59,009 nt of DNA from TM7 phylum sp. oral taxon 352 (GTDB taxonomy: Bacteria; Patescibacteriota; Saccharimonadia; Saccharimonadales; Saccharimonadaceae). Both the position numbers and the translations under genes were made by a program. This document shows, piece after piece, positions 1 to 59,009 of the stretch (the first letter of the stretch is position 1; each line of letters starts with the position of its first letter). The stretch covers positions 1 through 59,009 of the forward strand of contig SDRQ01000003.1 of assembly GCA_007845355.1 (NCBI GenBank). Reading direction: 5' to 3'. The notes beneath the pieces are model-generated. The model did not search any database and was not told where the DNA came from. It saw nothing but the letters and a program-made list of their open reading frames with translations.

Positions 1-290
1 GAGAAACGATTACTCTTGACTTGTAATGAGATAATGATAAGATTACGGCTATTATGAAGAACTTGTAACCTGTAGATAGCAATTTGGTATCGAATTTTAT
101 CACCAAAAGAGAGGGATTACCTAAATTTGCCTCAATATCAAGAGTTAATTTATTATCGCTAGGCAATTTAGGAAATCCCTCTCTGTTGGTGATAAAATTC
201 GATACCAAATTGCTATCTTTACGATACAAATCCACCATAATAGCCTTAGTCTTATCATTATCCCATGACAAGTCAAGAGAAATCGTTTCT
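1..290. repeat. Imperfect 130-bp inverted repeat at window edge
   Basis: Bases 2-132 match the reverse complement of 161-290 with about 16 differences and one 1-base indel (about 88 percent identity); the spacer is 28 bases (133-160). The inner 50 bases are almost perfect, and the mismatches lie mainly in the outer 80. The repeat lies inside the C-terminal coding part of the ABC ATPase on the minus strand, which stays open through both arms. It could be an old template-switch palindrome, or an amplification or assembly hairpin at a contig end. Confidence 0.85.
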
Positions 291-1129
291 CCCACTTTAA
301 AACTACGACGTTTCTTACCTGTTTTATCGTGTATGGCGGTTTTAATATTTTTACCTGTATATTGATGTCTTTGGTCTACAGCTTTATCTATTACAGCTTG
401 ATTGAGCCTACTATATTCATCCGCAACCTGCACTGGACTACCTTCTTTAATAATCTTGCCCTCGTGAATTAACACGGCTCGATTACAAAACTTTTTAACA
501 GTATCCATATCATGCGTAACCAATATAACCGTTTGCTTACTGGACTTGTATTGTTCAAAAACATCTATACACTTACGCTGGAAAGCTTCATCACCAACAG
601 CCAGCACCTCGTCAAAAATCATAATATCATTGCGTGCTTTTATTGCTACTGAAAACGCTAAACGAACCTGCATACCTGATGAATAGTTCTTTAATTTCTG
701 ATCCATAAATGGCTCAAGCTCCGCGAACGAAACGATATCATCATATATCAGCTCCATTTCCTTACGCGTAAATCCAAGTAGAGCACCGTTCAAAAAAACA
801 TTATCTCTACCAGACAGCTCTGGATTAAACCCAACCCCCAACTCTATGAAAGGCGTTAATTTACCATTTATTTCAATGCTTCCGCTCGTTGGCTGATAAA
901 CTCCAGCTAGCATCTTAAGCATGGTACTCTTACCTGAACCGTTTCGGCCAACAACACCAAAAAAATCACCTTGATTTACATTAAAGCTAACGCCATCCAA
1001 CACTTTCTGAACTGTCTTTTTATTCTTCTTAACAATGTTAACAAAGGCGCTTTTAATACTAGAATTCTTTGACTGTGGAAGAATAAATTCCTTATGTATA
1101 TCTTTTACTACAATTGCAGGTTTTGTCAT
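1..1129 (-). CDS. Polysaccharide ABC exporter ATPase, Wzt/TagH type (3' end beyond window)
   Basis: This is the nucleotide-binding subunit of a surface-polysaccharide or teichoic-acid type ABC exporter, acting at the inner face of the membrane with the permease encoded just upstream. The minus strand reads from ATG at 1129 with no stop to the window edge (376 codons). Visible motifs are Walker A GRNGSGKST near residue 60, signature YSSGMQ near 150, Walker B IMIFDE, and switch His in VTHDMD. About 140 residues follow the ATPase domain, as in Wzt proteins that carry a C-terminal glycan-recognition domain. That C-terminal region contains the inverted repeat, so its last 90 or so residues are suspect. 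Confidence 0.9.
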   Translation of the reverse strand, partial: MTKPAIVVKDIHKEFILPQSKNSSIKSAFVNIVKKNKKTVQKVLDGVSFNVNQGDFFGVVGRNGSGKSTMLKMLAGVYQPTSGSIEINGKLTPFIELGVGFNPELSGRDNVFLNGALLGFTRKEMELIYDDIVSFAELEPFMDQKLKNYSSGMQVRLAFSVAIKARNDIMIFDEVLAVGDEAFQRKCIDVFEQYKSSKQTVILVTHDMDTVKKFCNRAVLIHEGKIIKEGSPVQVADEYSRLNQAVIDKAVDQRHQYTGKNIKTAIHDKTGKKRRSFKVGETISLDLSWDNDKTKAIMVDLYRKDSNLVSNFITNREGFPKLPSDNKLTLDIEANLGNPSLLVIKFDTKLLSTGYKFFIIAVILSLSHYKSRVIVS

Positions 1130-1936
1130 TTAAATGTCCTCCGCGAAAAATCGTTGTCTACGCTGAAAATACCAACTCCCTAAACCAAATATCACAATAA
1201 CTATAATGATTGGAATAAACCACAATAACGGATTATGAAAAGTCTGCCAAATAGTTTGAGATGCGGGATTATTAGGCATTAAAGCGTGTCTAGCGTCTTG
1301 GATAATCTGTGTAATTGGATTTAAAAATGCAATCTTTTGTATAACTGACGGCATAGAAGTAACCGCAAAAATAATACCGCTCGCATAAAGTCCTGCCTGC
1401 AATAAGATTTCCCATATATAAGCAATATCGCGAAATATCACATAAAGAGCAGAAAGTAGCAAAGACAATCCAACGGACAATATAAATAGCTCAGCTATAG
1501 CTGGAATAAGTAGCAACCACGAAAAAGTAGGAAATAAACCACTAAGAAACGCAAAAAGTATCACCACTATCATTCCTAAGCCGAGGTTAATAAGTGCAGA
1601 CACACTGCTTGCAATAACCAGAAGATGTCGTGGAATTGCCACCTTGCGAATCAATTGTCCATTATCAACAACGGAACGCGTACCTATCATAGTAGCCTCA
1701 GAGAAAAAGTTCCACAACACAATTCCCATTAGCAGCCAAACCCCATAAGATTCGATTCCCTTACTGCCCTGAGGAAATGCATATGTAAACAACACATACA
1801 AAATACCAAACATAAACATAGGTTTTAAGAGAGACCAAACATATCCTAAAACTGAACTTTGGTATCTTACTTTAAAATCTGTACTAACTATTGCGCGTAA
1901 AATCGCCTCATTTTCTTTATTCACAAGAATACACAT
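1130..1936 (-). CDS. Polysaccharide ABC exporter permease, Wzm/TagG type (ABC-2)
   Basis: A 268-residue integral membrane protein of the ABC-2 family. It has about six hydrophobic segments and a cytoplasmic N-terminal stretch (KVRYQSSVLGYVWSLLKP) typical of glycan exporters. It abuts the ATPase gene with no gap (stop at 1130, next ATG at 1129), so the two are one transporter. Start choice: ATG at 1936 lies 9 nt after a TATAAT (minus, 1951-1946). An AAGGAG at 1942-1937 could instead serve the in-frame GTG at 1924. Expected substrate: an undecaprenyl-linked glycan made by the divergent glycosyltransferases (inference). Confidence 0.88.
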   Translation of the reverse strand: MCILVNKENEAILRAIVSTDFKVRYQSSVLGYVWSLLKPMFMFGILYVLFTYAFPQGSKGIESYGVWLLMGIVLWNFFSEATMIGTRSVVDNGQLIRKVAIPRHLLVIASSVSALINLGLGMIVVILFAFLSGLFPTFSWLLLIPAIAELFILSVGLSLLLSALYVIFRDIAYIWEILLQAGLYASGIIFAVTSMPSVIQKIAFLNPITQIIQDARHALMPNNPASQTIWQTFHNPLLWFIPIIIVIVIFGLGSWYFQRRQRFFAEDI

Positions 1937-1985
1937 CTCCTTACGATTATATCAAATTGCATAAAAAAGATATATACTCTATAGT
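1937..1985. promoter_or_regulatory. Divergent promoters between exporter and glycosyltransferase operons
   Basis: On the minus strand TATAAT (1951-1946) precedes the permease gene. On the plus strand TATACT (1973-1978) ends 7 nt before the ATG at 1986, leaving no room for a ribosome-binding site. Both directions of the glycan locus appear to start here. Confidence 0.55.
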
Positions 1986-3134
1986 ATGAGTGCTTTACGA
2001 ATCGTCTTAGTACGCAACGCCGCATCTTATGATTTCGGCGGGGGTGAGCGTTTTCCTATTTTCCTAGCAAAAGAACTACAAAAATTAGGACATTTTCCAA
2101 TAGTTCTAAGTCGCCATAAAAAGTTGTGTGATTACGCTAAGCACGAAAACATTCCACATTATCGATCTTGGTGGTGGTCTAAACAAAATTGGAGCGGAAA
2201 AAACGTCCTGCTTGTGCCGTTTTATATATTGTGGCAATTATTGCTGACTATATATTACGCCATTCAGTTTAGGAGATTTAAAGCGGACGTTGTACATCTG
2301 CAAAGTAAAGATGATTTCATAGCTGGATCTATTGCTGGAAAACTTGTTGGTGCTAAAGTGATTTGGACTGACCATGCCGATCTCAAACATGTCTGGAAAA
2401 ATCTCTGCATAAAATATAAGAATCCAACAGGTAAACTGGTTGCGTGGTCAGCTCGCTTTGCTGATACTATAACCGCAGTCAGTAAAAGTGAGCAAACTCT
2501 TATTTCCAATAATCTACCTGCAAACTCGCCAATTCTCAATAAAATAATCGTTATTTATAATGGAGTTGAAGATCAAAAGCAAAAATACGAATCGCCTAAG
2601 AATACGGTATTTACTTTCTGCATATCCGGTCGCCTTGTCATAGACAAAGGTATTGGAGAAGCGATTACTGCTTTTAAAGAATTTAACGCTACGTATAAAA
2701 ATTCACAATTAGTGCTTATTGGTGATGGCCCTGATCGATTACAGTTTGAACAACAAGCCAAAGGGCTACCCGTTACTTTTTATGGATATAAGACAAATCC
2801 CCTACCTTATGTCGCATCCGCTGATATATATCTACATCCAACATATCATGAGGGATTTAGCGTTTCCTTAATCGAAGCTAGTATGTTAGGGCTGCCTATC
2901 ATAGCAACCAATGTCGGCGGAAATCCAGAAATTATTCACAATAACAAAACGGGGCTTCTCATTCCTTCTAAAAACGCATCAGCATTACGGGATTCTATGA
3001 AAAAATTATATGAAAACGACGAGCTCAGAACCAGCCTATCTACGGCAGCTCGACAACAGTATCTGGATCTATTCGTATTTCACAACATAGTAAAGACGCA
3101 ATTTATTCCTATATACGAAAATGGTATACTTTAA
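1986..3134 (+). CDS. GT4-family glycosyltransferase
   Basis: 382 residues, GT-B fold of the glycosyl transferase group 1 type. The N-terminal domain has a Gly-rich donor/acceptor loop (DFGGGERFP). The C-terminal domain has the conserved nucleotide-sugar region HEGFSVSLIEAS (the E-x7-E motif) near residue 300. It likely adds a hexose to a lipid-linked surface glycan at the cytoplasmic membrane face. The ATG is 7 nt after TATACT, so the mRNA is probably leaderless. It leads a co-directional cluster with the next three genes. Sugar specificity cannot be read from sequence. Confidence 0.88.
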   Translation: MSALRIVLVRNAASYDFGGGERFPIFLAKELQKLGHFPIVLSRHKKLCDYAKHENIPHYRSWWWSKQNWSGKNVLLVPFYILWQLLLTIYYAIQFRRFKADVVHLQSKDDFIAGSIAGKLVGAKVIWTDHADLKHVWKNLCIKYKNPTGKLVAWSARFADTITAVSKSEQTLISNNLPANSPILNKIIVIYNGVEDQKQKYESPKNTVFTFCISGRLVIDKGIGEAITAFKEFNATYKNSQLVLIGDGPDRLQFEQQAKGLPVTFYGYKTNPLPYVASADIYLHPTYHEGFSVSLIEASMLGLPIIATNVGGNPEIIHNNKTGLLIPSKNASALRDSMKKLYENDELRTSLSTAARQQYLDLFVFHNIVKTQFIPIYENGIL

Positions 3135-3137
3135 TAT

Positions 3138-4271
3138 ATGAAGATTCGTATTGAAACTGCTGCATTAACTGCCCCAAATATATCTGGAGTAGGTCATTAC
3201 ACACGAATGCTCACTAATAGCCTGGCTACCTATTCTCCATCAAATACGGAAATATCAGCATTTTACTTTAATTTTCTTAGCAAACATAAAGACCCCGAAT
3301 TAAATAAAGCCGTCAAGCACGAAAAACATATTTTTATGCCGCAGCGCTTGTTCACAAAACTTCAAAGTTACAATATTCCGCTGCCGTATGATCTATTTTC
3401 CCCTCGCGTAGACGTATCTATATTTCCAAATTTTGATCTATGGACAACAATAAAATCCTCCATCTCCGCCGTAGTTATTCATGACCTTGGATATTTATAT
3501 TTTCCTGAGACCATCGAGCAACGCAACTTGGCGCATCTTAGGAGATGCGTTCCTCGCTCTGCCAAAAAAGCCGATATCATCATTACAGTTTCAGAGTCAA
3601 TCAAATCAGAGATTATCGCCGAGTACAAAGTCCCCGCATCAAAAATTGTTGTGACACCCATACCAGCAGACCCAATCTATCGCCAACCTAGCACAATAGA
3701 CGTTGCAGCCAAATATAACTTACCAACCAAACGATATATTTTTTCAATCGGCAACTTAGAGCCGCGCAAAGACTTACCGACAATGATATCTGCTTTTCGA
3801 TCACTACCGAAGGAAATTCGCGAAAAATATTCCCTAATCTTAGCAGGCGGAAAAGGATGGAAAACGGAATCCACTGAGCTTGCCATAAAGGAAGCTCAAG
3901 CTGCGGGAGAAAATGTTATACGTCCAGGATATATACCTCAAGAAGACGTTCCTGCATTCTATCAACAAGCTGACCTTTTCTGTATGAGTTCTATCTATGA
4001 AGGATTTGGAATGCCTATCGTCGAAGCCTTAACGAGCGGAACTCCCGTTGTCGCTTCAGACATCCCAGTATTGCGTGAAGCTGGAGGTGATGCTATTTTG
4101 TACGCTCAACCCAAAAATCCCGAAGACTTTGCTGAAAAGATTTTATCTATATTATCCAATCCGAACAGCCGCAAAGAAATGAGTGATCGTATGCAAGCAC
4201 AGATGCAAAGAATTTCGTGGGAAAAGAATGTAGACACCTTAATGAAATCATTTGAAGAAGCTTTGAAATAG
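3138..4271 (+). CDS. GT4-family glycosyltransferase (mannosyltransferase-like)
   Basis: 377 residues, GT-B fold. The C-terminal donor-binding region has YEGFGMPIVEALTSGTPVV with the E-x7-E pair, and the N-terminal half carries VIHDLGY, as in mannosyltransferases of the MtfB/WbaZ type. It begins 3 nt after the previous stop, and a TATACT at 3125-3130 lies 7 nt before its ATG, so an internal leaderless promoter is possible. It probably acts after the preceding enzyme in building the same surface glycan; donor and acceptor are unknown. Confidence 0.87.
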   Translation: MKIRIETAALTAPNISGVGHYTRMLTNSLATYSPSNTEISAFYFNFLSKHKDPELNKAVKHEKHIFMPQRLFTKLQSYNIPLPYDLFSPRVDVSIFPNFDLWTTIKSSISAVVIHDLGYLYFPETIEQRNLAHLRRCVPRSAKKADIIITVSESIKSEIIAEYKVPASKIVVTPIPADPIYRQPSTIDVAAKYNLPTKRYIFSIGNLEPRKDLPTMISAFRSLPKEIREKYSLILAGGKGWKTESTELAIKEAQAAGENVIRPGYIPQEDVPAFYQQADLFCMSSIYEGFGMPIVEALTSGTPVVASDIPVLREAGGDAILYAQPKNPEDFAEKILSILSNPNSRKEMSDRMQAQMQRISWEKNVDTLMKSFEEALK

Positions 4272-4273
4272 TT

Positions 4274-5224
4274 ATGAAAACCATCACCCTTCTCATCCCA
4301 GTCTACAATGAAGAATCTATTTTACCGCAATTATTTAAGCGCTTGGACGAATTTACAAAAAATACACCCAATTATCAATTCGAATTTCTCTTCATAAACG
4401 ACGGCAGCATCGATAAATCCTTTTCAATCATAGCCGAGCAATCGAAAAAAGATTCTCGTATCAGCTACATAAATCTATCGCGAAACTTCGGTAAGGAAAT
4501 TGCCATGATAGCTGGAATTGACCACGTAAAAAGTGATGCTCTGGTGATTATCGATGCAGATTTACAAGACCCGCCAGAGCTCATCCAGGAAATGATTTCG
4601 TATTGGGAAGATGGTTACGATGATGTCTATGCTCGCCGCAACGACCGACAAGGCGAAACCTGGCTGAAGAAAAAAACCAGCCAATGGTATTACAGAATAT
4701 TGCAAAAATCGACCAACATCCCCATTCAGGTCGACACTGGAGACTTTCGCTTACTGGATCGCCGATGCGTTGAGGCTTTGCAAAAATTCCGCGAATCTCA
4801 GCGTAATACAAAAGCGATTTTTAGCTGGATTGGCTATAAGAAAAAAGAGATATTTTATAATCGCGATCCCAGATTAGCTGGTCAAACCAAGTGGAATTAC
4901 CGGAAACTACTCAACTTGGCAATTGACGGAATTACCAGCTTTACTACTGCACCGCTACGAATGGCAACTATTTTTGGATTCATCATTTCGTTCATTGCTT
5001 TTGTCTGGATTATTTATCTTTTAGTTCGCCCTTTGTTCGGAGTTTCTACTGGCGCTGGATATTCTTCGCTAATGGCAGTCATCCTATTTCTCGGAGGAGT
5101 TCAGTTATTATCCCTGGGTATAATTGGCGAATACGTGGGACGGATATTTATTGAGACAAAAAATAGACCATTATATTTAGTAGAGGAGTATCATGCAGGA
5201 AATATTAAAAAAACACGCCGATAA
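4274..5224 (+). CDS. GT2-family polyprenyl-phosphate glycosyltransferase (GtrB/DPM1-like)
   Basis: 316 residues: an N-terminal GT-A domain with LLIPVYNEE, FINDGSIDKS and the metal-binding DADLQDPPE (near residue 98), then two C-terminal membrane helices (about 235-260 and 270-295). This architecture matches bactoprenol-phosphate glucosyl/mannosyl transferases, which load a sugar on undecaprenyl phosphate at the cytoplasmic face. The next gene, a GtrA-like protein, overlaps its 3' end by 32 nt, the usual partner for moving that lipid-linked sugar across the membrane. Confidence 0.9.
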   Translation: MKTITLLIPVYNEESILPQLFKRLDEFTKNTPNYQFEFLFINDGSIDKSFSIIAEQSKKDSRISYINLSRNFGKEIAMIAGIDHVKSDALVIIDADLQDPPELIQEMISYWEDGYDDVYARRNDRQGETWLKKKTSQWYYRILQKSTNIPIQVDTGDFRLLDRRCVEALQKFRESQRNTKAIFSWIGYKKKEIFYNRDPRLAGQTKWNYRKLLNLAIDGITSFTTAPLRMATIFGFIISFIAFVWIIYLLVRPLFGVSTGAGYSSLMAVILFLGGVQLLSLGIIGEYVGRIFIETKNRPLYLVEEYHAGNIKKTRR

Positions 5225-5627
5225 ATTCAGATTTCTTATCGTTGGCAGCACTAATACAGTACTAGATTTTGGCATACTTTTTAGTCTAACAATCTTTTTA
5301 AATATCCCAAAGGAGTTTGCTAATTTCATATCAACATTCGTTGCCTTTTTGTTCTCATTTTTTGCAAATAAAAAATACACTTTCAAGTCAACGTCTCAAA
5401 ACTTGAAAAAACAATTTCTTTTATTCGCCGCAGTTACACTATTTGGTTTATGGGTAATTCAGACAATTATTATCGTTATTATCACACCGATATTTATAAA
5501 CTTCGGATTAAATAATTCACTTGCCCTATTGATTAGCAAGCTAGCCGCCACGGCAGTCAGCCTCGTTTGGAATTACGTTCTATACTCCAGGATAGTCTTT
5601 AAAGACACTAAGAGCTCTTCTGACTAA
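5193..5627 (+). CDS. GtrA-like flippase
   Basis: 144 residues with four membrane helices, the size and hydropathy of the GtrA family. The motif LRFLIVGSTNTVLDF-like (RFLIVGSTNTVLDFGI) near residue 13 is typical. The start is supported by AGGAG at 5184-5188, 5-6 nt upstream, inside the end of the GT2 gene, so translation is coupled. Expected role: flipping polyprenyl-phosphate-sugar made by the GT2 enzyme. It converges with khpB, overlapping it by 20 bases. Confidence 0.85.
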   Translation: MQEILKKHADKFRFLIVGSTNTVLDFGILFSLTIFLNIPKEFANFISTFVAFLFSFFANKKYTFKSTSQNLKKQFLLFAAVTLFGLWVIQTIIIVIITPIFINFGLNNSLALLISKLAATAVSLVWNYVLYSRIVFKDTKSSSD

Positions 5628-6069
5628 TAATCAGACGTCGTTCGCGACCTTCACCTTCAGAATGCGTATCAATATCGCTATATTCACCAGCCAAGTGATG
5701 TACTGTCCAGCGATCAGCAGCATTCAAATCCACCACCTTTGATTCGCCAGTTCGACGGACTTCTTCAATCCAGCCGCGCGCCTTTTCGGCAATTTTTTCA
5801 GCGTGCTGCTTTTTATAGTCCGCAATGTCCAAATTCACCCGAACAGTTGACGCTTCTTTATGATGAAGAGCTGTCGACAAAAGGTTCTGAATGCTACGCA
5901 ATGTTTCCGCATTTCTACCAATTAAAATACTGCTTCGCTCGCTATGTGGAATTGAAGCTACAACAATTCCATCTTCGATTTTTACCGAAACTTCCAGATT
6001 CAAGTCAAAGAACGTTAGCAAATCCTCTAAATATTTTTTTACAAATTCAACCGTTTCAATTTGATCCAT
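5608..6069 (-). CDS. khpB: KhpB/Jag RNA-binding protein (KH and R3H domains)
   Basis: 153 residues. The central KH-II domain has the loop IGRNAETLRSIQ (about 58-69). The C-terminal R3H domain ends with STHSEGE-like DTHSEGEGRERRL. The longer Jag N-domain seen in Bacillota is absent or very short. It lies directly downstream of yidC (9-nt gap) in the conserved rpmH-rnpA-yidC-jag order. AAGGAGG is placed 5 nt before ATG 6069, so unlike yidC it is Shine-Dalgarno initiated. In other bacteria the protein binds sRNA/mRNA and affects cell elongation. Confidence 0.92.
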   Translation of the reverse strand: MDQIETVEFVKKYLEDLLTFFDLNLEVSVKIEDGIVVASIPHSERSSILIGRNAETLRSIQNLLSTALHHKEASTVRVNLDIADYKKQHAEKIAEKARGWIEEVRRTGESKVVDLNAADRWTVHHLAGEYSDIDTHSEGEGRERRLIISQKSS

Positions 6070-6078
6070 AAATCCTCC

Positions 6079-6999
6079 TTAATCCTTAGCCTTGATTCGA
6101 GTTACCCTGGCCTCTGTAGCCTTTTTAACACGTTTGTCGATTTTTGTCGATGCTTTAGATTTTTGGGATGATTTTTTATCTGCAATTTCTTGCATTTCTT
6201 TAGAGTCTTGCTTGAAGATGATATAGTTCTGGAGATATCCCACGGCGCTAGCTGTCGTCAAATAAAGCGCCAAAGCCGCCGGCAAATATACAATCACAAA
6301 GAACATCATTACTGGCATAAATTTCATCATTTTTCGCGTCATAATAGCATTTACTTCCGCCTGATCTGCCTCTTTTCCATCGCCAGCCTCAGCTAAAATG
6401 TCACGTAATTTACGATTGCTGTCAGATTGGGGCGACAATTGTTTTGAAGTTAAATATTGCAAATACGCCGCGACTGCCGCCAAAATAACCAAGCCAACAA
6501 CAATACCACTCTTTGATATCGCGTGTTGCGTCAAATCTATAATTCCCAGGAAATTCTGATTAAATTGATCTGGATTATTTACTAGATTATTAGCAACCGG
6601 CAGATTTTTCATAAAATCATAAACATATTTTCCTAAGTCGGCGCGGTTAGAAACGAAAATCTGCACCACTCGATACATCGCAATCAAAATTGGCAGCTGA
6701 ATAATCATAACGCCAATTGAACCAAAGGCACTGACGTTATGTTTTTTATAAAGCTCCACCATCGCTAGGTTACGCATTTGTGGATTTTTTGCGTACTGTT
6801 TTTTGATTTTCACTAGCTCTGGCTGCATTTTACGCATTGCCTTTGCTTGATGAAGCTGCTTCTTAATTAGCGGCCAAAGTAAAAGTCTTACAATAACCGT
6901 AAAGATAATGACACTAACACCAAAATCCGGAATCAGACTATAAATAGCCATTAGCAAATTTAAAATCGGTCGAACAATAAACTCATCAAAAAAACTCAT
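6079..6999 (-). CDS. yidC: YidC/Oxa1 membrane protein insertase
   Basis: 306 residues, the short Gram-positive-like form without the large periplasmic domain. The sequence shows about five membrane segments, the conserved substrate-groove region (IIFTVIVRLLLWPLIKKQ, then MRKMQPELVKIKKQY) and a basic C-terminal tail rich in Lys that fits ribosome contact. It inserts membrane proteins alone or with SecYEG. The ATG follows TATAAT (7011-7006, minus) by 6 nt with no Shine-Dalgarno, so it is probably leaderless. No lipobox is seen at the N-terminus. Confidence 0.95.
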   Translation of the reverse strand: MSFFDEFIVRPILNLLMAIYSLIPDFGVSVIIFTVIVRLLLWPLIKKQLHQAKAMRKMQPELVKIKKQYAKNPQMRNLAMVELYKKHNVSAFGSIGVMIIQLPILIAMYRVVQIFVSNRADLGKYVYDFMKNLPVANNLVNNPDQFNQNFLGIIDLTQHAISKSGIVVGLVILAAVAAYLQYLTSKQLSPQSDSNRKLRDILAEAGDGKEADQAEVNAIMTRKMMKFMPVMMFFVIVYLPAALALYLTTASAVGYLQNYIIFKQDSKEMQEIADKKSSQKSKASTKIDKRVKKATEARVTRIKAKD

Positions 7000-7023
7000 G
7001 TCTTGATTATAGCAAAAAAGCGC

Positions 7024-7371
7024 CTATTTATACAGTTGAGCTTGAGAGAAAAGATTCTTTATTGTCTGTTTTAGATCTTTATGTGGCATCGATAAAACTT
7101 CCGCCGAAAATATAATAACAGCCACATCTTGGTCATTTTTCATATTAGGCAGTTCCAGGCGAATAATTTCATAAACACGTCGACGTATACGATTCCGACG
7201 CACTGCTGATTTTAGAACTTTTTTACTAACAACAACCGCAAATCTACTGTGATTTCTATATGGGTTCTTCACATATTTTATTGTGGCTATAGACGAACGA
7301 ACCGCTTGTCCATTTTTATAGACAAACTTAAGACTGCCATGACCGTGAAATCGATTACATTGTTGTAACAT
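7024..7371 (-). CDS. rnpA: Ribonuclease P protein component
   Basis: 115 residues, the usual length for the family. The RNR motif region is clear (KSAVRRNRIRRRVYEIIR, about residues 56-73). It binds the RNase P RNA and helps mature tRNA 5' ends. The start at 7371 is 8 nt after TATAAT (7385-7380, minus), itself placed just after the rpmH terminator. Thus rnpA seems to have its own promoter rather than relying on readthrough from rpmH. Confidence 0.95.
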   Translation of the reverse strand: MLQQCNRFHGHGSLKFVYKNGQAVRSSIATIKYVKNPYRNHSRFAVVVSKKVLKSAVRRNRIRRRVYEIIRLELPNMKNDQDVAVIIFSAEVLSMPHKDLKQTIKNLFSQAQLYK

Positions 7372-7386
7372 ATTTTACAATTATAT

Positions 7387-7414
7387 CAAAAAATCCCGCC
7401 TTCATCGACGGGAT
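7387..7414 (-). terminator. Intrinsic terminator of rpmH
   Basis: On the minus strand ATCCCG (7414-7409) pairs with CGGGAT (7398-7393), followed by a T run. It separates rpmH from rnpA. Confidence 0.75.
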
Positions 7415-7430
7415 AATTTTTAGCTATCAA

Positions 7431-7568
7431 TTAAATAGCAATTTTAGCGCGGCCCTTTAGGCGGCGGCGCTTCAAAACCATTCTACCAGCCTTGGTAGAA
7501 ACTCGTGCCCTAAAACCGTGCGTCTTTGCGCGGTGTCGGGTGTGTGGTTGAAATGTTCGCTTTGGCAT
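7431..7568 (-). CDS. rpmH: 50S ribosomal protein L34
   Basis: 45 residues beginning [20 protein letters not shown] and rich in Arg/Lys, the standard L34 sequence and length. The gene lies beside the origin and transcribes away from dnaA, the classic arrangement. The stop TAA is at 7431-7433 and an intrinsic terminator follows. Confidence 0.97.
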
Positions 7569-7791
7569 ATCAATAAATAGTATATATTCTTTCAGTACTT
7601 TTTGCAAGTCGACAATGACTTTTCCACTATCGACGTATATTTTTCCACAATTTTAACAGATGAGAATTTTAGTTGTGGAAAACTCTACCCCTGTTTTGAA
7701 TAGTAACCTTTCTACTCCGTTTATACTTGTGGAAAACTCCCCTTATTTGCTATAGTAAAGATAGTTAACAGGATTTGAGGGAGTAATTTTC
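7569..7791. other. Origin-associated region upstream of dnaA (DnaA boxes, dnaA promoter)
   Basis: AT-rich spacer with DnaA-box-like 9-mers TTTTCCACA at 7641-7649 and, inverted, at 7674-7682 and 7728-7736; a weaker copy (TTTTCCACT) is at 7620-7628. The dnaA promoter candidate is TTGTGG (7727-7732), an 18-bp spacer and TATAGT (7751-7756). Its -35 overlaps the last box, suggesting autorepression by DnaA. The 15-mer ACTCTACCCCTGTTT at 7682-7696 recurs beyond dnaA. Confidence 0.7.
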
Positions 7792-9147
7792 GTGGATAGT
7801 CATGCGGTTTGGCAGGGTGTTTTAGGTGAGATTGAAGTAACTGTATCGTCTTCGTCGTTTACTGCGTGGTTTAAAAATACCAAATTGGAAATAATCTCCG
7901 ACAAAGAAGTTCTTATAATTGCGCCGAATATTTTTGCTAGAACTCAACTTGAAAAGCGATTTCACCCGCAAATATTAGAGGCCTTGGCTCACAACGGCAT
8001 TAATGCACCGTCTATTTCTTATAACGTCGAATCTAGCAATAAAAAACCGCGCGTTAATCGTGAAGTTGATAAAAGTGGACAACAAGAAACAGCGAAGCCG
8101 CTGATTTTACCATCGAGGAAATCTCATTCTAGTAATCTTAACCCCAGGTATACCTTTGACAACTTCATCGTTGGCTCAAGTAACGATTTAGCCTATGCTG
8201 CCTGCCAAGCGGTCGCCGCACATCCAGGAGAAAAATATAATCCGCTCTATCTTTACGGAGGTTCTGGACTTGGTAAAACTCACTTAATGCAAGCTGTTGG
8301 TAACGAGATAGTTAAAAAACAATCTTCGGCGCGAGTGCTTTACATTACTACAGAAACGTTTGTTAATGAGTTTCTGGATTCCATTCGTTTCAAGAAAAAA
8401 GGTTTTTCCGATAAATATCGCAATGTCGATGTATTGATTGTCGATGATATGCAATTTATCGCTGGGAAAGAAAAAACTCAGGACGAATTTTTCCATACAT
8501 TTAACGATCTTCATCAGAACAATAAGCAAATCATTATTAGCTCGGATAAACCACCAAAAAGCATTCCTACTCTAACCGATCGTTTGCGTAGTCGATTTGA
8601 ATGGGGTATGGCGATTGACATTCAGATGCCCGATTATGAAACTCGTTGCGCTATCGTTAAAGCAAAAGCTGAACTCAGCAACACTGAACTAGACTCCGAT
8701 GTCGTAGAATATCTGGCGACCAACTTTAAGACGAACATTCGTGAACTGGAAGGCGCTTTGAATCGATTGCTGGCTTATGCGGAAATGCAGAATTTCACTC
8801 CTGATTTAGTGGCGGCTGAAGGAATTTTGGGAGATATTAAACGCAATAGACCGCAACATATAACCGCCAAACAAATAATTGATAAGACGGCGCGCTATTA
8901 TAATATTGACGTAAAAGATATGTGCTCATCCAGGCGAGATAAATTTATCGCGATGCCAAGGCAAATTGCGATGTTTCTTCTGCGTAGCGAACTGAAAATG
9001 AGTTTTCCGAAAATTGCCCAAGAGCTTGGACGAAAAGACCACACGACCGCTATGCATTCAATTGAAAAAATCACTAAAGAAAGTCTTACTAACGTCAGTA
9101 TTCGCGAGCAAATTAACGACATTAAGGATAAATTATATGTTCATTAA
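7792..9147 (+). CDS. dnaA: Chromosomal replication initiator DnaA
   Basis: 451 residues with all four regions. Domain I spans roughly 1-75, followed by a short linker. The AAA+ domain has Walker A GGSGLGKTH (about 157-165) and Walker B VLIVDDMQF (about 212-220), and domain IV ends with the DnaA signature GRKDHTTAMHSI (about 412-423). The start is GTG at 7792, preceded by GAGGGAG at 7777-7783. It opens the origin and binds the 9-mer boxes on both sides of its own gene. Flanking rpmH and dnaN fix this as the chromosomal origin locus. Confidence 0.97.
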   Translation: MDSHAVWQGVLGEIEVTVSSSSFTAWFKNTKLEIISDKEVLIIAPNIFARTQLEKRFHPQILEALAHNGINAPSISYNVESSNKKPRVNREVDKSGQQETAKPLILPSRKSHSSNLNPRYTFDNFIVGSSNDLAYAACQAVAAHPGEKYNPLYLYGGSGLGKTHLMQAVGNEIVKKQSSARVLYITTETFVNEFLDSIRFKKKGFSDKYRNVDVLIVDDMQFIAGKEKTQDEFFHTFNDLHQNNKQIIISSDKPPKSIPTLTDRLRSRFEWGMAIDIQMPDYETRCAIVKAKAELSNTELDSDVVEYLATNFKTNIRELEGALNRLLAYAEMQNFTPDLVAAEGILGDIKRNRPQHITAKQIIDKTARYYNIDVKDMCSSRRDKFIAMPRQIAMFLLRSELKMSFPKIAQELGRKDHTTAMHSIEKITKESLTNVSIREQINDIKDKLYVH

Positions 9148-9392
9148 TTGTGGAAAAGCTGTGCAGATGTTGTGTTTTCGCGGTGACTTACCAACACACA
9201 GATCTGTGGAAAGAAAACGACAAGTCAGCAGACAGTGGAATAATACACAAATATCCACTATAAAGTCCACAAATAGCACACAGAGTTTTCCACCTATTTT
9301 ATCGCCACTCTACCCCTGTTTGAACACATTTTTTACCCAGTTTCCACAGCACCTATTACTATTAAGACTAATTAAAAATTAAGGAAAGTATA
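9148..9392. other. Candidate oriC core between dnaA and dnaN
   Basis: 245-bp AT-rich spacer with many DnaA-box-like sequences in both orientations: TTGTGGAAAA at its start, CTGTGGAAA, TATCCACTA, GTCCACAAA, TTTTCCACC and TTTCCACAG. The 15-mer ACTCTACCCCTGTTT (9307-9321) is shared with the region upstream of dnaA. An A/T-rich tract before dnaN could be the unwinding element. Which of the two spacers is the functional origin cannot be told from sequence alone. Confidence 0.7.
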
Positions 9393-10490
9393 ATGAAAGT
9401 ATCAGTCACCCAAGAAAAACTTGCAAAAGCACTTAATCTAATCAAAGATATTGCATCAAGTCGTAATGAACTGCCGATATTGAATAATATTTTACTTCGC
9501 ACTGACGGAGGAAGATTATTGATTGCTGGAACAAATTTGGAAATTGCTTCCACTCAATACATTGGTGCGAAAATTGAAGATCATGGGTCTATTACAATCC
9601 CTGCCCGATTGGTATCGGAATTCATTACAAACCTACCAAGCGGTCCAGTGGAACTTGAAACCAAAAACGAGCATTTGCATATAACTTCGGGCAAGTTTTC
9701 ATCTGTCATCAATGGTGTAGTGGCTGATGAATATCCTGAGCTGCCTACAATTGACGAAAAGACCGCTATGCAATATGAAATTGATGTCGAGGGTCTTAAG
9801 AAAGCCATAGTCCAAACGAAGTTGGCTGTTAGCTCTGACGTTACGCGAGCGGTGCTTACGGGAGTTTATTGGCATAATTATGAAGGATCGTTATACTTGG
9901 CTGCTACTGATGGCTACAGGCTGGCAGAAAAGCGTCTGATAAAGTCGGATAATGAAGTTTCAGCGATCATTCCTGCGTCTACATTGGCAGAAGTCAGTAA
10001 GAGCGTCGGCGATGAGAAGAAAATTACGGTTCTTTTTGACGATTCTCAAGTTTGTTTTAAGACGGGAGATATGGAAATTGTTAGCCGATTAATTGACGGG
10101 AAATTCCCTGATTATCGCCAATTGATTCCAGTGACCGCGGAAACTGAGATTGTTATTAAGAAGTCTGATTTTAGTCGAGTTACGAAAATTGCGGCGTTAT
10201 TTGCGCGTGAATCTGGTGGTGGAATTACAATTACCGCATCAGAGGAAAATTCTCTGCTTTCTATTCATTCGATTGCGTCTGAACTTGGCGAGAACACCTC
10301 AGAGGCAACAGCCAAAATATCCGCAGATGGTCAAGTTACTCTTAATTCACGCTATCTAACGGAAGTTTTGAATATTATTGACGCGGATGAAATCGTATTT
10401 TCGTTCAATGGCAAATTGTCGCCGTGTGTAATTCGCGAGCAAGTAAAAAATCCTGATTATACGCACATTATTATGCCGCTTAAGAGCTAG
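9393..10490 (+). CDS. dnaN: DNA polymerase III beta sliding clamp
   Basis: 365 residues, normal for the ring-forming clamp with three repeated domains. The N-terminus MKVSVTQEKLAKALNLI and the C-terminal end YTHIIMPLKS (the family normally ends near xxMPMRL) are recognisable. It tethers polymerase III to DNA. It follows the candidate oriC and has a short AAGG upstream of ATG 9393. Its 3' end overlaps the convergent membrane-anchored gene by 11 bases. No recF or gyrB follows, unlike many bacteria. Confidence 0.96.
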   Translation: MKVSVTQEKLAKALNLIKDIASSRNELPILNNILLRTDGGRLLIAGTNLEIASTQYIGAKIEDHGSITIPARLVSEFITNLPSGPVELETKNEHLHITSGKFSSVINGVVADEYPELPTIDEKTAMQYEIDVEGLKKAIVQTKLAVSSDVTRAVLTGVYWHNYEGSLYLAATDGYRLAEKRLIKSDNEVSAIIPASTLAEVSKSVGDEKKITVLFDDSQVCFKTGDMEIVSRLIDGKFPDYRQLIPVTAETEIVIKKSDFSRVTKIAALFARESGGGITITASEENSLLSIHSIASELGENTSEATAKISADGQVTLNSRYLTEVLNIIDADEIVFSFNGKLSPCVIREQVKNPDYTHIIMPLKS

Positions 10491-11130
10491 TAGAAAACGG
10501 AGACAGTCTGGAGGCTATTTCTGATAAAATATCTTCTGGTATATCTTTGGTGTTGTATATAGTATTGATTATTTGTGGCTTAGTTTTAATCACCCATTTG
10601 TTATTTTCTTTCTTCAGAATAACAGTGTAGATATCGCCGGAATTTCTATCTATAACCCCGCGCTGATAACTAGCCGCATACCAGTCCGCGTTATTTCCTA
10701 GGATAATTTCTTTCTGGAGTATAAAAGATGATTTTAACTCTGGATATTTGGCAAATAATACCTCTGAAATATCACTTCTATATTCATTTATTTTACTAGA
10801 CATGAATTTTTGGCTATATTCAGTTTTTATAGGTATATTTTCATCAGATCCTTTTACTGTAAATTCCGTGGAATTCTCATTGATAGAACCAGATTTAGAT
10901 GATGTTTTTATTATGTATTTGCCGTCTGATAACTGTATCTTAGAATTACCATTTATCGACGTAATTTCGGAAGTGCTTTTACCTGTGTTGCGATATATTT
11001 TCGCTGATAGGTTTTCCTTGTCGAAAGTTATAGATATAGTGTGTGTTGGCTGGATGAACATAATCGCTAGTAATATTAACGTTAATATTGCCAATGTAAT
11101 GCTGCCGATGATAATATTCCTTCGATTCAT
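10480..11130 (-). CDS. Hypothetical membrane-anchored extracellular protein
   Basis: 216 residues with one N-terminal membrane helix (about 7-28) and a Ser/Thr/Asn-rich, beta-predicted exterior of about 185 residues. I do not recognise a family. A segment near residues 35-85 (KIYRNTGKS..., DGKYIIKTSS) looks like a small PEGA-type beta domain, as in the upstream neighbour. It is the last gene of the long minus-strand secretion operon, 2 nt after its neighbour, so it probably belongs to the surface apparatus. Confidence 0.7.
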   Translation of the reverse strand: MNRRNIIIGSITLAILTLILLAIMFIQPTHTISITFDKENLSAKIYRNTGKSTSEITSINGNSKIQLSDGKYIIKTSSKSGSINENSTEFTVKGSDENIPIKTEYSQKFMSSKINEYRSDISEVLFAKYPELKSSFILQKEIILGNNADWYAASYQRGVIDRNSGDIYTVILKKENNKWVIKTKPQIINTIYNTKDIPEDILSEIASRLSPFSTSS

Positions 11131-11132
11131 AA

Positions 11133-11744
11133 TTACTCCGTAAATGTATTAGCGTAGTTCCTAAATGTAATATTTAGTTTTGACGGATCAAATCCCTGCT
11201 CTTTAATCTTATTGAGAGCAGCATTTCTATATCCTTCTATAGTATCGATTTCTACGATAACTCCATTCTTATGATTAGGGTCCGCCTTATATCCAATTGA
11301 ATAAATTAAGTTTTTTATTGGTAATTTTTTAATTATAGGATTGGCGTCTTCCAGCTTTTTTTGTTCATTAGCAAGTCTGTCTGTTGTAGCTCTGTCTATT
11401 TCTGACGTTTTGGACGAAGACTGTAATTCTTTAATAGCATTCTCTGTCGTGGGTGTGAGTGAAAAAATTATCCTTAACGGATTACCCTTTTTTACTTCGA
11501 TATTAATATTCTCATCTTTAAAGCCACTTCTTGATGCTTTAAAATTGTATGTTCCTGGTTTTAAATATACGACTTGCGAGCCGATAAATTTTTGATTGCC
11601 AGTAGTAATTTCAGCCTTATCGGGCGAGGTCAGTAGGTAAACTGGAGTGGTGTCATATCTATTTACGTAGGTTATGACGCCATATACTAATGTACTGACT
11701 GATAATAATATTAATATACTGCTAATTATTTTTTTATTCATCAT
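11133..11744 (-). CDS. Membrane-anchored PEGA-like domain protein
   Basis: 203 residues: one N-terminal membrane helix (about 6-25), then a PEGA-like beta domain (VVYLKPGTYNFKASRSGF, about 58-75), then a charged helical part and a C-terminal alpha/beta tail. PEGA domains are small surface modules often found in wall-associated proteins. The start overlaps the hydrolase stop by 4 bases, so they are translationally coupled. Role unknown; location suggests an accessory of the secretion locus. Confidence 0.7.
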   Translation of the reverse strand: MMNKKIISSILILLSVSTLVYGVITYVNRYDTTPVYLLTSPDKAEITTGNQKFIGSQVVYLKPGTYNFKASRSGFKDENINIEVKKGNPLRIIFSLTPTTENAIKELQSSSKTSEIDRATTDRLANEQKKLEDANPIIKKLPIKNLIYSIGYKADPNHKNGVIVEIDTIEGYRNAALNKIKEQGFDPSKLNITFRNYANTFTE

Positions 11745-12961
11745 TTCTTCCTAAACCAAGTTACGCTTGATGATGTTAAGCTCTCGTTGCCTGCCTTTGG
11801 GGCGTATTCACACAATGAGGCGGATGCTATATTTGAGTCAAATCCTTCTATGTTACCAACAAAAACAAATGTATGTCCTGGACTATGGGCGACATCACCA
11901 GGTTTAAGGTCTGCTACGTTAATTGAGCTACCGTTGCCAAGAGTTTGCCAGTTGGCTTCTGCCCACGCTCTCTGTACGCCAGTCGGTCCAGCTTTGCCGC
12001 CCTCACCTCCGTAGTTATAATTTTTATCAAACCCACTATCGTTCAAAATCGTTGTTACAAACGCGCCACAATCGACACCGCCGCCATAACACGTACCGCC
12101 AGTAAATCTGTTCTCGCTTTTTGCCTTTTCTATAGCTTTTTCGTAATCAGGTTTTTTATCTGTACGTACAGTTCTTTCTGGCCAGGCATAACGTTTGACA
12201 TAGTCGATAAAGTCGCCGCCACCACTTGATGAAGAACATCCTCCTCCACTTCCGCCTGTACCATTAAACCTTTCATAGATTTTTTGTGCAGCGGTACCGC
12301 GTATATTTTTAACCTGCTCTTTTGTCATAGCCGACTTTTCAAAATCGTCATGCCAAAAAACAGTGGCGTCATCAACTGTCTTCAGGGTTTTTAATAATTC
12401 CCATGAATTTGAAGCGGTACCAAATCCACGAGCAGTAACGGGTCTTTCCGTCCCCTCTTGCACTAAATACTCTAATTCGAAGATCAATAGCTTGTCGTTG
12501 TCTTCTACTGGAATAGAATCGACCATACCCTTGTCGTTAGGTGCGCCACCATACTCTTGGCTGTAATATTTTTTTAACTCAGACGGTATTTTATTAGCTA
12601 TAAGCGTTCGTCTTCCGAACGTCCACTGGGCGAGTCCCCAGCCACCAGACCCCCATCCTTGACCTACTTCGTGTCTGGTAGGACTAAATCCTGACTCTGC
12701 CTGAATATTAGCCATTACGCCAGCTGTTTGTTCGGCGCTTAATCCTGCGTTACGTAGATATCCCCAAATCTTTTCTTGGTTATCAGATCCTGATACTCCA
12801 TTAGAAGATGATCCGGAACAAGTTGTTGAATCATTTTCTTTATACCAAAGAATATCGTTTGTTACATATGAATCGGGATATCCTGCCGCCAAAGATACTG
12901 GTTGCATAGTAATAGCAAAAGATATAGCAAAGCAAAGAGCGATAGACAACTTTTTATACAT
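11741..12961 (-). CDS. Two-domain peptidoglycan hydrolase (phage-tail-lysozyme-like plus NlpC/P60- or CHAP-like)
   Basis: 406 residues with a signal peptide (about 1-25). Domain one resembles the phage tail lysozyme family: IWGYLRNAGLSAEQTAGVMA followed by the likely catalytic Glu in IQAESGF (about residues 65-95). Domain two (about 250-406) is a papain-like amidase/endopeptidase with the nucleophile in GVDCGAFVTTIL and the His in SPGHTFVFVG. A Ser/Gly-rich linker joins them. It should cleave glycan strands and peptides, giving passage for the secretion machine through its own wall or the host wall. VirB1-like in role (inference). Confidence 0.85.
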   Translation of the reverse strand: MYKKLSIALCFAISFAITMQPVSLAAGYPDSYVTNDILWYKENDSTTCSGSSSNGVSGSDNQEKIWGYLRNAGLSAEQTAGVMANIQAESGFSPTRHEVGQGWGSGGWGLAQWTFGRRTLIANKIPSELKKYYSQEYGGAPNDKGMVDSIPVEDNDKLLIFELEYLVQEGTERPVTARGFGTASNSWELLKTLKTVDDATVFWHDDFEKSAMTKEQVKNIRGTAAQKIYERFNGTGGSGGGCSSSSGGGDFIDYVKRYAWPERTVRTDKKPDYEKAIEKAKSENRFTGGTCYGGGVDCGAFVTTILNDSGFDKNYNYGGEGGKAGPTGVQRAWAEANWQTLGNGSSINVADLKPGDVAHSPGHTFVFVGNIEGFDSNIASASLCEYAPKAGNESLTSSSVTWFRKK

Positions 12962-13412
12962 CAGACTGGTTCCTTTTATATTCGTTTATAATATCTGTAG
13001 GAACGCTAATACTTTTTAAGGCGTCTGGAGATTTTCTATCATTAACGCCTGTTATGACTGAATTATTTCTTAGAATTGCATATATATTATAGGTAGATTT
13101 GATTTTCTCGCTATAAATTTCTAGCGCAACCAACTTAAATTCGCCCTGCTCTTTTACTATTGAATACTTCTTTAATTTGCGGTTACCGTAGGCACTGGAT
13201 GTAGAATCTAGTAATTCGGTGATAACTTTTTGCTCTGATGATTGCTCGCGAATATTATTTTGATTACTTGGATTATCGTTAGTGTTTTGAGGTGATGACA
13301 GGACGGTAGTATATTGAGCGCTATCAGGATTTTTAACGATAAGGAAAGCTGCTGTAATACTTACTAAAAATAATACAGATGATATTAGTATGACTTTATT
13401 TTCTTTATTCAT
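12954..13412 (-). CDS. Hypothetical membrane-anchored protein
   Basis: 152 residues from ATG 13412: one N-terminal membrane helix (about 7-25), an Asn/Ser/Gln-rich linker (about 35-70), then a small alpha/beta domain. The ATG overlaps the stop of the upstream M15 protein by one base (TAATG). AAGGAAGG sits just before, so this start is preferred over one 10 codons upstream. No family recognised. Operon position suggests a periplasm-like or surface partner of the secretion system. Confidence 0.72.
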   Translation of the reverse strand: MNKENKVILISSVLFLVSITAAFLIVKNPDSAQYTTVLSSPQNTNDNPSNQNNIREQSSEQKVITELLDSTSSAYGNRKLKKYSIVKEQGEFKLVALEIYSEKIKSTYNIYAILRNNSVITGVNDRKSPDALKSISVPTDIINEYKRNQSDV

Positions 13413-16390
13413 TATACCTTCCTTGCATACTCCCAGTGCCACGCTTCGGGTTTACTGCCGCCAGGTTTTGCCCAAGGTGGATTAACGTACCCGTATTTAT
13501 GCGCATTTGCTTCTAACCATTTATATACAGGAGAACCAAATCCTCCGACGCTAATATCTGCAGCGAGACCCCATCCGTGATTTGATCTACAAGGAGGGGC
13601 TGGTGCAGCAACAGCTCCCAATTCTCGAGCGTACCTAATTTGTGTTGCGCAATCTCGATATGCTTCATTAATGAGTAGGTTAGATCCATTATCAGCTTTA
13701 TAAGCCTTATTCATTTCTTCCATGGCTGCCGCTGCCTGTTTATTCATTTTGCTTTCAGGAGAAAATGATAGAGTTTGTAGATCCGAATCTGGGATTTCTC
13801 CGTTACTATGATTACCCCATCCTGATTGAGCTTCTTCTAATTGTGGTTCACCAACTGCCTCGCCATTGTCTGGAGCTTTAGCTGTGGTTGAAGGAGCGTC
13901 TTCTTCGTCATCTTCGCCATTGATTGATTGGGCAATTTGGAAATCAATTAATAATACTGACATTGCGGAAAGCTTTCTATCGTCGTATTGCTTAGCGGAA
14001 TTTTCAGTTCCAAATGACTCATTGGTAATATCTTTCCCTTCTTCATCTTTATATGTTTTTTCAGTAATTTTTGCGACATGTGTTGAATCTGATGGCGCTG
14101 TACATCCGCCATTACTAAACCAATAGCTTCCGGTGCTAGCATCTCCACAGTCTTCTACAAAGTCATGAAGAGGAGTGTCTTTAACTATGTATCCATTATT
14201 CATGAGATCGGATATATCTGCGCCATCTGGAATGTCCATATCTTTCTGTATCCATCCTTCATCTTCGGCAATTTGAATAGCCTCCTCTACTGACATGTTT
14301 GCCTGGCTGTTGGTTATGCCAGTACACGGTAATCCTGCCATGTTCACGGCTGGATCTTCCGATGATCCGCTGCCCATAGAAAAGTCTTTTGCATATCCGC
14401 AATATTTATCAGAATACATACCGCTTGCTGCTTTTGCAGTGGATGAATAAGATAATGCCATAGAAGGTAGCCTGAGAATATTAGATAGCATTGCTACAGG
14501 AGTTTTACTATAAGTTCCATTAGCTATCATCATATTGCCCATATTATGGAATATACTGCCTAAGAATGTATATCTACTGGACGTATCAAATGGACTTAAT
14601 GAGGCGATATCCATTTCTTTTTGGAATTCTTCGTTTGCTATTTGGATTCCGTTGAATTCTGCTAATTGGCTCATTTTAAGTCCCGGTAACATCTGCCCCA
14701 TAGATCCGCTTGCAAAGAACGCTGCCGCTCCAACGCCAAGTGCATCACCCAAATCCTTATACTGAGCATTATTTGATGTAAGCATACTTACTGCCAATTC
14801 TTTGAGGACTCTCTTTACGGTATCGCCAACGGCATACTTAAGTAGTTCTGTGGTTACTGTGGCTAATGTCTTTTTTGCAATCCAGTTTGCTAATGATGTT
14901 AATCCAAAACTGGCTGCCCCAGTAGCTTCTACTGCTAGGTCTACTAATTGAGAAGTATACATAGCAACTGGACTTAGTATATAATTGCACACTGGTTCGC
15001 TAGCCTCTTCGGCGGAATTGAGAGTGCGAACTATAGGATTTGTAGCTACTGAATATCCAGGAATGTAGTTTTTTGCAATTCCAGGCTTGTCGTTATTTAC
15101 GCCCATTGCTGCTAGTAAATACGGAGAATCTAATGCCGATCCTTCAGCGTTATCGGATCCTTTCATCTTTCCTCTTTCGGTTAACATAGTGCCGATGGTT
15201 TCCATCGTTTCTTGAGAGAATCCACTGCCACTAGAGTCGAGTCCAGAAGCCTTAGCTTGTGAACCAGGAGATAATATTACATCCATAACTAGCTCTAATA
15301 AAGGTACTAACTGAATTGCTGCTACTCCTGATGCGATGATGTTGGGAAGTTTTAGTGCAAGGCATATTCCTGCTGCTGCGACGTATACTAGCCCGCCTTT
15401 TTTTAGTTTATTTGTTGATTTTTCAACTCTTTCATTGATTCCACCGATAGCCTTGTCGTCGTTAAAGCCTGGTAATTTTTCTTTAAATTTATTTGCCTTT
15501 TCTTTTACTCCGAGTTTTTTGTCAATTTTTGAAATCGCACTATTTCTTTTAAGCTTGAATTTATCGTAAAGCTTACTTATATGTTTCCCTGTCCAGGCGT
15601 GGAAACGCATTTTAAATAAGCCAGTTCTGCCATAGACTTTACTGGCAATTTTACGATTCTCTTTCTTTAGTAATTCGTCTTTTAATTTCGACGACTCAAT
15701 AGGTTTCCCATCGTTTAATCCTTCCACCTTCCAGTGAGTTGGATTTTTTTCTGGGTATCCTCTTCCTTTTATGTCCATTTCTTTGCCATCAGCATCAACT
15801 GGAATTAATCCGGATTTCTTGAATTTCTTAAGAGCTCTGTTGGAAAGTCGTCCTGTTTTGCAGCGTATTTTTTTACTTTTGCAAATTCCTGCGTCATCAC
15901 TGGCTCCGATCATTTTATTCATGACTTTTTTCATGCGAGATTCTTTAGCAATTGAGGCGGAGTCGTTTTTCCAGGTGAAATTCTCCATAATATTTTGTAA
16001 CATTGTCGCTGGACTAAGAAATATTCCCAGAATTCCACCGCCCAGTCCCAATATTCCGACAATAGCTGCAATTGGTCCGCGTTTTTTCAGTAAAGATTTA
16101 AATGTTACTGGACTTTTCTTTTTTCCCGCAGACGGCTGATAAAAACCGTTGCCTGGAACAGAAGATTCTTGGTCATTAACGGCGGCGCTGGCGGAATCGT
16201 TTTGGCTAGGATTCAAGTCCGAATCTTTATTGTCAAACTGAGATTCAAGGTCATTTATGGCATCTTTTTCGCGATCACTTAACTCTGACCCGCTGTCAGA
16301 ACCAGCCGAGATTTGATCAAACTTAGCCTGCTCAGCAGGATTTAACCTGCTGTCAGTTTCGGAATCCGTCGTGTAATCAACTCGTGCCAT
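13412..16390 (-). CDS. Large secretion-locus protein with C-terminal M15/VanY peptidase domain
   Basis: 992 residues. The N-terminal 100 or so are acidic, Ser/Asp/Asn-rich and likely disordered. A Gly/Ile-rich membrane segment (about 108-130) precedes a long Lys-rich stretch, and further hydrophobic segments lie near 335-365 and 480-560. The final 130 residues are an M15 D,D-carboxypeptidase/endopeptidase: zinc motif SNHGWGLAAD (H-x6-D) and EAWHWEY. The middle resembles no family I know. Encoded 18 nt downstream of virB4, it is a plausible envelope-spanning component that brings a wall peptidase to the channel. Confidence 0.8.
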   Translation of the reverse strand: MARVDYTTDSETDSRLNPAEQAKFDQISAGSDSGSELSDREKDAINDLESQFDNKDSDLNPSQNDSASAAVNDQESSVPGNGFYQPSAGKKKSPVTFKSLLKKRGPIAAIVGILGLGGGILGIFLSPATMLQNIMENFTWKNDSASIAKESRMKKVMNKMIGASDDAGICKSKKIRCKTGRLSNRALKKFKKSGLIPVDADGKEMDIKGRGYPEKNPTHWKVEGLNDGKPIESSKLKDELLKKENRKIASKVYGRTGLFKMRFHAWTGKHISKLYDKFKLKRNSAISKIDKKLGVKEKANKFKEKLPGFNDDKAIGGINERVEKSTNKLKKGGLVYVAAAGICLALKLPNIIASGVAAIQLVPLLELVMDVILSPGSQAKASGLDSSGSGFSQETMETIGTMLTERGKMKGSDNAEGSALDSPYLLAAMGVNNDKPGIAKNYIPGYSVATNPIVRTLNSAEEASEPVCNYILSPVAMYTSQLVDLAVEATGAASFGLTSLANWIAKKTLATVTTELLKYAVGDTVKRVLKELAVSMLTSNNAQYKDLGDALGVGAAAFFASGSMGQMLPGLKMSQLAEFNGIQIANEEFQKEMDIASLSPFDTSSRYTFLGSIFHNMGNMMIANGTYSKTPVAMLSNILRLPSMALSYSSTAKAASGMYSDKYCGYAKDFSMGSGSSEDPAVNMAGLPCTGITNSQANMSVEEAIQIAEDEGWIQKDMDIPDGADISDLMNNGYIVKDTPLHDFVEDCGDASTGSYWFSNGGCTAPSDSTHVAKITEKTYKDEEGKDITNESFGTENSAKQYDDRKLSAMSVLLIDFQIAQSINGEDDEEDAPSTTAKAPDNGEAVGEPQLEEAQSGWGNHSNGEIPDSDLQTLSFSPESKMNKQAAAAMEEMNKAYKADNGSNLLINEAYRDCATQIRYARELGAVAAPAPPCRSNHGWGLAADISVGGFGSPVYKWLEANAHKYGYVNPPWAKPGGSKPEAWHWEYARKV

Positions 16391-16407
16391 ACTTTCTCGC
16401 TATTTTT

Positions 16408-18267
16408 CTACACCGCTCCGTAGCCGCCGATCGGTGAATCTGACGGTTTTATTTGTTGTGATACAGGATTTGTATTGATCAAATTATACTCGGTATCGCT
16501 AGCCTGAATTTGGATGTGAACGTGATTTTGTCCAGCAAAGAATAATCCTTGTCCAACTGGGAAATTGGCTAGTCGTTTCTGCTCTTCATCTGTCAATTTA
16601 AACACTTGCGCTAAAACATCAACGGCGCTGGCGGACTGTTTCAAAAGCAGCTGCATTGAGGAGTTGGAAACGATTGCTCGACCCATTTTACTTCCGACGA
16701 AGTCTTCCACGTCCTGTGTGATTGTTGTCAGACCTAATTGATATTTGCGGGCGCGCTTGGCTAATGAGAATAAGAAATTGGCAGAATCGTCATATTTCAT
16801 CAATTGCCAAGCCTCGTCAACAATCAACATACGTTTCCTCTGGTCGGTACGCGTAATATTCCAGATGTGGTTCAGAACAATATACATCGCCGTCGGTCGC
16901 AGCTCATCTTCCAAATCGCGAATATTAAAGACAACCATATTATTATTAATATCAATATTACTCTGTTGCGAGAATATTCCAGCAAACGTTCCAGAGGTAA
17001 ATTTGCGAAGTCGCTGAGCCAGACTTGGGCCAGTTCCGCCCATATGAAGCAAAGTGTCGTATAGGTCGGAAATTGTCGGTGGCGTAGAATTGTGTGTCAA
17101 TGGATCCGAAGTAATACCAACGCGCGCGTAAGTGTCAATCAAGGCTTGATCAATATCAGCTTCTTCCGCTGGTGATAATCCCGCTACGACTTGCCCGCCA
17201 GCCCCTACTCCTGCGCCGCCCAGCATTTGTCTGAGCAGTCCATGTAGTGTAACTAAGTTAGCACGTAGTGCGTCATCTGCTTCATCAGTATCAATAACAC
17301 GCGGCAAATCAAACGGATTGATTCTCGTGTCGCTACTTAAGCTCAATCGAATATAACTGCCACCAACCGCGTCGCATAGTTTTTGGTACTCATTTTCTGG
17401 GTCGATAATTACAATATCAGCCCCGACCATCATACTTCTTAAAGCTTCCAATTTAACGGTAAATGATTTACCAGCACCAGACTTAGCAAACACGACCATA
17501 TTGGCGTTTTCCAGAGAGAATCTGTCGAAAATCACCAAGCCATTATTATGCATATTAATTCCGTAAAGTACACCCTTATTGTCCGTTAAATCGGCTGAAG
17601 TGAATGGAAAGCTGGTTGAAATTGCGCCAGTATTCATGTTGCGGCGAATCTGTAGTTCATCAGTCAATTGTGGAATAGAACTATTCAATCCCTGCTCCTG
17701 CTGGCTGGAAGCTACTTTTGAGAACACCAATTGCTGGCCAAAAATAGTTTCAATTTTATGCTGGATGAAGTTTAGCTCATCCAGGCTGTCGGCGTAAAGC
17801 GTGATATATAAGCCGTAGCGGAAGAATTTTTCCGCGCCAATCTGTAATTGATCGCGCAATTCTTCGGCGTCTTGCAAAGCCGCTTCCAAGCCTGGATCGC
17901 GCACCTTTCCCTTTTCCATGTTTATATTCATGGTTGCTTCCAACTGAGTAACTTTTTTGCGCAGGTTATTCAGGACAATTTGCGTATCGACTGGATAAAT
18001 AAACATACTAATGTCCAGCACTTCATCAATGTTAATGATTGAGCTAAGCCAGCCGGTGTAGATTTGACGAGGATAGCCATAAACATACATTGTGCGGCCA
18101 TATTTTGAGCCAAGTCGGAAATGGTCGGAATGAAGCTCGATACTACTTGGCGCGATAAAATCACGCAAAGTTCGAACACCGGTTAAGAAGGCTTGTTCGA
18201 CTTCGGCTTGCTCCCTTGCTCGTTGTTGAGCAGCAATATCAACGGCATCTAATTTCTTCTTTGCCAT
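16408..18267 (-). CDS. virB4: VirB4-family type IV secretion ATPase
   Basis: 619 residues. The C-terminal motor domain has Walker A AKSGAGKSFTVK (about 258-269) and Walker B MLIVDEAWQLM (about 484-494), with a downstream conserved ITQDVED. The first 230 residues form the usual VirB4/TraC N-domain. It energises pilus assembly and substrate transfer at the inner membrane. It starts with ATG sharing the last base of the upstream TraC-like gene. No VirB11 or VirD4 ATPase is seen in the window. Confidence 0.93.
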   Translation of the reverse strand: MAKKKLDAVDIAAQQRAREQAEVEQAFLTGVRTLRDFIAPSSIELHSDHFRLGSKYGRTMYVYGYPRQIYTGWLSSIINIDEVLDISMFIYPVDTQIVLNNLRKKVTQLEATMNINMEKGKVRDPGLEAALQDAEELRDQLQIGAEKFFRYGLYITLYADSLDELNFIQHKIETIFGQQLVFSKVASSQQEQGLNSSIPQLTDELQIRRNMNTGAISTSFPFTSADLTDNKGVLYGINMHNNGLVIFDRFSLENANMVVFAKSGAGKSFTVKLEALRSMMVGADIVIIDPENEYQKLCDAVGGSYIRLSLSSDTRINPFDLPRVIDTDEADDALRANLVTLHGLLRQMLGGAGVGAGGQVVAGLSPAEEADIDQALIDTYARVGITSDPLTHNSTPPTISDLYDTLLHMGGTGPSLAQRLRKFTSGTFAGIFSQQSNIDINNNMVVFNIRDLEDELRPTAMYIVLNHIWNITRTDQRKRMLIVDEAWQLMKYDDSANFLFSLAKRARKYQLGLTTITQDVEDFVGSKMGRAIVSNSSMQLLLKQSASAVDVLAQVFKLTDEEQKRLANFPVGQGLFFAGQNHVHIQIQASDTEYNLINTNPVSQQIKPSDSPIGGYGAV

Positions 18268-19151
18268 TATGACCTTCCTCCTCTCGGTGATGGACCAGTT
18301 CCCTTAGTTACGTAAGTAGTCGTAAGCTCGCTCGGGTCAATGTCCTCTAACGATTCACGTGACGACGTGTCGGGATTATATGAAGTGTAGAATAGCTCAC
18401 CCAGTTGTCGGGTGTTTAATTGCCAGCTTTTTACGCCCATTTGGAATAGACCGTTCATAACCGAATCGATGCGGTTTTTAATTTCATCTTTGGCTTTGGT
18501 ATAGGTAACTTGGTCAATTTTTGTCACAGTCGCCTCTTTTTTTCCACTGAAGAAGCTATTGAACAATCCCTTAGTCTGTTGTTTGAAGGCATTTTCCTCG
18601 CCAGCTGGATAATATGGAACGACGACGTAAAAGCTCTTATCCATAATGTTTGCCTCTTGTGCCAGAATATCAATGAAATCCATATAATCGTCCATTAAGA
18701 CGTTGAGAAGCATATTGTCTTGATTGCGGCGAATTTCAGCCAATCTGTCCAGATACGGGCCAATGTCCACGCGGCGTGAACGGATAAGAACTTGAATTGG
18801 GAAATATAGAGAGTTAATGAAGTTTTGATAGCTGAACTCAATTCCCTCTCTTTCGCGTGAACTCATCAGGTCGAAGTTGATTGATTCACATTCCACTACC
18901 GCCCGAAAACTGCCATCGCTCATGATGATCATATTTTCGCGCATTTCAGAGAAAAGCAACGTATTCTGAGTGCTAATCGGTCCTTTTTGTTTTTTGTCAT
19001 CAGGAGTTTTATCCGGAGACGGCGTGGTTGGATTTGGTCCCGAACCAATTGCTACTGATGGCTGCTGAGAGACACCAGGAAGAGCCGCATTGGTTTGCGG
19101 AACCTGCTGATAAGATTGTTGATTTTGTAACTCTGGTTGCATAAACCCCAC
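18267..19151 (-). CDS. TraC-like/VirB4 N-domain-like protein
   Basis: 294 residues, mainly cytosolic. The first 60 are Pro/Gln/Asn-rich; the rest resembles the N-terminal, ATPase-lacking part of VirB4/TraC proteins (FRAVVECESINFDLMS, then FINSLYFPIQVLIRSRRVDI). No P-loop is present. It sits between PrgI and VirB4 with one-base overlaps, so it is probably a dedicated partner of VirB4. Proteins of this kind commonly sit next to virB4 in Gram-positive-like T4SS loci (family assignment from memory). Confidence 0.75.
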   Translation of the reverse strand: MGFMQPELQNQQSYQQVPQTNAALPGVSQQPSVAIGSGPNPTTPSPDKTPDDKKQKGPISTQNTLLFSEMRENMIIMSDGSFRAVVECESINFDLMSSREREGIEFSYQNFINSLYFPIQVLIRSRRVDIGPYLDRLAEIRRNQDNMLLNVLMDDYMDFIDILAQEANIMDKSFYVVVPYYPAGEENAFKQQTKGLFNSFFSGKKEATVTKIDQVTYTKAKDEIKNRIDSVMNGLFQMGVKSWQLNTRQLGELFYTSYNPDTSSRESLEDIDPSELTTTYVTKGTGPSPRGGRS

Positions 19152-20063
19152 CTAACGTAGTGAAATCACCACTTCCTCATCTGATAATTTATTTTCTTGC
19201 TGAATTCGATTTGCCTCACGCGCAATCGTTTCAATCGAGAGGTCGCGGTTATTTGCCAGTTCTATTATAGCAGGTGGCACCTCGTTTACGCTAGTTTGCG
19301 GCGTGGTTGTCGGCTGAGTTTGAGCTGGAGCGCTCGCGGCAGGCCGTCCGGACACTGGATTTAATACGGATTGACGCATTGTTGGGTACGGATTCATTTG
19401 TAGTGGTGCGGCTGGAGTAGGATTATCTGGTTGAGATGGTTGAGGTGTTTGCGTAGGAGGCGGTGTAGCAGATTGCCCTGTTTGCATCTTTTGGATAACT
19501 TCTTGTCGCCTACGAACATCTGACTGATTTATCAAGTGATTGATATTTTGTGCCGTAGCACTATTTTCATCCAATATGTCGTTGGCTGCCTGCCCTTCGT
19601 TGAATAAATCGGCACGCATCGAGCTATTCGGATTATTGACGCCACGAATTGACCAACCCTGGCTATCCACCAGATTCGCCAAATATGACAATCTTCGCTG
19701 GACTTCGGCTTGATCGTAATTATTACCGTAAGTCTTCTCCTCGACTTTTGGCGCGATAACTTCGACTAATCTTTCAATTCCATCAGGCTGCCATAGACGC
19801 TTTTTTGGTTTTAGCATAAAAGAAATAACTGCCGCTAAATAAACTTCCATTGGCTGATCTTTTTTAAGCGGTAAAGCCAGCGCTCCAAAGAATAAAATTA
19901 TCGGCACAGGAATTATTGCCAAAGGTAGTAAAATTGTACTCAAACCGTACGCAATAGCGATTCCGATAACAGCTATAATTAAGAACACAAACTGTCGGAA
20001 ACTAAACGGCCCGAGCAGTTTGTCCTCCGCCTCGACATCTTGAGGAACTTTATACACCGACAT
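19152..20063 (-). CDS. PrgI-family (VirB3-like) T4SS inner-membrane protein
   Basis: 303 residues. The N-terminal 90 are a PrgI/VirB3-like module: YKVPQDVEAEDKLLGPFSFRQ followed by two close membrane helices (about 25-65) and a KPKKRLW cytosolic turn. The C-terminal 200 residues are Pro/Gln/Thr-rich and probably disordered. VirB3-type proteins anchor VirB4 to the membrane. ATG 20063 is 9 nt after TATAAT (20078-20073, minus), an internal leaderless promoter for the PrgI-TraC-VirB4 part of the operon. Confidence 0.85.
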   Translation of the reverse strand: MSVYKVPQDVEAEDKLLGPFSFRQFVFLIIAVIGIAIAYGLSTILLPLAIIPVPIILFFGALALPLKKDQPMEVYLAAVISFMLKPKKRLWQPDGIERLVEVIAPKVEEKTYGNNYDQAEVQRRLSYLANLVDSQGWSIRGVNNPNSSMRADLFNEGQAANDILDENSATAQNINHLINQSDVRRRQEVIQKMQTGQSATPPPTQTPQPSQPDNPTPAAPLQMNPYPTMRQSVLNPVSGRPAASAPAQTQPTTTPQTSVNEVPPAIIELANNRDLSIETIAREANRIQQENKLSDEEVVISLR

Positions 20064-20092
20064 ACTGCTTATATTATATCAAAATATGGAGA

Positions 20093-22624
20093 TTATAACA
20101 TGTTGCGGAAAATCTCAAATTGCTCTTTAGTTGCATCAGTTGCATTAGCTGACAACCTCTTATCAGTAAGAATTGTGTTGATGACTTTCTTAAGATCTTG
20201 ACGTTTCTTATCAGTAATAATAGATGTATTATTTACAGCTTCCATTAACAATTTAACACCATCAGCCTCAGTGGCGGCTAAAGTTTCTGGTTTATATTTA
20301 CCACCCTGTAGCCAGTCAGCACAATAATTGAGCAAATCTTGACGGTTATTAATAGCACCCTTAACCATATCGTCAATTAATTTACCGCCCATAAATGAAG
20401 CTTTGTTTTTCACGCCGGATGACGCTAATGCTGCCGACACGGAAGAATAGAATTCTGGCGGTAATTCGCTAACAAGCTGAGCCACTTCTGTAACAGTTCC
20501 GTATTTAATCTGCTCTTCAATTGCGGCTTCACGTATAAATATGTTATTACTATCCAGTACTGTTCCATTTGAAAGCGTCACGGAATTGCCTAAAGATATC
20601 TTTTGTCTTTGCTCAGCGCTCAGCTTATAATTCTTCATAATCTGATGAGCTTCATCAACAGACTTGGCATACTCGCTACGGCTGGTTGCTATGGCTGAAG
20701 CTAAGGCTGCATTTGCACCAATCAAATTGCCATTTGCATCTTTGAATACGTTGCCGCCAGCCTTCTCTTGAAGTTCCTTGCTGTTTTTCAATTGTTCTGC
20801 AAATTCACTATGCTGCTGACGTTGAGCGTTGTTCTTAATCAGACCCGCTGTTGCAATTTCGGTTTCTAGGTCTTTAATATCATTCATAAATGCAGTTTGC
20901 TGCTGATGAGCTTTCAAATCTTGTCGAGTTGCATAGGTAGCCGACACGTTTCTCAGAGCACGATCGTATAGAGATCTTTTTTCGTATATATCATCTGGTG
21001 CGTGACCCAGTGTAGATTCGAGGTAGCGATTATCATCTTGTGCAGATAAGAAATCTGATCGTCTGGAAGCCTGTCTGGCATACAAGTCAGACTTCTTATA
21101 CCTGGCTGTATTTCTAAATGAATTCTCGGCATCTTTCTGTGAAGTTTCCAGATCTTTTTTACGCAATCTACTATTATGATCCATTCGGCGGCGTAAACGA
21201 TTTGGGTTGAATCGCGTCATATTGGCATTAGCCAACTTCTTGTTTTTAGTGATCTCACGACGATCTTTAGCCCAGTTTTTGGACTTGTCGTACCAGCCTT
21301 TATTCTTGTCATTAACAAACCCAGCGAATTTGCCTAATACTCCGCCGCTAAGTTTCAGAATTATAGGTGTTAAGGCTAATGGTATAACTTGAACCACCAT
21401 TCCTAAGATTTGCATTATTCCACCATTTGCTCCAGTGGCGTTTTGGATAATTATTATTCCAGCCAATTGTGCCCCACCGAATATTACAGCGAATGCCGGG
21501 AAAAATACTAACATCGTGAGGAATAAGTCTCGCCATTTCTTAAACCATTTTTCTGTGCCAGGAAGTAAATAGCAAACGAAGGCTAAAGGTGAAATGATAA
21601 TTAAGATTACAATCAAAGCTTGACGTGCTGCCATAATTAGAAGTACTAAGAGAAGCACTAGACCTATTCCCACTAATGCTGATAGTGCCAATGGTAGCAA
21701 CTCTGCCCCCATAGCTACTGTTGCGACCACCCCGCCAGCTAAAGCTCCGTTGGATAATATCATCACAATAACTTCTGACCATGTCCAACCTACGCCCGTA
21801 TTTTCTCCTACGGTGGATATTGTGTTTTTAATTCCCATAAAGGCGTCTTGGAAAGCGTAGCCGGCTATGTTTGATAAATCTAGCAATACAGCACAAAACG
21901 TGAATGATAAGTTAACCAACACCGCCGCAATTACTAACCTAGGGAGCATTTTTTTAACGCCGTAATTGCTAATTCCTACAGAGGTCAACTGTGAGTAGAT
22001 AATCACCAAAAACGCCACAATAAACGCCACGTTGCTAATGTTTCGCATAATGACCCACGCCAGATAAATTCCACTGTTTTGGTTGGTCGTTTCTAACGGC
22101 TTAGTTTTTAAGAACTCCTGAAGCGCGCTGTACATATAATCTATGCCATCAGCCAGCCAGTTGGAGAGTGGACAGATAATCCAACCTATTCCCTGCACGT
22201 CACAAGAAGTACCTGTTGAATTTTCTGAGGGAGATTCAATTGAAATAGTTGAGTTGCTGGTTTGTTCGTAGGTGTTCGGTGGCGTAAATGAATAAACCGC
22301 GTAGGTTGCCGAGCTTAGCGAAGATATTTCGCTTGATGGGAAATAAATAACCTTGGTTTCTTTTTTATTCTTATCTTCATTAACATAAACAAGCGAATTA
22401 TCAGGTAGGTTAAATTGTTTGATCTTTTTATCATCACTTACCTTTGTATATTTTTCTTTATTATAGGTTAAATTATGGCCGCTCCATTCTGCGTCTACAG
22501 CGTAAACAGAGGTTGAGTGTGTTAAGGCATTAAGAAAAATGCCCACCAGCATCCCTGCTATCAGCAATACAAACCACTGCAGCCACTTGTTAAGAAGCTG
22601 CTTACGTGAAATTAACCACTCCAT
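20093..22624 (-). CDS. VirB6/TrbL-like polytopic channel protein (second copy)
   Basis: 843 residues. It has an N-terminal signal/anchor (about 15-38), an extracytoplasmic segment, then six or more membrane helices between about 190 and 440, then a 400-residue Lys/Gln/Asp-rich helical cytosolic tail. The core motif (VDLSNIAGYAF-like LLDLSNIAGYAFQDAF) is shared with the upstream larger paralog. VirB6/TrbL proteins form the inner-membrane channel of T4SS. A TAATAT lies 8 nt before ATG 22624. Confidence 0.83.
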   Translation of the reverse strand: MEWLISRKQLLNKWLQWFVLLIAGMLVGIFLNALTHSTSVYAVDAEWSGHNLTYNKEKYTKVSDDKKIKQFNLPDNSLVYVNEDKNKKETKVIYFPSSEISSLSSATYAVYSFTPPNTYEQTSNSTISIESPSENSTGTSCDVQGIGWIICPLSNWLADGIDYMYSALQEFLKTKPLETTNQNSGIYLAWVIMRNISNVAFIVAFLVIIYSQLTSVGISNYGVKKMLPRLVIAAVLVNLSFTFCAVLLDLSNIAGYAFQDAFMGIKNTISTVGENTGVGWTWSEVIVMILSNGALAGGVVATVAMGAELLPLALSALVGIGLVLLLVLLIMAARQALIVILIIISPLAFVCYLLPGTEKWFKKWRDLFLTMLVFFPAFAVIFGGAQLAGIIIIQNATGANGGIMQILGMVVQVIPLALTPIILKLSGGVLGKFAGFVNDKNKGWYDKSKNWAKDRREITKNKKLANANMTRFNPNRLRRRMDHNSRLRKKDLETSQKDAENSFRNTARYKKSDLYARQASRRSDFLSAQDDNRYLESTLGHAPDDIYEKRSLYDRALRNVSATYATRQDLKAHQQQTAFMNDIKDLETEIATAGLIKNNAQRQQHSEFAEQLKNSKELQEKAGGNVFKDANGNLIGANAALASAIATSRSEYAKSVDEAHQIMKNYKLSAEQRQKISLGNSVTLSNGTVLDSNNIFIREAAIEEQIKYGTVTEVAQLVSELPPEFYSSVSAALASSGVKNKASFMGGKLIDDMVKGAINNRQDLLNYCADWLQGGKYKPETLAATEADGVKLLMEAVNNTSIITDKKRQDLKKVINTILTDKRLSANATDATKEQFEIFRNML

Positions 22625-22697
22625 CTGGGTTTATATTAGCATTTTTGATGGAAAAAGTCAAGAGAAGAAGCTGTGTATGATTTTTTCTTGCTTAATG

Positions 22698-25622
22698 TCA
22701 TTTGCCGTATTTATTGACATCTTCGTTAGAGGGAATAATTATCCCTCCAGAGCTACTGTTGCCCTGTTGGTTATTTTGTGGTGATTGTTGAGAATTATTA
22801 CCTTGGCTGTTTTGCTGAGAGCTAGAGGGGGATGTATTCTGTGACGTATTCCCGGCAATCACTCCGTGAGCGCTTAACGCCTCGGATATTGCTTGATTTA
22901 TATTTTTCGCAGTATTTGGATTTGATACGGCAACTTCTCCTGCTTTTATAAATGCATCCTTAGCTTGCTGACTTCCACTATTAGTAATAGCATCGGATAA
23001 CCATTTGGTTGCTGCGCCATTCTGCACCAAGTGCTCTGCCTGTAGATTTCCAGACGCGGCATTATTTACTGCCATATTAGATAGGTCTTGCATACTACCA
23101 ACCTCATCATTAAGGATAGCATCTCCGAATCCATTTCCTATGATATTATTATCCTTCTTTGCGTATGCAGCTTTAATTGCCCGTTGTTTTATGGAGTTGT
23201 CTGTGCCTTTTAGACTACTCAGCACATCCATACGTTCTTTAAAACTACCATTAGCCATAGTATGGTCGATAGCCGCCGCGCGCATAGCCCTTGAGGCTAC
23301 GGTTGTGCCGTTGGCTATATCGGCTATCTTGTCTGATGTCATACCCTGTAGCATTGTGGATGCATTGTCAACATCACTCTCGAACGCTTTATTTACGGTT
23401 GCGCGGGCACGTGCTCCACCTTTATCCCAACCCATAAATCGACCAAACTTACTGTTATCTATCTTTGCGCGTCTATCACTTGCTCGCATGCTTGCGCGTT
23501 TCCTATCCATGAAGTCTGAATATTTTCTTTTCGTATCGCCGACAGCAGAGTTATCGATGCGCCTTTTCGCTGCACCCTTTGCGTTTCCAGCGAATCGACT
23601 ATGCGCATTAGCACCCATTCTGCCTATCTTTGCGCCAATGTTGCCTAACGAATTTAAGGAGCTCTGCAGCACAAAAGGTGTAGCGCCTAATGGCAAAATA
23701 GACGCCGCCAAGGCTGCAACCTGCATGGTTTCTTTCGGATTGTTTGGATCGTTTGTGCCGACTGCAGCCAATACGGCTCCCGCTAACTTTCCAGCTCCAT
23801 ACAGAAGAGATATTACAGGAAATACAATTAACAACCCCCTAAGCATTGATACCCATTTTTTGAATAAATTTTCAGTGTTTGGTAGAAGCCATGCTGCAAA
23901 TGCTAATGGAGATATTGCTATTAACAATATGACGGCAGCTTGTCGAACAATTAATATAACTAACACGACGAGTAAAGCCAAAAGTAGAGCCATGATAGTA
24001 GGTATACTTACAGCAAGGAATATAAATAGACCTACTCCAGCTAGTGCCAGTCCGCCAACGATTAAGGTGTTGAAGGTGCCAACTTCTGCCGATTGAGTAC
24101 TAACTCCTGATGCTGCCCCCTCCAGAACTCCTTTAAGAGAAAAACCGAGGATATTAGACAAATCTACAGCTAATTTGCAGAGGTAGAAAGATAGGTTTAC
24201 GAGCAAAGCTCCTATTATTAACCTTGGTAGAATTTTCTTAATTCCATAATTACTGACGCCGACATTGCTTATTTGGGAGAATATTACCCACAGGAATATT
24301 ACGGCAAATACGACGTTTGCAATATCTCGGAAGAACTTCCAAGCTTGCTCTAGTCCTCCATTTGGTTGCTCCTTAAAAATTTCTGTATCGATAGATAGAA
24401 AATACGATATTGCGGAGTAAGAGGCGTCTCCCAGGCTGCCAGCAAAACTCATTAAAGGACAGACGAGCCACCCTATACCGTCGACTCCACACGAATTTTT
24501 CTCTTCTTCTCCGCCGCCGTCACCTTCCGATGGGGTCTTTATTTCAGCAGACTGACCTTGCTTACAGGCGTTTATTTCGTCGGGGTTATTATAGGTTTCG
24601 CAGTATTTAGAATTACCCTTATGATTTACACCGTCTTCGCAGATGGCTTTTAGATTTTCGTCTGCCAGCCCTACGCACGCAGTGTCTGTGGCTGACTGTC
24701 TTAGGGCTTCTTGATACTTTGGCGCCGACTCCACTAGGCGCCGGTATATATTCATACACTGCCATTCAGAAATGTTTGCGTCATAATGATTCTGTGGCCA
24801 TTCACGGTTATTTGATCCGCCCACATTATAACCCTGCCCGTCGCCAGGTAGGTAATATGAGTTAGTTAAGTTTCCATTACTATCTACATCTTGTATTTCC
24901 CAATCTTTTGAGTTGTGTCGTCGAGGTTGAGGATTGTCGTCTTTTATGCATCCTCTTATCATGGACCTTGAGACAAGATATTTTATACTAGGATCGGAGT
25001 TTTCTATACCATTTTTATAACCTGATAAATTTGTTAGTACTTCAAATATCTTCCCTTTTGAATATATATTAACGCCATCTTGTCTATCGTCTTTTCCTCC
25101 TGTAGACTTCTTTTTTTTGCCAAATGCACCACTTCCATTTATGCATTCGTCTTCGGATAGGGTGTAGTTAATGCCTCTCCTGTATCCTATTTTGCAAAGC
25201 AATACTTCTACAGCGGAGGATCTTCCTTGTGGCTGTATGTTGAATTGACTAACAGCTGTACTCATAAGTTCAGCTGAGTTGCAATCAAAATATCCTCCCG
25301 AGCTATTGTATCCTGTAAAGCCTGGAAAAGTTCCTACGTAAGCTCCGTCGCCAACATTATTAAATATTTTTCCCTTTTTCAGCTCCTCTACGTTGCTGTT
25401 GGGCGCCTTACTTCCCGCACGGACAAAACATGTATCTAATGCGCGCGCATAAACATAGAACTTGTATTTTTCTTGAGTACTGAGACCGTCAAAGTACCCA
25501 GCGGCAAATGCAGGTAAAGAGGTTAATAGCGTAGAAATTGGTAATATAAATAAGGCGCTTACGCACAAATATAAAACTATACTCTTAAAGACGTTTCTAC
25601 GACCAAACCCACTCATAAACAT
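22698..25622 (-). CDS. VirB6/TrbL-like polytopic channel protein (first copy)
   Basis: About 974 residues: a signal peptide, a 350-residue Cys-containing exterior domain, a membrane core (about 400-680) with AVDLSNILGFSLKG, matching the second copy, a basic/Ala-rich cytosolic tail, and a Gln/Asn/Ser-rich C-terminus. Start choice: ATG 25622 has GAAGG 5 nt upstream. ATG 25634, 4 codons earlier, has no ribosome site and probably precedes the transcript start. The start lies in a hairpin (separate entry). This is the first gene of the secretion operon. Confidence 0.82.
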   Translation of the reverse strand: MFMSGFGRRNVFKSIVLYLCVSALFILPISTLLTSLPAFAAGYFDGLSTQEKYKFYVYARALDTCFVRAGSKAPNSNVEELKKGKIFNNVGDGAYVGTFPGFTGYNSSGGYFDCNSAELMSTAVSQFNIQPQGRSSAVEVLLCKIGYRRGINYTLSEDECINGSGAFGKKKKSTGGKDDRQDGVNIYSKGKIFEVLTNLSGYKNGIENSDPSIKYLVSRSMIRGCIKDDNPQPRRHNSKDWEIQDVDSNGNLTNSYYLPGDGQGYNVGGSNNREWPQNHYDANISEWQCMNIYRRLVESAPKYQEALRQSATDTACVGLADENLKAICEDGVNHKGNSKYCETYNNPDEINACKQGQSAEIKTPSEGDGGGEEEKNSCGVDGIGWLVCPLMSFAGSLGDASYSAISYFLSIDTEIFKEQPNGGLEQAWKFFRDIANVVFAVIFLWVIFSQISNVGVSNYGIKKILPRLIIGALLVNLSFYLCKLAVDLSNILGFSLKGVLEGAASGVSTQSAEVGTFNTLIVGGLALAGVGLFIFLAVSIPTIMALLLALLVVLVILIVRQAAVILLIAISPLAFAAWLLPNTENLFKKWVSMLRGLLIVFPVISLLYGAGKLAGAVLAAVGTNDPNNPKETMQVAALAASILPLGATPFVLQSSLNSLGNIGAKIGRMGANAHSRFAGNAKGAAKRRIDNSAVGDTKRKYSDFMDRKRASMRASDRRAKIDNSKFGRFMGWDKGGARARATVNKAFESDVDNASTMLQGMTSDKIADIANGTTVASRAMRAAAIDHTMANGSFKERMDVLSSLKGTDNSIKQRAIKAAYAKKDNNIIGNGFGDAILNDEVGSMQDLSNMAVNNAASGNLQAEHLVQNGAATKWLSDAITNSGSQQAKDAFIKAGEVAVSNPNTAKNINQAISEALSAHGVIAGNTSQNTSPSSSQQNSQGNNSQQSPQNNQQGNSSSGGIIIPSNEDVNKYGK

Positions 25623-25659
25623 AAACACCTTCATTTAATCATACACGAAGGTGTTTATG
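25620..25659 (-). promoter_or_regulatory. Hairpin burying the ribosome site and start of the secretion operon
   Basis: A perfect 13-bp inverted repeat: 25659-25647 pairs with 25632-25620 in the minus-strand RNA, with a 14-nt loop. The 3' arm contains the GAAGG ribosome site and the ATG at 25622. There is no T run, so it is not a simple terminator; it could gate translation. A TATGAT (-10-like) lies in the loop (25643-25638). Confidence 0.6.
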
Positions 25660-25683
25660 CAAGGGGGCAAATTAAAGATTATT

Positions 25684-26862
25684 TTATTTAAGAAGCTTAG
25701 CAACTTCGGGAATAGCACCAGGTGATACTTTAACGCCATCTTTTTCCAAAAAGGCTGCGTCTGCATCATCTTTGGTTAATATGCTAAAGCCAGCTATCAC
25801 GCTCGTTATGTGCAGATCGTCGTCATTTATGAAGCGTGAATCAACTTGTTTGTACCCTGGAACGTTTAAATCACTTGCATCCTCATCCTTGTTAATGAAG
25901 GCTCTAACAGCAAAAGGAATAGAAAGTTCATCATTTTCATTATCTTTAAAGGATACCTTATATACTGTAGATATTTCCGTGGTGGCGTATCCATACGTAG
26001 TGATTTTTTTGTCTGGAGTCTCATTTGGTCCAAAATCTACATTAGGGTTTGTCTTTCTGCACATTGAAACATATTTTTCAACTCCGCATTGATCTTCTCC
26101 TGTTGCGAGACCATCAGGAATGTAGCTAATCCATCCTGTAGGATTACCTTCATAGGTGCGCCCTGTGCTTTCAAAAACTTCCTCTACAGTAATGTCTGTA
26201 ATATCTTTTACATTGAACATATAAGGAAAATGCTTATCCTTATCATATACAGTTATATCAGCTAACAGATATTTAGCTTGACCTACTGTAATTACGTTAA
26301 ACACCCCCTTGTCTATTTTTTTCATTTCTTCTACTGAGAAAGGGTAGCCGTATTCAACGGAATCTCGGCGTATAGATCCAAGGGCAAATATTCCTATAAC
26401 ATTATTCTTGATAACAGGGCGTATATCTTTGGCGAAGTTGGAGCGGTTGGACGATACCGTTTCGTATTCTTCTACAGGTATTTTATCGTCTTCTTTTACT
26501 AAGTTTTCGTTTACGAATTTAGCGAAAGTGGCTCTCCACTCACTATAGCTAACTTCTTCACCGTTTTTTTCTTTTTCTAGAACATCTCTGAGGTCGGATA
26601 GATTTATGTCTTTATATTTGTCGATTATTTCTTGAGGTACAGGCTCTGTTGTGTCTGTGCTGGTTTCAGAAGATGGATTCTCGCTTTCCTGCGACGTGGA
26701 TGTTGTAGTATCTGGAGTTGGCTCTTTATATCTATAGCTTTCGCTATCACTACATCCTGCCGCCCCAAGTGCGAATGCTGTTGCGCCAATTAGTGCCATT
26801 ATTTTTTTTGATAAGCTTTTTTCTGAATCACTTGGGTTAAATTGTTCACGATTTCGAACCAT
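25684..26862 (-). CDS. Putative surface lipoprotein
   Basis: 392 residues from ATG 26862. A basic N-terminus, a hydrophobic stretch (MALIGATAFALGAAGC) and a lipobox-like AAGC near residue 40 suggest a lipid-anchored protein. A Thr/Ser/Glu-rich linker of about 40 residues follows, then a 290-residue acidic alpha/beta region of no known family. An upstream in-frame extension to 27108 would translate tRNA-Asp antisense and is rejected. Role unknown; it lies just upstream of the secretion operon and may be co-transcribed with it. Confidence 0.75.
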   Translation of the reverse strand: MVRNREQFNPSDSEKSLSKKIMALIGATAFALGAAGCSDSESYRYKEPTPDTTTSTSQESENPSSETSTDTTEPVPQEIIDKYKDINLSDLRDVLEKEKNGEEVSYSEWRATFAKFVNENLVKEDDKIPVEEYETVSSNRSNFAKDIRPVIKNNVIGIFALGSIRRDSVEYGYPFSVEEMKKIDKGVFNVITVGQAKYLLADITVYDKDKHFPYMFNVKDITDITVEEVFESTGRTYEGNPTGWISYIPDGLATGEDQCGVEKYVSMCRKTNPNVDFGPNETPDKKITTYGYATTEISTVYKVSFKDNENDELSIPFAVRAFINKDEDASDLNVPGYKQVDSRFINDDDLHITSVIAGFSILTKDDADAAFLEKDGVKVSPGAIPEVAKLLK

Positions 26863-26990
26863 AACGCTTGGGATCCTTCCTCTGACATTGTCAGATATTT
26901 TATTATAAAATTCCTTAGACCTTCCAGTCCAATTGGCTGTATAATAACATAAATTGTATAAAAATGCAATAAATATGGCATATTTTCCAT

Positions 26991-27014
26991 AAAAAAACAC
27001 CCTATCAAGGGGTG
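26991..27014 (-). terminator. Terminator after tRNA-Asp
   Basis: In the minus-strand RNA CACCC (27014-27010) pairs with GGGTG (27002-26998), followed by seven T. It lies 10 nt after the tRNA 3' end. Confidence 0.75.
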
Positions 27015-27026
27015 AATTATCTGTGG

Positions 27027-27101
27027 CGCGCTCGACCGGATTCGAACCGGCGATCTCCTCCGTGACAGGGAGGCGTGATAGGCCAACTTCACTACGAGCG
27101 C
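27027..27101 (-). tRNA. tRNA-Asp (GTC)
   Basis: Cloverleaf on the minus strand. The acceptor stem is GCGCTCG/CGAGCGC, the anticodon arm CCTCC-CTGTCAC-GGAGG (anticodon GTC) and the T arm CCGG-TTCGAAT-CCGG. CCA is encoded at 27026-27024, just past the mature end given here. Confidence 0.95.
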
Positions 27102-27167
27102 ATATCAATATCCCTTATATTATCAGATTACTTCTGTCTTTTCAAGGAAAATGTTTGCTTTTTTCGC

Positions 27168-27194
27168 TTGACTATTTTACAATTTAGGTATAAG
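27168..27194 (+). promoter_or_regulatory. Promoter of the pilin-like gene cluster
   Basis: TTGACT (27168-27173) and TATAAG (27189-27194) with a 15-bp spacer, 10 nt before the first pilin ATG. The spacer is short, so strength may be modest. Confidence 0.5.
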
Positions 27195-27204
27195 AGAAAA
27201 TTTT

Positions 27205-27582
27205 ATGACAAAAAGAAATATTGTAATTAGCATATTTATCGCAACAGTAATCGCAGGAAGTGCTTTCATACCCAGAATAGCTTTGGCGGCTGCCGGCAGT
27301 TGCGGTGGCGCGGAAACCTCTGTTATTTCTTGTGACGGCACGGGTAGCACGGCAATTATCAACATAATCAAGCAAGTTATTAAAATCTTAACCGCTGGAG
27401 TTTTGGTTGCGGCGGTTGGTGCTGTTATATACGGAGCATTCTTATATACCACTTCTGAAGGTAGTCCAGATAAGATAAAAAAAGCGCGTGAAGTTTGGAC
27501 GAATACTGTCATTGGGATAATAATGTTTGCGTTTATGGTGGCAATTACTAACTTTATTATTCCAGGAGGAGTTTTCGATTGA
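27205..27582 (+). CDS. VirB2/TrbC-like pilin, paralog 1
   Basis: 125 residues: signal peptide ending near ALAAAG (about residue 30), a short Cys-containing loop (SCGG...SCDG), then two membrane helices (about 52-78 and 95-118) separated by a polar turn (TTSEGSPDKIKKAREV). This is the VirB2/T4SS-pilin layout. The conserved turn (S-G/D-x-x-K-x-x-x-A+) recurs in all seven paralogs. Stop and next ATG overlap (ATGA). Likely a pilus or channel subunit inserted in the membrane before assembly by VirB4. Confidence 0.85.
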   Translation: MTKRNIVISIFIATVIAGSAFIPRIALAAAGSCGGAETSVISCDGTGSTAIINIIKQVIKILTAGVLVAAVGAVIYGAFLYTTSEGSPDKIKKAREVWTNTVIGIIMFAFMVAITNFIIPGGVFD

Positions 27583-28010
27583 TGAAGAAAATTATAATAG
27601 CAGTGTCTTTAATGGTTATAGGTTCGTTTGGGGCGAGCGTAACTTTCCCGGGTATTTCTTTTGCGGACGATGCATGTTCTAATAAGGGGAAGATTTTAAC
27701 ATTAAAACCATGGTATAGCGGCTTGACTAATAGTGACTGTTCCCTTAAAAATCCAGACACAGATACTAATTCTCAAGCTAACTATATTTGGAAAATCGCG
27801 CTTAATATCGTTGATGATTTGCTGCAGCTTATCGGTTACACGACTGTTGGATATATTATGTACGGTGGATTCTTGATGATGACCAGTAACGGTGCTCCAG
27901 ACAAGGCTGCTCATGGGCGAAAGACTATTATGAGTGCCGCGATTGGTTTGGTTATCGCCCTAGCTTCTGTTGCGTTGGTTAACTTTATATCATCAAAGAT
28001 AGGGGTATAA
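27579..28010 (+). CDS. VirB2/TrbC-like pilin, paralog 2
   Basis: 143 residues, the longest of the set. It has a signal peptide (to about 27, SFADDA), an extra loop of about 45 residues with two Cys, then two helices (about 68-95 and 112-138) around the turn TSNGAPDKAAHGRKT. The start overlaps paralog 1 by four bases, so translation is coupled. The larger exposed loop suggests a specialised or minor subunit (inference). Confidence 0.82.
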   Translation: MMKKIIIAVSLMVIGSFGASVTFPGISFADDACSNKGKILTLKPWYSGLTNSDCSLKNPDTDTNSQANYIWKIALNIVDDLLQLIGYTTVGYIMYGGFLMMTSNGAPDKAAHGRKTIMSAAIGLVIALASVALVNFISSKIGV

Positions 28011-28011
28011 A

Positions 28012-28296
28012 ATGAGATATATGGAATTTTTTGCTGGATTATTAGGAAAGGCAGATGATCTTGGCGTGCCACAGAATAACGATGTGGATATTATGAAGTT
28101 TGTTAATTTGGCGCTCTGGGTGGCTGGTGTCGTGGCTGTTATTGTGGTGATTATTGCTGGAATAAACTATTCCCTGTCTTCTGGCGATCCCGCTAAGACT
28201 GCCAGCGCAAAGAATGCTATTTTATATTCAGTTATTGGTTTGGTTATTATTGCTAGTGCGATTGCTATAACAGGTTATATTATAGGAAAGGTTTAA
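28012..28296 (+). CDS. VirB2/TrbC-like pilin, paralog 3 (no signal peptide)
   Basis: 94 residues, the shortest. It lacks a cleavable signal peptide and begins MRYMEFFAGLLGKADDLG, then shows two helices (about 30-52 and 68-92) with the polar turn SSGDPAKTASAKN. It starts 2 nt after the previous stop. Missing the N-terminal signal, it may stay in the membrane as an accessory rather than enter a pilus. Confidence 0.82.
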   Translation: MRYMEFFAGLLGKADDLGVPQNNDVDIMKFVNLALWVAGVVAVIVVIIAGINYSLSSGDPAKTASAKNAILYSVIGLVIIASAIAITGYIIGKV

Positions 28297-28297
28297 A

Positions 28298-28678
28298 ATG
28301 AAGATTTTTACAAAAATCCTGACGGCTGGAATACTAATGATTGGGTTCCTTGGCGTGTTTACTCCAGTGGTATCCGCGACTAACGGTATCAACATTTGCT
28401 CAGATGGAAATGAAAACTCTGTCTATTGTAAAAATAAGGGTAGTGGCGAAACTCAAGTGAACGGTATTATAAAAACTATCGTTGAAGTTCTACTTACGGC
28501 CGTTGGTGCTATTTCGATTATTATGATAGTTATTGGTGGTATTATGTTTGCACTTTCCAGCGGTGATGCTCAGAAAGCTGCAAAAGCCAGGAATACTGTT
28601 TTATATGCTGTCGTTGGCTTAATAGTCTCTATATTCGCATCAGCAATTGTTAATTTTGTATTTAATAGATTTAATTAG
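28298..28678 (+). CDS. VirB2/TrbC-like pilin, paralog 4
   Basis: 126 residues: signal peptide (to about 26), an exposed loop with two Cys (NICSDG..VYCKNKG) that could form a disulfide, and two helices (about 50-78 and 95-122) around the turn SSGDAQKAAKARNT. One base separates it from paralog 3, so one polycistron. No separate ribosome site stands out. Confidence 0.82.
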   Translation: MKIFTKILTAGILMIGFLGVFTPVVSATNGINICSDGNENSVYCKNKGSGETQVNGIIKTIVEVLLTAVGAISIIMIVIGGIMFALSSGDAQKAAKARNTVLYAVVGLIVSIFASAIVNFVFNRFN

Positions 28679-28686
28679 GAGAAAGT

Positions 28687-29064
28687 ATGAAAAAATCAAT
28701 AATATCAATAGCAATTATGACCTGTGCGGTATTTGGAACATCAGTTTTATCTACTGCTTCCCTGCCAGGTAGCGCTTCTGCTCAGGTATCTGATGGTATT
28801 AATACCGCTACAACATCGGAAATGAAAGGTAAAAGTATTGACGGTGATAAAGGTCTAATAAAAACAGTAGTTAATGTTTTGCTTTGGGCTGTGGGTATTT
28901 TGTCTGTTATTATGATTATTTTTAGCGGACTTCGCTATATTACTTCGGCTGGCGACGCTTCAAAGACAAAATCTGCTCAGAGTACGCTCACCTATTCAGT
29001 GGTTGGACTAATTGTGGCTATTATGGCATACGCGATCGTCAATATGGTTACAAATCGACTATAA
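28687..29064 (+). CDS. VirB2/TrbC-like pilin, paralog 5
   Basis: 125 residues: signal peptide ending near GSASAQ (about residue 32), a Cys-free mature N-terminus, and two helices (about 58-83 and 98-122) around the turn TSAGDASKTKSAQST. AGGAGA lies just before ATG 28687. Its mature part is close to paralogs 6 and 7 (SAGD turn, ending YAIVNMV). Confidence 0.84.
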   Translation: MKKSIISIAIMTCAVFGTSVLSTASLPGSASAQVSDGINTATTSEMKGKSIDGDKGLIKTVVNVLLWAVGILSVIMIIFSGLRYITSAGDASKTKSAQSTLTYSVVGLIVAIMAYAIVNMVTNRL

Positions 29065-29080
29065 TAAATCCATAATTAGT

Positions 29081-29109
29081 TTTACAAATAACAGATAAAA
29101 ATGTATAAT
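29081..29109 (+). promoter_or_regulatory. Consensus promoter before pilin paralog 6
   Basis: TTTACA (29081-29086), a 17-bp spacer and TATAAT (29104-29109), followed by AAGGAG (29126-29131) 9 nt before ATG 29141. It is the best promoter and ribosome-site combination in the pilin cluster. Confidence 0.7.
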
Positions 29110-29140
29110 AGTAATATCATTAAACAAGGAGAAAATAACA

Positions 29141-29524
29141 ATGAATAAATTAAAATTAATCTTGGCGGGACTACTGGTAGTACCAACTGTTGCTTTGGCT
29201 GTAGCTCCAGCTGCAAGCGCTGAAGGTGATTTTACCCTAAAGGGCGGTGTTAGTAGCGCGCAAGGAGCGGGCGTTGACAATGTAGCTGCAGACCCTGAAT
29301 CTTTAGTTAAGCAGTTTGTAAACATATTCTTGTTTGCTGTTGGTGCATTGAGTGTTATTATGCTTATCTGGGGTGGTATTCGTTATACTACTTCAGCTGG
29401 TGATAGCAATAAGGTTACTGCAGCTAAGAACACAGTTTTGTACGCAATTGTCGGTTTGGTGGTTGCCATTTTGGCATACGCAATCGTCAATATGGTCATT
29501 GGTAAGATTACATCAGGATCATAA
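29141..29524 (+). CDS. VirB2/TrbC-like pilin, paralog 6 (candidate major subunit)
   Basis: 127 residues: signal peptide with APAASAEG cleavage region (about 28), a short mature N-terminus and two helices (about 55-80 and 95-122) around the turn TSAGDSNKVTAAKNT. It has its own consensus promoter, an ideal ribosome site and a strong terminator, unlike the five genes before it. This suggests separate, high expression and makes it the candidate major pilin (inference). Confidence 0.85.
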   Translation: MNKLKLILAGLLVVPTVALAVAPAASAEGDFTLKGGVSSAQGAGVDNVAADPESLVKQFVNIFLFAVGALSVIMLIWGGIRYTTSAGDSNKVTAAKNTVLYAIVGLVVAILAYAIVNMVIGKITSGS

Positions 29525-29536
29525 TCTTCCATATTG

Positions 29537-29571
29537 ATAAAAAAGAGCCTCGCTGATGAGGTTCTTTTTTT
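29537..29571 (+). terminator. Terminator of the pilin cluster
   Basis: AGAGCCTC pairs with GAGGTTCT (one G-T pair), a 5-nt loop, then seven T; A-rich on the 5' side, so it may act in both directions. Confidence 0.85.
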
Positions 29572-29576
29572 GTGGC

Positions 29577-29606
29577 TAAAAAAATACCGCCAACTTGTGA
29601 CGGTAT
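29577..29606 (-). terminator. Terminator of hsp20
   Basis: In the minus-strand RNA ATACCG (29606-29601) pairs with CGGTAT (29589-29584), followed by a T run; 18 nt after the hsp20 stop. Confidence 0.75.
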
Positions 29607-29623
29607 TTTCTGTGAAATGGTTT

Positions 29624-30118
29624 TTACAGAACTTGAATCTTCTTTGCTTTTTCTTGCTTTATCTTTTCAAAAGTAATTGTCAAAACGCCATCTTTTAATT
29701 CTGCCTTAACGCCTTCTTCATTTACAGCGGTTGGCAATGCTAATGTACGACTGAATTCGCCCCAGTAGCATTCTTGGATGTGCCATTGGCGAACATCTGC
29801 TTCGTCACCGCTAGACAGTGTGCCGCTAATTGTTAAGATACCGTCAGAAATGCTTACGTCTAGGTCGTTTCGATCTACGCCGGCAGTACGAGCTTTAATA
29901 ACTAGGTTGTTTTCTGTCTCAAAAACATCAACAGCCAATTGACCCATTGCGTCATCAGCTTCATCTTCCCAATTGTCGTCAGATCGTGTTGTTGGTGTAC
30001 TGTTGCTTCTACTGTTGTCGTCGTCAAAACCAGGTAGCAGATCGTCGTTATCATCGTCAATAAACGCCGCAGCCAATTCCTGTTCTGTTAGTAATGTATC
30101 ATCTTGCTTTCGGGCCAT
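29624..30118 (-). CDS. Hsp20/alpha-crystallin small heat-shock protein
   Basis: 164 residues from ATG 30118, chosen because GGAGG lies 5 nt upstream (a start four codons earlier has none). The first 65 residues are acidic and disordered. The alpha-crystallin domain (about 65-160) has NLVIKARTAGVDRNDLDV and the ELKDGVLTITF end motif (A/G-x-x-x-G-x-L). It holds unfolded proteins for refolding by GroEL or DnaK. No CIRCE is seen here, unlike groES. Confidence 0.92.
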   Translation of the reverse strand: MARKQDDTLLTEQELAAAFIDDDNDDLLPGFDDDNSRSNSTPTTRSDDNWEDEADDAMGQLAVDVFETENNLVIKARTAGVDRNDLDVSISDGILTISGTLSSGDEADVRQWHIQECYWGEFSRTLALPTAVNEEGVKAELKDGVLTITFEKIKQEKAKKIQVL

Positions 30119-30222
30119 AATTTCCTCCACTTTTATAATAGGCTCATTGACAAAGTCTTTATTAGTATAACTGTAATGTGCGTTATAATCAACAGAGAAA
30201 GGCTTAAAACGTAAAAATTACA

Positions 30223-30897
30223 ATGTTTGACACGCTATTATCGATCATCGCTCCTCACCACTGTTATAAGTGCGGTAAAACGGGTGGTATTTTATGCTTA
30301 GATTGTAAAAAATACATCACAAGTCGGAAGTATGATATGTGCGTATTGTGTGGCGATTTATTGGAGAATGGCAACTTATGTAAAAAACATAATCTCCCCT
30401 GTGATATGATTTGGTGTTTTTCACGACGTACAGGTGTTGTTGCAAAGATTATTGATGATTATAAGTTTAACCGCGTTCAGGCAGCGGCTGGATTGCTAAG
30501 TGAGTTCTTAGACGAAGCTCTGCCTGAATTGCCGCCAGATACAGTAATCGTACCAATTCCTACAATTTCTAAGAATATTCGGCGTCGTGGATTTGATCAT
30601 ATAAAGAAAATTGCCGTTAAACTATCTCGACGTAGAAAAATAGAGTATTGTTACCTGCTCCGGCGCAGAAATAACGTCACTCAGCACTTTACGAAGTCTT
30701 CCGCTCAGAGAAAACGTCAAGCAAAGGAGTTTTTTGAAATTGCGGGTAAAGTTGATAAAAATAAGCGATATATCATTATTGATGATATATTTACGACTGG
30801 CTCGACTGTGTTGGCGGCGGCGGAATGTTTGAAGAAAAATGGCGCCAAACACGTGGAAATTGCGGTTATTGCCAGGCACGGGCGCCCGAAGCTATGA
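30223..30897 (+). CDS. comF: ComF family phosphoribosyltransferase-like protein
   Basis: 224 residues. An N-terminal four-Cys zinc module (CYKCGKTGGILCLDC, then CVLCGDL) precedes a PRTase fold whose PRPP loop is YIIIDDIFTTGST (about 183-195). ComF proteins take part in DNA uptake in naturally competent bacteria. With the pilin and VirB-like genes nearby, a role in DNA import is possible. A TATAAT lies at 30184-30189. The 3' end overlaps rlmH by 6 bases. Confidence 0.9.
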   Translation: MFDTLLSIIAPHHCYKCGKTGGILCLDCKKYITSRKYDMCVLCGDLLENGNLCKKHNLPCDMIWCFSRRTGVVAKIIDDYKFNRVQAAAGLLSEFLDEALPELPPDTVIVPIPTISKNIRRRGFDHIKKIAVKLSRRRKIEYCYLLRRRNNVTQHFTKSSAQRKRQAKEFFEIAGKVDKNKRYIIIDDIFTTGSTVLAAAECLKKNGAKHVEIAVIARHGRPKL

Positions 30898-31344
30898 GTG
30901 ATGATAATGACTGCCGCGATGGATTTCTTGGGCGCGATACAATTGCTCAGCTAAAATAAGACGAACTAATTGGTGTGGAAACACTAAGTTTGATAACGAC
31001 CAAACGATGTTGGATTTTTGGCGCAAATCGCTGGTAACTCCGTAAGCGCCACCGATGATGAAGACAATATGCTTGTCGGTATGTTCGGTTATTAAGTTAG
31101 ATAATTCCGGTGATGATAAGTTTTTTCCGCGCTCATCGAGCAAAATAACGAAGTCATCTGAATTGAGGCGTGAAAAAATACGCTCAGACTCTTCCTGGCG
31201 CGCTCTGTCGCCTTCAAAGCTTGAATGCGGTAGAATAATCATTTCCGCAGCAAATGGTGCTCGTAGACGCTCTAAAAAACGAAAAATGCCTGGCTGAACC
31301 CAGGCTTCGTGCTTTTTTCCGATTGTTATAATGGTGATTTTCAT
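30892..31344 (-). CDS. rlmH: 23S rRNA (pseudouridine1915-N3)-methyltransferase RlmH
   Basis: 150 residues from ATG 31344, normal for this SPOUT methyltransferase. The trefoil-knot SAM site shows as FVILLDERGK, IIGGAYG and the C-terminal LAEQLYRAQEIHRGSHYHHS. It methylates helix 69 of 23S rRNA. A longer frame would run back through tRNA-Ser and is rejected. The gene is 8 nt from that tRNA. Confidence 0.95.
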   Translation of the reverse strand: MKITIITIGKKHEAWVQPGIFRFLERLRAPFAAEMIILPHSSFEGDRARQEESERIFSRLNSDDFVILLDERGKNLSSPELSNLITEHTDKHIVFIIGGAYGVTSDLRQKSNIVWSLSNLVFPHQLVRLILAEQLYRAQEIHRGSHYHHS

Positions 31345-31352
31345 AATATCTA

Positions 31353-31440
31353 TGGCGGAGAGAGAGGGATTCGAACCCTCGATGAGTTGCCCCATACCGC
31401 TTTTCGAGAGCGGCCAGTTCAACCACTCCTGCACCTCTCC
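31353..31440 (-). tRNA. tRNA-Ser (CGA)
   Basis: Class II tRNA with long variable arm on the minus strand. The acceptor begins GGAGAGG, the anticodon arm is CCGCT-CTCGAAA-AGCGG (anticodon CGA), and the T loop is GGGTTCGAATCCC. CCA is encoded and included. Confidence 0.95.
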
Positions 31441-31452
31441 ATAAAGCTAATG

Positions 31453-31529
31453 TGGTACACCCGGCAAGATTCGAACTTACGACCTCTGGCTCCGCAAGCC
31501 AGCGCTCTATCCAGCTGAGCTACGGGTGC
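31453..31529 (-). tRNA. tRNA-Arg (GCG)
   Basis: Minus strand, acceptor GCACCCG with CGGGTGT (a G1-U72 pair), anticodon arm CTGGC-TTGCGGA-GCCAG giving anticodon GCG, T loop TTCGAAT, encoded CCA included. Most bacteria use ACG (read as inosine) for CGN codons, so GCG is unusual. Confidence 0.88.
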
Positions 31530-31630
31530 ATACAGCCTTTCGAAAAGGCTATAACAAAAATATAAGGTACCTTCATTGCTATAAAGCACTGAACTTTTGT
31601 ATTCTACCACATAAAATATAGTCAATCAAG

Positions 31631-32149
31631 CTATAGCTTTATCAGCCGAATAAACTTCTCTAAGGCGTCTGGCTTAATTTCTTGCATTGGTAGGCGTGCT
31701 CCGAGCATATCGACGATTCTCTCGCCTTCTGCTTCGGAAAAGTAAATAGTTAAACCCGGCGAAAATCGCTTTACGGGTAATAATAGAATCGAATGTTGGT
31801 TGTTTTCGTGAGTTAATCCAAATGCGCGAAATTCGCTAAAATCGTGTAAAACATCGGCGATGTAAATACCTTTGGGGCTAATCGCGTAGTTTATTACTTG
31901 TGGGGTTTTGTTTGATAATACAAACAAGGCTACAGCCATAATTGGCAATAAAACAGCGAAAGTCCAGTTCTTAAACACCAAAATTGCCAAAGCCATTAAT
32001 CCTATCAACACAATGACAAAAAATACGTACCACAATTTACCGCGTTGAACTTGCACGCCTTCTGGTGCGTTCCAGGCTATTGGCTCGGTTAAATCAATCC
32101 TGTCAGATGATGGCGTTTCAAAGTCTTGGTTTTCTGGACTATCGTTCAT
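31631..32149 (-). CDS. Hypothetical two-helix membrane protein
   Basis: 172 residues: an acidic N-terminus, two adjacent membrane helices (about 38-60 and 64-82), then a soluble alpha/beta part of about 90 residues. The layout is like PrgI or bacterial PH-like membrane proteins, but I cannot name a family. The ATG follows TATACT (32161-32156, minus) by 6 nt, a leaderless start. It lies just downstream of pilin paralog 7 and may be linked to it. Confidence 0.7.
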   Translation of the reverse strand: MNDSPENQDFETPSSDRIDLTEPIAWNAPEGVQVQRGKLWYVFFVIVLIGLMALAILVFKNWTFAVLLPIMAVALFVLSNKTPQVINYAISPKGIYIADVLHDFSEFRAFGLTHENNQHSILLLPVKRFSPGLTIYFSEAEGERIVDMLGARLPMQEIKPDALEKFIRLIKL

Positions 32150-32184
32150 GACGTTAGTATATCACGGTGAGAATTAACGGACAA

Positions 32185-32592
32185 TTAAACGTTAGTGGTT
32201 GATCCGCCACTTAAAGCTGCGCTAAGGACGAAGTTAATGATAGCGTAAGCAAAGACTGCGATTAATAGACCGATGATTGCGTATAAAATTGTGTTTTTGG
32301 CGTTTGTGACAGATTCTTTTTTACCGCCAGATATTACGTAGCGGAAACCGCCGAAGATTAGCATAACGACGCTTAAGACACCGACACCGAATAGCATAAT
32401 GTTGATGGCTCGCCTTACGATTGATGAATCACCATTAGCCAAGTTGGACGGCGTATTGTCGCCGCGTGCCGCGTTAATTCCAGCTGGAGCACCACCTTCG
32501 CCTAATGCAGAAACTGGAGCGGTTGCTAAAACTATACCGAACCCAATTGTAAGTAATCCTATTGTAATCTTAGAGATGTATTCTTTTATCAT
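32185..32592 (-). CDS. VirB2/TrbC-like pilin, paralog 7 (detached)
   Basis: 135 residues: signal peptide ending near VSALGE (about 31), a short mature N-terminus, and two helices (about 62-86 and 102-126) around the turn ISGGKKESVTNAKNT. Closest in style to paralogs 5 and 6, but on the opposite strand and 2.7 kb away. The ATG is 6 nt after TATAAT (32604-32599, minus), so it is leaderless and independently expressed. Confidence 0.84.
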   Translation of the reverse strand: MIKEYISKITIGLLTIGFGIVLATAPVSALGEGGAPAGINAARGDNTPSNLANGDSSIVRRAINIMLFGVGVLSVVMLIFGGFRYVISGGKKESVTNAKNTILYAIIGLLIAVFAYAIINFVLSAALSGGSTTNV

Positions 32593-32664
32593 AGTCCTAT
32601 TATACTCTATTTACGATAAAGCTATCAATAATTGCACTTATATGGTACACTAAATAGTGAATTT

Positions 32665-32757
32665 GGAGGAGTACCCAAGTGGCTGAAGGGGACGGTTTGC
32701 TAAATCGTTAGTATGGAGAGATCTGTAGCGGGGGTTCGAATCCCCCCTCCTCCGCCA
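32665..32757 (+). tRNA. tRNA-Ser (GCT)
   Basis: Class II tRNA. The acceptor is GGAGGAG/CTCCTCC, the anticodon arm ACGGT-TTGCTAA-ATCGT (anticodon GCT), with a long variable arm, T loop GGGTTCGAATCCC and encoded CCA. Confidence 0.96.
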
Positions 32758-32774
32758 AAATTCAGAGATAATAC

Positions 32775-32864
32775 GGAAGGGTGACCGAGTGGTTGAAGGT
32801 ACCGGTCTTGAAAACCGGCGTGCGGTAAAACGTACCGAGGGTTCGAATCCCTCCCCTTCCGCCA
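32775..32864 (+). tRNA. tRNA-Ser (TGA)
   Basis: Class II tRNA. The acceptor is GGAAGGG, the anticodon arm CCGGT-CTTGAAA-ACCGG (anticodon TGA), with a long variable arm, T loop GGGTTCGAATCCC and encoded CCA; 17 nt after tRNA-Ser(GCT). Confidence 0.96.
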
Positions 32865-32884
32865 AAACAGTACTATTGAAGTCG

Positions 32885-32919
32885 AAAAATAGGAGATTCG
32901 TGCGAGTTTCCTATTTTTT
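32885..32919. terminator. Bidirectional terminator between tRNA-Ser genes and vanZ-rdd
   Basis: AAAAATAGGA (32885-32894) pairs with TCCTATTTTT (32909-32918), giving a T run in both directions. It serves the tRNA transcript on plus and the convergent membrane gene on minus. Confidence 0.8.
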
Positions 32920-34000
32920 ATTTCTCTTGTTTGACTTGAATCGTACTTTCGTAACTTGCGCCAGATAGGCGATCAAACATAAAACGTCGGTTAAATAACG
33001 CTACGGCAATTGTAATTAATACGAATAATATGAATGCTAAGAACATAATTGCGAATAGACAGAGAAACAGTAGCGAATTCGCTTCCTTATTCAATTCATC
33101 CGCGAGGTAAAACAAGCCTGCGGGAATGATGCGAAAATATATCGTGAGTAAGATTCCTCTGAAAATTGTGCGAATCCATTTTTTATTTTCAAATGTTAGC
33201 CCAAACTTTAATAATGCGCTACCAAAAGTTTTACCATTCAGTAGAGGAATTAGGCTAAAATAGAGGGCTAAAAATAGCGAAAACGGAAGTTGGGTTTTTG
33301 ATAAGGTGTAAGGAATACGGATGATAACAGCATCGATTATTAGAGATAAACTAACACGAATTCCAGAAACTCGTGAGCCGGCCTCAAGGGATTTTTTATC
33401 TATTTCTTCCCTGGACGGAAGTAGCCACGTCGCAAACCAGCCCAGAAAGTAACCGATACATCCGCCTATCGTGTTCTGGATGACGTCATCGACGTCGGCT
33501 AATCGGTAAGGTCCTGAATAGATGAAATAAAGTCCAGATAATTGAGTTATCTCAAAGAATAAACTTAAAATAGCTGTCAATAACAACGTCTTATTAAGGC
33601 TACATTTAAAATAGTAGCGCAGGTAAATTCCGAACGGAATGAGCATTAAAACGTTGAAAGCAGGAACGTAAAAAGTGGGATGTTTTATCGCCGTAATCCA
33701 AGTTGAGCTATCTGTTAATATAAATGGACTATTCTTTATAAAATCCGCGACGAATGAAAACGGGATTAAATTCAGATTTTCTGTGTAAGTTGTGTGAACG
33801 GATTCTGGATTTGGTAACGGTAAAATAACTAAGAAATATACGGTTAATAAATACAGAATAAAGGAATAGAAAATCAAAGTCCTAAGCTTATTGACGGAGC
33901 CGTATTTTCGATAGTTCGCAATCATATACGGCAACGTGATAAGAAAAGCCAAAATTGGAAAAATAATTAGTGCGACCTTAATGGAAATTAGGTATCCCAT
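32918..34000 (-). CDS. VanZ-like/RDD-domain fusion membrane protein
   Basis: 360 residues from ATG 34000, chosen because TATAAT (34013-34008, minus) ends 7 nt upstream; a TTG start 25 codons earlier is less likely. The N-terminal half is VanZ-like with four to five helices, LNLIPF, and the late motif DVDDVIQNTIGGCIGY. The C-terminal half is an RDD-like domain (R near GIRVSLSLIID, then LNGKTFGSALLKF). VanZ proteins are linked to teicoplanin and lipopeptide resistance; function here is unknown. Confidence 0.82.
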   Translation of the reverse strand: MGYLISIKVALIIFPILAFLITLPYMIANYRKYGSVNKLRTLIFYSFILYLLTVYFLVILPLPNPESVHTTYTENLNLIPFSFVADFIKNSPFILTDSSTWITAIKHPTFYVPAFNVLMLIPFGIYLRYYFKCSLNKTLLLTAILSLFFEITQLSGLYFIYSGPYRLADVDDVIQNTIGGCIGYFLGWFATWLLPSREEIDKKSLEAGSRVSGIRVSLSLIIDAVIIRIPYTLSKTQLPFSLFLALYFSLIPLLNGKTFGSALLKFGLTFENKKWIRTIFRGILLTIYFRIIPAGLFYLADELNKEANSLLFLCLFAIMFLAFILFVLITIAVALFNRRFMFDRLSGASYESTIQVKQEK

Positions 34001-34068
34001 AAACTCCATTATACTAAACATTTTCTCTGTAAAATTCAGGATGACTATTTCTATGCTGGGAAATATAC

Positions 34069-34097
34069 TTGACAAAAAACAAAGCTTATGCTAACAT
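34069..34097 (+). promoter_or_regulatory. Sigma70-type promoter of the 113-residue gene
   Basis: TTGACA (34069-34074), a 17-bp spacer and TAACAT (34092-34097); a TATAAT-like hexamer follows at about 34098. The next ATG is at 34143. Confidence 0.6.
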
Positions 34098-34142
34098 TAT
34101 AATCAGTATTCTAAAAATAGATACAAAAAAGAAAGAATAAAA

Positions 34143-34484
34143 ATGAATTTAGTACAACAGTTTTTCACCGTTACAACTATGTTTGTCAGTTTGAATGTAG
34201 CGTTTGGTGTGCTGCTGCACGATACCAACGTCGATAAAGCGTTTTTGTCATCTTGGAAAACATATAGCGTTCAAAGTGACGTTAAGGATGAAATAAAAAT
34301 GCCAGAAACAAAGCCTCATACTCATCCAGAACACGCTCAATTGTCAAATGTATTAAAAGAGGGTTCGGCGCGACCGCGAACTACGCCTCGTAACAACGAT
34401 AAGAAGCGATTGCGCCAAAAATATGCTGCTCGTGGTCAGCATACTTTTGACGGATATCACCTTGACTTTGAAGGTGTGAGTTAG
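34143..34484 (+). CDS. Hypothetical small protein with N-terminal hydrophobic segment
   Basis: 113 residues: a moderately hydrophobic N-terminus (about 5-25, possibly a signal or anchor), then a polar His/Lys/Arg-rich tail (PETKPHTHPEHAQ, later RNNDKKRLRQKY). No family recognised. It has a clear promoter and a weak A/G-rich ribosome site, and its stop lies 1 nt before the convergent valS end, so it is probably a real gene. Confidence 0.6.
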   Translation: MNLVQQFFTVTTMFVSLNVAFGVLLHDTNVDKAFLSSWKTYSVQSDVKDEIKMPETKPHTHPEHAQLSNVLKEGSARPRTTPRNNDKKRLRQKYAARGQHTFDGYHLDFEGVS

Positions 34485-34485
34485 G

Positions 34486-37041
34486 CTATTTTAAGCTAAT
34501 CACTTCCAGTTCCGAAACAAGCCGAGTAATGATTTTTTCTTGCTCGGCTAATTGCTCGCGAGTTTCCTCGACAAGGTGGGCTGGAGCCTTCTCAACGTAA
34601 GTCGGATTTTCCAGGCGCTTCTTTAATCCCGCCAATTTCTGACGTGCTTCGGCTAGGCGCATTTCCAGATTTTCCTGATGTTGATACAGAGTTTCGCTAT
34701 CAATGTCTAGCCATGCTTCTCTGTTTGCAGCCGCTAATCTCAGTCCGCGCGGCTGATCCGTGTGTTCAATTGCTTCAAGTCGCATCAGATGCTTAATCGT
34801 GTCTTGATTGTCAGCGATAAGACTGTCGTTGCCGTATAACAATCGATATTTCTTATTCCCTGGCAGTTCAGCAATCACCCAGCGACCTTCAGCAACCAAG
34901 AGCTTAAGTTGTTCAAATTGTTCGGCAGCAATCGGATCGAACTTTTCTGGAGTTGGCCAAGCTTCACGCATCAAAATGCCGTCGGTGTAATTGAGCGTCT
35001 GCCAAATTGTTTCCGTAACGAACGGCGCAAATGGATGAGCGATTTTCAAAGAAGTTGCCAAAACCCAGGATAGTAACGGACGATTGATCGCGGTTTTAGA
35101 CGATTCAATGTACCAGTCAGCCACGTCATCCCAGATGGTGTGATAAACAGTTTCTGATGCCTCTGAGAAGCGATATTGCTCTAATCGAACAGCGATGTTG
35201 TTGGCAGCGTCGTTCAATTGGCGAATAATCCAGTGATCGGCCGGAGTTTGTGGTTCTAAGTCGACAATTTGGTGATTATCGCCAATTTGTGTCTCGACAA
35301 ATCGGGCAATATTCCATAGCTTATTGCAGAAGTTGCGAGCAGCGATGACAGAGCCGCGATTGAAGGCTTGACTTTGAGCTGGCGCTCGCCCAGAAATAAG
35401 TCCCATACGTGTTGCGTCAGATCCAAATTCCGCAACCAATTCCATTGGATTGATAACATTACCCTTAGACTTGGACATTTTTTGGTTGTGCTCGTCATTA
35501 ACCATTCCGTGCAGATAAACTTCTTTGAACGGCACCTTACCTGTTCGGTATAGGCTAAGCATGATCATTCGAGAAACCCATGCGCGCATAATATCCATAC
35601 CAGTTTCCATCATGTCGGTCGGGAAATAATTGGCTAAATCGCCGTCGGTCAGATAATCAGTTACAATATATGGCCATTGTCCAGATGAGAACCAGGTGTC
35701 AAAGGTATCCTCTTCCCTAATATATGTTGTGCCATTTACAACAATACTTTGCTCGTTGGTGCGAGTATCAAATATCCAATCCTTAGGGTCGTTTTCATTT
35801 ACAAACGCAGGAATTGGTATTCCCCATGGAATCTGTCGTGAAATATTCCAGTCTTTCAATTGCTCAAGATATGCTATAAGTTCTTTGCGCTTGGATGCTG
35901 GATAAAAAGTGATTTCTTCTTTTTTGAGTGCATCAATTGCCGGCTGTGCGAGTGATTGTGTTTTAATAAACCACTGCTCTTTAATCATTGGCTCAATTAC
36001 GCTGCCACACCTATAACAATGTCCAACGGCGTGTTCAATTTCAGTCTCACCGCGGCGTAGCTCCAGTGCTTCCAGTGCTTCCAAAACTCGAGCGCGAGCT
36101 TCTACTGGTGTTAATCCCAAGAACTGCGCTGGCACATTTATCATCTTCCCTTCTGGGCTGATGATTGATTCTAAGGGCAAATCATGACGTTTTGCAATTT
36201 CAAAGTCGTTCGGGTCGTGCGCTGGCGTAATCTTAACCGCACCGGTACCATAGCTCATGTCGACGTATTCGTCCGCGATGATAGGAATTTCCTTATCGAC
36301 AATCGGCAGTAAAATGCGAGTTCCAACCAATTTTTTATATCGCTCATCATCTGGATGAACTGCCACAGCGACGTCGCCAAGCATAGTTTCTGGGCGCGTA
36401 GTAGCAATGATAATCTCGCCAATTTTATCTAATGTCGGGTAAGCTATTTTCCACAACTTCCCTTTCTCGTTCTTATGTTCTACCTCGATGTCGGCAAAAC
36501 TGGTTTGATGTTTGGTGCAGTAATTAACAATTCTCTCACCTCTGTAAACCAAATTGTCATCCCACATTTTCTTAAACGTGTCGTATACAGTGTTGATGAC
36601 TTTATCGTCCAAAGTGAATGTCAAATGCTTCCATGATGCACTAACACCTAACGCGCGCAATTGCAGCTCCATATTGCCACGTTTTTCTTGTACAAAATTC
36701 CAAACTTGACTATACAATTGGTCACGTGAAAAATCGAAGCGACTCTTCCCTTGCTTCGTCAATTCTCTTTCATACACAACCCAAGTTTCAAACCCAGCGT
36801 GGTCGGCACCTGGAATAAATACGGCGTCGTCGCCCTTCATTCGGTGATAGCGAATCAGAATGTCTTTCAGATTCATATCGAGTGCGTGCCCGATATGAAG
36901 ATTACCGTTCGCGTTAGGTGGTGGCATGATGATTGAATATGGCTTGCCTACACCTGTTGGTTCTAATGCGCCGCTGGTTTCCCATAGGGCGTAAATATTC
37001 GGTTCGTAATCGTTTGGTATGTATTGTTTAGCTAGCTGCAT
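34486..37041 (-). CDS. valS: Valyl-tRNA synthetase
   Basis: 851 residues, normal for ValRS. The class I signature is NGNLHIGHAL (about 41-50) and the KMSKS loop is KMSKSKGN (about 524). An editing (CP1) domain lies between, and a C-terminal coiled coil (about 800-851, LEMRLAEARQKLAGLKKRL) is typical of ValRS. It charges tRNA-Val. A TATAAT on the minus strand (37167-37162) implies an untranslated leader of about 115 nt; no T-box signature is seen in it. Confidence 0.97.
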   Translation of the reverse strand: MQLAKQYIPNDYEPNIYALWETSGALEPTGVGKPYSIIMPPPNANGNLHIGHALDMNLKDILIRYHRMKGDDAVFIPGADHAGFETWVVYERELTKQGKSRFDFSRDQLYSQVWNFVQEKRGNMELQLRALGVSASWKHLTFTLDDKVINTVYDTFKKMWDDNLVYRGERIVNYCTKHQTSFADIEVEHKNEKGKLWKIAYPTLDKIGEIIIATTRPETMLGDVAVAVHPDDERYKKLVGTRILLPIVDKEIPIIADEYVDMSYGTGAVKITPAHDPNDFEIAKRHDLPLESIISPEGKMINVPAQFLGLTPVEARARVLEALEALELRRGETEIEHAVGHCYRCGSVIEPMIKEQWFIKTQSLAQPAIDALKKEEITFYPASKRKELIAYLEQLKDWNISRQIPWGIPIPAFVNENDPKDWIFDTRTNEQSIVVNGTTYIREEDTFDTWFSSGQWPYIVTDYLTDGDLANYFPTDMMETGMDIMRAWVSRMIMLSLYRTGKVPFKEVYLHGMVNDEHNQKMSKSKGNVINPMELVAEFGSDATRMGLISGRAPAQSQAFNRGSVIAARNFCNKLWNIARFVETQIGDNHQIVDLEPQTPADHWIIRQLNDAANNIAVRLEQYRFSEASETVYHTIWDDVADWYIESSKTAINRPLLSWVLATSLKIAHPFAPFVTETIWQTLNYTDGILMREAWPTPEKFDPIAAEQFEQLKLLVAEGRWVIAELPGNKKYRLLYGNDSLIADNQDTIKHLMRLEAIEHTDQPRGLRLAAANREAWLDIDSETLYQHQENLEMRLAEARQKLAGLKKRLENPTYVEKAPAHLVEETREQLAEQEKIITRLVSELEVISLK

Positions 37042-37167
37042 AAGTTATTCCATGGTTTTTTCATGTGAAAAAAGACAAAAGAAAACAAAGTAGCTTTTCA
37101 CGTGCAAAAGCCCTTATTTATATAATCTTCTAATTTCTCCACATGTTTATATTACATCTTAATTATA
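37042..37167 (-). promoter_or_regulatory. valS promoter and leader
   Basis: Minus-strand TATAAT (37167-37162) follows a CCACA/TGTGG inverted repeat. Two short hairpins lie downstream (GCTTTT/AAAAGC and a T-rich/A-rich palindrome near 37058-37075). No known aminoacyl-tRNA-sensing element is recognisable. Confidence 0.45.
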
Positions 37168-37203
37168 CCACAAATTTATGTGGTGCGATAGATGAAAATA
37201 AGG

Positions 37204-38130
37204 TTATTTTCTGATCGTTTGATACGCTCGATATAGCCAATATTGAAGTGGATTTAGGGGAAGTTCCCAGGTTGACCCAGAATAGATATCTTCGCCGCCG
37301 AACGATCGCTTGAACTTCGTAAAGCCAGCCCATGGGTGATTTTTTGGTGCGTTTTCAGGAGCAATTCCGTATAAATCGACTTTCTCCATTTGACGATGTT
37401 TTGCATCGATTATCGCTTCGGCGAGCAGGGCAGTCCCAGCGTTAAGCTTGCGATATTCTGGTGTAGAATTTGCCGCCGCATGCGCGTAAATTCGAGTTGT
37501 TTTTGAGTCGAAAAATAGGGCAGTAGCAATTACTTTATTATCATATGTTGCGTACCAAAAAGAAGCATCTTTGGATGGAAGTAGGGAACCAGCTTGCTTA
37601 TGAAAATATGAATCTGGATGCGGCGACATACCAGTCCGTTTGGCGACTTCGTGTATCAATTCTAGAAAATATTTAACATCGTCTGGGTTTTGAGATTGAT
37701 GAACCGTTACGCCTTTTTTGTGATAATTCCTATAACAATTCCTTACAGGTTGCGCCATACTTGCTATGATTTCTTCCTCTGGTTGCTGGAGATTGATAAT
37801 ATGCGTATGTTCTGGCTGCAAATGGACGTAAGTGGCTTTCTTCCAATGCTCATCAGATAATACCTTAGAGAAGGTGGGTTTAATTGGTCCGACTCTGAGG
37901 AAAGTAACGCCAAGTTTTTTGCCGAGCTCTGCTAAGTCTTTTAGTGCTAATCGTAATGCTTCTTCGTTAATAGCGGTTGGACCGAAGGGGCAATATAAGC
38001 GGGAATTGCCTGTGCCGCGCTCTAATATTGCGAAATATTCCCATCCTTCACCTCTGTTGTGAAAGACTTTTCTTCCGAGCGATTTTTGAAATTTTTCCCA
38101 AGCTGATGATTGTAGAAAATGTTGATTCAT
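37204..38130 (-). CDS. FemX/FemAB-family aminoacyl transferase
   Basis: 308 residues with the twin GNAT-like folds of Fem ligases. Visible features are LYCPFGPTA, QPEHTHIINL, MAQPVRNCYRNYHKKGV and DLYGIAP near the C-terminus. The coiled-coil arm of staphylococcal FemA is absent, as in FemX/FmhB. These enzymes add the first amino acid of a peptidoglycan cross-bridge to lipid II using charged tRNA. It starts 19 nt after tsaD in the same direction with GAGG upstream. Its presence suggests bridged cell-wall peptides. Confidence 0.85.
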   Translation of the reverse strand: MNQHFLQSSAWEKFQKSLGRKVFHNRGEGWEYFAILERGTGNSRLYCPFGPTAINEEALRLALKDLAELGKKLGVTFLRVGPIKPTFSKVLSDEHWKKATYVHLQPEHTHIINLQQPEEEIIASMAQPVRNCYRNYHKKGVTVHQSQNPDDVKYFLELIHEVAKRTGMSPHPDSYFHKQAGSLLPSKDASFWYATYDNKVIATALFFDSKTTRIYAHAAANSTPEYRKLNAGTALLAEAIIDAKHRQMEKVDLYGIAPENAPKNHPWAGFTKFKRSFGGEDIYSGSTWELPLNPLQYWLYRAYQTIRK

Positions 38131-38148
38131 GTTGTAATCCTCACAACG

Positions 38149-39219
38149 TTATATTGCTGTCATTGATAAACTTGGCTGAACTTCCAGATCGTATGGATCT
38201 GTAGGCTCGTCAATTTGAGATCTGAAATAACCAAGGGTAGCAATCATCGCGGCGTTATCTGTACAGAGTTGGATAGGGGCGTATTCGATGTCAATTGGCA
38301 AAGCTTCGCGTAATTGACGGCGCAACTCTTGGTTAGCTGCGACTCCACCAGCGATTACAACGGAAGCTGGCTGGAAATTGTCAAACGCCTTTTTGGTTTT
38401 ATTTACGAGAGTTTTTATGGCTGTATACTGGAAACTCGCTGCCATATTACGTCGTAATTCGTCATCTACGAGCGCTGGAAGCTCATGAGAGGGAAAAGTG
38501 AAGTCTTTACCGACTTCGTGCTGAACGGCTCTCAAAACGGCTGTTTTAAGCCCAGAGAAGGAAAAATCGTATTCGCCGGATAATTTGGCGATAGGTAAGT
38601 GGAACGCGTGCGGATCGCCAAGTTCAGCGACTTTAGTAATGGCCGGGCCGCCAGGATAAGGTAAGCCGATGATTTTAGCGACTTTATCAAACGCTTCGCC
38701 AACCGCGTCGTCTTGAGTTTGTCCGATAAGCTGATAATCACCGTGATTTTTAAATAGGACAAGTTGCGAATGTCCACCTGAAACGATCAACGAAAGCATA
38801 GGGAATGACGGCTGCTGTTTCGGTAATGTTAGAGATAAATTGTCGGCTTGCTTATTGATAAAATTGGCGTACACGTGAGCTTCTACGTGATGAATCTTAA
38901 AGAGTGGCTTATTATGGATAATAGCGAGAGTTCTAGCGGCGAGAGTGCCGATTAATAGTGAACCGATAAGCCCCGGCGCGTAAGTAACGGCGATGGCGTC
39001 AATATCATCCCAAGTGCAATTTGCATCAGACAAAGCTTTTTTAATGACGGGATTTACAACTTCCAAATGACTACGCGCGGCAATTTCTGGAATAACTCCG
39101 CCGTATTCTGCGTGAATATCAATTTGAGAATTGACGACATTTGAAAGCAAGCGTTCGCCATCTTCAACTATTGACGCCGCTGTTTCGTCGCAACTGGATT
39201 CAATTCCCAAAATCCTCAT
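38149..39219 (-). CDS. tsaD: tRNA N6-threonylcarbamoyladenosine transferase TsaD
   Basis: 356 residues, ASKHA fold. The N-terminus MRILGIESSCDETA, the metal motif HHVEAHVYAN (H-x3-H, near residue 113), LIVSGGHSQL and VIAGGVAANQELR identify the family. With TsaB, C and E it makes t6A37 in tRNAs reading ANN codons. ATG 39219 follows TATAAT (39233-39228, minus) by 8 nt, so it is leaderless. Its promoter is back to back with that of murE. Confidence 0.96.
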   Translation of the reverse strand: MRILGIESSCDETAASIVEDGERLLSNVVNSQIDIHAEYGGVIPEIAARSHLEVVNPVIKKALSDANCTWDDIDAIAVTYAPGLIGSLLIGTLAARTLAIIHNKPLFKIHHVEAHVYANFINKQADNLSLTLPKQQPSFPMLSLIVSGGHSQLVLFKNHGDYQLIGQTQDDAVGEAFDKVAKIIGLPYPGGPAITKVAELGDPHAFHLPIAKLSGEYDFSFSGLKTAVLRAVQHEVGKDFTFPSHELPALVDDELRRNMAASFQYTAIKTLVNKTKKAFDNFQPASVVIAGGVAANQELRRQLREALPIDIEYAPIQLCTDNAAMIATLGYFRSQIDEPTDPYDLEVQPSLSMTAI

Positions 39220-39260
39220 TTGTTTTTATTATAGCAAATATAAGTGGTAAAATGGGTATT
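39220..39260. promoter_or_regulatory. Back-to-back leaderless promoters of tsaD and murE
   Basis: Minus-strand TATAAT at 39233-39228 serves tsaD (8-nt gap to ATG); plus-strand TAAAAT at 39248-39253 serves murE (7-nt gap to ATG). The whole spacer is 41 bp. Confidence 0.6.
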
Positions 39261-40577
39261 ATGAAAAACGAGTTGGTAAAAATTGCTAGAAAAACGCTAC
39301 CTCAAGGAGCTTTGGAAAAAACCGAAAACGCCTATAGAGTTGCGCGCACGAAGATGATTAGCCTAAGATATGGCAATCCAGCTCGTGGCTTGAGAATTAT
39401 TGCAGTAACAGGGACGAACGGGAAAACTACGACCGCTTGTTATATCAATGAAATCTTGAAAGAAGCTGGCTTTAAGACTGCATTATTTACGACGGCGGTG
39501 ATTGAAATTGCTGGCAAGGAAAAGATAAATGATTTGAATGCGACAGTGCCGACTGTAGCAAGACTGTTTAGCTTTTTCCAGACAGCTCAGCGTGAAGGCG
39601 TGGAATATGTGATTTTAGAGGCGACAAGTCACGCTCTGTCGCAGCATAAATTTGACGGCGTGCCAATTGAGGCGGCGGTGATGACTAATTTGACTCAAGA
39701 CCATTTGGATTATCACAAAACGATGGAAGCTTACGCGGCAGCTAAGGCTAAGTTGTTTGAGAAAAAGCCGAAATATATCGTGCTGAATCGTGATGACGAG
39801 TGGTTTGACTATTTTGACAAGTTTACGGCTTCTGGCGAGAAAATGACTTACGGAACGAATCCGGATGCTGAAGCTCACTTAACGCACGTTAAGTTGTATA
39901 AAAAGGGAACAGAGGCGAGTCTGCTGATTGACCATCAAACTCATTTGGAGCTGGCGACTAATTTGCCTGGCGAATTTAACGTGATGAATATGTCGGCTGC
40001 GGTGTCGTTGGCATATTTGTTGGGGATAAAGTTGGAAGATATCCAAGAGGGCGTGGCGAATTTGGAAGCGATTCCTGGACGATTCGAGCGAGTAGAAAAT
40101 AAGCTTGGAATTGATATTATTGTAGATTATGCTCACACGCCAGACGCGCTGGAAAAATTGCTAAAAACCACTCATAAAATTACCAAGGGGCGATTAACTT
40201 TGGTGTTTGGTGCGTGTGGTGACAGAGATAAGACAAAGCGTCCGATTATGGGCGAACTGGCGGCTAATTTGGCTGATAGGATTTTCCTAACTGACGAGGA
40301 AAGCTATAACGAAAATCCAGATGAAATTCGGGCAATGATTCGTCAGGGAATTGAGCGAACGAAGAAGGCTCATAAAATGACGGAAATTGCTGATCGAAAA
40401 CAGGCGATTTATCAAGCTCTGAGGTCGGCTGTTCGTGGCGATACGGTTCTGATTACGGGCATGGGTCATGAGCAGTACCGAATTGTGAATGGCAAGCGAA
40501 TTCCGTGGAACGACAAGAAGGTCGTTCAGGAAATTATTTCTGAGATTGAGAAAAAGAGTCGTAAAATTTCGCTTTAA
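39261..40577 (+). CDS. murE: MurE-like UDP-MurNAc-tripeptide ligase
   Basis: 438 residues from ATG 39261, preferred to an upstream start that would overlap tsaD because TAAAAT lies 7 nt before it. The Mur ligase P-loop is TGTNGKTTT (about 52-60), with ATSHALSQHK, DYAHTPDALEKLL and GACGDRDKTKRP following. It adds the third amino acid to UDP-MurNAc-dipeptide. The Lys/DAP specificity loop reads DEESYNENP, without the DNPR of DAP-adding enzymes. Its 3' end overlaps murF (convergent) by 44 bases. Confidence 0.92.
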   Translation: MKNELVKIARKTLPQGALEKTENAYRVARTKMISLRYGNPARGLRIIAVTGTNGKTTTACYINEILKEAGFKTALFTTAVIEIAGKEKINDLNATVPTVARLFSFFQTAQREGVEYVILEATSHALSQHKFDGVPIEAAVMTNLTQDHLDYHKTMEAYAAAKAKLFEKKPKYIVLNRDDEWFDYFDKFTASGEKMTYGTNPDAEAHLTHVKLYKKGTEASLLIDHQTHLELATNLPGEFNVMNMSAAVSLAYLLGIKLEDIQEGVANLEAIPGRFERVENKLGIDIIVDYAHTPDALEKLLKTTHKITKGRLTLVFGACGDRDKTKRPIMGELAANLADRIFLTDEESYNENPDEIRAMIRQGIERTKKAHKMTEIADRKQAIYQALRSAVRGDTVLITGMGHEQYRIVNGKRIPWNDKKVVQEIISEIEKKSRKISL

Positions 40578-41823
40578 TCTGTTTCCAGCTTTGTGATTGG
40601 CGAACTAATTTTTCTGCATCGCTTGGGTCAAGCAATAATTCTTTCACGGCGTCTTCAAGGTAAATGCCGCCCTGCGAGCCTTTGAATAGAATTGTTGTAT
40701 CTTTAATGTCGCTATTTTTCAGGAATTTTCCAGCTTCAAGCGCCGTGTCAAAAGAAATTACTTTACAGCCATTTTTTTCAGCGATTGGTGCGAGGTATTT
40801 TTTTGACATTTTGCCAACAGTAATAAGTAACTCTAATTGGCTTGGGTCGCAAATTTCACCGATTTTTTTATGCTCTGATTCGGATGTTTCGCCCAATTCA
40901 TTCATATCGCCCAATACGGCAATTTTATGATCGGCAGAGATGGAATAGAGAGTTTTTAGTGAATTTTCCATGGCAATAGGACTGGCGTTGTAAGTGTCGT
41001 CCAGCAACGTACAGCCGCGTATGCCACGTAAAATATTCATTCTTCCTGAAACTGGTTTGATTTTTGTTAAAGCCGCCGCAACTTCTTCAATATTCATTCC
41101 GCAAGCTAATCCTGCCGCCGCCGCGCCAGTGATTGAGCGGATGTTGTGCTTGCCTAATACAGAAATATTGATGTCCTGAGAAGTTCCCTCGGAGTGTTTT
41201 AGATTGACAATACAGCCATTATCTGTAGTCTTTTTAATTTCCAGGAAAACATCAGCGGATTCGTCGCCGTAACTTACGCGATTTCCAACTATGAGATTAT
41301 GATATTTTTCATCGATATCGTGAAGGTTGAAGATGGTTTTTTTAGCGACCTGGCTAATGGATAATTCCTCATGAGCTACCGTATCCATATTTTTGAAAAA
41401 TTCCATATGCTCAGGAGCAACAGAGGTAATTATGGCAATGTCGGGCTGAATATAGCGCATAAAAGTAGCCATTTCACCAGGGCAATCAATGCCGCATTCT
41501 TGAATAATTACATCTGGCGATTCGGGGCTTTTTATGCTGGCGTGTGCGGCAGAGAAGACTTTTAGCCAGGCTAGGGGAGATTTAGCGTTTTTTGGTCCGT
41601 CTACGCCTAAGATTTCTAGCGGTGCACTTAAGGTTGTGTTCAAATTGCCACGACTATGGCGCACGGTGAATTTTTCTGATAGAACGGTGGCGGTTGCTGA
41701 TTTTACGCTAGTTTTACCAACGCTGCCGACTACGGCAATTAGTTTGGTGTCAGGATGAGATTTAAGATATTTTTTCACATAAGAGCCGAGAATTGTTTCT
41801 AAGAGATGTTTGAATAGTTGCAT
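40534..41823 (-). CDS. murF: MurF UDP-MurNAc-tripeptide-D-Ala-D-Ala ligase
   Basis: 429 residues. The P-loop is GSVGKTSVKS (about 33-42), with IIQECGID and the conserved LLDDTYNASP near residue 255. It completes the pentapeptide precursor in the cytoplasm. The enzyme is somewhat short because the N-terminal substrate domain is trimmed. ATG 41823 lies 6 nt after TATAAT (41835-41830, minus), so it is leaderless. murE and murF converge rather than form an operon. Confidence 0.94.
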   Translation of the reverse strand: MQLFKHLLETILGSYVKKYLKSHPDTKLIAVVGSVGKTSVKSATATVLSEKFTVRHSRGNLNTTLSAPLEILGVDGPKNAKSPLAWLKVFSAAHASIKSPESPDVIIQECGIDCPGEMATFMRYIQPDIAIITSVAPEHMEFFKNMDTVAHEELSISQVAKKTIFNLHDIDEKYHNLIVGNRVSYGDESADVFLEIKKTTDNGCIVNLKHSEGTSQDINISVLGKHNIRSITGAAAAGLACGMNIEEVAAALTKIKPVSGRMNILRGIRGCTLLDDTYNASPIAMENSLKTLYSISADHKIAVLGDMNELGETSESEHKKIGEICDPSQLELLITVGKMSKKYLAPIAEKNGCKVISFDTALEAGKFLKNSDIKDTTILFKGSQGGIYLEDAVKELLLDPSDAEKLVRQSQSWKQIKAKFYDSFSQSQK

Positions 41824-41909
41824 GGAGTTATTATAACAGATTGAGAGATAATAGAATGAGGCGTGTGATTGCCTTTTTAATGATTTTATGGTATTATAGC
41901 AACCATTGT

Positions 41910-42788
41910 ATGGAGATTGCTAGAGGATCAGGAGTAGCTGAGATTGCTTGGGGGATTGTTGAATCTTCCGAATATCAAGAAAGACTGCGTAAAATTGTAT
42001 TAGGAATAGGGCGAGCTGCAACCAAAGAGTTTAATCCGGAAAGTTCATATCGATTAGTGGATAGATATGTTGCGTCGGGCGTGGCGGATGACGTTTTAAG
42101 AGAGAGAATAGACACGCGTAAAACACCTGAAGATGGGATACTTGAATTAATACGAGTTATGCCTTATTGGATTCGAGCGGAAGAAAAACTTGAATCTTAT
42201 AGGAATGGGGTATTTTATGAGCGCAATAATAAGATAAGAGAAAAAGAGACAGTTGTAACTTTTAATAAGGTTGTACGAGACATAATTAGCGAAGGGCAAT
42301 ATACTCGCAAATCAGAACTTATATCAGATGTTCAGGGCGCTATGGATTGTCTTGGCTATGGCGATGAAGAAATTGAAAATGCATATAAATTCTTAGCTTA
42401 CGTGATCAATGGTATGCGTCACGAAATCGCTGCTGAAATAGCTTTAAGGAAAACTAAGGGAGTGCGGGCTGTTTACGCGACTGGCATTGACGATGATCTT
42501 GCTGGAATAGATCTTATAGTTGAGTATAAGGATAATTATGGTGGCGAACATATAATTGGTCTTGATATAAAATCAACGCCAGACTCTGCGCGGAATGCTA
42601 ATAATAGCGACCGTGATGAGGGATATCGCGCTATTTGGTCTGGTTTCGATCATAGACGGAGTGACTTTGGTTTTTATGAAGATAATTTAATGCCGAGCAA
42701 CAAAGCCGTTAAAAGAGTGCGCTCATTTTATGAGACAGAACTTGAAAAAATAGTTAGGAAAGAAGACAGTCGTCATAAAAAGAAGTAG
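41910..42788 (+). CDS. Hypothetical protein with PD-(D/E)XK-nuclease-like motif
   Basis: 292 residues from ATG 41910. A promoter-like TTGCCT-17-TATTAT lies just upstream, so starts further 5' (41841) are doubtful. The protein is helical and Lys/Arg/Glu-rich. Near residues 215-240 it reads DDLAGIDLIVEY then IIGLDIKST, an acidic residue on one strand followed by D-x-K, the core of PD-(D/E)XK nucleases. No partner methylase is adjacent. It might be a restriction-like or DNA repair enzyme; assignment rests on the short motif only. Confidence 0.6.
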   Translation: MEIARGSGVAEIAWGIVESSEYQERLRKIVLGIGRAATKEFNPESSYRLVDRYVASGVADDVLRERIDTRKTPEDGILELIRVMPYWIRAEEKLESYRNGVFYERNNKIREKETVVTFNKVVRDIISEGQYTRKSELISDVQGAMDCLGYGDEEIENAYKFLAYVINGMRHEIAAEIALRKTKGVRAVYATGIDDDLAGIDLIVEYKDNYGGEHIIGLDIKSTPDSARNANNSDRDEGYRAIWSGFDHRRSDFGFYEDNLMPSNKAVKRVRSFYETELEKIVRKEDSRHKKK

Positions 42789-42829
42789 ATCCGCTTTCCC
42801 ATCCAATACGGGTGGCGCTACCTACTTCT
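42781..42829 (+). other. Nested hairpin after the nuclease-like gene
   Basis: AGAAGTAG (42781-42788) pairs perfectly with CTACTTCT (42822-42829) and encloses CCATCC (42799-42804)/GGGTGG (42810-42815) with a 5-nt loop. There is no T run; possibly a weak terminator or RNA stabiliser. Confidence 0.45.
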
Positions 42830-42886
42830 ATATAAATATTACCACGACTGCCATAAAAATATAGAAGGTCGAGGTGTAGGAGATAA

Positions 42887-42913
42887 TTAGCACTCACACT
42901 TGACGAGTGCTAA
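42887..42913. promoter_or_regulatory. CIRCE operator (HrcA binding site)
   Basis: Perfect TTAGCACTC-N9-GAGTGCTAA, upstream of groES. HrcA represses heat-shock operons at this palindrome; an hrcA gene should exist outside the window. Confidence 0.97.
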
Positions 42914-42959
42914 ATTGGTGCGTTACAATAGATATGTTGTTAACGAAATGGAGGATAAC

Positions 42960-43229
42960 GTGAGTACACCTATTAAGCCTCTTGGCGATCGTGTTGTAGC
43001 GGTGCGTGAAGAAGCAAAGACTCAGACAGCGAGCGGAATTTACTTGCCTGATAACGCTAAAGAAAAGCCAGTAGTTGCGGAAGTTAAAGCAGTTGGCGGC
43101 GATGTGAAGAATGTCAAAGTTGGTGATCGAATTGTCTATAAGGAATATTCGACTACGGATTTGAAAATTGACGGCACAGAATATTTGATTGTTCGCGAAG
43201 AAGATATTTTAGCAACGGTTGTTGGATAA
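42960..43229 (+). CDS. groES: Co-chaperonin GroES
   Basis: 89 residues from GTG 42960, supported by TGGAGG 5 nt upstream; a start at 42900 would lie inside CIRCE. The fold is recognisable from PLGDRVVAVREEA, the mobile loop KTQTASGIYLPD and the C-terminal EYLIVREEDILA. It caps GroEL. It is transcribed with groEL under CIRCE/HrcA control. Confidence 0.97.
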   Translation: MSTPIKPLGDRVVAVREEAKTQTASGIYLPDNAKEKPVVAEVKAVGGDVKNVKVGDRIVYKEYSTTDLKIDGTEYLIVREEDILATVVG

Positions 43230-43245
43230 AAAGGGGAGTTTAATT

Positions 43246-44889
43246 ATGGCAAAAAAAGTTTTTTATGATGACGATGCGCGAAATCGCGTGCTTGGCGGTG
43301 CTAAATCGCTATACGATGCAGTTAAGGTAACTTACGGTCCAAAGGGTCGCAATGTTGTGATTGCGAAAGGTTTTGGCGGTCCAACGGTTACTCATGACGG
43401 CGTAACTGTGGCTGAAGGAATTGAATTGCCAGAAAACGATGACGAAACGCTGGGCTATAAAGTCGGTGCCGATTTAATCAAGCAGGCCGCTAAGAACTTG
43501 AACAAGCAAGCAGGCGACGGCACAACGACTGTAACGGTGTTGACATACTCGATTTTGAAAGAGGCGAATCGATTGATTGCGGCTGGGCATAATCCGATGG
43601 AACTTAGGAAAGGCATCGAGCAAGCTGGCGCGGAAATTGTTAAAGAATTGAACAAATTGGCTGAGCCGATTGAAGGCAAGTCTGATCGCGTGGCTGAAGT
43701 TGCTACGATTTCGGCGGGAGATGCGGAAATCGGTAAATTGATTGCTGGCGTAATCGAGAAAGTCGGTAAAGACGGCGTGGTTACTGTTGAGGCTGGTCAA
43801 GGTTTGGAGCTGGAAGCTGAAGTTGTCGAAGGTTTTAGCTTGGACAAGGGTTGGGTGAGTCCGTTCTTTGTTACTGACGCAGGTCGTCAGGAGGCTGTGT
43901 ACGAAAAGCCAGCGATTTTGATTACCGATAAGAAGATTTCTAGCGTGCAAGAATTCTTGCCAATGTTGGAAAAATTGGCACAAAGCGGTAAAAAGGACGT
44001 TGTTCTGATTGCTGATGAAGTTGAAGGCGAAGCTTTGAGCATTTTGGTCTTGAACAAATTGAAGGGCGTATTTAATACCGTAGCTGTTAAGGCGCCAAGT
44101 TTCGGTGATCGTCGTAAAGATGTACTTCGTGATATTGCCGTGCTGACTGGCGCGACTGTGATTTCTGAAGATCATGGATTGACATTCGAAAACGCTGGCT
44201 TGGAAGTTTTGGGCTCGGCGCGCAAGGTGATTGTTGGTAAAGACGAAACGACAATTATCGAAGGCGCAGGCAAACCTTCAGGTGTGAAGGAGCGAATTGC
44301 TGAGATTAAATCGCTTTCAGAAAATGCTTCTAGTGAGTATGAGAAAGAGCAATTCGACAAGCGTGCCGCAGCGCTATCTGGTAAAGTTGCGGTTATTAAA
44401 GTTGGTGGCGCGACTGAGACGGAAATTGACGAGAAGAAATTCCGCGTTGATGACGCCGTGGCGGCTACTAAGGCGGCTTTGGCTGAGGGAATTGTCGCTG
44501 GTGGCGGCGTAACTTTGGTCAATTTGGCTGGCAATCTAAAAGTTAGCGGCGCGGATAGTTTGTCGGTCGGTCGACAAATCCTAAAAGACGCTTTGAAGCA
44601 ACCATTCTTGCAGATTATGAAAAATGCTGGGTTGAATGCCGACGCGCTGCTTGCTCAAGTTGAATCTGGCAAGCCTGGATTCGGCGTTAACGTTATGAAA
44701 CCAGAAGATGGTCTAATTGACGTGAAGAAGGCTGGTGTGATTGATCCAGCTCGCGTGACTAAAGAAGCTGTTCAAAATGCAGTGTCAATTGCGTCAACTG
44801 CGGCAACTATGGGCGCTTTGGTAGTTGATATTCCAGAGGCTGAAGTTGCAGCTGCTCCTGGCGGCATGCCGGGAATGGGTATGATGTAA
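43246..44889 (+). CDS. groEL: Chaperonin GroEL
   Basis: 547 residues from ATG 43246 (GGGGAG upstream), full length. It has DGTTTVTVL, the conserved VGGATETE-like VKVGGATETEIDEKK region and a Gly/Met-rich C-terminal tail ending GGMPGMGMM. It forms the double-ring folding chamber with GroES. It begins 16 nt after groES, and a strong terminator follows. A long antisense frame (44175-43474) is only a shadow of this codon-biased gene. Confidence 0.98.
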   Translation: MAKKVFYDDDARNRVLGGAKSLYDAVKVTYGPKGRNVVIAKGFGGPTVTHDGVTVAEGIELPENDDETLGYKVGADLIKQAAKNLNKQAGDGTTTVTVLTYSILKEANRLIAAGHNPMELRKGIEQAGAEIVKELNKLAEPIEGKSDRVAEVATISAGDAEIGKLIAGVIEKVGKDGVVTVEAGQGLELEAEVVEGFSLDKGWVSPFFVTDAGRQEAVYEKPAILITDKKISSVQEFLPMLEKLAQSGKKDVVLIADEVEGEALSILVLNKLKGVFNTVAVKAPSFGDRRKDVLRDIAVLTGATVISEDHGLTFENAGLEVLGSARKVIVGKDETTIIEGAGKPSGVKERIAEIKSLSENASSEYEKEQFDKRAAALSGKVAVIKVGGATETEIDEKKFRVDDAVAATKAALAEGIVAGGGVTLVNLAGNLKVSGADSLSVGRQILKDALKQPFLQIMKNAGLNADALLAQVESGKPGFGVNVMKPEDGLIDVKKAGVIDPARVTKEAVQNAVSIASTAATMGALVVDIPEAEVAAAPGGMPGMGMM

Positions 44890-44905
44890 ATCTGCCCCGA
44901 GCAAT

Positions 44906-44935
44906 AAAAATCCCGCCGAAAATGGCGGGTTTTTA
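44906..44935 (+). terminator. Terminator of groESL
   Basis: ATCCCGCC pairs with GGCGGGTT around a GAAAAT loop, then a T-rich run (TTTTTATTTT). Confidence 0.88.
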
Positions 44936-44950
44936 TTTTGGAGAAATGGC

Positions 44951-45460
44951 TTAACGAGGATTTGATAAGTAGTCGATTTCTTTAATGATATCCAGTAGAG
45001 CTTGAGCACGGCGAGCTTCGTCAACAATAGCCACAGCAGCGTCGTGTGCTGGTGCGATCAGAGTTTTATCGTCCGTAGAACGAAGAAGTAATAGGTAAGT
45101 GTCAAACTTTTCCTCTGGAGAAACATCTAGCTTGTCGACTAATGGACGCAACTCGTTCAAGGCAGTTTGCTTAATCGTATCAAGCGCAGGATCTGCGGCT
45201 GCAGTTGGAGCTGGTGCGCTGACTGCTGGAGTTGGCGTAACTGGCTCTGAAACAGGAGATTTCGCTGTGTCAATAGCAGGCTCATCGTTCTGATCTGTAG
45301 CGACAGGATCCGGTGAGATGGTTGCAGGATTAATAACAGGTGAAGCTGTAGCATTTGTCTCTTCAAATTGTAAATTATTGTCTGTATTTTGTGATACGCC
45401 AGCTAATACCTTAGCCAGTTCTTGGTCGTCACTGAATGATTGATTAGCTTGAGAATCCAT
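44951..45460 (-). CDS. Hypothetical acidic protein
   Basis: 169 residues, soluble. Residues 1-95 are Asn/Thr/Pro/Ala-rich and disordered; residues 95-169 form a helical bundle (LDTIKQTALNELRPLVDKL, then EARRAQALLDIIKEI). AAGGTGGG precedes ATG 45460. No family recognised. The gene stands alone between the groESL terminator and the isomerase. Confidence 0.65.
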   Translation of the reverse strand: MDSQANQSFSDDQELAKVLAGVSQNTDNNLQFEETNATASPVINPATISPDPVATDQNDEPAIDTAKSPVSEPVTPTPAVSAPAPTAAADPALDTIKQTALNELRPLVDKLDVSPEEKFDTYLLLLRSTDDKTLIAPAHDAAVAIVDEARRAQALLDIIKEIDYLSNPR

Positions 45461-45537
45461 TATAACCCACCTTATATATTAAATTGTTTAAGCTTATATA
45501 TGTTACACTATAACATGAGTTAATCAAGGAGCGCAAG

Positions 45538-46578
45538 ATGTTAGATGATATGAATGTGATAAAACAATATGATCCAGGCGACGTTTTAAGCGGCGTTTTG
45601 AATATTCCAGAACAAGCTCGATATGAAGTGTCGATCCACGAAGGTGCGAATCAGCGTCGAGATTTTAAGAATATTGTAATTGCGGGAATGGGCGGTTCGG
45701 CTTTAGCGGCTGATATGGTTCGAGTTTTGACCGCGGGCTGGTTGCATATTCCGCTTGAAGTGGTGAAGGGTTATGATTTGCCGGGATTTGTGAGCGAGGA
45801 AACGTTGGTTATCGCGGTTAGTCATTCGGGCAATACTGAGGAGACTCTGAGTTGTTATCAGCAAGCACTGGAGAAGAAGGCGTGTTTGGCGGCTATGTCG
45901 ACTGGCGGAGCGTTAATTGAGCGAGCGAAAAATGACAATGTAACTTACGCTCAAGTTCCAGCTGGCGCTCAGCCACGAATGTCGACAGTTTATCATCTGC
46001 GAGGCTTGTTGAAATTATTACAACATTTTTGGGTGATTGATAATGATTTGTATGACCAGGTGAAAAATAGTGCTGATTGGTTGGCGGGCGAAATATCTAA
46101 TTGGACGGCTAAAACGCCAGAAGCTGATAATTTGGCAAAGCAGATTGCGAAATTAACAATTGGCAAGACGCTGGTTGTTTTTGGCGGTGAATTGACTTGG
46201 CCGCTGGCGTATAAGTGGAAAATTAGCTGGAATGAATCGGCGAAGAATTTGGCGTTCTCGAATCAATATCCAGAATTTAATCATAACGAATTTATCGGTT
46301 GGTCGTCGCATCCAGTGGAAAAGCCATTTACGGTTTTTGATATTCGTAGCAATTTGGAGCGGGACAGAATCCGCGAGCGAATGGAGCTGAGCGACCGACT
46401 GTTAAGTGGTAAGCGACCAAAGGCACACGTACTGGAACTTCAAGGAAAGACGCTTATGGAGCAATTGCTGTGGGGCTTGGTGCTGGCTGACGCGGCTAGT
46501 ATTTACACGGCTATTCTCAATGGAGTCAATCCTGGTCCAGTCCAGCTAATTGAAAAATTGAAAGCGGAACTTAGCTAA
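45538..46578 (+). CDS. SIS-domain phosphoglucose/phosphomannose isomerase
   Basis: 346 residues with tandem SIS domains and the C-terminal bact-PGI_C region. Visible: GMGGSALAADM (about 44-54), SHSGNTEETL (about 98-107, phosphosugar-binding Ser/Thr) and FNHNEFIGW near residue 262. It interconverts glucose-6-P and fructose-6-P, probably also mannose-6-P, linking glycolysis with sugar supply for the glycans at the left of the window. AAGGAG lies before ATG 45538. Confidence 0.9.
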   Translation: MLDDMNVIKQYDPGDVLSGVLNIPEQARYEVSIHEGANQRRDFKNIVIAGMGGSALAADMVRVLTAGWLHIPLEVVKGYDLPGFVSEETLVIAVSHSGNTEETLSCYQQALEKKACLAAMSTGGALIERAKNDNVTYAQVPAGAQPRMSTVYHLRGLLKLLQHFWVIDNDLYDQVKNSADWLAGEISNWTAKTPEADNLAKQIAKLTIGKTLVVFGGELTWPLAYKWKISWNESAKNLAFSNQYPEFNHNEFIGWSSHPVEKPFTVFDIRSNLERDRIRERMELSDRLLSGKRPKAHVLELQGKTLMEQLLWGLVLADAASIYTAILNGVNPGPVQLIEKLKAELS

Positions 46579-46579
46579 T

Positions 46580-47791
46580 TTAATATCGTAGAGATTCGAT
46601 AGGGTCGCGTCTGGTGGCGCGGGCTGCTGGATATACACCAGAAATTACGCCGATGATTATTGATAGTCCAATTGATAAGACGGCTGTTTGCCAATAAATA
46701 TAAGGCGTGAGCGGCAAATATAAGCTGGCAATATAAGCTCCCGCCAAGCCTAGTCCGTAGCCCAATATTCCGCCGAGGAATCCGATGATTGCCGCCTCGA
46801 TTAAGAATTGATTGATGATGTCCCAGCCTGTGGCGCCGACGGCTCGTCTGACGCCGACTTCACGCTGGCGCTCGGCGACATTGACAAGCATCACGTTCAT
46901 AACGCCTATTCCACCGATTAACAGAGAAATAATGCCGATGACAGTTAAGATTATCGAGATAAACCTCGCGACATTAGACTTCTTTTCGTTTATCTCTTCG
47001 CCGGAAACGATTCGATAATTCTTATCGCTATCATGATTCTTCTTCAAAATATCGTCAGCCGATTTTATGACTGAATTGAGATTTTTATGATCTTTGGTAG
47101 TCACGATGATTTGCTGAATCTGCGGCGTTCCTTGGGTGAATTTTTTAATCACAGACAATGGAATAATGGCGGCGTTATTAAAATTCACGTCCAAATAACT
47201 GGCTTGATTTTCAATGTTCTTCAACACGCCAACAACAGTCAATGGTTGATTTCGGATGTAAATAACGTTTCCGATGGATCTTTCGGTGCCGAACAAATCG
47301 ACCGACAATTGCTGACCGACAACAACTCCGCCGATGTCGTTAATAAATTGCCCAGTAGCAATTTGCAAATTGGCGACGTCCTTTAGCGATTCCGTACTGC
47401 CGATTAATGCGGCGTTTTGGATATCGACTTTACCTTCGCGGGCGCGCAGCTCGGCGTGCAGGAAAGCAATTGGCGCGGCTTTCGTATTAGCAATTTTTCC
47501 TATATCCCTGGCGTCCGTTTCGGTCAATGTGTTGACTGTCGTCGTGTTGTCGGATTCGGTCAGCAGATTCGGGACGGCTTTTTGATTGCCAGACTTAACA
47601 ATGGCGACGGGAGTGGATGATTGGTTGGAATTGTCACCGAATAGGTGATTAAATCCGCCAGTTAGAGATAGAACCATGGTGATGCTGGCAATTCCAATAG
47701 CTACGCCTACAATTGTCAAAAATGTTCGTCCACGATTAGCTCGTAGCGCCTGAGTAGCGTTCTCAAAATGATTTTTTACTAATATTTTCAC
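46580..47791 (-). CDS. MacB/FtsX-type ABC transporter permease
   Basis: 403 residues: an N-terminal helix (about 20-45, LTIVGVAIGIASITMVL), a large extracytoplasmic MacB-like domain (about 50-270), and three C-terminal helices with GVMNVMLVNVAERQREVGVRRAVGA split across the conserved cytosolic loop. It works with the adjacent ATPase (4-base overlap) in mechanotransmission, for example in peptide/lipoprotein export or stress signalling. Substrate unknown. Confidence 0.92.
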   Translation of the reverse strand: MKILVKNHFENATQALRANRGRTFLTIVGVAIGIASITMVLSLTGGFNHLFGDNSNQSSTPVAIVKSGNQKAVPNLLTESDNTTTVNTLTETDARDIGKIANTKAAPIAFLHAELRAREGKVDIQNAALIGSTESLKDVANLQIATGQFINDIGGVVVGQQLSVDLFGTERSIGNVIYIRNQPLTVVGVLKNIENQASYLDVNFNNAAIIPLSVIKKFTQGTPQIQQIIVTTKDHKNLNSVIKSADDILKKNHDSDKNYRIVSGEEINEKKSNVARFISIILTVIGIISLLIGGIGVMNVMLVNVAERQREVGVRRAVGATGWDIINQFLIEAAIIGFLGGILGYGLGLAGAYIASLYLPLTPYIYWQTAVLSIGLSIIIGVISGVYPAARATRRDPIESLRY

Positions 47792-48582
47792 GATTTTTTC
47801 GCCCTCGATTTCTTTGAAGATTTTTGCTTCTTAGGTTTTTCTTCTTTTTCATCGTCTACAATTAACTTCTTAGTGAACTTGCGCTTTTCCTTATGCTCGT
47901 CAGTGTCGATTTTTCCGTCCAGCATGGTGATGACGCGACTGGCATAATGAGTCAATTCTGGGTTGTGAGTAACCATAATTATAGTATTGCCGCGACGGTG
48001 TAGGTCGGACAATTCTTCCATAATGAGATGACTCGATTTGCTATCCAAATTTCCTGTTGGTTCGTCGGCTAAGATAATTGACGGACTATTAACCAACGCT
48101 CTGGCAATTGCTACGCGCTGAACCTGACCGCCAGATAATTGATGTGGCATATAATATTCACGCTGTCCCAGATGAAAAGTTTTCAGAATGCGGCTAGCTT
48201 CCTGAAGCCGTTTGACTTTCCCGAGTCCTTTATACGTTAGCGGCAGCGCCACGTTTTCAATTACAGTCAGGCGAGGAATAAGATTGAAATTCTGGAAGAC
48301 AAAACCGATGTGTTTGGAGCGAATTTTGGCGCGTCGTCGCGAACTCAGATTGTCGACAGCGACGTCGTCCAGATAATATTCGCCCTCTGACGGCTGGTCT
48401 AATAGTCCAAGGGTGTTTAATAAAGTAGTTTTTCCGCAACCGCTGGGGCCCATAATAGCGATAAATTCACCCTTTTTAACGGTTAAATCGACGTTATCTA
48501 AGGCGCGAATCTCAGCATCACCAAAGCCAAATTTTTTAGTGACATTAACAAGCCTAATGCGTGGTGGAATAGTTTCTTTCAT
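47788..48582 (-). CDS. MacB/LolD-type ABC transporter ATPase
   Basis: 264 residues from ATG 48582, chosen because TATAAT (48597-48592, minus) lies 9 nt upstream; a longer frame to 48789 would read antisense through tRNA-Ser. Walker A is GPSGCGKTT, the signature LSGGQVQR and Walker B IILADEPTGNLD. A Lys-rich tail of about 35 residues at the C-terminus is unusual. It drives the FtsX-like permease encoded next. Confidence 0.94.
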   Translation of the reverse strand: MKETIPPRIRLVNVTKKFGFGDAEIRALDNVDLTVKKGEFIAIMGPSGCGKTTLLNTLGLLDQPSEGEYYLDDVAVDNLSSRRRAKIRSKHIGFVFQNFNLIPRLTVIENVALPLTYKGLGKVKRLQEASRILKTFHLGQREYYMPHQLSGGQVQRVAIARALVNSPSIILADEPTGNLDSKSSHLIMEELSDLHRRGNTIIMVTHNPELTHYASRVITMLDGKIDTDEHKEKRKFTKKLIVDDEKEEKPKKQKSSKKSRAKKS

Positions 48583-48660
48583 CTTTGACTTATTATAGAG
48601 AATGAATGTTATTAAGTGCAACCATAAGGGACAATAAAGTTGTGGTATAATTATCAACAA

Positions 48661-48750
48661 GGAAGGGTGCAGGAGTGGTTGAACTGGCACGCCTGGAACG
48701 CGTGTAACGGAGCAATCTGTTCGAGGGTTCGAATCCCTCTCCTTCCGCCA
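48661..48750 (+). tRNA. tRNA-Ser (GGA)
   Basis: Class II tRNA. Acceptor GGAAGGG, anticodon arm CACGC-CTGGAAC-GCGTG (anticodon GGA), long variable arm, T loop GGGTTCGAATCCC, encoded CCA. It is the fourth tRNA-Ser in the window. Confidence 0.96.
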
Positions 48751-48810
48751 AGAGATATTTGAGAGGGTATTATAGAAACAAGAAAACATTATACATACTT
48801 AATCAATATT

Positions 48811-49812
48811 TTGATAGACGCATATAATGCCGGTAAGCTACCAGAGATAAAAGATATTATTGTCGAACCTGAATATGGGTATGTGGCGTCAATTGAGTAT
48901 AATTCTGGAGAACACAGAGTTTTATATGGACATGATCCTGGGTTTAATTCAGGAAGTGCAGAGCAATTAGCTAATGATAAGGGGTATACAAAGTTTTTGC
49001 TTAGAGAAAATGGCATAGATTGTGCAAGAGGTTCTGAATTTCTTTTACCTTGGTGGGCGGATATGCTGCGTCAATCAGACCGTCAGCAGTTTAATCACTC
49101 TATGCGTGACACAAAAGAAGCCCTTGGCTATATTGATAAATCTTTAGGATTTCCTGTCTATGTTAAACCTAGCAGAGGTTCTCAAGGAGTTGGTGTAGCT
49201 AGAGTTGAAACCGCTGAAGAACTTGATAAGCTTCTTAATCAGTATAACGAGGAGCGTGTTAAAGTAGCTGTCATTGAAGAAGAATTAAAAATGCCTGACT
49301 ATCGCATATTGGTTTTTGATGATGAGGTAGTTAATGCCTATGAGAGACGACCTTTTTCTGTTAAGGGTGATGGAGTAAGTAATTTAGAACAGCTAATTGA
49401 TTTGAAACATAAGACCTTGGTAGATTCTGGTAGAGATATACATCTTGAAAGGCAGCTACCTATAATTATGAATAAATTAAGGAAAATAGGTCTGTCTATG
49501 ACCGATATTATACCGGAAGGCGCAGATGTTCGTTTGATGGATATATCAAATTTATCAGCAGGAGGAACGCCAGTTGATGTCGGTGAAGTTATGCATCAGC
49601 GGTGGCGAGATCTAGCTGTCAGGGTGGCAAGAATCTTTGATTTACGAATATGTGGGGTTGATTTGGCATGTAAGGATATTACGCAATCAGATAGCGAATA
49701 CGGCGTAATAGAGGTAAACGCAACGCCTGGTGTCAAACAATTTATGGCAAGCGGTGTGGCTCAGCAGGAAAAGCTAGAAGATATTTTTGTTAAATTCTTC
49801 CGAACATTATAA
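48811..49812 (+). CDS. ATP-grasp ligase (cyanophycin-synthetase/RimK-like)
   Basis: 333 residues from TTG 48811. The pre-ATP-grasp segment (ANDKGYTKFLLRENGID) is followed by the ATP-binding strand FPVYVKPSRGSQGVGVAR (about 112-129), PDYRILVFDDEVV, and the metal-binding end GVIEVNATPGVKQF (about 305-318). Such enzymes ligate a carboxylate to an amine. The frame is open upstream to 48763 but contains no ATG/GTG/TTG before 48811, so the N-terminus is uncertain. Substrate unknown. Confidence 0.8.
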   Translation: MIDAYNAGKLPEIKDIIVEPEYGYVASIEYNSGEHRVLYGHDPGFNSGSAEQLANDKGYTKFLLRENGIDCARGSEFLLPWWADMLRQSDRQQFNHSMRDTKEALGYIDKSLGFPVYVKPSRGSQGVGVARVETAEELDKLLNQYNEERVKVAVIEEELKMPDYRILVFDDEVVNAYERRPFSVKGDGVSNLEQLIDLKHKTLVDSGRDIHLERQLPIIMNKLRKIGLSMTDIIPEGADVRLMDISNLSAGGTPVDVGEVMHQRWRDLAVRVARIFDLRICGVDLACKDITQSDSEYGVIEVNATPGVKQFMASGVAQQEKLEDIFVKFFRTL

Positions 49813-49816
49813 TGAT

Positions 49817-49951
49817 CTACCTTGCCGCAAATTCACTCACCAAATAAAACGACCCAGCAACAACGACGTACGTATCAAGCTGCTGGGCTTTCTCGATGGC
49901 TTTTGTGAGAGCTCTGTCTGGATTGTATTCAATCTCGACTGCAGATTTCAT
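49817..49951 (-). pseudogene. FolC C-terminal remnant (44 codons)
   Basis: The minus strand encodes 44 residues, NPDRALTKAIEKAQQ then TYVVVAGSFYLVSEF. This matches the C-terminal end of folylpolyglutamate/dihydrofolate synthases (ALxxAxxxA...VVTGSLYLVGE). The rest of the gene is missing. It still has an ATG, and a TATAAT (49967-49962, minus) lies 10 nt upstream. Either a decayed gene or a fragment now expressed as a micro-protein. Confidence 0.65.
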
Positions 49952-49999
49952 ACCGTATCTGATTATAGCAAAAATAGGTTGTAATTTTTACTAAATAGC

Positions 50000-50053
50000 T
50001 TGCAAAACACTAGATATAGCGGCTATAGTTATTATTGTACGCTATATATATAG
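50000..50053 (+). promoter_or_regulatory. nrdA promoter with paired NrdR-box-like palindromes
   Basis: TTGCAA (50000-50005), an 18-bp spacer and TATAGT (50024-50029). Box 1 (core CTAGATATAG, 50010-50019) lies between -35 and -10. Box 2 (CTATATATATAG, 50042-50053) begins 32 bp after box 1. These resemble the NrdR consensus acaCwATATwGtgt, so repression by NrdR in response to dATP/ATP is expected. Confidence 0.75.
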
Positions 50054-50091
50054 CGAGCCCATAAATAAACAAAAACACAAGCTACGAAGAT

Positions 50092-50125
50092 AAGCCACCA
50101 GATGAGGTGTTGGTGGTTTGTTTTT
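50092..50125 (+). terminator. Terminator-like hairpin in the nrdA leader
   Basis: AAGCCACCA pairs with TGGTGGTTT (one G-T pair) with a 10-nt loop, followed by GTTTTT. It lies between the nrdA promoter and start codon, so it could act as an attenuator. Confidence 0.55.
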
Positions 50126-50149
50126 AAGAGGGAAAATTAAGGAGGGTAT

Positions 50150-52552
50150 GTGAAAGAAATTAACGTAGTCAAACGCGACGGAACGAAAGAACCGTTTGAT
50201 GCAAATAAAATTAATACAGCTATTTTAAAGGCGTGCGAAGGTTTGCCGGACCAAATCTCTAAGGTTGTTCAAGTTGCGACTGAATTGCAATTGACATTAT
50301 TTGATGGAATTACGACCGAACAGCTAGACGAGGCTGTCATTCAAACAGTTTTGCAAAACGTTAAAGACGACCCAGACTATGATAAAATCGCGGCACGATT
50401 ATTACTGAAAACTGTCTATAAGCAGATTTTGGGCGATTATGAAACGGCGGAAGAATTGAAAAAGCTTCATGCGCGCGAATTTCCGAAGTTTGTTAAAGCG
50501 GCGGTGAAAGAGGGTTTGCTGGATAAGCGTATGGCTGACGGTCGATTTGACTTGAAAAAGCTGGCGGCGGAACTTGATCCAGCACGTGATGATTTGAGTA
50601 AATATTTGGGTGTGGTGACCAATAAAAATCGCTACGCTCTTCGTAAGCAAAACGGTTCACCAATTGAAACACCTCAGTTTACGCACATGCGAATTGCTAT
50701 GGGGCTTAGTTACAACGAATCTGACCCAACAACTGCAGCGATTGAGTTTTATAATCACATGAGCAATTTGGAATACGTTCCAGGTGGCTCAACGCGAGTT
50801 AACGCTGGCGGTTCTTTTCCGCAGCTCAGTAACTGTTTCTTGCTTAATGTCGATGATGATATGGAGTCAATTGCTAAGGCTGTTCGCGACACAATGTGGA
50901 TTGCTAAAGGTACGGGCGGAATTGGCATTGGCTTTACAAAGTTACGTGCGGCAGGTAGTCCAGTTAAAACCACCAACACTGAATCGACTGGACCGATTCC
51001 ATTCATGAAGATGATTGATACGGCGCTTTTTGCGGTTTCTCGTAAGGGTAAAAAGGCTGGTGCGGCTGCAATTTACATGGAAAACTGGCACCTTAATTTT
51101 GATCAATTTGTTGACCTTCGTCAAAACTCTGGCGACCCATATCTAAGAACCAGATTTGCGAATACCGCGGTCTTTATTTCTGATGAATTCATGAAGCGAG
51201 TAGAAAAAGATCAAGATTGGTATTTGTTTGATCCAGCGGAAACTCCAGATTTGACGGAATTATACGGTGAAGAATTTTCAGCTAGATATAAAGAATATAT
51301 AAAGATTGCAGAAGCTGGGAAGTTGCGAACATTTGATAAAGTTCCAGCTCGTCAGCAGTTTAAGCGCATTTTGACCAGTTTGCAGGCAACTTCACATCCG
51401 TGGCTAACTTGGAAAGACACGATTAACGTGCGTGCGTTAAATAACAATACGGGTACGATTCACCTCAGTAACTTGTGTACGGAAATTACATTACCGCAAG
51501 ATAAAAACAACATTGCGACGTGTAATTTGGTGAGTATCAATTTGTCGGCATTCCTCGGTGAGGATAAGACTTGGGATTGGGATAGATTGAAAGAAGCGGC
51601 TCGTGCGGCAGTGCGACAATTGGATAATTTATGCGACATCACTCAAACGCCAATTCCAGAAGCGATGCATTCGAATCAGCAAACTCGAGCGATTGGCCTC
51701 GGGATTATGGGTCTTTCTGACGTGTTGGAGAAGTTGGGTTATTGCTACGAATCAAAAGAAGCGTACGATTTGGTTGATCAATTGACAGAGTTTATCAGTT
51801 ATCACGCCATTGATCAATCGGCTGATTTGGCAAAAGAATTGGGCAGCTATCCAACATTCGTAGGCAGTGGTTGGAGCAAGGGAATTCTTCCAATTGATAC
51901 GGTTGATAAATTGTCGAAAGATCGCGGCGTGAAGGTGAAAATAGACCAAAAGACGCGACTGGACTGGGATGGTTTGCGAAAGAAGGTAAAGAAGGGAATG
52001 CGAAATGCGACTCTTATGGCAATTGCGCCGACAGCTAACATTGGTCACGTGGCGGGAACTACTCCTGGAATTGATCCGCAATTTGCACAAATCTTTAGTC
52101 GTTCAACTTTGAATGGTAAGTTTTTGGAAGTGAACCATAATTTAGTTCGCGATTTGAAGAAACTTGGATTGTGGGACAATTTGAAAGATGAGATTTTTGC
52201 AGCTCAAGGCGATATTCAAGATATTGACGGCATTCCGCAAAACATCAAGGATGTTTATAAAACAAGTTTCCAGCTTAGTCCGTACGCGTTTATTGAGGTG
52301 GCGGCTAGGGCTCAGAAGTGGGTTGATCAAGCAATTTCTCGAAATATGTATCTGGAGACGCGAGACATTGACGAATATGTGAAGATTTATTCGGAAGCGT
52401 GGAAACGTGGCTTGAAAACAACATATTATCTGCACGTTAAGCCGCGTCATCAGTCGGAACAGACAACAGTTTCAGTTGATAAAATTGCAGAACAAAAAGT
52501 CCGCACAAATAGTAAAGTGCGCGGATTTGGATTTGCGAAAATTAATAAATAA
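50150..52552 (+). CDS. nrdA: Ribonucleotide reductase class I alpha subunit, lacking C-terminal redox cysteines
   Basis: 800 residues from GTG 50150 (AAGGAGGG 3 nt upstream). An N-terminal ATP-cone (about 1-90, VVKRDGTKEPFDANKI) is followed by the ten-stranded barrel with active-site cysteines C229 (LSNCFLL), C443 (NLCTEI) and C458 (ATCNLVS) and the radical-transfer TTYYLHV near the end. It reduces NDPs to dNDPs with NrdB. The family normally ends in a flexible tail with a Cys pair that re-reduces the active site; this protein ends FGFAKINK with no cysteine. Confidence 0.95.
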   Translation: MKEINVVKRDGTKEPFDANKINTAILKACEGLPDQISKVVQVATELQLTLFDGITTEQLDEAVIQTVLQNVKDDPDYDKIAARLLLKTVYKQILGDYETAEELKKLHAREFPKFVKAAVKEGLLDKRMADGRFDLKKLAAELDPARDDLSKYLGVVTNKNRYALRKQNGSPIETPQFTHMRIAMGLSYNESDPTTAAIEFYNHMSNLEYVPGGSTRVNAGGSFPQLSNCFLLNVDDDMESIAKAVRDTMWIAKGTGGIGIGFTKLRAAGSPVKTTNTESTGPIPFMKMIDTALFAVSRKGKKAGAAAIYMENWHLNFDQFVDLRQNSGDPYLRTRFANTAVFISDEFMKRVEKDQDWYLFDPAETPDLTELYGEEFSARYKEYIKIAEAGKLRTFDKVPARQQFKRILTSLQATSHPWLTWKDTINVRALNNNTGTIHLSNLCTEITLPQDKNNIATCNLVSINLSAFLGEDKTWDWDRLKEAARAAVRQLDNLCDITQTPIPEAMHSNQQTRAIGLGIMGLSDVLEKLGYCYESKEAYDLVDQLTEFISYHAIDQSADLAKELGSYPTFVGSGWSKGILPIDTVDKLSKDRGVKVKIDQKTRLDWDGLRKKVKKGMRNATLMAIAPTANIGHVAGTTPGIDPQFAQIFSRSTLNGKFLEVNHNLVRDLKKLGLWDNLKDEIFAAQGDIQDIDGIPQNIKDVYKTSFQLSPYAFIEVAARAQKWVDQAISRNMYLETRDIDEYVKIYSEAWKRGLKTTYYLHVKPRHQSEQTTVSVDKIAEQKVRTNSKVRGFGFAKINK

Positions 52553-52566
52553 AGGAGGAAATTAAG

Positions 52567-53544
52567 ATGGGAATTTTAGGTTCAGGATTACGCGATGGAT
52601 TGTCACTTCACCCAATTCGTTACCCTTGGGCGTACGATCTTTATAATCAAGCAGTGGCTAACACGTGGTTTCCAAACGAAGTTCAATTAGTTCAAGATTT
52701 GGCAGATTTTGAAAAATTGTCAGACGATGAAAAACACGCATTGAAAACGGTTATTAGCTATTTGAACCCAAACGAGTTATTGATCAATAAATCATTGGCG
52801 TTCGGTATTTATCCATACGTGAACGCGGCGGAAGCTCAACTATATTTGTCAAAACAGATGTGGGAAGAAGCCAATCACTTTATGACATTTGAATACATTA
52901 TTGAGACATTTCCGTTTGATCGCGAGGAAATTTATGCTGCGGGATTTGGCAAAAAGTCATTGGCTGACAAGGCTGACTTCCAGAATAAGCATCTGGACGT
53001 GATGCTTGATCCGAATTTGGATATTTATTCTCTGGAAGGTAAGAAAGACTTCGTTAGGTCTTTGGTAGCATATAACATTGTGCTTGAGGGAATTTGGTTC
53101 TATTCAGGCTTTATGGTTGGCATGAGTTTTCGCCAGCGTAATTTGTTGCGTAATGTCGGCTCGCTACTGGACTGGATTACTCGCGATGAAAATCTTCATT
53201 TGACGTTTGGCATCAATCTACTTTTGACGATTTTGGACGAGAACCCAGAATTGCAAACACAGGAATTTGCAGAAGAAATCCGTGGCTTGATTCTGCAGGC
53301 AGTGGAGCTTGAGAAGGCTTACAATAAGGATATGCTACCAAAGGGAATTCTGGGCTTAAATGCTGATTACGTGAACCAATATGTTATGCATATGACTGAC
53401 CGTCGTTTGCAAGAATTAGGTTTTGAGCCTGAATACAATGTGCCAAATCCAGCCAAATGGATGGCAGCCGCCAACGATACGCTGGAATTGGTGAATTTCT
53501 TTGAAAGCACAAACACTAGTTACGAAGTTAATACCACGAAGTAA
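52567..53544 (+). CDS. nrdB: Ribonucleotide reductase beta subunit, class Ic-like
   Basis: 325 residues from ATG 52567 (AAAGGAGG upstream), 14 nt after nrdA. The metal ligands can be traced: E70 (NPNELL), E101 and H104 (EANH), a later Glu (VLEGIWF), and RDENLHL. The residue four after the first His, the radical Tyr in E. coli NrdB, is Phe108 (HFMTF). The first ligand is Glu rather than Asp. Both match the Mn/Fe class Ic type known from Chlamydia. It generates the radical for NrdA. Confidence 0.94.
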   Translation: MGILGSGLRDGLSLHPIRYPWAYDLYNQAVANTWFPNEVQLVQDLADFEKLSDDEKHALKTVISYLNPNELLINKSLAFGIYPYVNAAEAQLYLSKQMWEEANHFMTFEYIIETFPFDREEIYAAGFGKKSLADKADFQNKHLDVMLDPNLDIYSLEGKKDFVRSLVAYNIVLEGIWFYSGFMVGMSFRQRNLLRNVGSLLDWITRDENLHLTFGINLLLTILDENPELQTQEFAEEIRGLILQAVELEKAYNKDMLPKGILGLNADYVNQYVMHMTDRRLQELGFEPEYNVPNPAKWMAAANDTLELVNFFESTNTSYEVNTTK

Positions 53545-53558
53545 TGGGAGTTAATGAT

Positions 53559-53954
53559 ATGAACGAATTAGCAAAAGAAATATTAGATACAGTCGAAGTT
53601 GGTGCGTTGGCAACGGTGAATGTTGATAGGACACCTCTGGTGACGCCGCTACACTTTGCGCGACTGGGTGATTCGATAGTTTGGATATCAGAGACGACTG
53701 CACGCCATTCAGAAAATGCGTTTCGAAACGGTAAGGCGGAATTTGTGGTTTGGGATGATAAAAAGCGAGCAGTTTTCTTAAAAACTAACGTGACTGAACT
53801 CCCAGAATCTGAGAAAGAGGCGGCAATGGCGGCTTATAAAGAGAAGCTGGCTGATTTTATGCCACGTTGTCAAAATCCGCAAATATACGTTGCGCCAATT
53901 GGTGAACTTGATGAAAAAACTACAACGGGCAATTGGCTGCATTTTATTGCATAA
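53559..53954 (+). CDS. Pyridoxamine-5'-phosphate-oxidase-like FMN-binding split-barrel protein
   Basis: 131 residues from ATG 53559, chosen because GGGAG lies 8 nt upstream; ATG 53544, overlapping the nrdB stop, has none. The split-barrel fold shows as GALATVNVDRTPLVTPLHFA and IYVAPIGEL. Such proteins bind FMN or related flavins and act as oxidoreductases. Placed third in the nrd operon, it could supply electrons to the reductase or its cofactor (inference). Confidence 0.82.
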   Translation: MNELAKEILDTVEVGALATVNVDRTPLVTPLHFARLGDSIVWISETTARHSENAFRNGKAEFVVWDDKKRAVFLKTNVTELPESEKEAAMAAYKEKLADFMPRCQNPQIYVAPIGELDEKTTTGNWLHFIA

Positions 53955-53999
53955 GCACTATATCTAGCGTAAAATTAGTTAAGTAACTACTAAATATAG
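53947..53999 (+). promoter_or_regulatory. Second NrdR-type promoter (CxxC tail-protein gene)
   Basis: TTGCAT (53947-53952), a 17-bp spacer and TAAAAT (53970-53975). Box 1 core CTATATCTAG (53958-53967) lies between -35 and -10. Box 2 core CTAAATATAG (53990-53999) starts 32 bp later. The geometry is the same as at nrdA. Confidence 0.72.
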
Positions 54000-54011
54000 G
54001 GGAAAATGAAA

Positions 54012-54185
54012 ATGAATGCGAATCAAATTATTACTGATGACATGACTTTGGAAGAAAAATTGAGTGCTATTGACGCAGCTCTTAAAGCGGCGCAAGAAGC
54101 GGCTGATGATCAAGCAAAGTCGAACGGTACTGTTGCGGCACCAGTTGACCCAGCAAGTTTGACTATTTGTGACGGTTGCGAATAG
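54012..54185 (+). CDS. Small CxxC-tail protein, candidate detached NrdA redox tail
   Basis: 57 residues from ATG 54012 (AGGGG 9 nt upstream; ATG 54006 adds two residues). Residues 1-35 form a predicted amphipathic helix pair (LEEKLSAIDAALKAAQEA), residues 36-50 are a Ser/Gly/Ala/Pro linker, and the end is LTICDGCE. This resembles the linker and shuttle-cysteine tail that class I NrdA proteins carry at their own C-terminus and that the NrdA here lacks. It has its own NrdR-type promoter next to nrdAB. Function is inference; it could alternatively be a metal-binding peptide. Confidence 0.75.
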   Translation: MNANQIITDDMTLEEKLSAIDAALKAAQEAADDQAKSNGTVAAPVDPASLTICDGCE

Positions 54186-54228
54186 ACCTCTAGGTTATAT
54201 TGTTTATCGAAGCACATAAAATACTAAA

Positions 54229-54270
54229 TATCTTTATCTCCAAAAGCTATAAAGATAGTTTTTTGGAGAT
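54229..54270 (+). terminator. Overlapping alternative hairpins after the tail-protein gene
   Basis: Hairpin A: TATCTTTAT (54229-54237)/ATAAAGATA (54249-54257) followed by six T, a terminator. Hairpin B: ATCTCCAAAA (54236-54245)/TTTTGGAGAT (54261-54270), which uses the loop and T run of A. The two cannot form together. Confidence 0.7.
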
Positions 54271-54312
54271 ACGAAGAGTAAATATCAAGTTGTGGTTATA
54301 TATCAACAACCA

Positions 54313-54383
54313 CCATATATAGTGTTTATGGTTTTAATTGTAACGCTATATATGTTGATTTTGACCAAATAACAGTGTATAAT
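54313..54383 (+). promoter_or_regulatory. Third NrdR-type box pair and promoter (structured RNA unit)
   Basis: Box cores CCATATATAG (54313-54322) and CTATATATGT (54345-54354) start 32 bp apart, as at the other two sites. Directly after box 2 comes TTGATT (54355-54360), a 17-bp spacer and TATAAT (54378-54383), predicting a start near 54390. The boxes sit upstream of this promoter rather than inside it. A weak TATGGT at 54327-54332 would match the other geometry. Confidence 0.65.
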
Positions 54384-54389
54384 AAAATC

Positions 54390-54590
54390 ATCATTCAATT
54401 GAGGGCAAAAACTCATATGGGGGGATGAAGTGTTGTAGCGGTCTAGAACGCCGTAAGGCAGCTACAACGATTGACAATATGTGCAGTTGTATATCGAGAC
54501 GGATGGCGTAGGTTTCAAAAAGCCCTAATGCCACAAAGGCAATAAGTGCTGTAGTCTACATCACCGGTCTCGGCATATGACTTTTTGTTT
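54390..54590 (+). ncRNA. Candidate structured noncoding RNA, about 185 nt
   Basis: A long closing stem pairs 54405-54419 with 54574-54588 (13 Watson-Crick pairs, one C-C mismatch, a G-T pair). Inside lie P2, GTTGTAGC (54432-54439)/GCTACAAC (54461-54468), capped by GCC-GTAA-GGC (GNRA-type loop). P3 is CGAGAC (54495-54500) plus GATG with CATC (54559-54562) plus GTCTCG (54567-54572), enclosing P4, GGCGTAGG/CCTAATGCC. The 3' end is a T run. I do not recognise tmRNA, SRP, RNase P, 6S or a riboswitch consensus. Confidence 0.65.
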
Positions 54591-54650
54591 ACCAAATCTA
54601 GTGCGATTCTAGATTAGTACATTATAAATTTGGGAAAAGAAAAAGAAACA

Positions 54651-54734
54651 ATGTCGATGCAGCCTCTGGCTGTACTCAGCCGATGGCAAGAAGCAACTTT
54701 AACGAAAGGATTTGCTTTATGCAAATTTGCATAA
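54651..54734 (+). CDS. Possible 27-residue leader peptide
   Basis: ATG 54651 opens 27 codons (MSMQPLAVLSRWQ...) ending at TAA 54732-54734, inside the hairpin that hides the start of the next small gene. Translation of it would melt that hairpin. The ribosome site is only A/G-rich, so support is weak. Confidence 0.28.
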   Translation: MSMQPLAVLSRWQEATLTKGFALCKFA

Positions 54735-54739
54735 ATCCT
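54707..54739 (+). promoter_or_regulatory. Hairpin sequestering ribosome site and start of the Cys-rich gene
   Basis: AGGATTT (54707-54713) can pair with AAATCCT (54733-54739). Within it lies the perfect 18-bp palindrome 54717-54734 containing the ATG (54719). Both the AAAGGA ribosome site and the start codon are hidden. Confidence 0.6.
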
Positions 54740-54865
54740 GAATGTGATAAGCATGTTATTTGCCGATACATTATCCGAAACGGTAAGAGGGTTTACCCTA
54801 AAAAGGCTAAATACTTCTCGTTTTGTACGAAAAAAGCTGTCCGACCTGATAATCAAACAGCTTAG
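54719..54865 (+). CDS. Tiny Cys-rich, zinc-finger-like protein
   Basis: 48 residues from ATG 54719, supported by AAAGGA 8 nt upstream; an in-frame ATG at 54683 lacks a ribosome site. Cys at 4, 9, 15 and about 36 (ICINPECDKHVIC, later YFSFCTKK) surround a basic stretch RNGKRVYPKKAKY, a layout like small zinc-binding nucleic-acid proteins. No named family. It lies in the third NrdR-type unit downstream of the structured RNA and before a GC-rich terminator. Confidence 0.5.
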   Translation: MQICINPECDKHVICRYIIRNGKRVYPKKAKYFSFCTKKAVRPDNQTA

Positions 54866-54916
54866 CCCGTAATCGGTTTTAGTAGGTTTCTAGTGTTGCC
54901 TATTAAAACACTCGTG

Positions 54917-54943
54917 AACGCCCGAGAAGTCGGGCGTTTATGG
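54917..54943 (+). terminator. GC-rich terminator of the structured RNA/Cys-rich unit
   Basis: AACGCCCGA (54917-54925) pairs perfectly with TCGGGCGTT (54930-54938) with a GAAG loop; the following T tract is short (TTTATGGG). Confidence 0.65.
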
Positions 54944-55004
54944 GTATTTTAATATAGCCAAAAACACTATTGATATTTTTATATTTATATAATGTTTGTT
55001 GCCC

Positions 55005-55023
55005 ACCTATTAATAGGTTTTTA
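55005..55023 (+). terminator. Weak terminator-like palindrome
   Basis: ACCTA-TTAA-TAGGT followed by five T. The surrounding 54945-55130 is AT-rich with no gene that I can support. Confidence 0.4.
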
Positions 55024-55131
55024 TTATTACTAACCATAATACTACACGTATTGTATCACTCAAAGCATAAGCTTTTCAAGTATATTATATTCCTATGTTT
55101 GTTTCGATGGTATAATTGCCACCTCTAGTTA

Positions 55132-55160
55132 TTGACAAATCAAAAATAATGTGATATCAT
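55132..55160 (+). promoter_or_regulatory. Consensus promoter of the 52-residue gene
   Basis: TTGACA (55132-55137), a 17-bp spacer and TATCAT (55155-55160), 36 nt before ATG 55197. Confidence 0.75.
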
Positions 55161-55196
55161 TTCACTGTATAAAAAATTAAAACAAAAAGGAATAAA

Positions 55197-55355
55197 ATGG
55201 CTGAAGAAAAAGATATTCACGGACTTACCGAAGGCGTATTGAGTCGAGATGATATGTCGGCATTGACATATGTATTACAGCACGTGAAAGGGTCTAGCCC
55301 AAGTTCGGCGACGAAATTAAGCCTGGAGCTGGAAGAGTTTGACGAAACAGCGTAG
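55197..55355 (+). CDS. Small acidic hypothetical protein
   Basis: 52 residues, MAEEKDIHGLTEGVLSRDDM at the start, acidic, with one predicted amphipathic helix (MSALTYVLQHVKG) and an acidic C-terminal end (LELEEFDETA). AAGGA lies 8 nt before ATG, and a near-consensus promoter is upstream. No family recognised. Its stop lies 45 nt before argS, which appears to have its own leaderless promoter. Confidence 0.6.
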   Translation: MAEEKDIHGLTEGVLSRDDMSALTYVLQHVKGSSPSSATKLSLELEEFDETA

Positions 55356-55400
55356 GGATTTAGCTAGATAATAATCCACCTCTGTTGTATACTGGACAGT

Positions 55401-57032
55401 ATGGAACAGATTATTTCTCAAGTAGTGAAGCAACTTTTTGATCAAGACATATCGATACAATTGACGCGTCCTGATCCGAAGTTTGGTGACTTTGCTACAA
55501 ATGTGGCGTTGCAATTGGCTAAGCCGCTAGGGAAGAATCCGCGTGAAATTGCGGAGATGATTGCTGAAAATCTGCGCAAGGAAGAGGAGTTTAGTGAAGT
55601 AAGCGTGGCTGGTCCAGGTTTTATCAATGTAAAACTGAGCGATCAATCCGTTCTAAATTCTTTGAAAAAAGAGCCAACAACGAAGCGCGCCGGTCAGACG
55701 GTTGTAATTGAAACTAATTGCCCGAATCCATTTAAGGCTATGCATATCGGACACGCTTTGAATGCGATTTTGGCGGACACGATGGCTAATTTGTTGGCGG
55801 TTGATGGCGCAATTGTGCATCGAGTGAGTTATCACGGTGATGTCGGAACGCATGTTGGTAAAAGTATGTGGGCGATTTTGCGTGAGATTGACGGCGATGT
55901 AAATAAATTGAACGAAATCCCAGCCGATAAGCGAAATGAATTTATGAGTCGCATGTACGTTGAAGGTGCGCGTGCGGCGAAAGAATCTCCAGAGGCGAAA
56001 GCAGAAATTGATGAGCTAGCCAAGCAGTCATTCGTCCTGGATGATCCGCTATATAAACAAGTTTACGAAATCTGTAAAAGTTGGAGTTTTGACGAAATTG
56101 ACTCTAATGTTGGGCGACTTGGAAACGTGCCGATTGAGCGACGTTACGTTGAGAGCGAAACTGAAGAGTTAGGAAAATCTTTAATTAAAGAGAAAACTCC
56201 AGAGGTGTTTACCAAATCTGACGGTGCATATGTTTTTAAGGGCAGCAAATACGGCGCGTTCGACAATGTGTTCATTGGATCTCACGGCAATGGTCTTTAT
56301 GGCGCGCATGATATGGGATTGATTCAGTTGAAGTATAAGGATTACCCAGATTTGGATTTATCGATTACGGTAAACGGCGAGGAGCAGGCGGCATACTTCC
56401 GCGGCGTGATTGCGGCTAGTGAATTGTCGATTCCAGCCTTGAAGGGAAAATTGTTCAATTACGCGACTGGCTTGGTCAAATTGACAACTGGGAAAATGAG
56501 TTCGCGAACGGGTGAGGTTGTTACAATTGGCTGGCTGTTCGATGAGTTTAAGAAGGCAATTGAAAATGCTGGTGGTGAGCCAACCGACGACGTGATTGCT
56601 GGCGCGCTTCGTTATCAATTCTTGAAAGTGAAGATCGGCGGTGACGTCATATTTGATATTAACGACGCGGTAAGTTTGACGGGAAACACGGGAAGCTACC
56701 TGCAATACGCTCACGCTCGAGCGCGGGGAATTTTAGCTAAATCCGATAAAGAAATTGCCTTTCCGACAGAGTTGTTTGACGAAGATAAGATGCTAGTCAG
56801 AAAGTTGAGTGAGTACGTGGACGTGGTTGATCGTGCTAAGGAAAGTCTGGAGCCTCATCACATCTGTACGTATTTGTTTGAATTGGCGCAAGAATTTAAT
56901 CGATATTACGAGAAAAATCAGGTTATTGGTAGCGACAAAGAGGCACATCGTGTAGGAATCGTGGCAATTTACGCCGACATTCTTAAGGCTGGACTGGCTA
57001 TTTTGGGAATCGTGGCGCCAAATAAGATATAA
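55401..57032 (+). CDS. argS: Arginyl-tRNA synthetase
   Basis: 543 residues. An Add-1-like N-domain (about 1-75) precedes the class I HIGH motif in AMHIGHALN (about 113-121). The KMSKS equivalent is KMSSRTGEV near 364, and the C-terminal DALR anticodon domain follows. It charges tRNA-Arg, including the GCG isoacceptor in this window. ATG 55401 lies 7 nt after TATACT (55388-55393), so it is probably leaderless. Confidence 0.96.
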   Translation: MEQIISQVVKQLFDQDISIQLTRPDPKFGDFATNVALQLAKPLGKNPREIAEMIAENLRKEEEFSEVSVAGPGFINVKLSDQSVLNSLKKEPTTKRAGQTVVIETNCPNPFKAMHIGHALNAILADTMANLLAVDGAIVHRVSYHGDVGTHVGKSMWAILREIDGDVNKLNEIPADKRNEFMSRMYVEGARAAKESPEAKAEIDELAKQSFVLDDPLYKQVYEICKSWSFDEIDSNVGRLGNVPIERRYVESETEELGKSLIKEKTPEVFTKSDGAYVFKGSKYGAFDNVFIGSHGNGLYGAHDMGLIQLKYKDYPDLDLSITVNGEEQAAYFRGVIAASELSIPALKGKLFNYATGLVKLTTGKMSSRTGEVVTIGWLFDEFKKAIENAGGEPTDDVIAGALRYQFLKVKIGGDVIFDINDAVSLTGNTGSYLQYAHARARGILAKSDKEIAFPTELFDEDKMLVRKLSEYVDVVDRAKESLEPHHICTYLFELAQEFNRYYEKNQVIGSDKEAHRVGIVAIYADILKAGLAILGIVAPNKI

Positions 57033-57059
57033 TATCCAATAATAAAAGGAGAATTTATT

Positions 57060-57497
57060 ATGGCAAAACCTAGTGTCGACAAATCGGCTAAAAAGTTGGT
57101 TTCTAAGAGTGTAAAGGCTGCCGCGAAAGTTGCCGCCATCAAAGAAAAGAAAATTGTAAGTGCAGCGATAAAAGACACTCACATGGCTGGATTTGTTAAT
57201 TTTATTCGCGAACAGGGCGTTGTCGGTATGGCGGTTGGTTTGGCAATCGGTACCGCAGTTGGTGATACTGTGAAAAAATTGGTAACAGCATTTATTGATC
57301 CGCTAGTGCAGCTGGTTGTCGGTTCTCAACAAGGTTTGCAATCAGCTTCATTCACAGTTGAAGTTGCTGGACGTAAAGGTGAGTTTTTATACGGCGCATT
57401 TGTTAGCTCGTTAATCACGTTGATAGCCGTTGCATTTGTTGTATATGCAATCATTCACTTCTTGAAACTCGATAAATTAGATAAGAAAAAGAATTAA
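57060..57497 (+). CDS. mscL: Large-conductance mechanosensitive channel MscL
   Basis: 145 residues: a basic N-terminal extension of about 40 residues (Lys/Ala-rich), then the MscL core with NFIREQGVVGMAVGLAIGTAVG (TM1, about 45-70, containing the Gly-rich gate), a loop, and TM2 (about 105-130). It ends with the charged FLKLDKLDKKKN. It releases solutes on hypo-osmotic shock. GGAG lies before ATG 57060, 27 nt after argS. Confidence 0.9.
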   Translation: MAKPSVDKSAKKLVSKSVKAAAKVAAIKEKKIVSAAIKDTHMAGFVNFIREQGVVGMAVGLAIGTAVGDTVKKLVTAFIDPLVQLVVGSQQGLQSASFTVEVAGRKGEFLYGAFVSSLITLIAVAFVVYAIIHFLKLDKLDKKKN

Positions 57498-57501
57498 AAC
57501 C

Positions 57502-58206
57502 TTAACTAATAAGCGTGCCTACTGATTCTCCGCGGGTTGCGCGGAGAATATTTCCGTCTGTAAGCAAATCACAAATTACAACTGGAATATGCTCGTCCAT
57601 TGCTAGTCCAATTGCCGCCTTATCCATAACGGCAATGTTAGGATTTGTTAGAGCTTCTTGATAAGATAAATGATCAATTTTTACGGCGTCAGGGAATTTC
57701 ATAGGATCTTTATCATAAACTCCGTCGACTTTTGTCGTTTTAACGACGGCATCACATTGCATTTCTAGTGCTAAGTTTAAAGCTGCGGTATCAGTAGTCA
57801 AGAATGGTCGGCCGGTGCCGCACGCCACGATTACGATGCGGTTTTTCTTAATATGGCTAATTGCGCGTCGGAAAGTATAGTGGTCGATAAATTGATTGAC
57901 TTCAACCGTAGATAATGCGCGAGTTGGCAGTCCCGCGTCATTTAATACGTCAGACAGGGCAATTGCATTCATTAGCGTAGAAAGCATCCCGATATTATGA
58001 GCGGAAACAGGTTGAATTCCTTGACCGATGATTTGATTACCGCGAACGTAATTGCCACCGCCAACCATAATTACAATTTCAGCCCCGTCGTCCAGCGCTG
58101 GTCGAATTTGTTCAGCAATCCAGCGAGCGCGTTTTGGGTCAAAGCCGCTGGCGAATTCGCCTTGAAGTTGTTCGCCGGAGAGTTTGAGGAGAATACGTTT
58201 GGTCAT
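57502..58206 (-). CDS. pyrH: Uridylate kinase
   Basis: 234 residues, amino-acid-kinase fold: RILLKLSGEQLQG at the N-terminus, VMVGGGNYVRG, and the UMP-binding ACGTGRPFLTTDTAA (about 126-140). It phosphorylates UMP to UDP and so feeds nucleotide-sugar and dNTP synthesis. ATG 58206 lies 6 nt after TACACT (58218-58213, minus) with no ribosome site, so it is leaderless. It converges with mscL (4-nt gap). Confidence 0.95.
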   Translation of the reverse strand: MTKRILLKLSGEQLQGEFASGFDPKRARWIAEQIRPALDDGAEIVIMVGGGNYVRGNQIIGQGIQPVSAHNIGMLSTLMNAIALSDVLNDAGLPTRALSTVEVNQFIDHYTFRRAISHIKKNRIVIVACGTGRPFLTTDTAALNLALEMQCDAVVKTTKVDGVYDKDPMKFPDAVKIDHLSYQEALTNPNIAVMDKAAIGLAMDEHIPVVICDLLTDGNILRATRGESVGTLIS

Positions 58207-58285
58207 GACACCAGTGTATCATAGCGCGCTTGAAAATAACATAAATGCAAAAGGGAGGCGGCAGTGTAATACAAATTGCGATTTG

Positions 58286-58333
58286 CTATACAAATATTCG
58301 TTTTTTAAGTTAGACAAACTAGACAAGAAAAAG
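58286..58333 (+). pseudogene. Possible remnant of an MscL C-terminus
   Basis: 16 codons read LYKYSFFKLDKLDKKK. The last ten residues match the end of the intact mscL product (FLKLDKLDKKKN) with different codons. No other MscL sequence surrounds it. Low-complexity chance similarity is possible. Confidence 0.3.
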
Positions 58334-58400
58334 CTAAGACGCTTACGTTTGCTATTTTACTTTCTCCTATCTACAATGTGAGTATAAAGGAGAGAGTAGT

Positions 58401-58856
58401 GTGAAAGATGGAGTTCGGCGTCCGAGCTATTTACGTAGATCGCAAGAACCTGGCAGTAGTCATTTATTGAGTCGAAATATTGAAAGACCCAGTCAACCGT
58501 CGTATAGTTATGGTGAACCGCCCGAACAGAGGCGACAGCGTTTAAAAGAATTGCGGGAACGGTACAGTAAACTACCGGAAACTCCTTTTGCTGACTATGA
58601 TCTTGGTGACAAAAAACTACCTGCATATAAGCACAAAGCAGAGATATTAGACACATTATCGAAAAGTAAAATATCCTGGCTGTGCGGACCGACGGGTAGT
58701 GGTAAAACGACACAAACCGCTCAGTATGCACTGGAGCGGTTTGATCATGTCGTGGTGTTGATGCCGCGGCGGGTTATTGTCGATAATGTTACTGAATATG
58801 TCGAGAAGAGTTTGCGTGAACAGCTTGGCGAACAATATCCTAATCACTTGGTGTGA
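58401..58856 (+). pseudogene. N-terminal fragment of a DEAH-type ATP-dependent helicase
   Basis: 151 codons from GTG 58401 (AAGGAG upstream). After a 75-residue basic Pro/Arg-rich N-terminus comes motif I, WLCGPTGSGKTTQTAQ (about 94-109), and motif Ia-like VVVLMPRRVIVDN, as in HrpA/HrpB helicases. It stops at TGA 58854 where the family continues (G-Y-x-x-R). The downstream sequence belongs to another protein, so the gene is broken or the sequence is chimeric here. Confidence 0.75.
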
Positions 58857-59009
58857 ATATAAATTCCTTAAGCACGAATTTCCTGGACAAGTTGTCGTTA
58901 TTGCTATTGTTACACCGAAATACCTCCGTTATCAACGAATGGCTAAGCGCATAGAGCGCCCAATGCAACCACACGAAGTTGATCAGCGCGACTGGTCAGA
59001 AATCGAGAA
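58846..59009 (+). pseudogene. C-terminal part of a dephospho-CoA-kinase-like/AAA nucleotide kinase (runs off window)
   Basis: In the +1 frame relative to the helicase fragment the sequence reads TWCEYKFLKHEFPGQVVVI, then TPKYLRYQRMAKR and HEVDQRDWSEIE, still open at the edge. The spacing and motif resemble the C-terminal lid half of CoaE-like P-loop kinases. Its P-loop half is not in the window. No start is visible, so it is a fragment joined to the helicase piece. Confidence 0.55.

Follow-up and report, generated by a model that had tools for sequence, protein, structure and literature searches.

A small protein of Saccharibacteria as the probable detached C-terminal redox tail of class I ribonucleotide reductase

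In class I ribonucleotide reductases (RNR), every turnover leaves a disulfide in the active site, which is re-reduced by a cysteine pair at the C-terminus of the catalytic subunit NrdA and then by a redoxin. A paper from 2018 states this for all enzymes of the class, with the C-terminal pair located in NrdA (PMC6187632). The locus described here raises the question of how a class I NrdA is re-reduced which ends without such a pair. The window, which is the whole analysed stretch of 59,009 nucleotides, belongs as a single contig to a Saccharibacteria genome assembled to 636 kb and 85% completeness. The gene row consists of nrdA, nrdB, a flavin-reductase-like gene (53544-53954) and a small gene, with the following features:

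50007-50054, forward strand: pair of NrdR-type boxes upstream of nrdA, ACACTAGATATAGCGG and ACGCTATATATATAGC, 32 bp apart
50150-52552, forward strand: nrdA, catalytic subunit of class I RNR, 800 aa, GTG start, with ATP cone and barrel
52520-52549, forward strand: C-terminal RGFGFAKINK of NrdA, from where relatives with an intact tail run on into a linker and CxxC
52567-53544, forward strand: nrdB, radical-generating subunit (PF00268, 1.6e-72)
53955-54003, forward strand: NrdR-type box GCACTATATCTAGCGT (53955-53970, 2 mismatches) and a weaker partner about 33 bp downstream, before the small gene
54012-54185, forward strand: small gene for the putative detached redox tail, 57 aa (59 aa counted from the upstream ATG at 54006)
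54048-54125, forward strand: predicted helical part of the small protein, residues 13-38, with the conserved MTLEEKLxAIDxAM (helix in AlphaFold2)
54147-54182, forward strand: putative redox end DPASLTICDGCE of the small protein, with Cys53 (54168-54170) and Cys56 (54177-54179)

For NrdA, matches to the Pfam families PF02867 (6.9e-168), PF03477 and PF00317 were identified. Three of the six cysteines of the protein, C229, C443 and C458, were aligned with those in the active site of P. aeruginosa NrdA (5im3), so that the barrel with three active-site cysteines of a class I NrdA is present. The other hallmarks of the class, an NrdB partner of the kind with a di-metal site (PF00268) and a Tyr-Tyr radical path near the C-terminus (KTTYY motif), are also present, but the redox pair at the C-terminus of the same chain is lacking. 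A first-pass annotation of this DNA had described an NrdA that keeps the three active-site cysteines and ends in FGFAKINK without a cysteine pair, and this was confirmed, with C532 as the final cysteine. The match to the NCBIfam model NF005101 covers model positions 3-788 of 822; since it stops at 788, NrdA is devoid of the last 34 model positions.

The closest solved relative of NrdB is the class Ic R2 protein of C. trachomatis (1syy, 3.3e-72). NrdB has a Phe at the position of the usual radical Tyr (EANHFMTF), which, together with the likeness to the Chlamydia class Ic protein, suggests a cofactor of the Mn/Fe type. An Rfam match inside nrdB (CLRN1-AS1) was under the gathering score and was taken as chance. 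The gene between nrdB and the small gene codes for a pyridoxamine-oxidase-like flavin reductase and is possibly tied to electron supply.

The small gene encodes a protein of 57 residues, MNANQIITDDMTLEEKLSAIDAALKAAQEAADDQAKSNGTVAAPVDPASLTICDGCE, when read from the start at 54012, which is better spaced behind GGGGAAAATGAAA and was therefore preferred over the first ATG at 54006. In an alignment of 34 members, residues I20, D46, P47, C53 and C56 are invariant, and the Saccharibacteria proteins always end in CxxC(E/Q/S). In the AlphaFold2 prediction, a helix (residues 13-38) is joined by a short linker to a disordered end, in agreement with the helical N-terminal part and flexible end proposed in the first-pass annotation. 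No match to a redoxin family was obtained in family-profile searches. The small protein is predicted by AlphaFold2 to be without strands and carries its CxxC at the C-terminus, and therefore does not belong to thioredoxin, glutaredoxin or NrdH, which have a redoxin fold and an N-terminal CxxC. Matches to Pfam RanBP1 and to PHROG were weak, below cut-off or uninformative, and were set aside.

The origin of the protein can be traced in other Patescibacteria. There, the GFG element recurs in NrdA proteins 55-61% identical to the one of the window, and the chain continues through a linker to CPIDPAERNQCDSCQ or a close variant of it at its end; the intact tails are of the form CPIDPAERxQCDSCQ (CPIDPxERxQCDSCQ in relatives of 57-61% identity), and no match to the small gene was found at these intact-tail loci. 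A profile of the small protein matched intact NrdA tails in a profile-profile comparison (P 1.1e-7) and, when 380 whole phylum genomes were searched, the profile alone picked an intact NrdA tail in the genome G684 (E 0.0016). In the genome G222 (L133), the small gene lies directly behind nrdA and retains the ancestral end ACPIDPAERALCDSCQ, and it represents a good intermediate. The tail homology and this intermediate indicate that the tail arose by fission and not by de novo invention. The proposal that the tail had been split off is therefore supported, since its end is homologous to intact NrdA tails, was lost from NrdA and co-occurs with the shortened enzyme. Among the features which count against a detached tail is the conserved GFGFAK at the NrdA end, of which it gives no account.

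The distribution of the small gene was followed in 198 genomes of the family; the analysis as a whole relies on metagenome-assembled genomes and viral contigs. Matches were identified in 95 of these genomes, from 29 of 61 genera, with E values down to 1e-34 and 48-100% identity for the full-length matches, so that the 57-residue reading frame is a real gene, as the first-pass annotation had assumed. Class I NrdA of the window type was assigned to 99 of the 198 genomes, the remainder of 127 matches after removal of 28 genomes in which all matches were distant (identity of at most 36%). The small gene is present in 95 of these 99 genomes, in 92 by direct search and in three by reading of the neighbourhood (G033, G034, G078). 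In the remaining four (G055, G083, G169, G178), nrdA itself is cut by a contig end, and the co-occurrence across genomes which the earlier note had set as its own test was thereby borne out almost completely in the lineage of the window. Divergent tail genes overlooked by the first query are those of G033, G034, G078, L046, L055 and L073. Among the family genomes without NrdA of the window type, only three gave a match: G014, which is 67% complete, G050, where the contig begins within the last 40 residues of nrdA, and G088. The copy in G088 (L097:7629-7706), a genome without class I NrdA, is a decayed tail gene without cysteines, which reads MGQIISNTMTLEEKLSAINQAIASLS and then a stop. At the NrdA ends of the split clade, a cysteine after KTTYY was present in 0 of 128 (redundancy included).

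In a maximum-likelihood tree of 58 NrdA proteins, the state without cysteines requires four changes: the tail would have been lost three times, and the fourth change is a regain, or a mixed bin, in G223. In the family f27, which belongs to the same class, a different NrdA (about 40% identical) is present, and C-terminal cysteines are absent in 11 of 12 sampled genomes; the NrdA of the sister family f31 retains CSILDPDCEACQ. Eight of the 11 tail-less f27 genomes encode a protein of 32-37 residues which ends in WDKPMVCPIDPKELAECEACQ; its gene has a strong Shine-Dalgarno site and is unlinked to nrdA, being located far away or on a different contig. This protein matched intact tails with P 2.6e-11. 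The tail gene was not found in the other three, G213 (682 kb, nearly all of which was read), G215 and G232, and this counts against a detached tail. The gene usually neighbouring the tail gene is absent from G213 as well, which suggests an assembly gap there. A third case is G492, where nrdA ends in KKFAAPTA and an open reading frame of about 35 aa after nrdB ends in GDPNLNVCESCQ, the same words as in the intact tails of its relatives.

The first-pass annotation had named relatives with both a cysteine tail and the small gene as evidence against a split. One genome, G223, has an intact cysteine tail plus two small tail genes, and this was counted against a detached tail, but it is a single derived case nested in the tail-less clade. 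A contig of the same genome (L293, G223:C113) contains phage virion and endolysin genes, with a tail gene of the f27 type directly after the endolysin gene. In G210 of the family f33, a stand-alone tail-like open reading frame of 33 aa, VQKDETTAVVEEDFLANVCPLNPDNIEDCQACQ, was identified (L289:1960-2058); a class I NrdA was not found there at the cut-off of 1e-60.

With respect to regulation, NrdR-type boxes were scored against a hand-entered consensus, and five matches were obtained in the window compared to 1.0 expected, all five at the nrd locus. Members of an NrdR regulon have two 16-bp boxes upstream; before the small gene, one good box and a weak partner were identified, with similar findings in relatives and f27 and the same layout in L033 and L063. 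The NrdR-type promoter of the earlier claim would correspond to the box at 53955 and its weaker partner. Tail genes which are not directly behind nrdA usually have a well-conserved box, GCGCTATATATAGCGT, 56-93 bp upstream, and five of seven f27 tail genes have one at 94-123 bp. Directly after the tail gene of the window, a variable cassette (54187-55123) contains a further NrdR-type box pair (54310, 54343), a structured stretch at 54380-54600 (RNA z -2.6) and a small open reading frame; between the same flanks, about 1 kb of unrelated sequence is present in L082, a near-identical relative.

It might be argued that the small protein serves several enzymes as a general carrier of thiols, with RNR as just one client, as it is tiny and flexible and its gene is unlinked to nrdA in f27 and in phages. 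However, the NrdR-type boxes before the gene, the end motif specific to NrdA tails, the absence of the gene from sampled family genomes without this NrdA and the decayed copy in G088 speak against this, and such a role is considered quite unlikely.

The small gene of several genomes lies in frame just downstream of nrdA. This would also fit a tail which is rejoined to NrdA by stop-codon read-through or protein splicing, without any action in trans. However, the intervening stop codons are of all three kinds and often several in succession, and the small genes are equipped with separate starts and Shine-Dalgarno sites. In addition, nrdB and another gene intervene in the window, the f27 gene is distant or on another contig, and the phage records are without nrdA, so that hardly any credence is given to a rejoined tail. 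Other gene orders bring the putative detached tail together with a redoxin: in G319 (L131), nrdA, tail, nrdB and glutaredoxin follow each other with gene ends that touch or overlap, and in G033 a glutaredoxin-like gene is located immediately upstream of nrdA.

Tail proteins were also identified on 27 viral contigs of IMG/VR, 25 being of the window type and two of the f27 type. INPHARED phages gave no tail match, and the phage evidence therefore rests on the IMG/VR contigs. The RNR large subunit (PF02867) was found in none of the 27 whole viral records, several of which have 72-99 kb, although a record may be a fragment. On nine of the 27 contigs, four of which are close relatives, a glutaredoxin-like gene lies beside or overlaps the tail gene. 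Virion genes were located within about 10 kb of the tail on the two contigs checked, coding for terminase, portal and capsid (L225) and for a tape measure protein (L237). Judged by the tail sequences, the phage hosts would be Saccharibacteria. Since a phage with the tail but without the enzyme can use the tail only in trans, this is the strongest indirect argument for action in trans. It appears rather likely that phages without RNR bring their own tail of 32-60 residues, often together with a glutaredoxin, in order to take control of the electron supply of the host RNR or to accelerate it, with the tail as an exchangeable part. If true, the tail gene would count as a minimal metabolic gene of phages, by which a peptide is plugged into the active site of a host enzyme. 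Two phage contigs (L214:128-480, L215:9968-10308) encode two different tails in overlapping tandem, the second of which ends in PxDPMDxLQCDSCQ.

The phage genes also bear on the idea that a redoxin reduces NrdA directly and that the small protein is a regulator with a borrowed tail motif, for example, an inhibitor competing for the active site. Small RNR-binding regulators are known, and a tail mimic could block the active site; yeast Sml1 has been proposed as an RNR inhibitor competing there, and an inhibitor of the Sml1 kind would bind R1 and lower its activity. However, both cysteines are kept in all aligned host proteins and in all 25 A1-type phage proteins, while an inhibitor needs neither, and there is no reason for phages to bring an RNR inhibitor beside a glutaredoxin. 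The NrdA tail was moreover lost in exactly those lineages which have the small protein. A regulator is thus very unlikely.

The tail homology, the loss from NrdA, the co-occurrence, the shared operon and box type, the repeated fission and the carriage by phages with glutaredoxin lead with high confidence to the conclusion that the small gene codes for the C-terminal redox tail of class I NrdA, which was fissioned off in a Saccharibacteria ancestor and would work in trans. For the disulfide exchange in trans, the docking and the redoxin partner, the following course can be proposed. With each dNDP made, two cysteines in the active site of NrdA, by homology C229 and C458, would be left joined as a disulfide, and the CxxC for re-reduction would be carried on the separate 57-residue protein. 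Its flexible DPxxxxxCxGC end would enter the active site of NrdA, swap the disulfide and exit, and the peptide would then be re-reduced by glutaredoxin, NrdH-redoxin or thioredoxin. A thioredoxin is encoded in the genome of the window, and its closest relative has a glutaredoxin too. The peptide is probably held on NrdA (or NrdB) by its helical part, which is new compared to the ancestral linker, and in the lineage of the window the conserved helix is the best candidate for holding the tail to NrdA. In an AlphaFold2 model of the natural read-through fusion L040, the tail appears only as a low-confidence helix.

A similar arrangement is known from the split class II enzyme NrdJa/NrdJb of Pseudomonas aeruginosa, where likewise the catalytic chain is without reducing cysteines, a separate product exchanges thiol and disulfide in trans, and both are needed in vivo (PMC4520616; PMC5704485; PMC9669993). 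By tail homology and co-occurrence, the small protein corresponds to this kind as a separate gene product with the reducing cysteines. However, NrdJa/NrdJb belongs to class II (B12), and for NrdJb a folded, cysteine-rich zinc-finger domain has been described together with an IscU-like one, whereas here nrdB adjoins nrdA and the partner, a peptide of 32-70 aa with a helix, a flexible end and one Cys pair, would serve a class I NrdA, has arisen repeatedly and is also carried by phages. Ordinary class I NrdA tails, of the E. coli type or the bacterial CxxC type, have the same motif and presumed chemistry, but are covalently attached, while here the tail is on another chain.

For yeast R1, a study by Zhang from 2007 reportedly found that the tail acts on the neighbouring subunit. 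For class II NrdJd, mixed mutants showed a tail serving another chain (PMC5704485). In both, the tail need not share the chain with the active site, but it remains part of a full RNR chain in the oligomer. In phage Aeh1, two polypeptides of a split nrdA reassemble into an active class I NrdA (PMC2988022); this split is restricted to the phage and resulted from insertion of the homing endonuclease mobE, not from detachment of the tail only. The glutaredoxin-NrdB fusion of Facklamia ignava is another rearrangement of a class I reducing chain, which moves the redoxin and not the NrdA tail (PMC6187632). A stand-alone tail of class I was not described in the open PMC papers searched. Split RNR is known from class II, and no class I counterpart of such small size and with carriage by phages came up in these papers.

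The redox tail of class I RNR has been regarded as built into NrdA universally, and in a large bacterial group it would be a separate diffusible protein, with at least three independent fissions within Patescibacteria and uptake of the tail alone by phages. This would provide a natural system for tail access to the active site, rate control and redoxin recognition without cutting the enzyme, and points to a step at which parasitic bacteria with a very small genome may control their dNTP supply. It is also a concrete pay-off for annotating proteins of less than 60 residues.

In place of the conserved helix, the tails of f27, G492 and some phages have a short acidic-aromatic motif in common (DEDWDK, DDDWKL, EQDFLA), which may hold them to the enzyme, and those of f27 (DEDWDKP) may mimic the C-terminus of NrdB (..TLDWD); both are taken as leads only.
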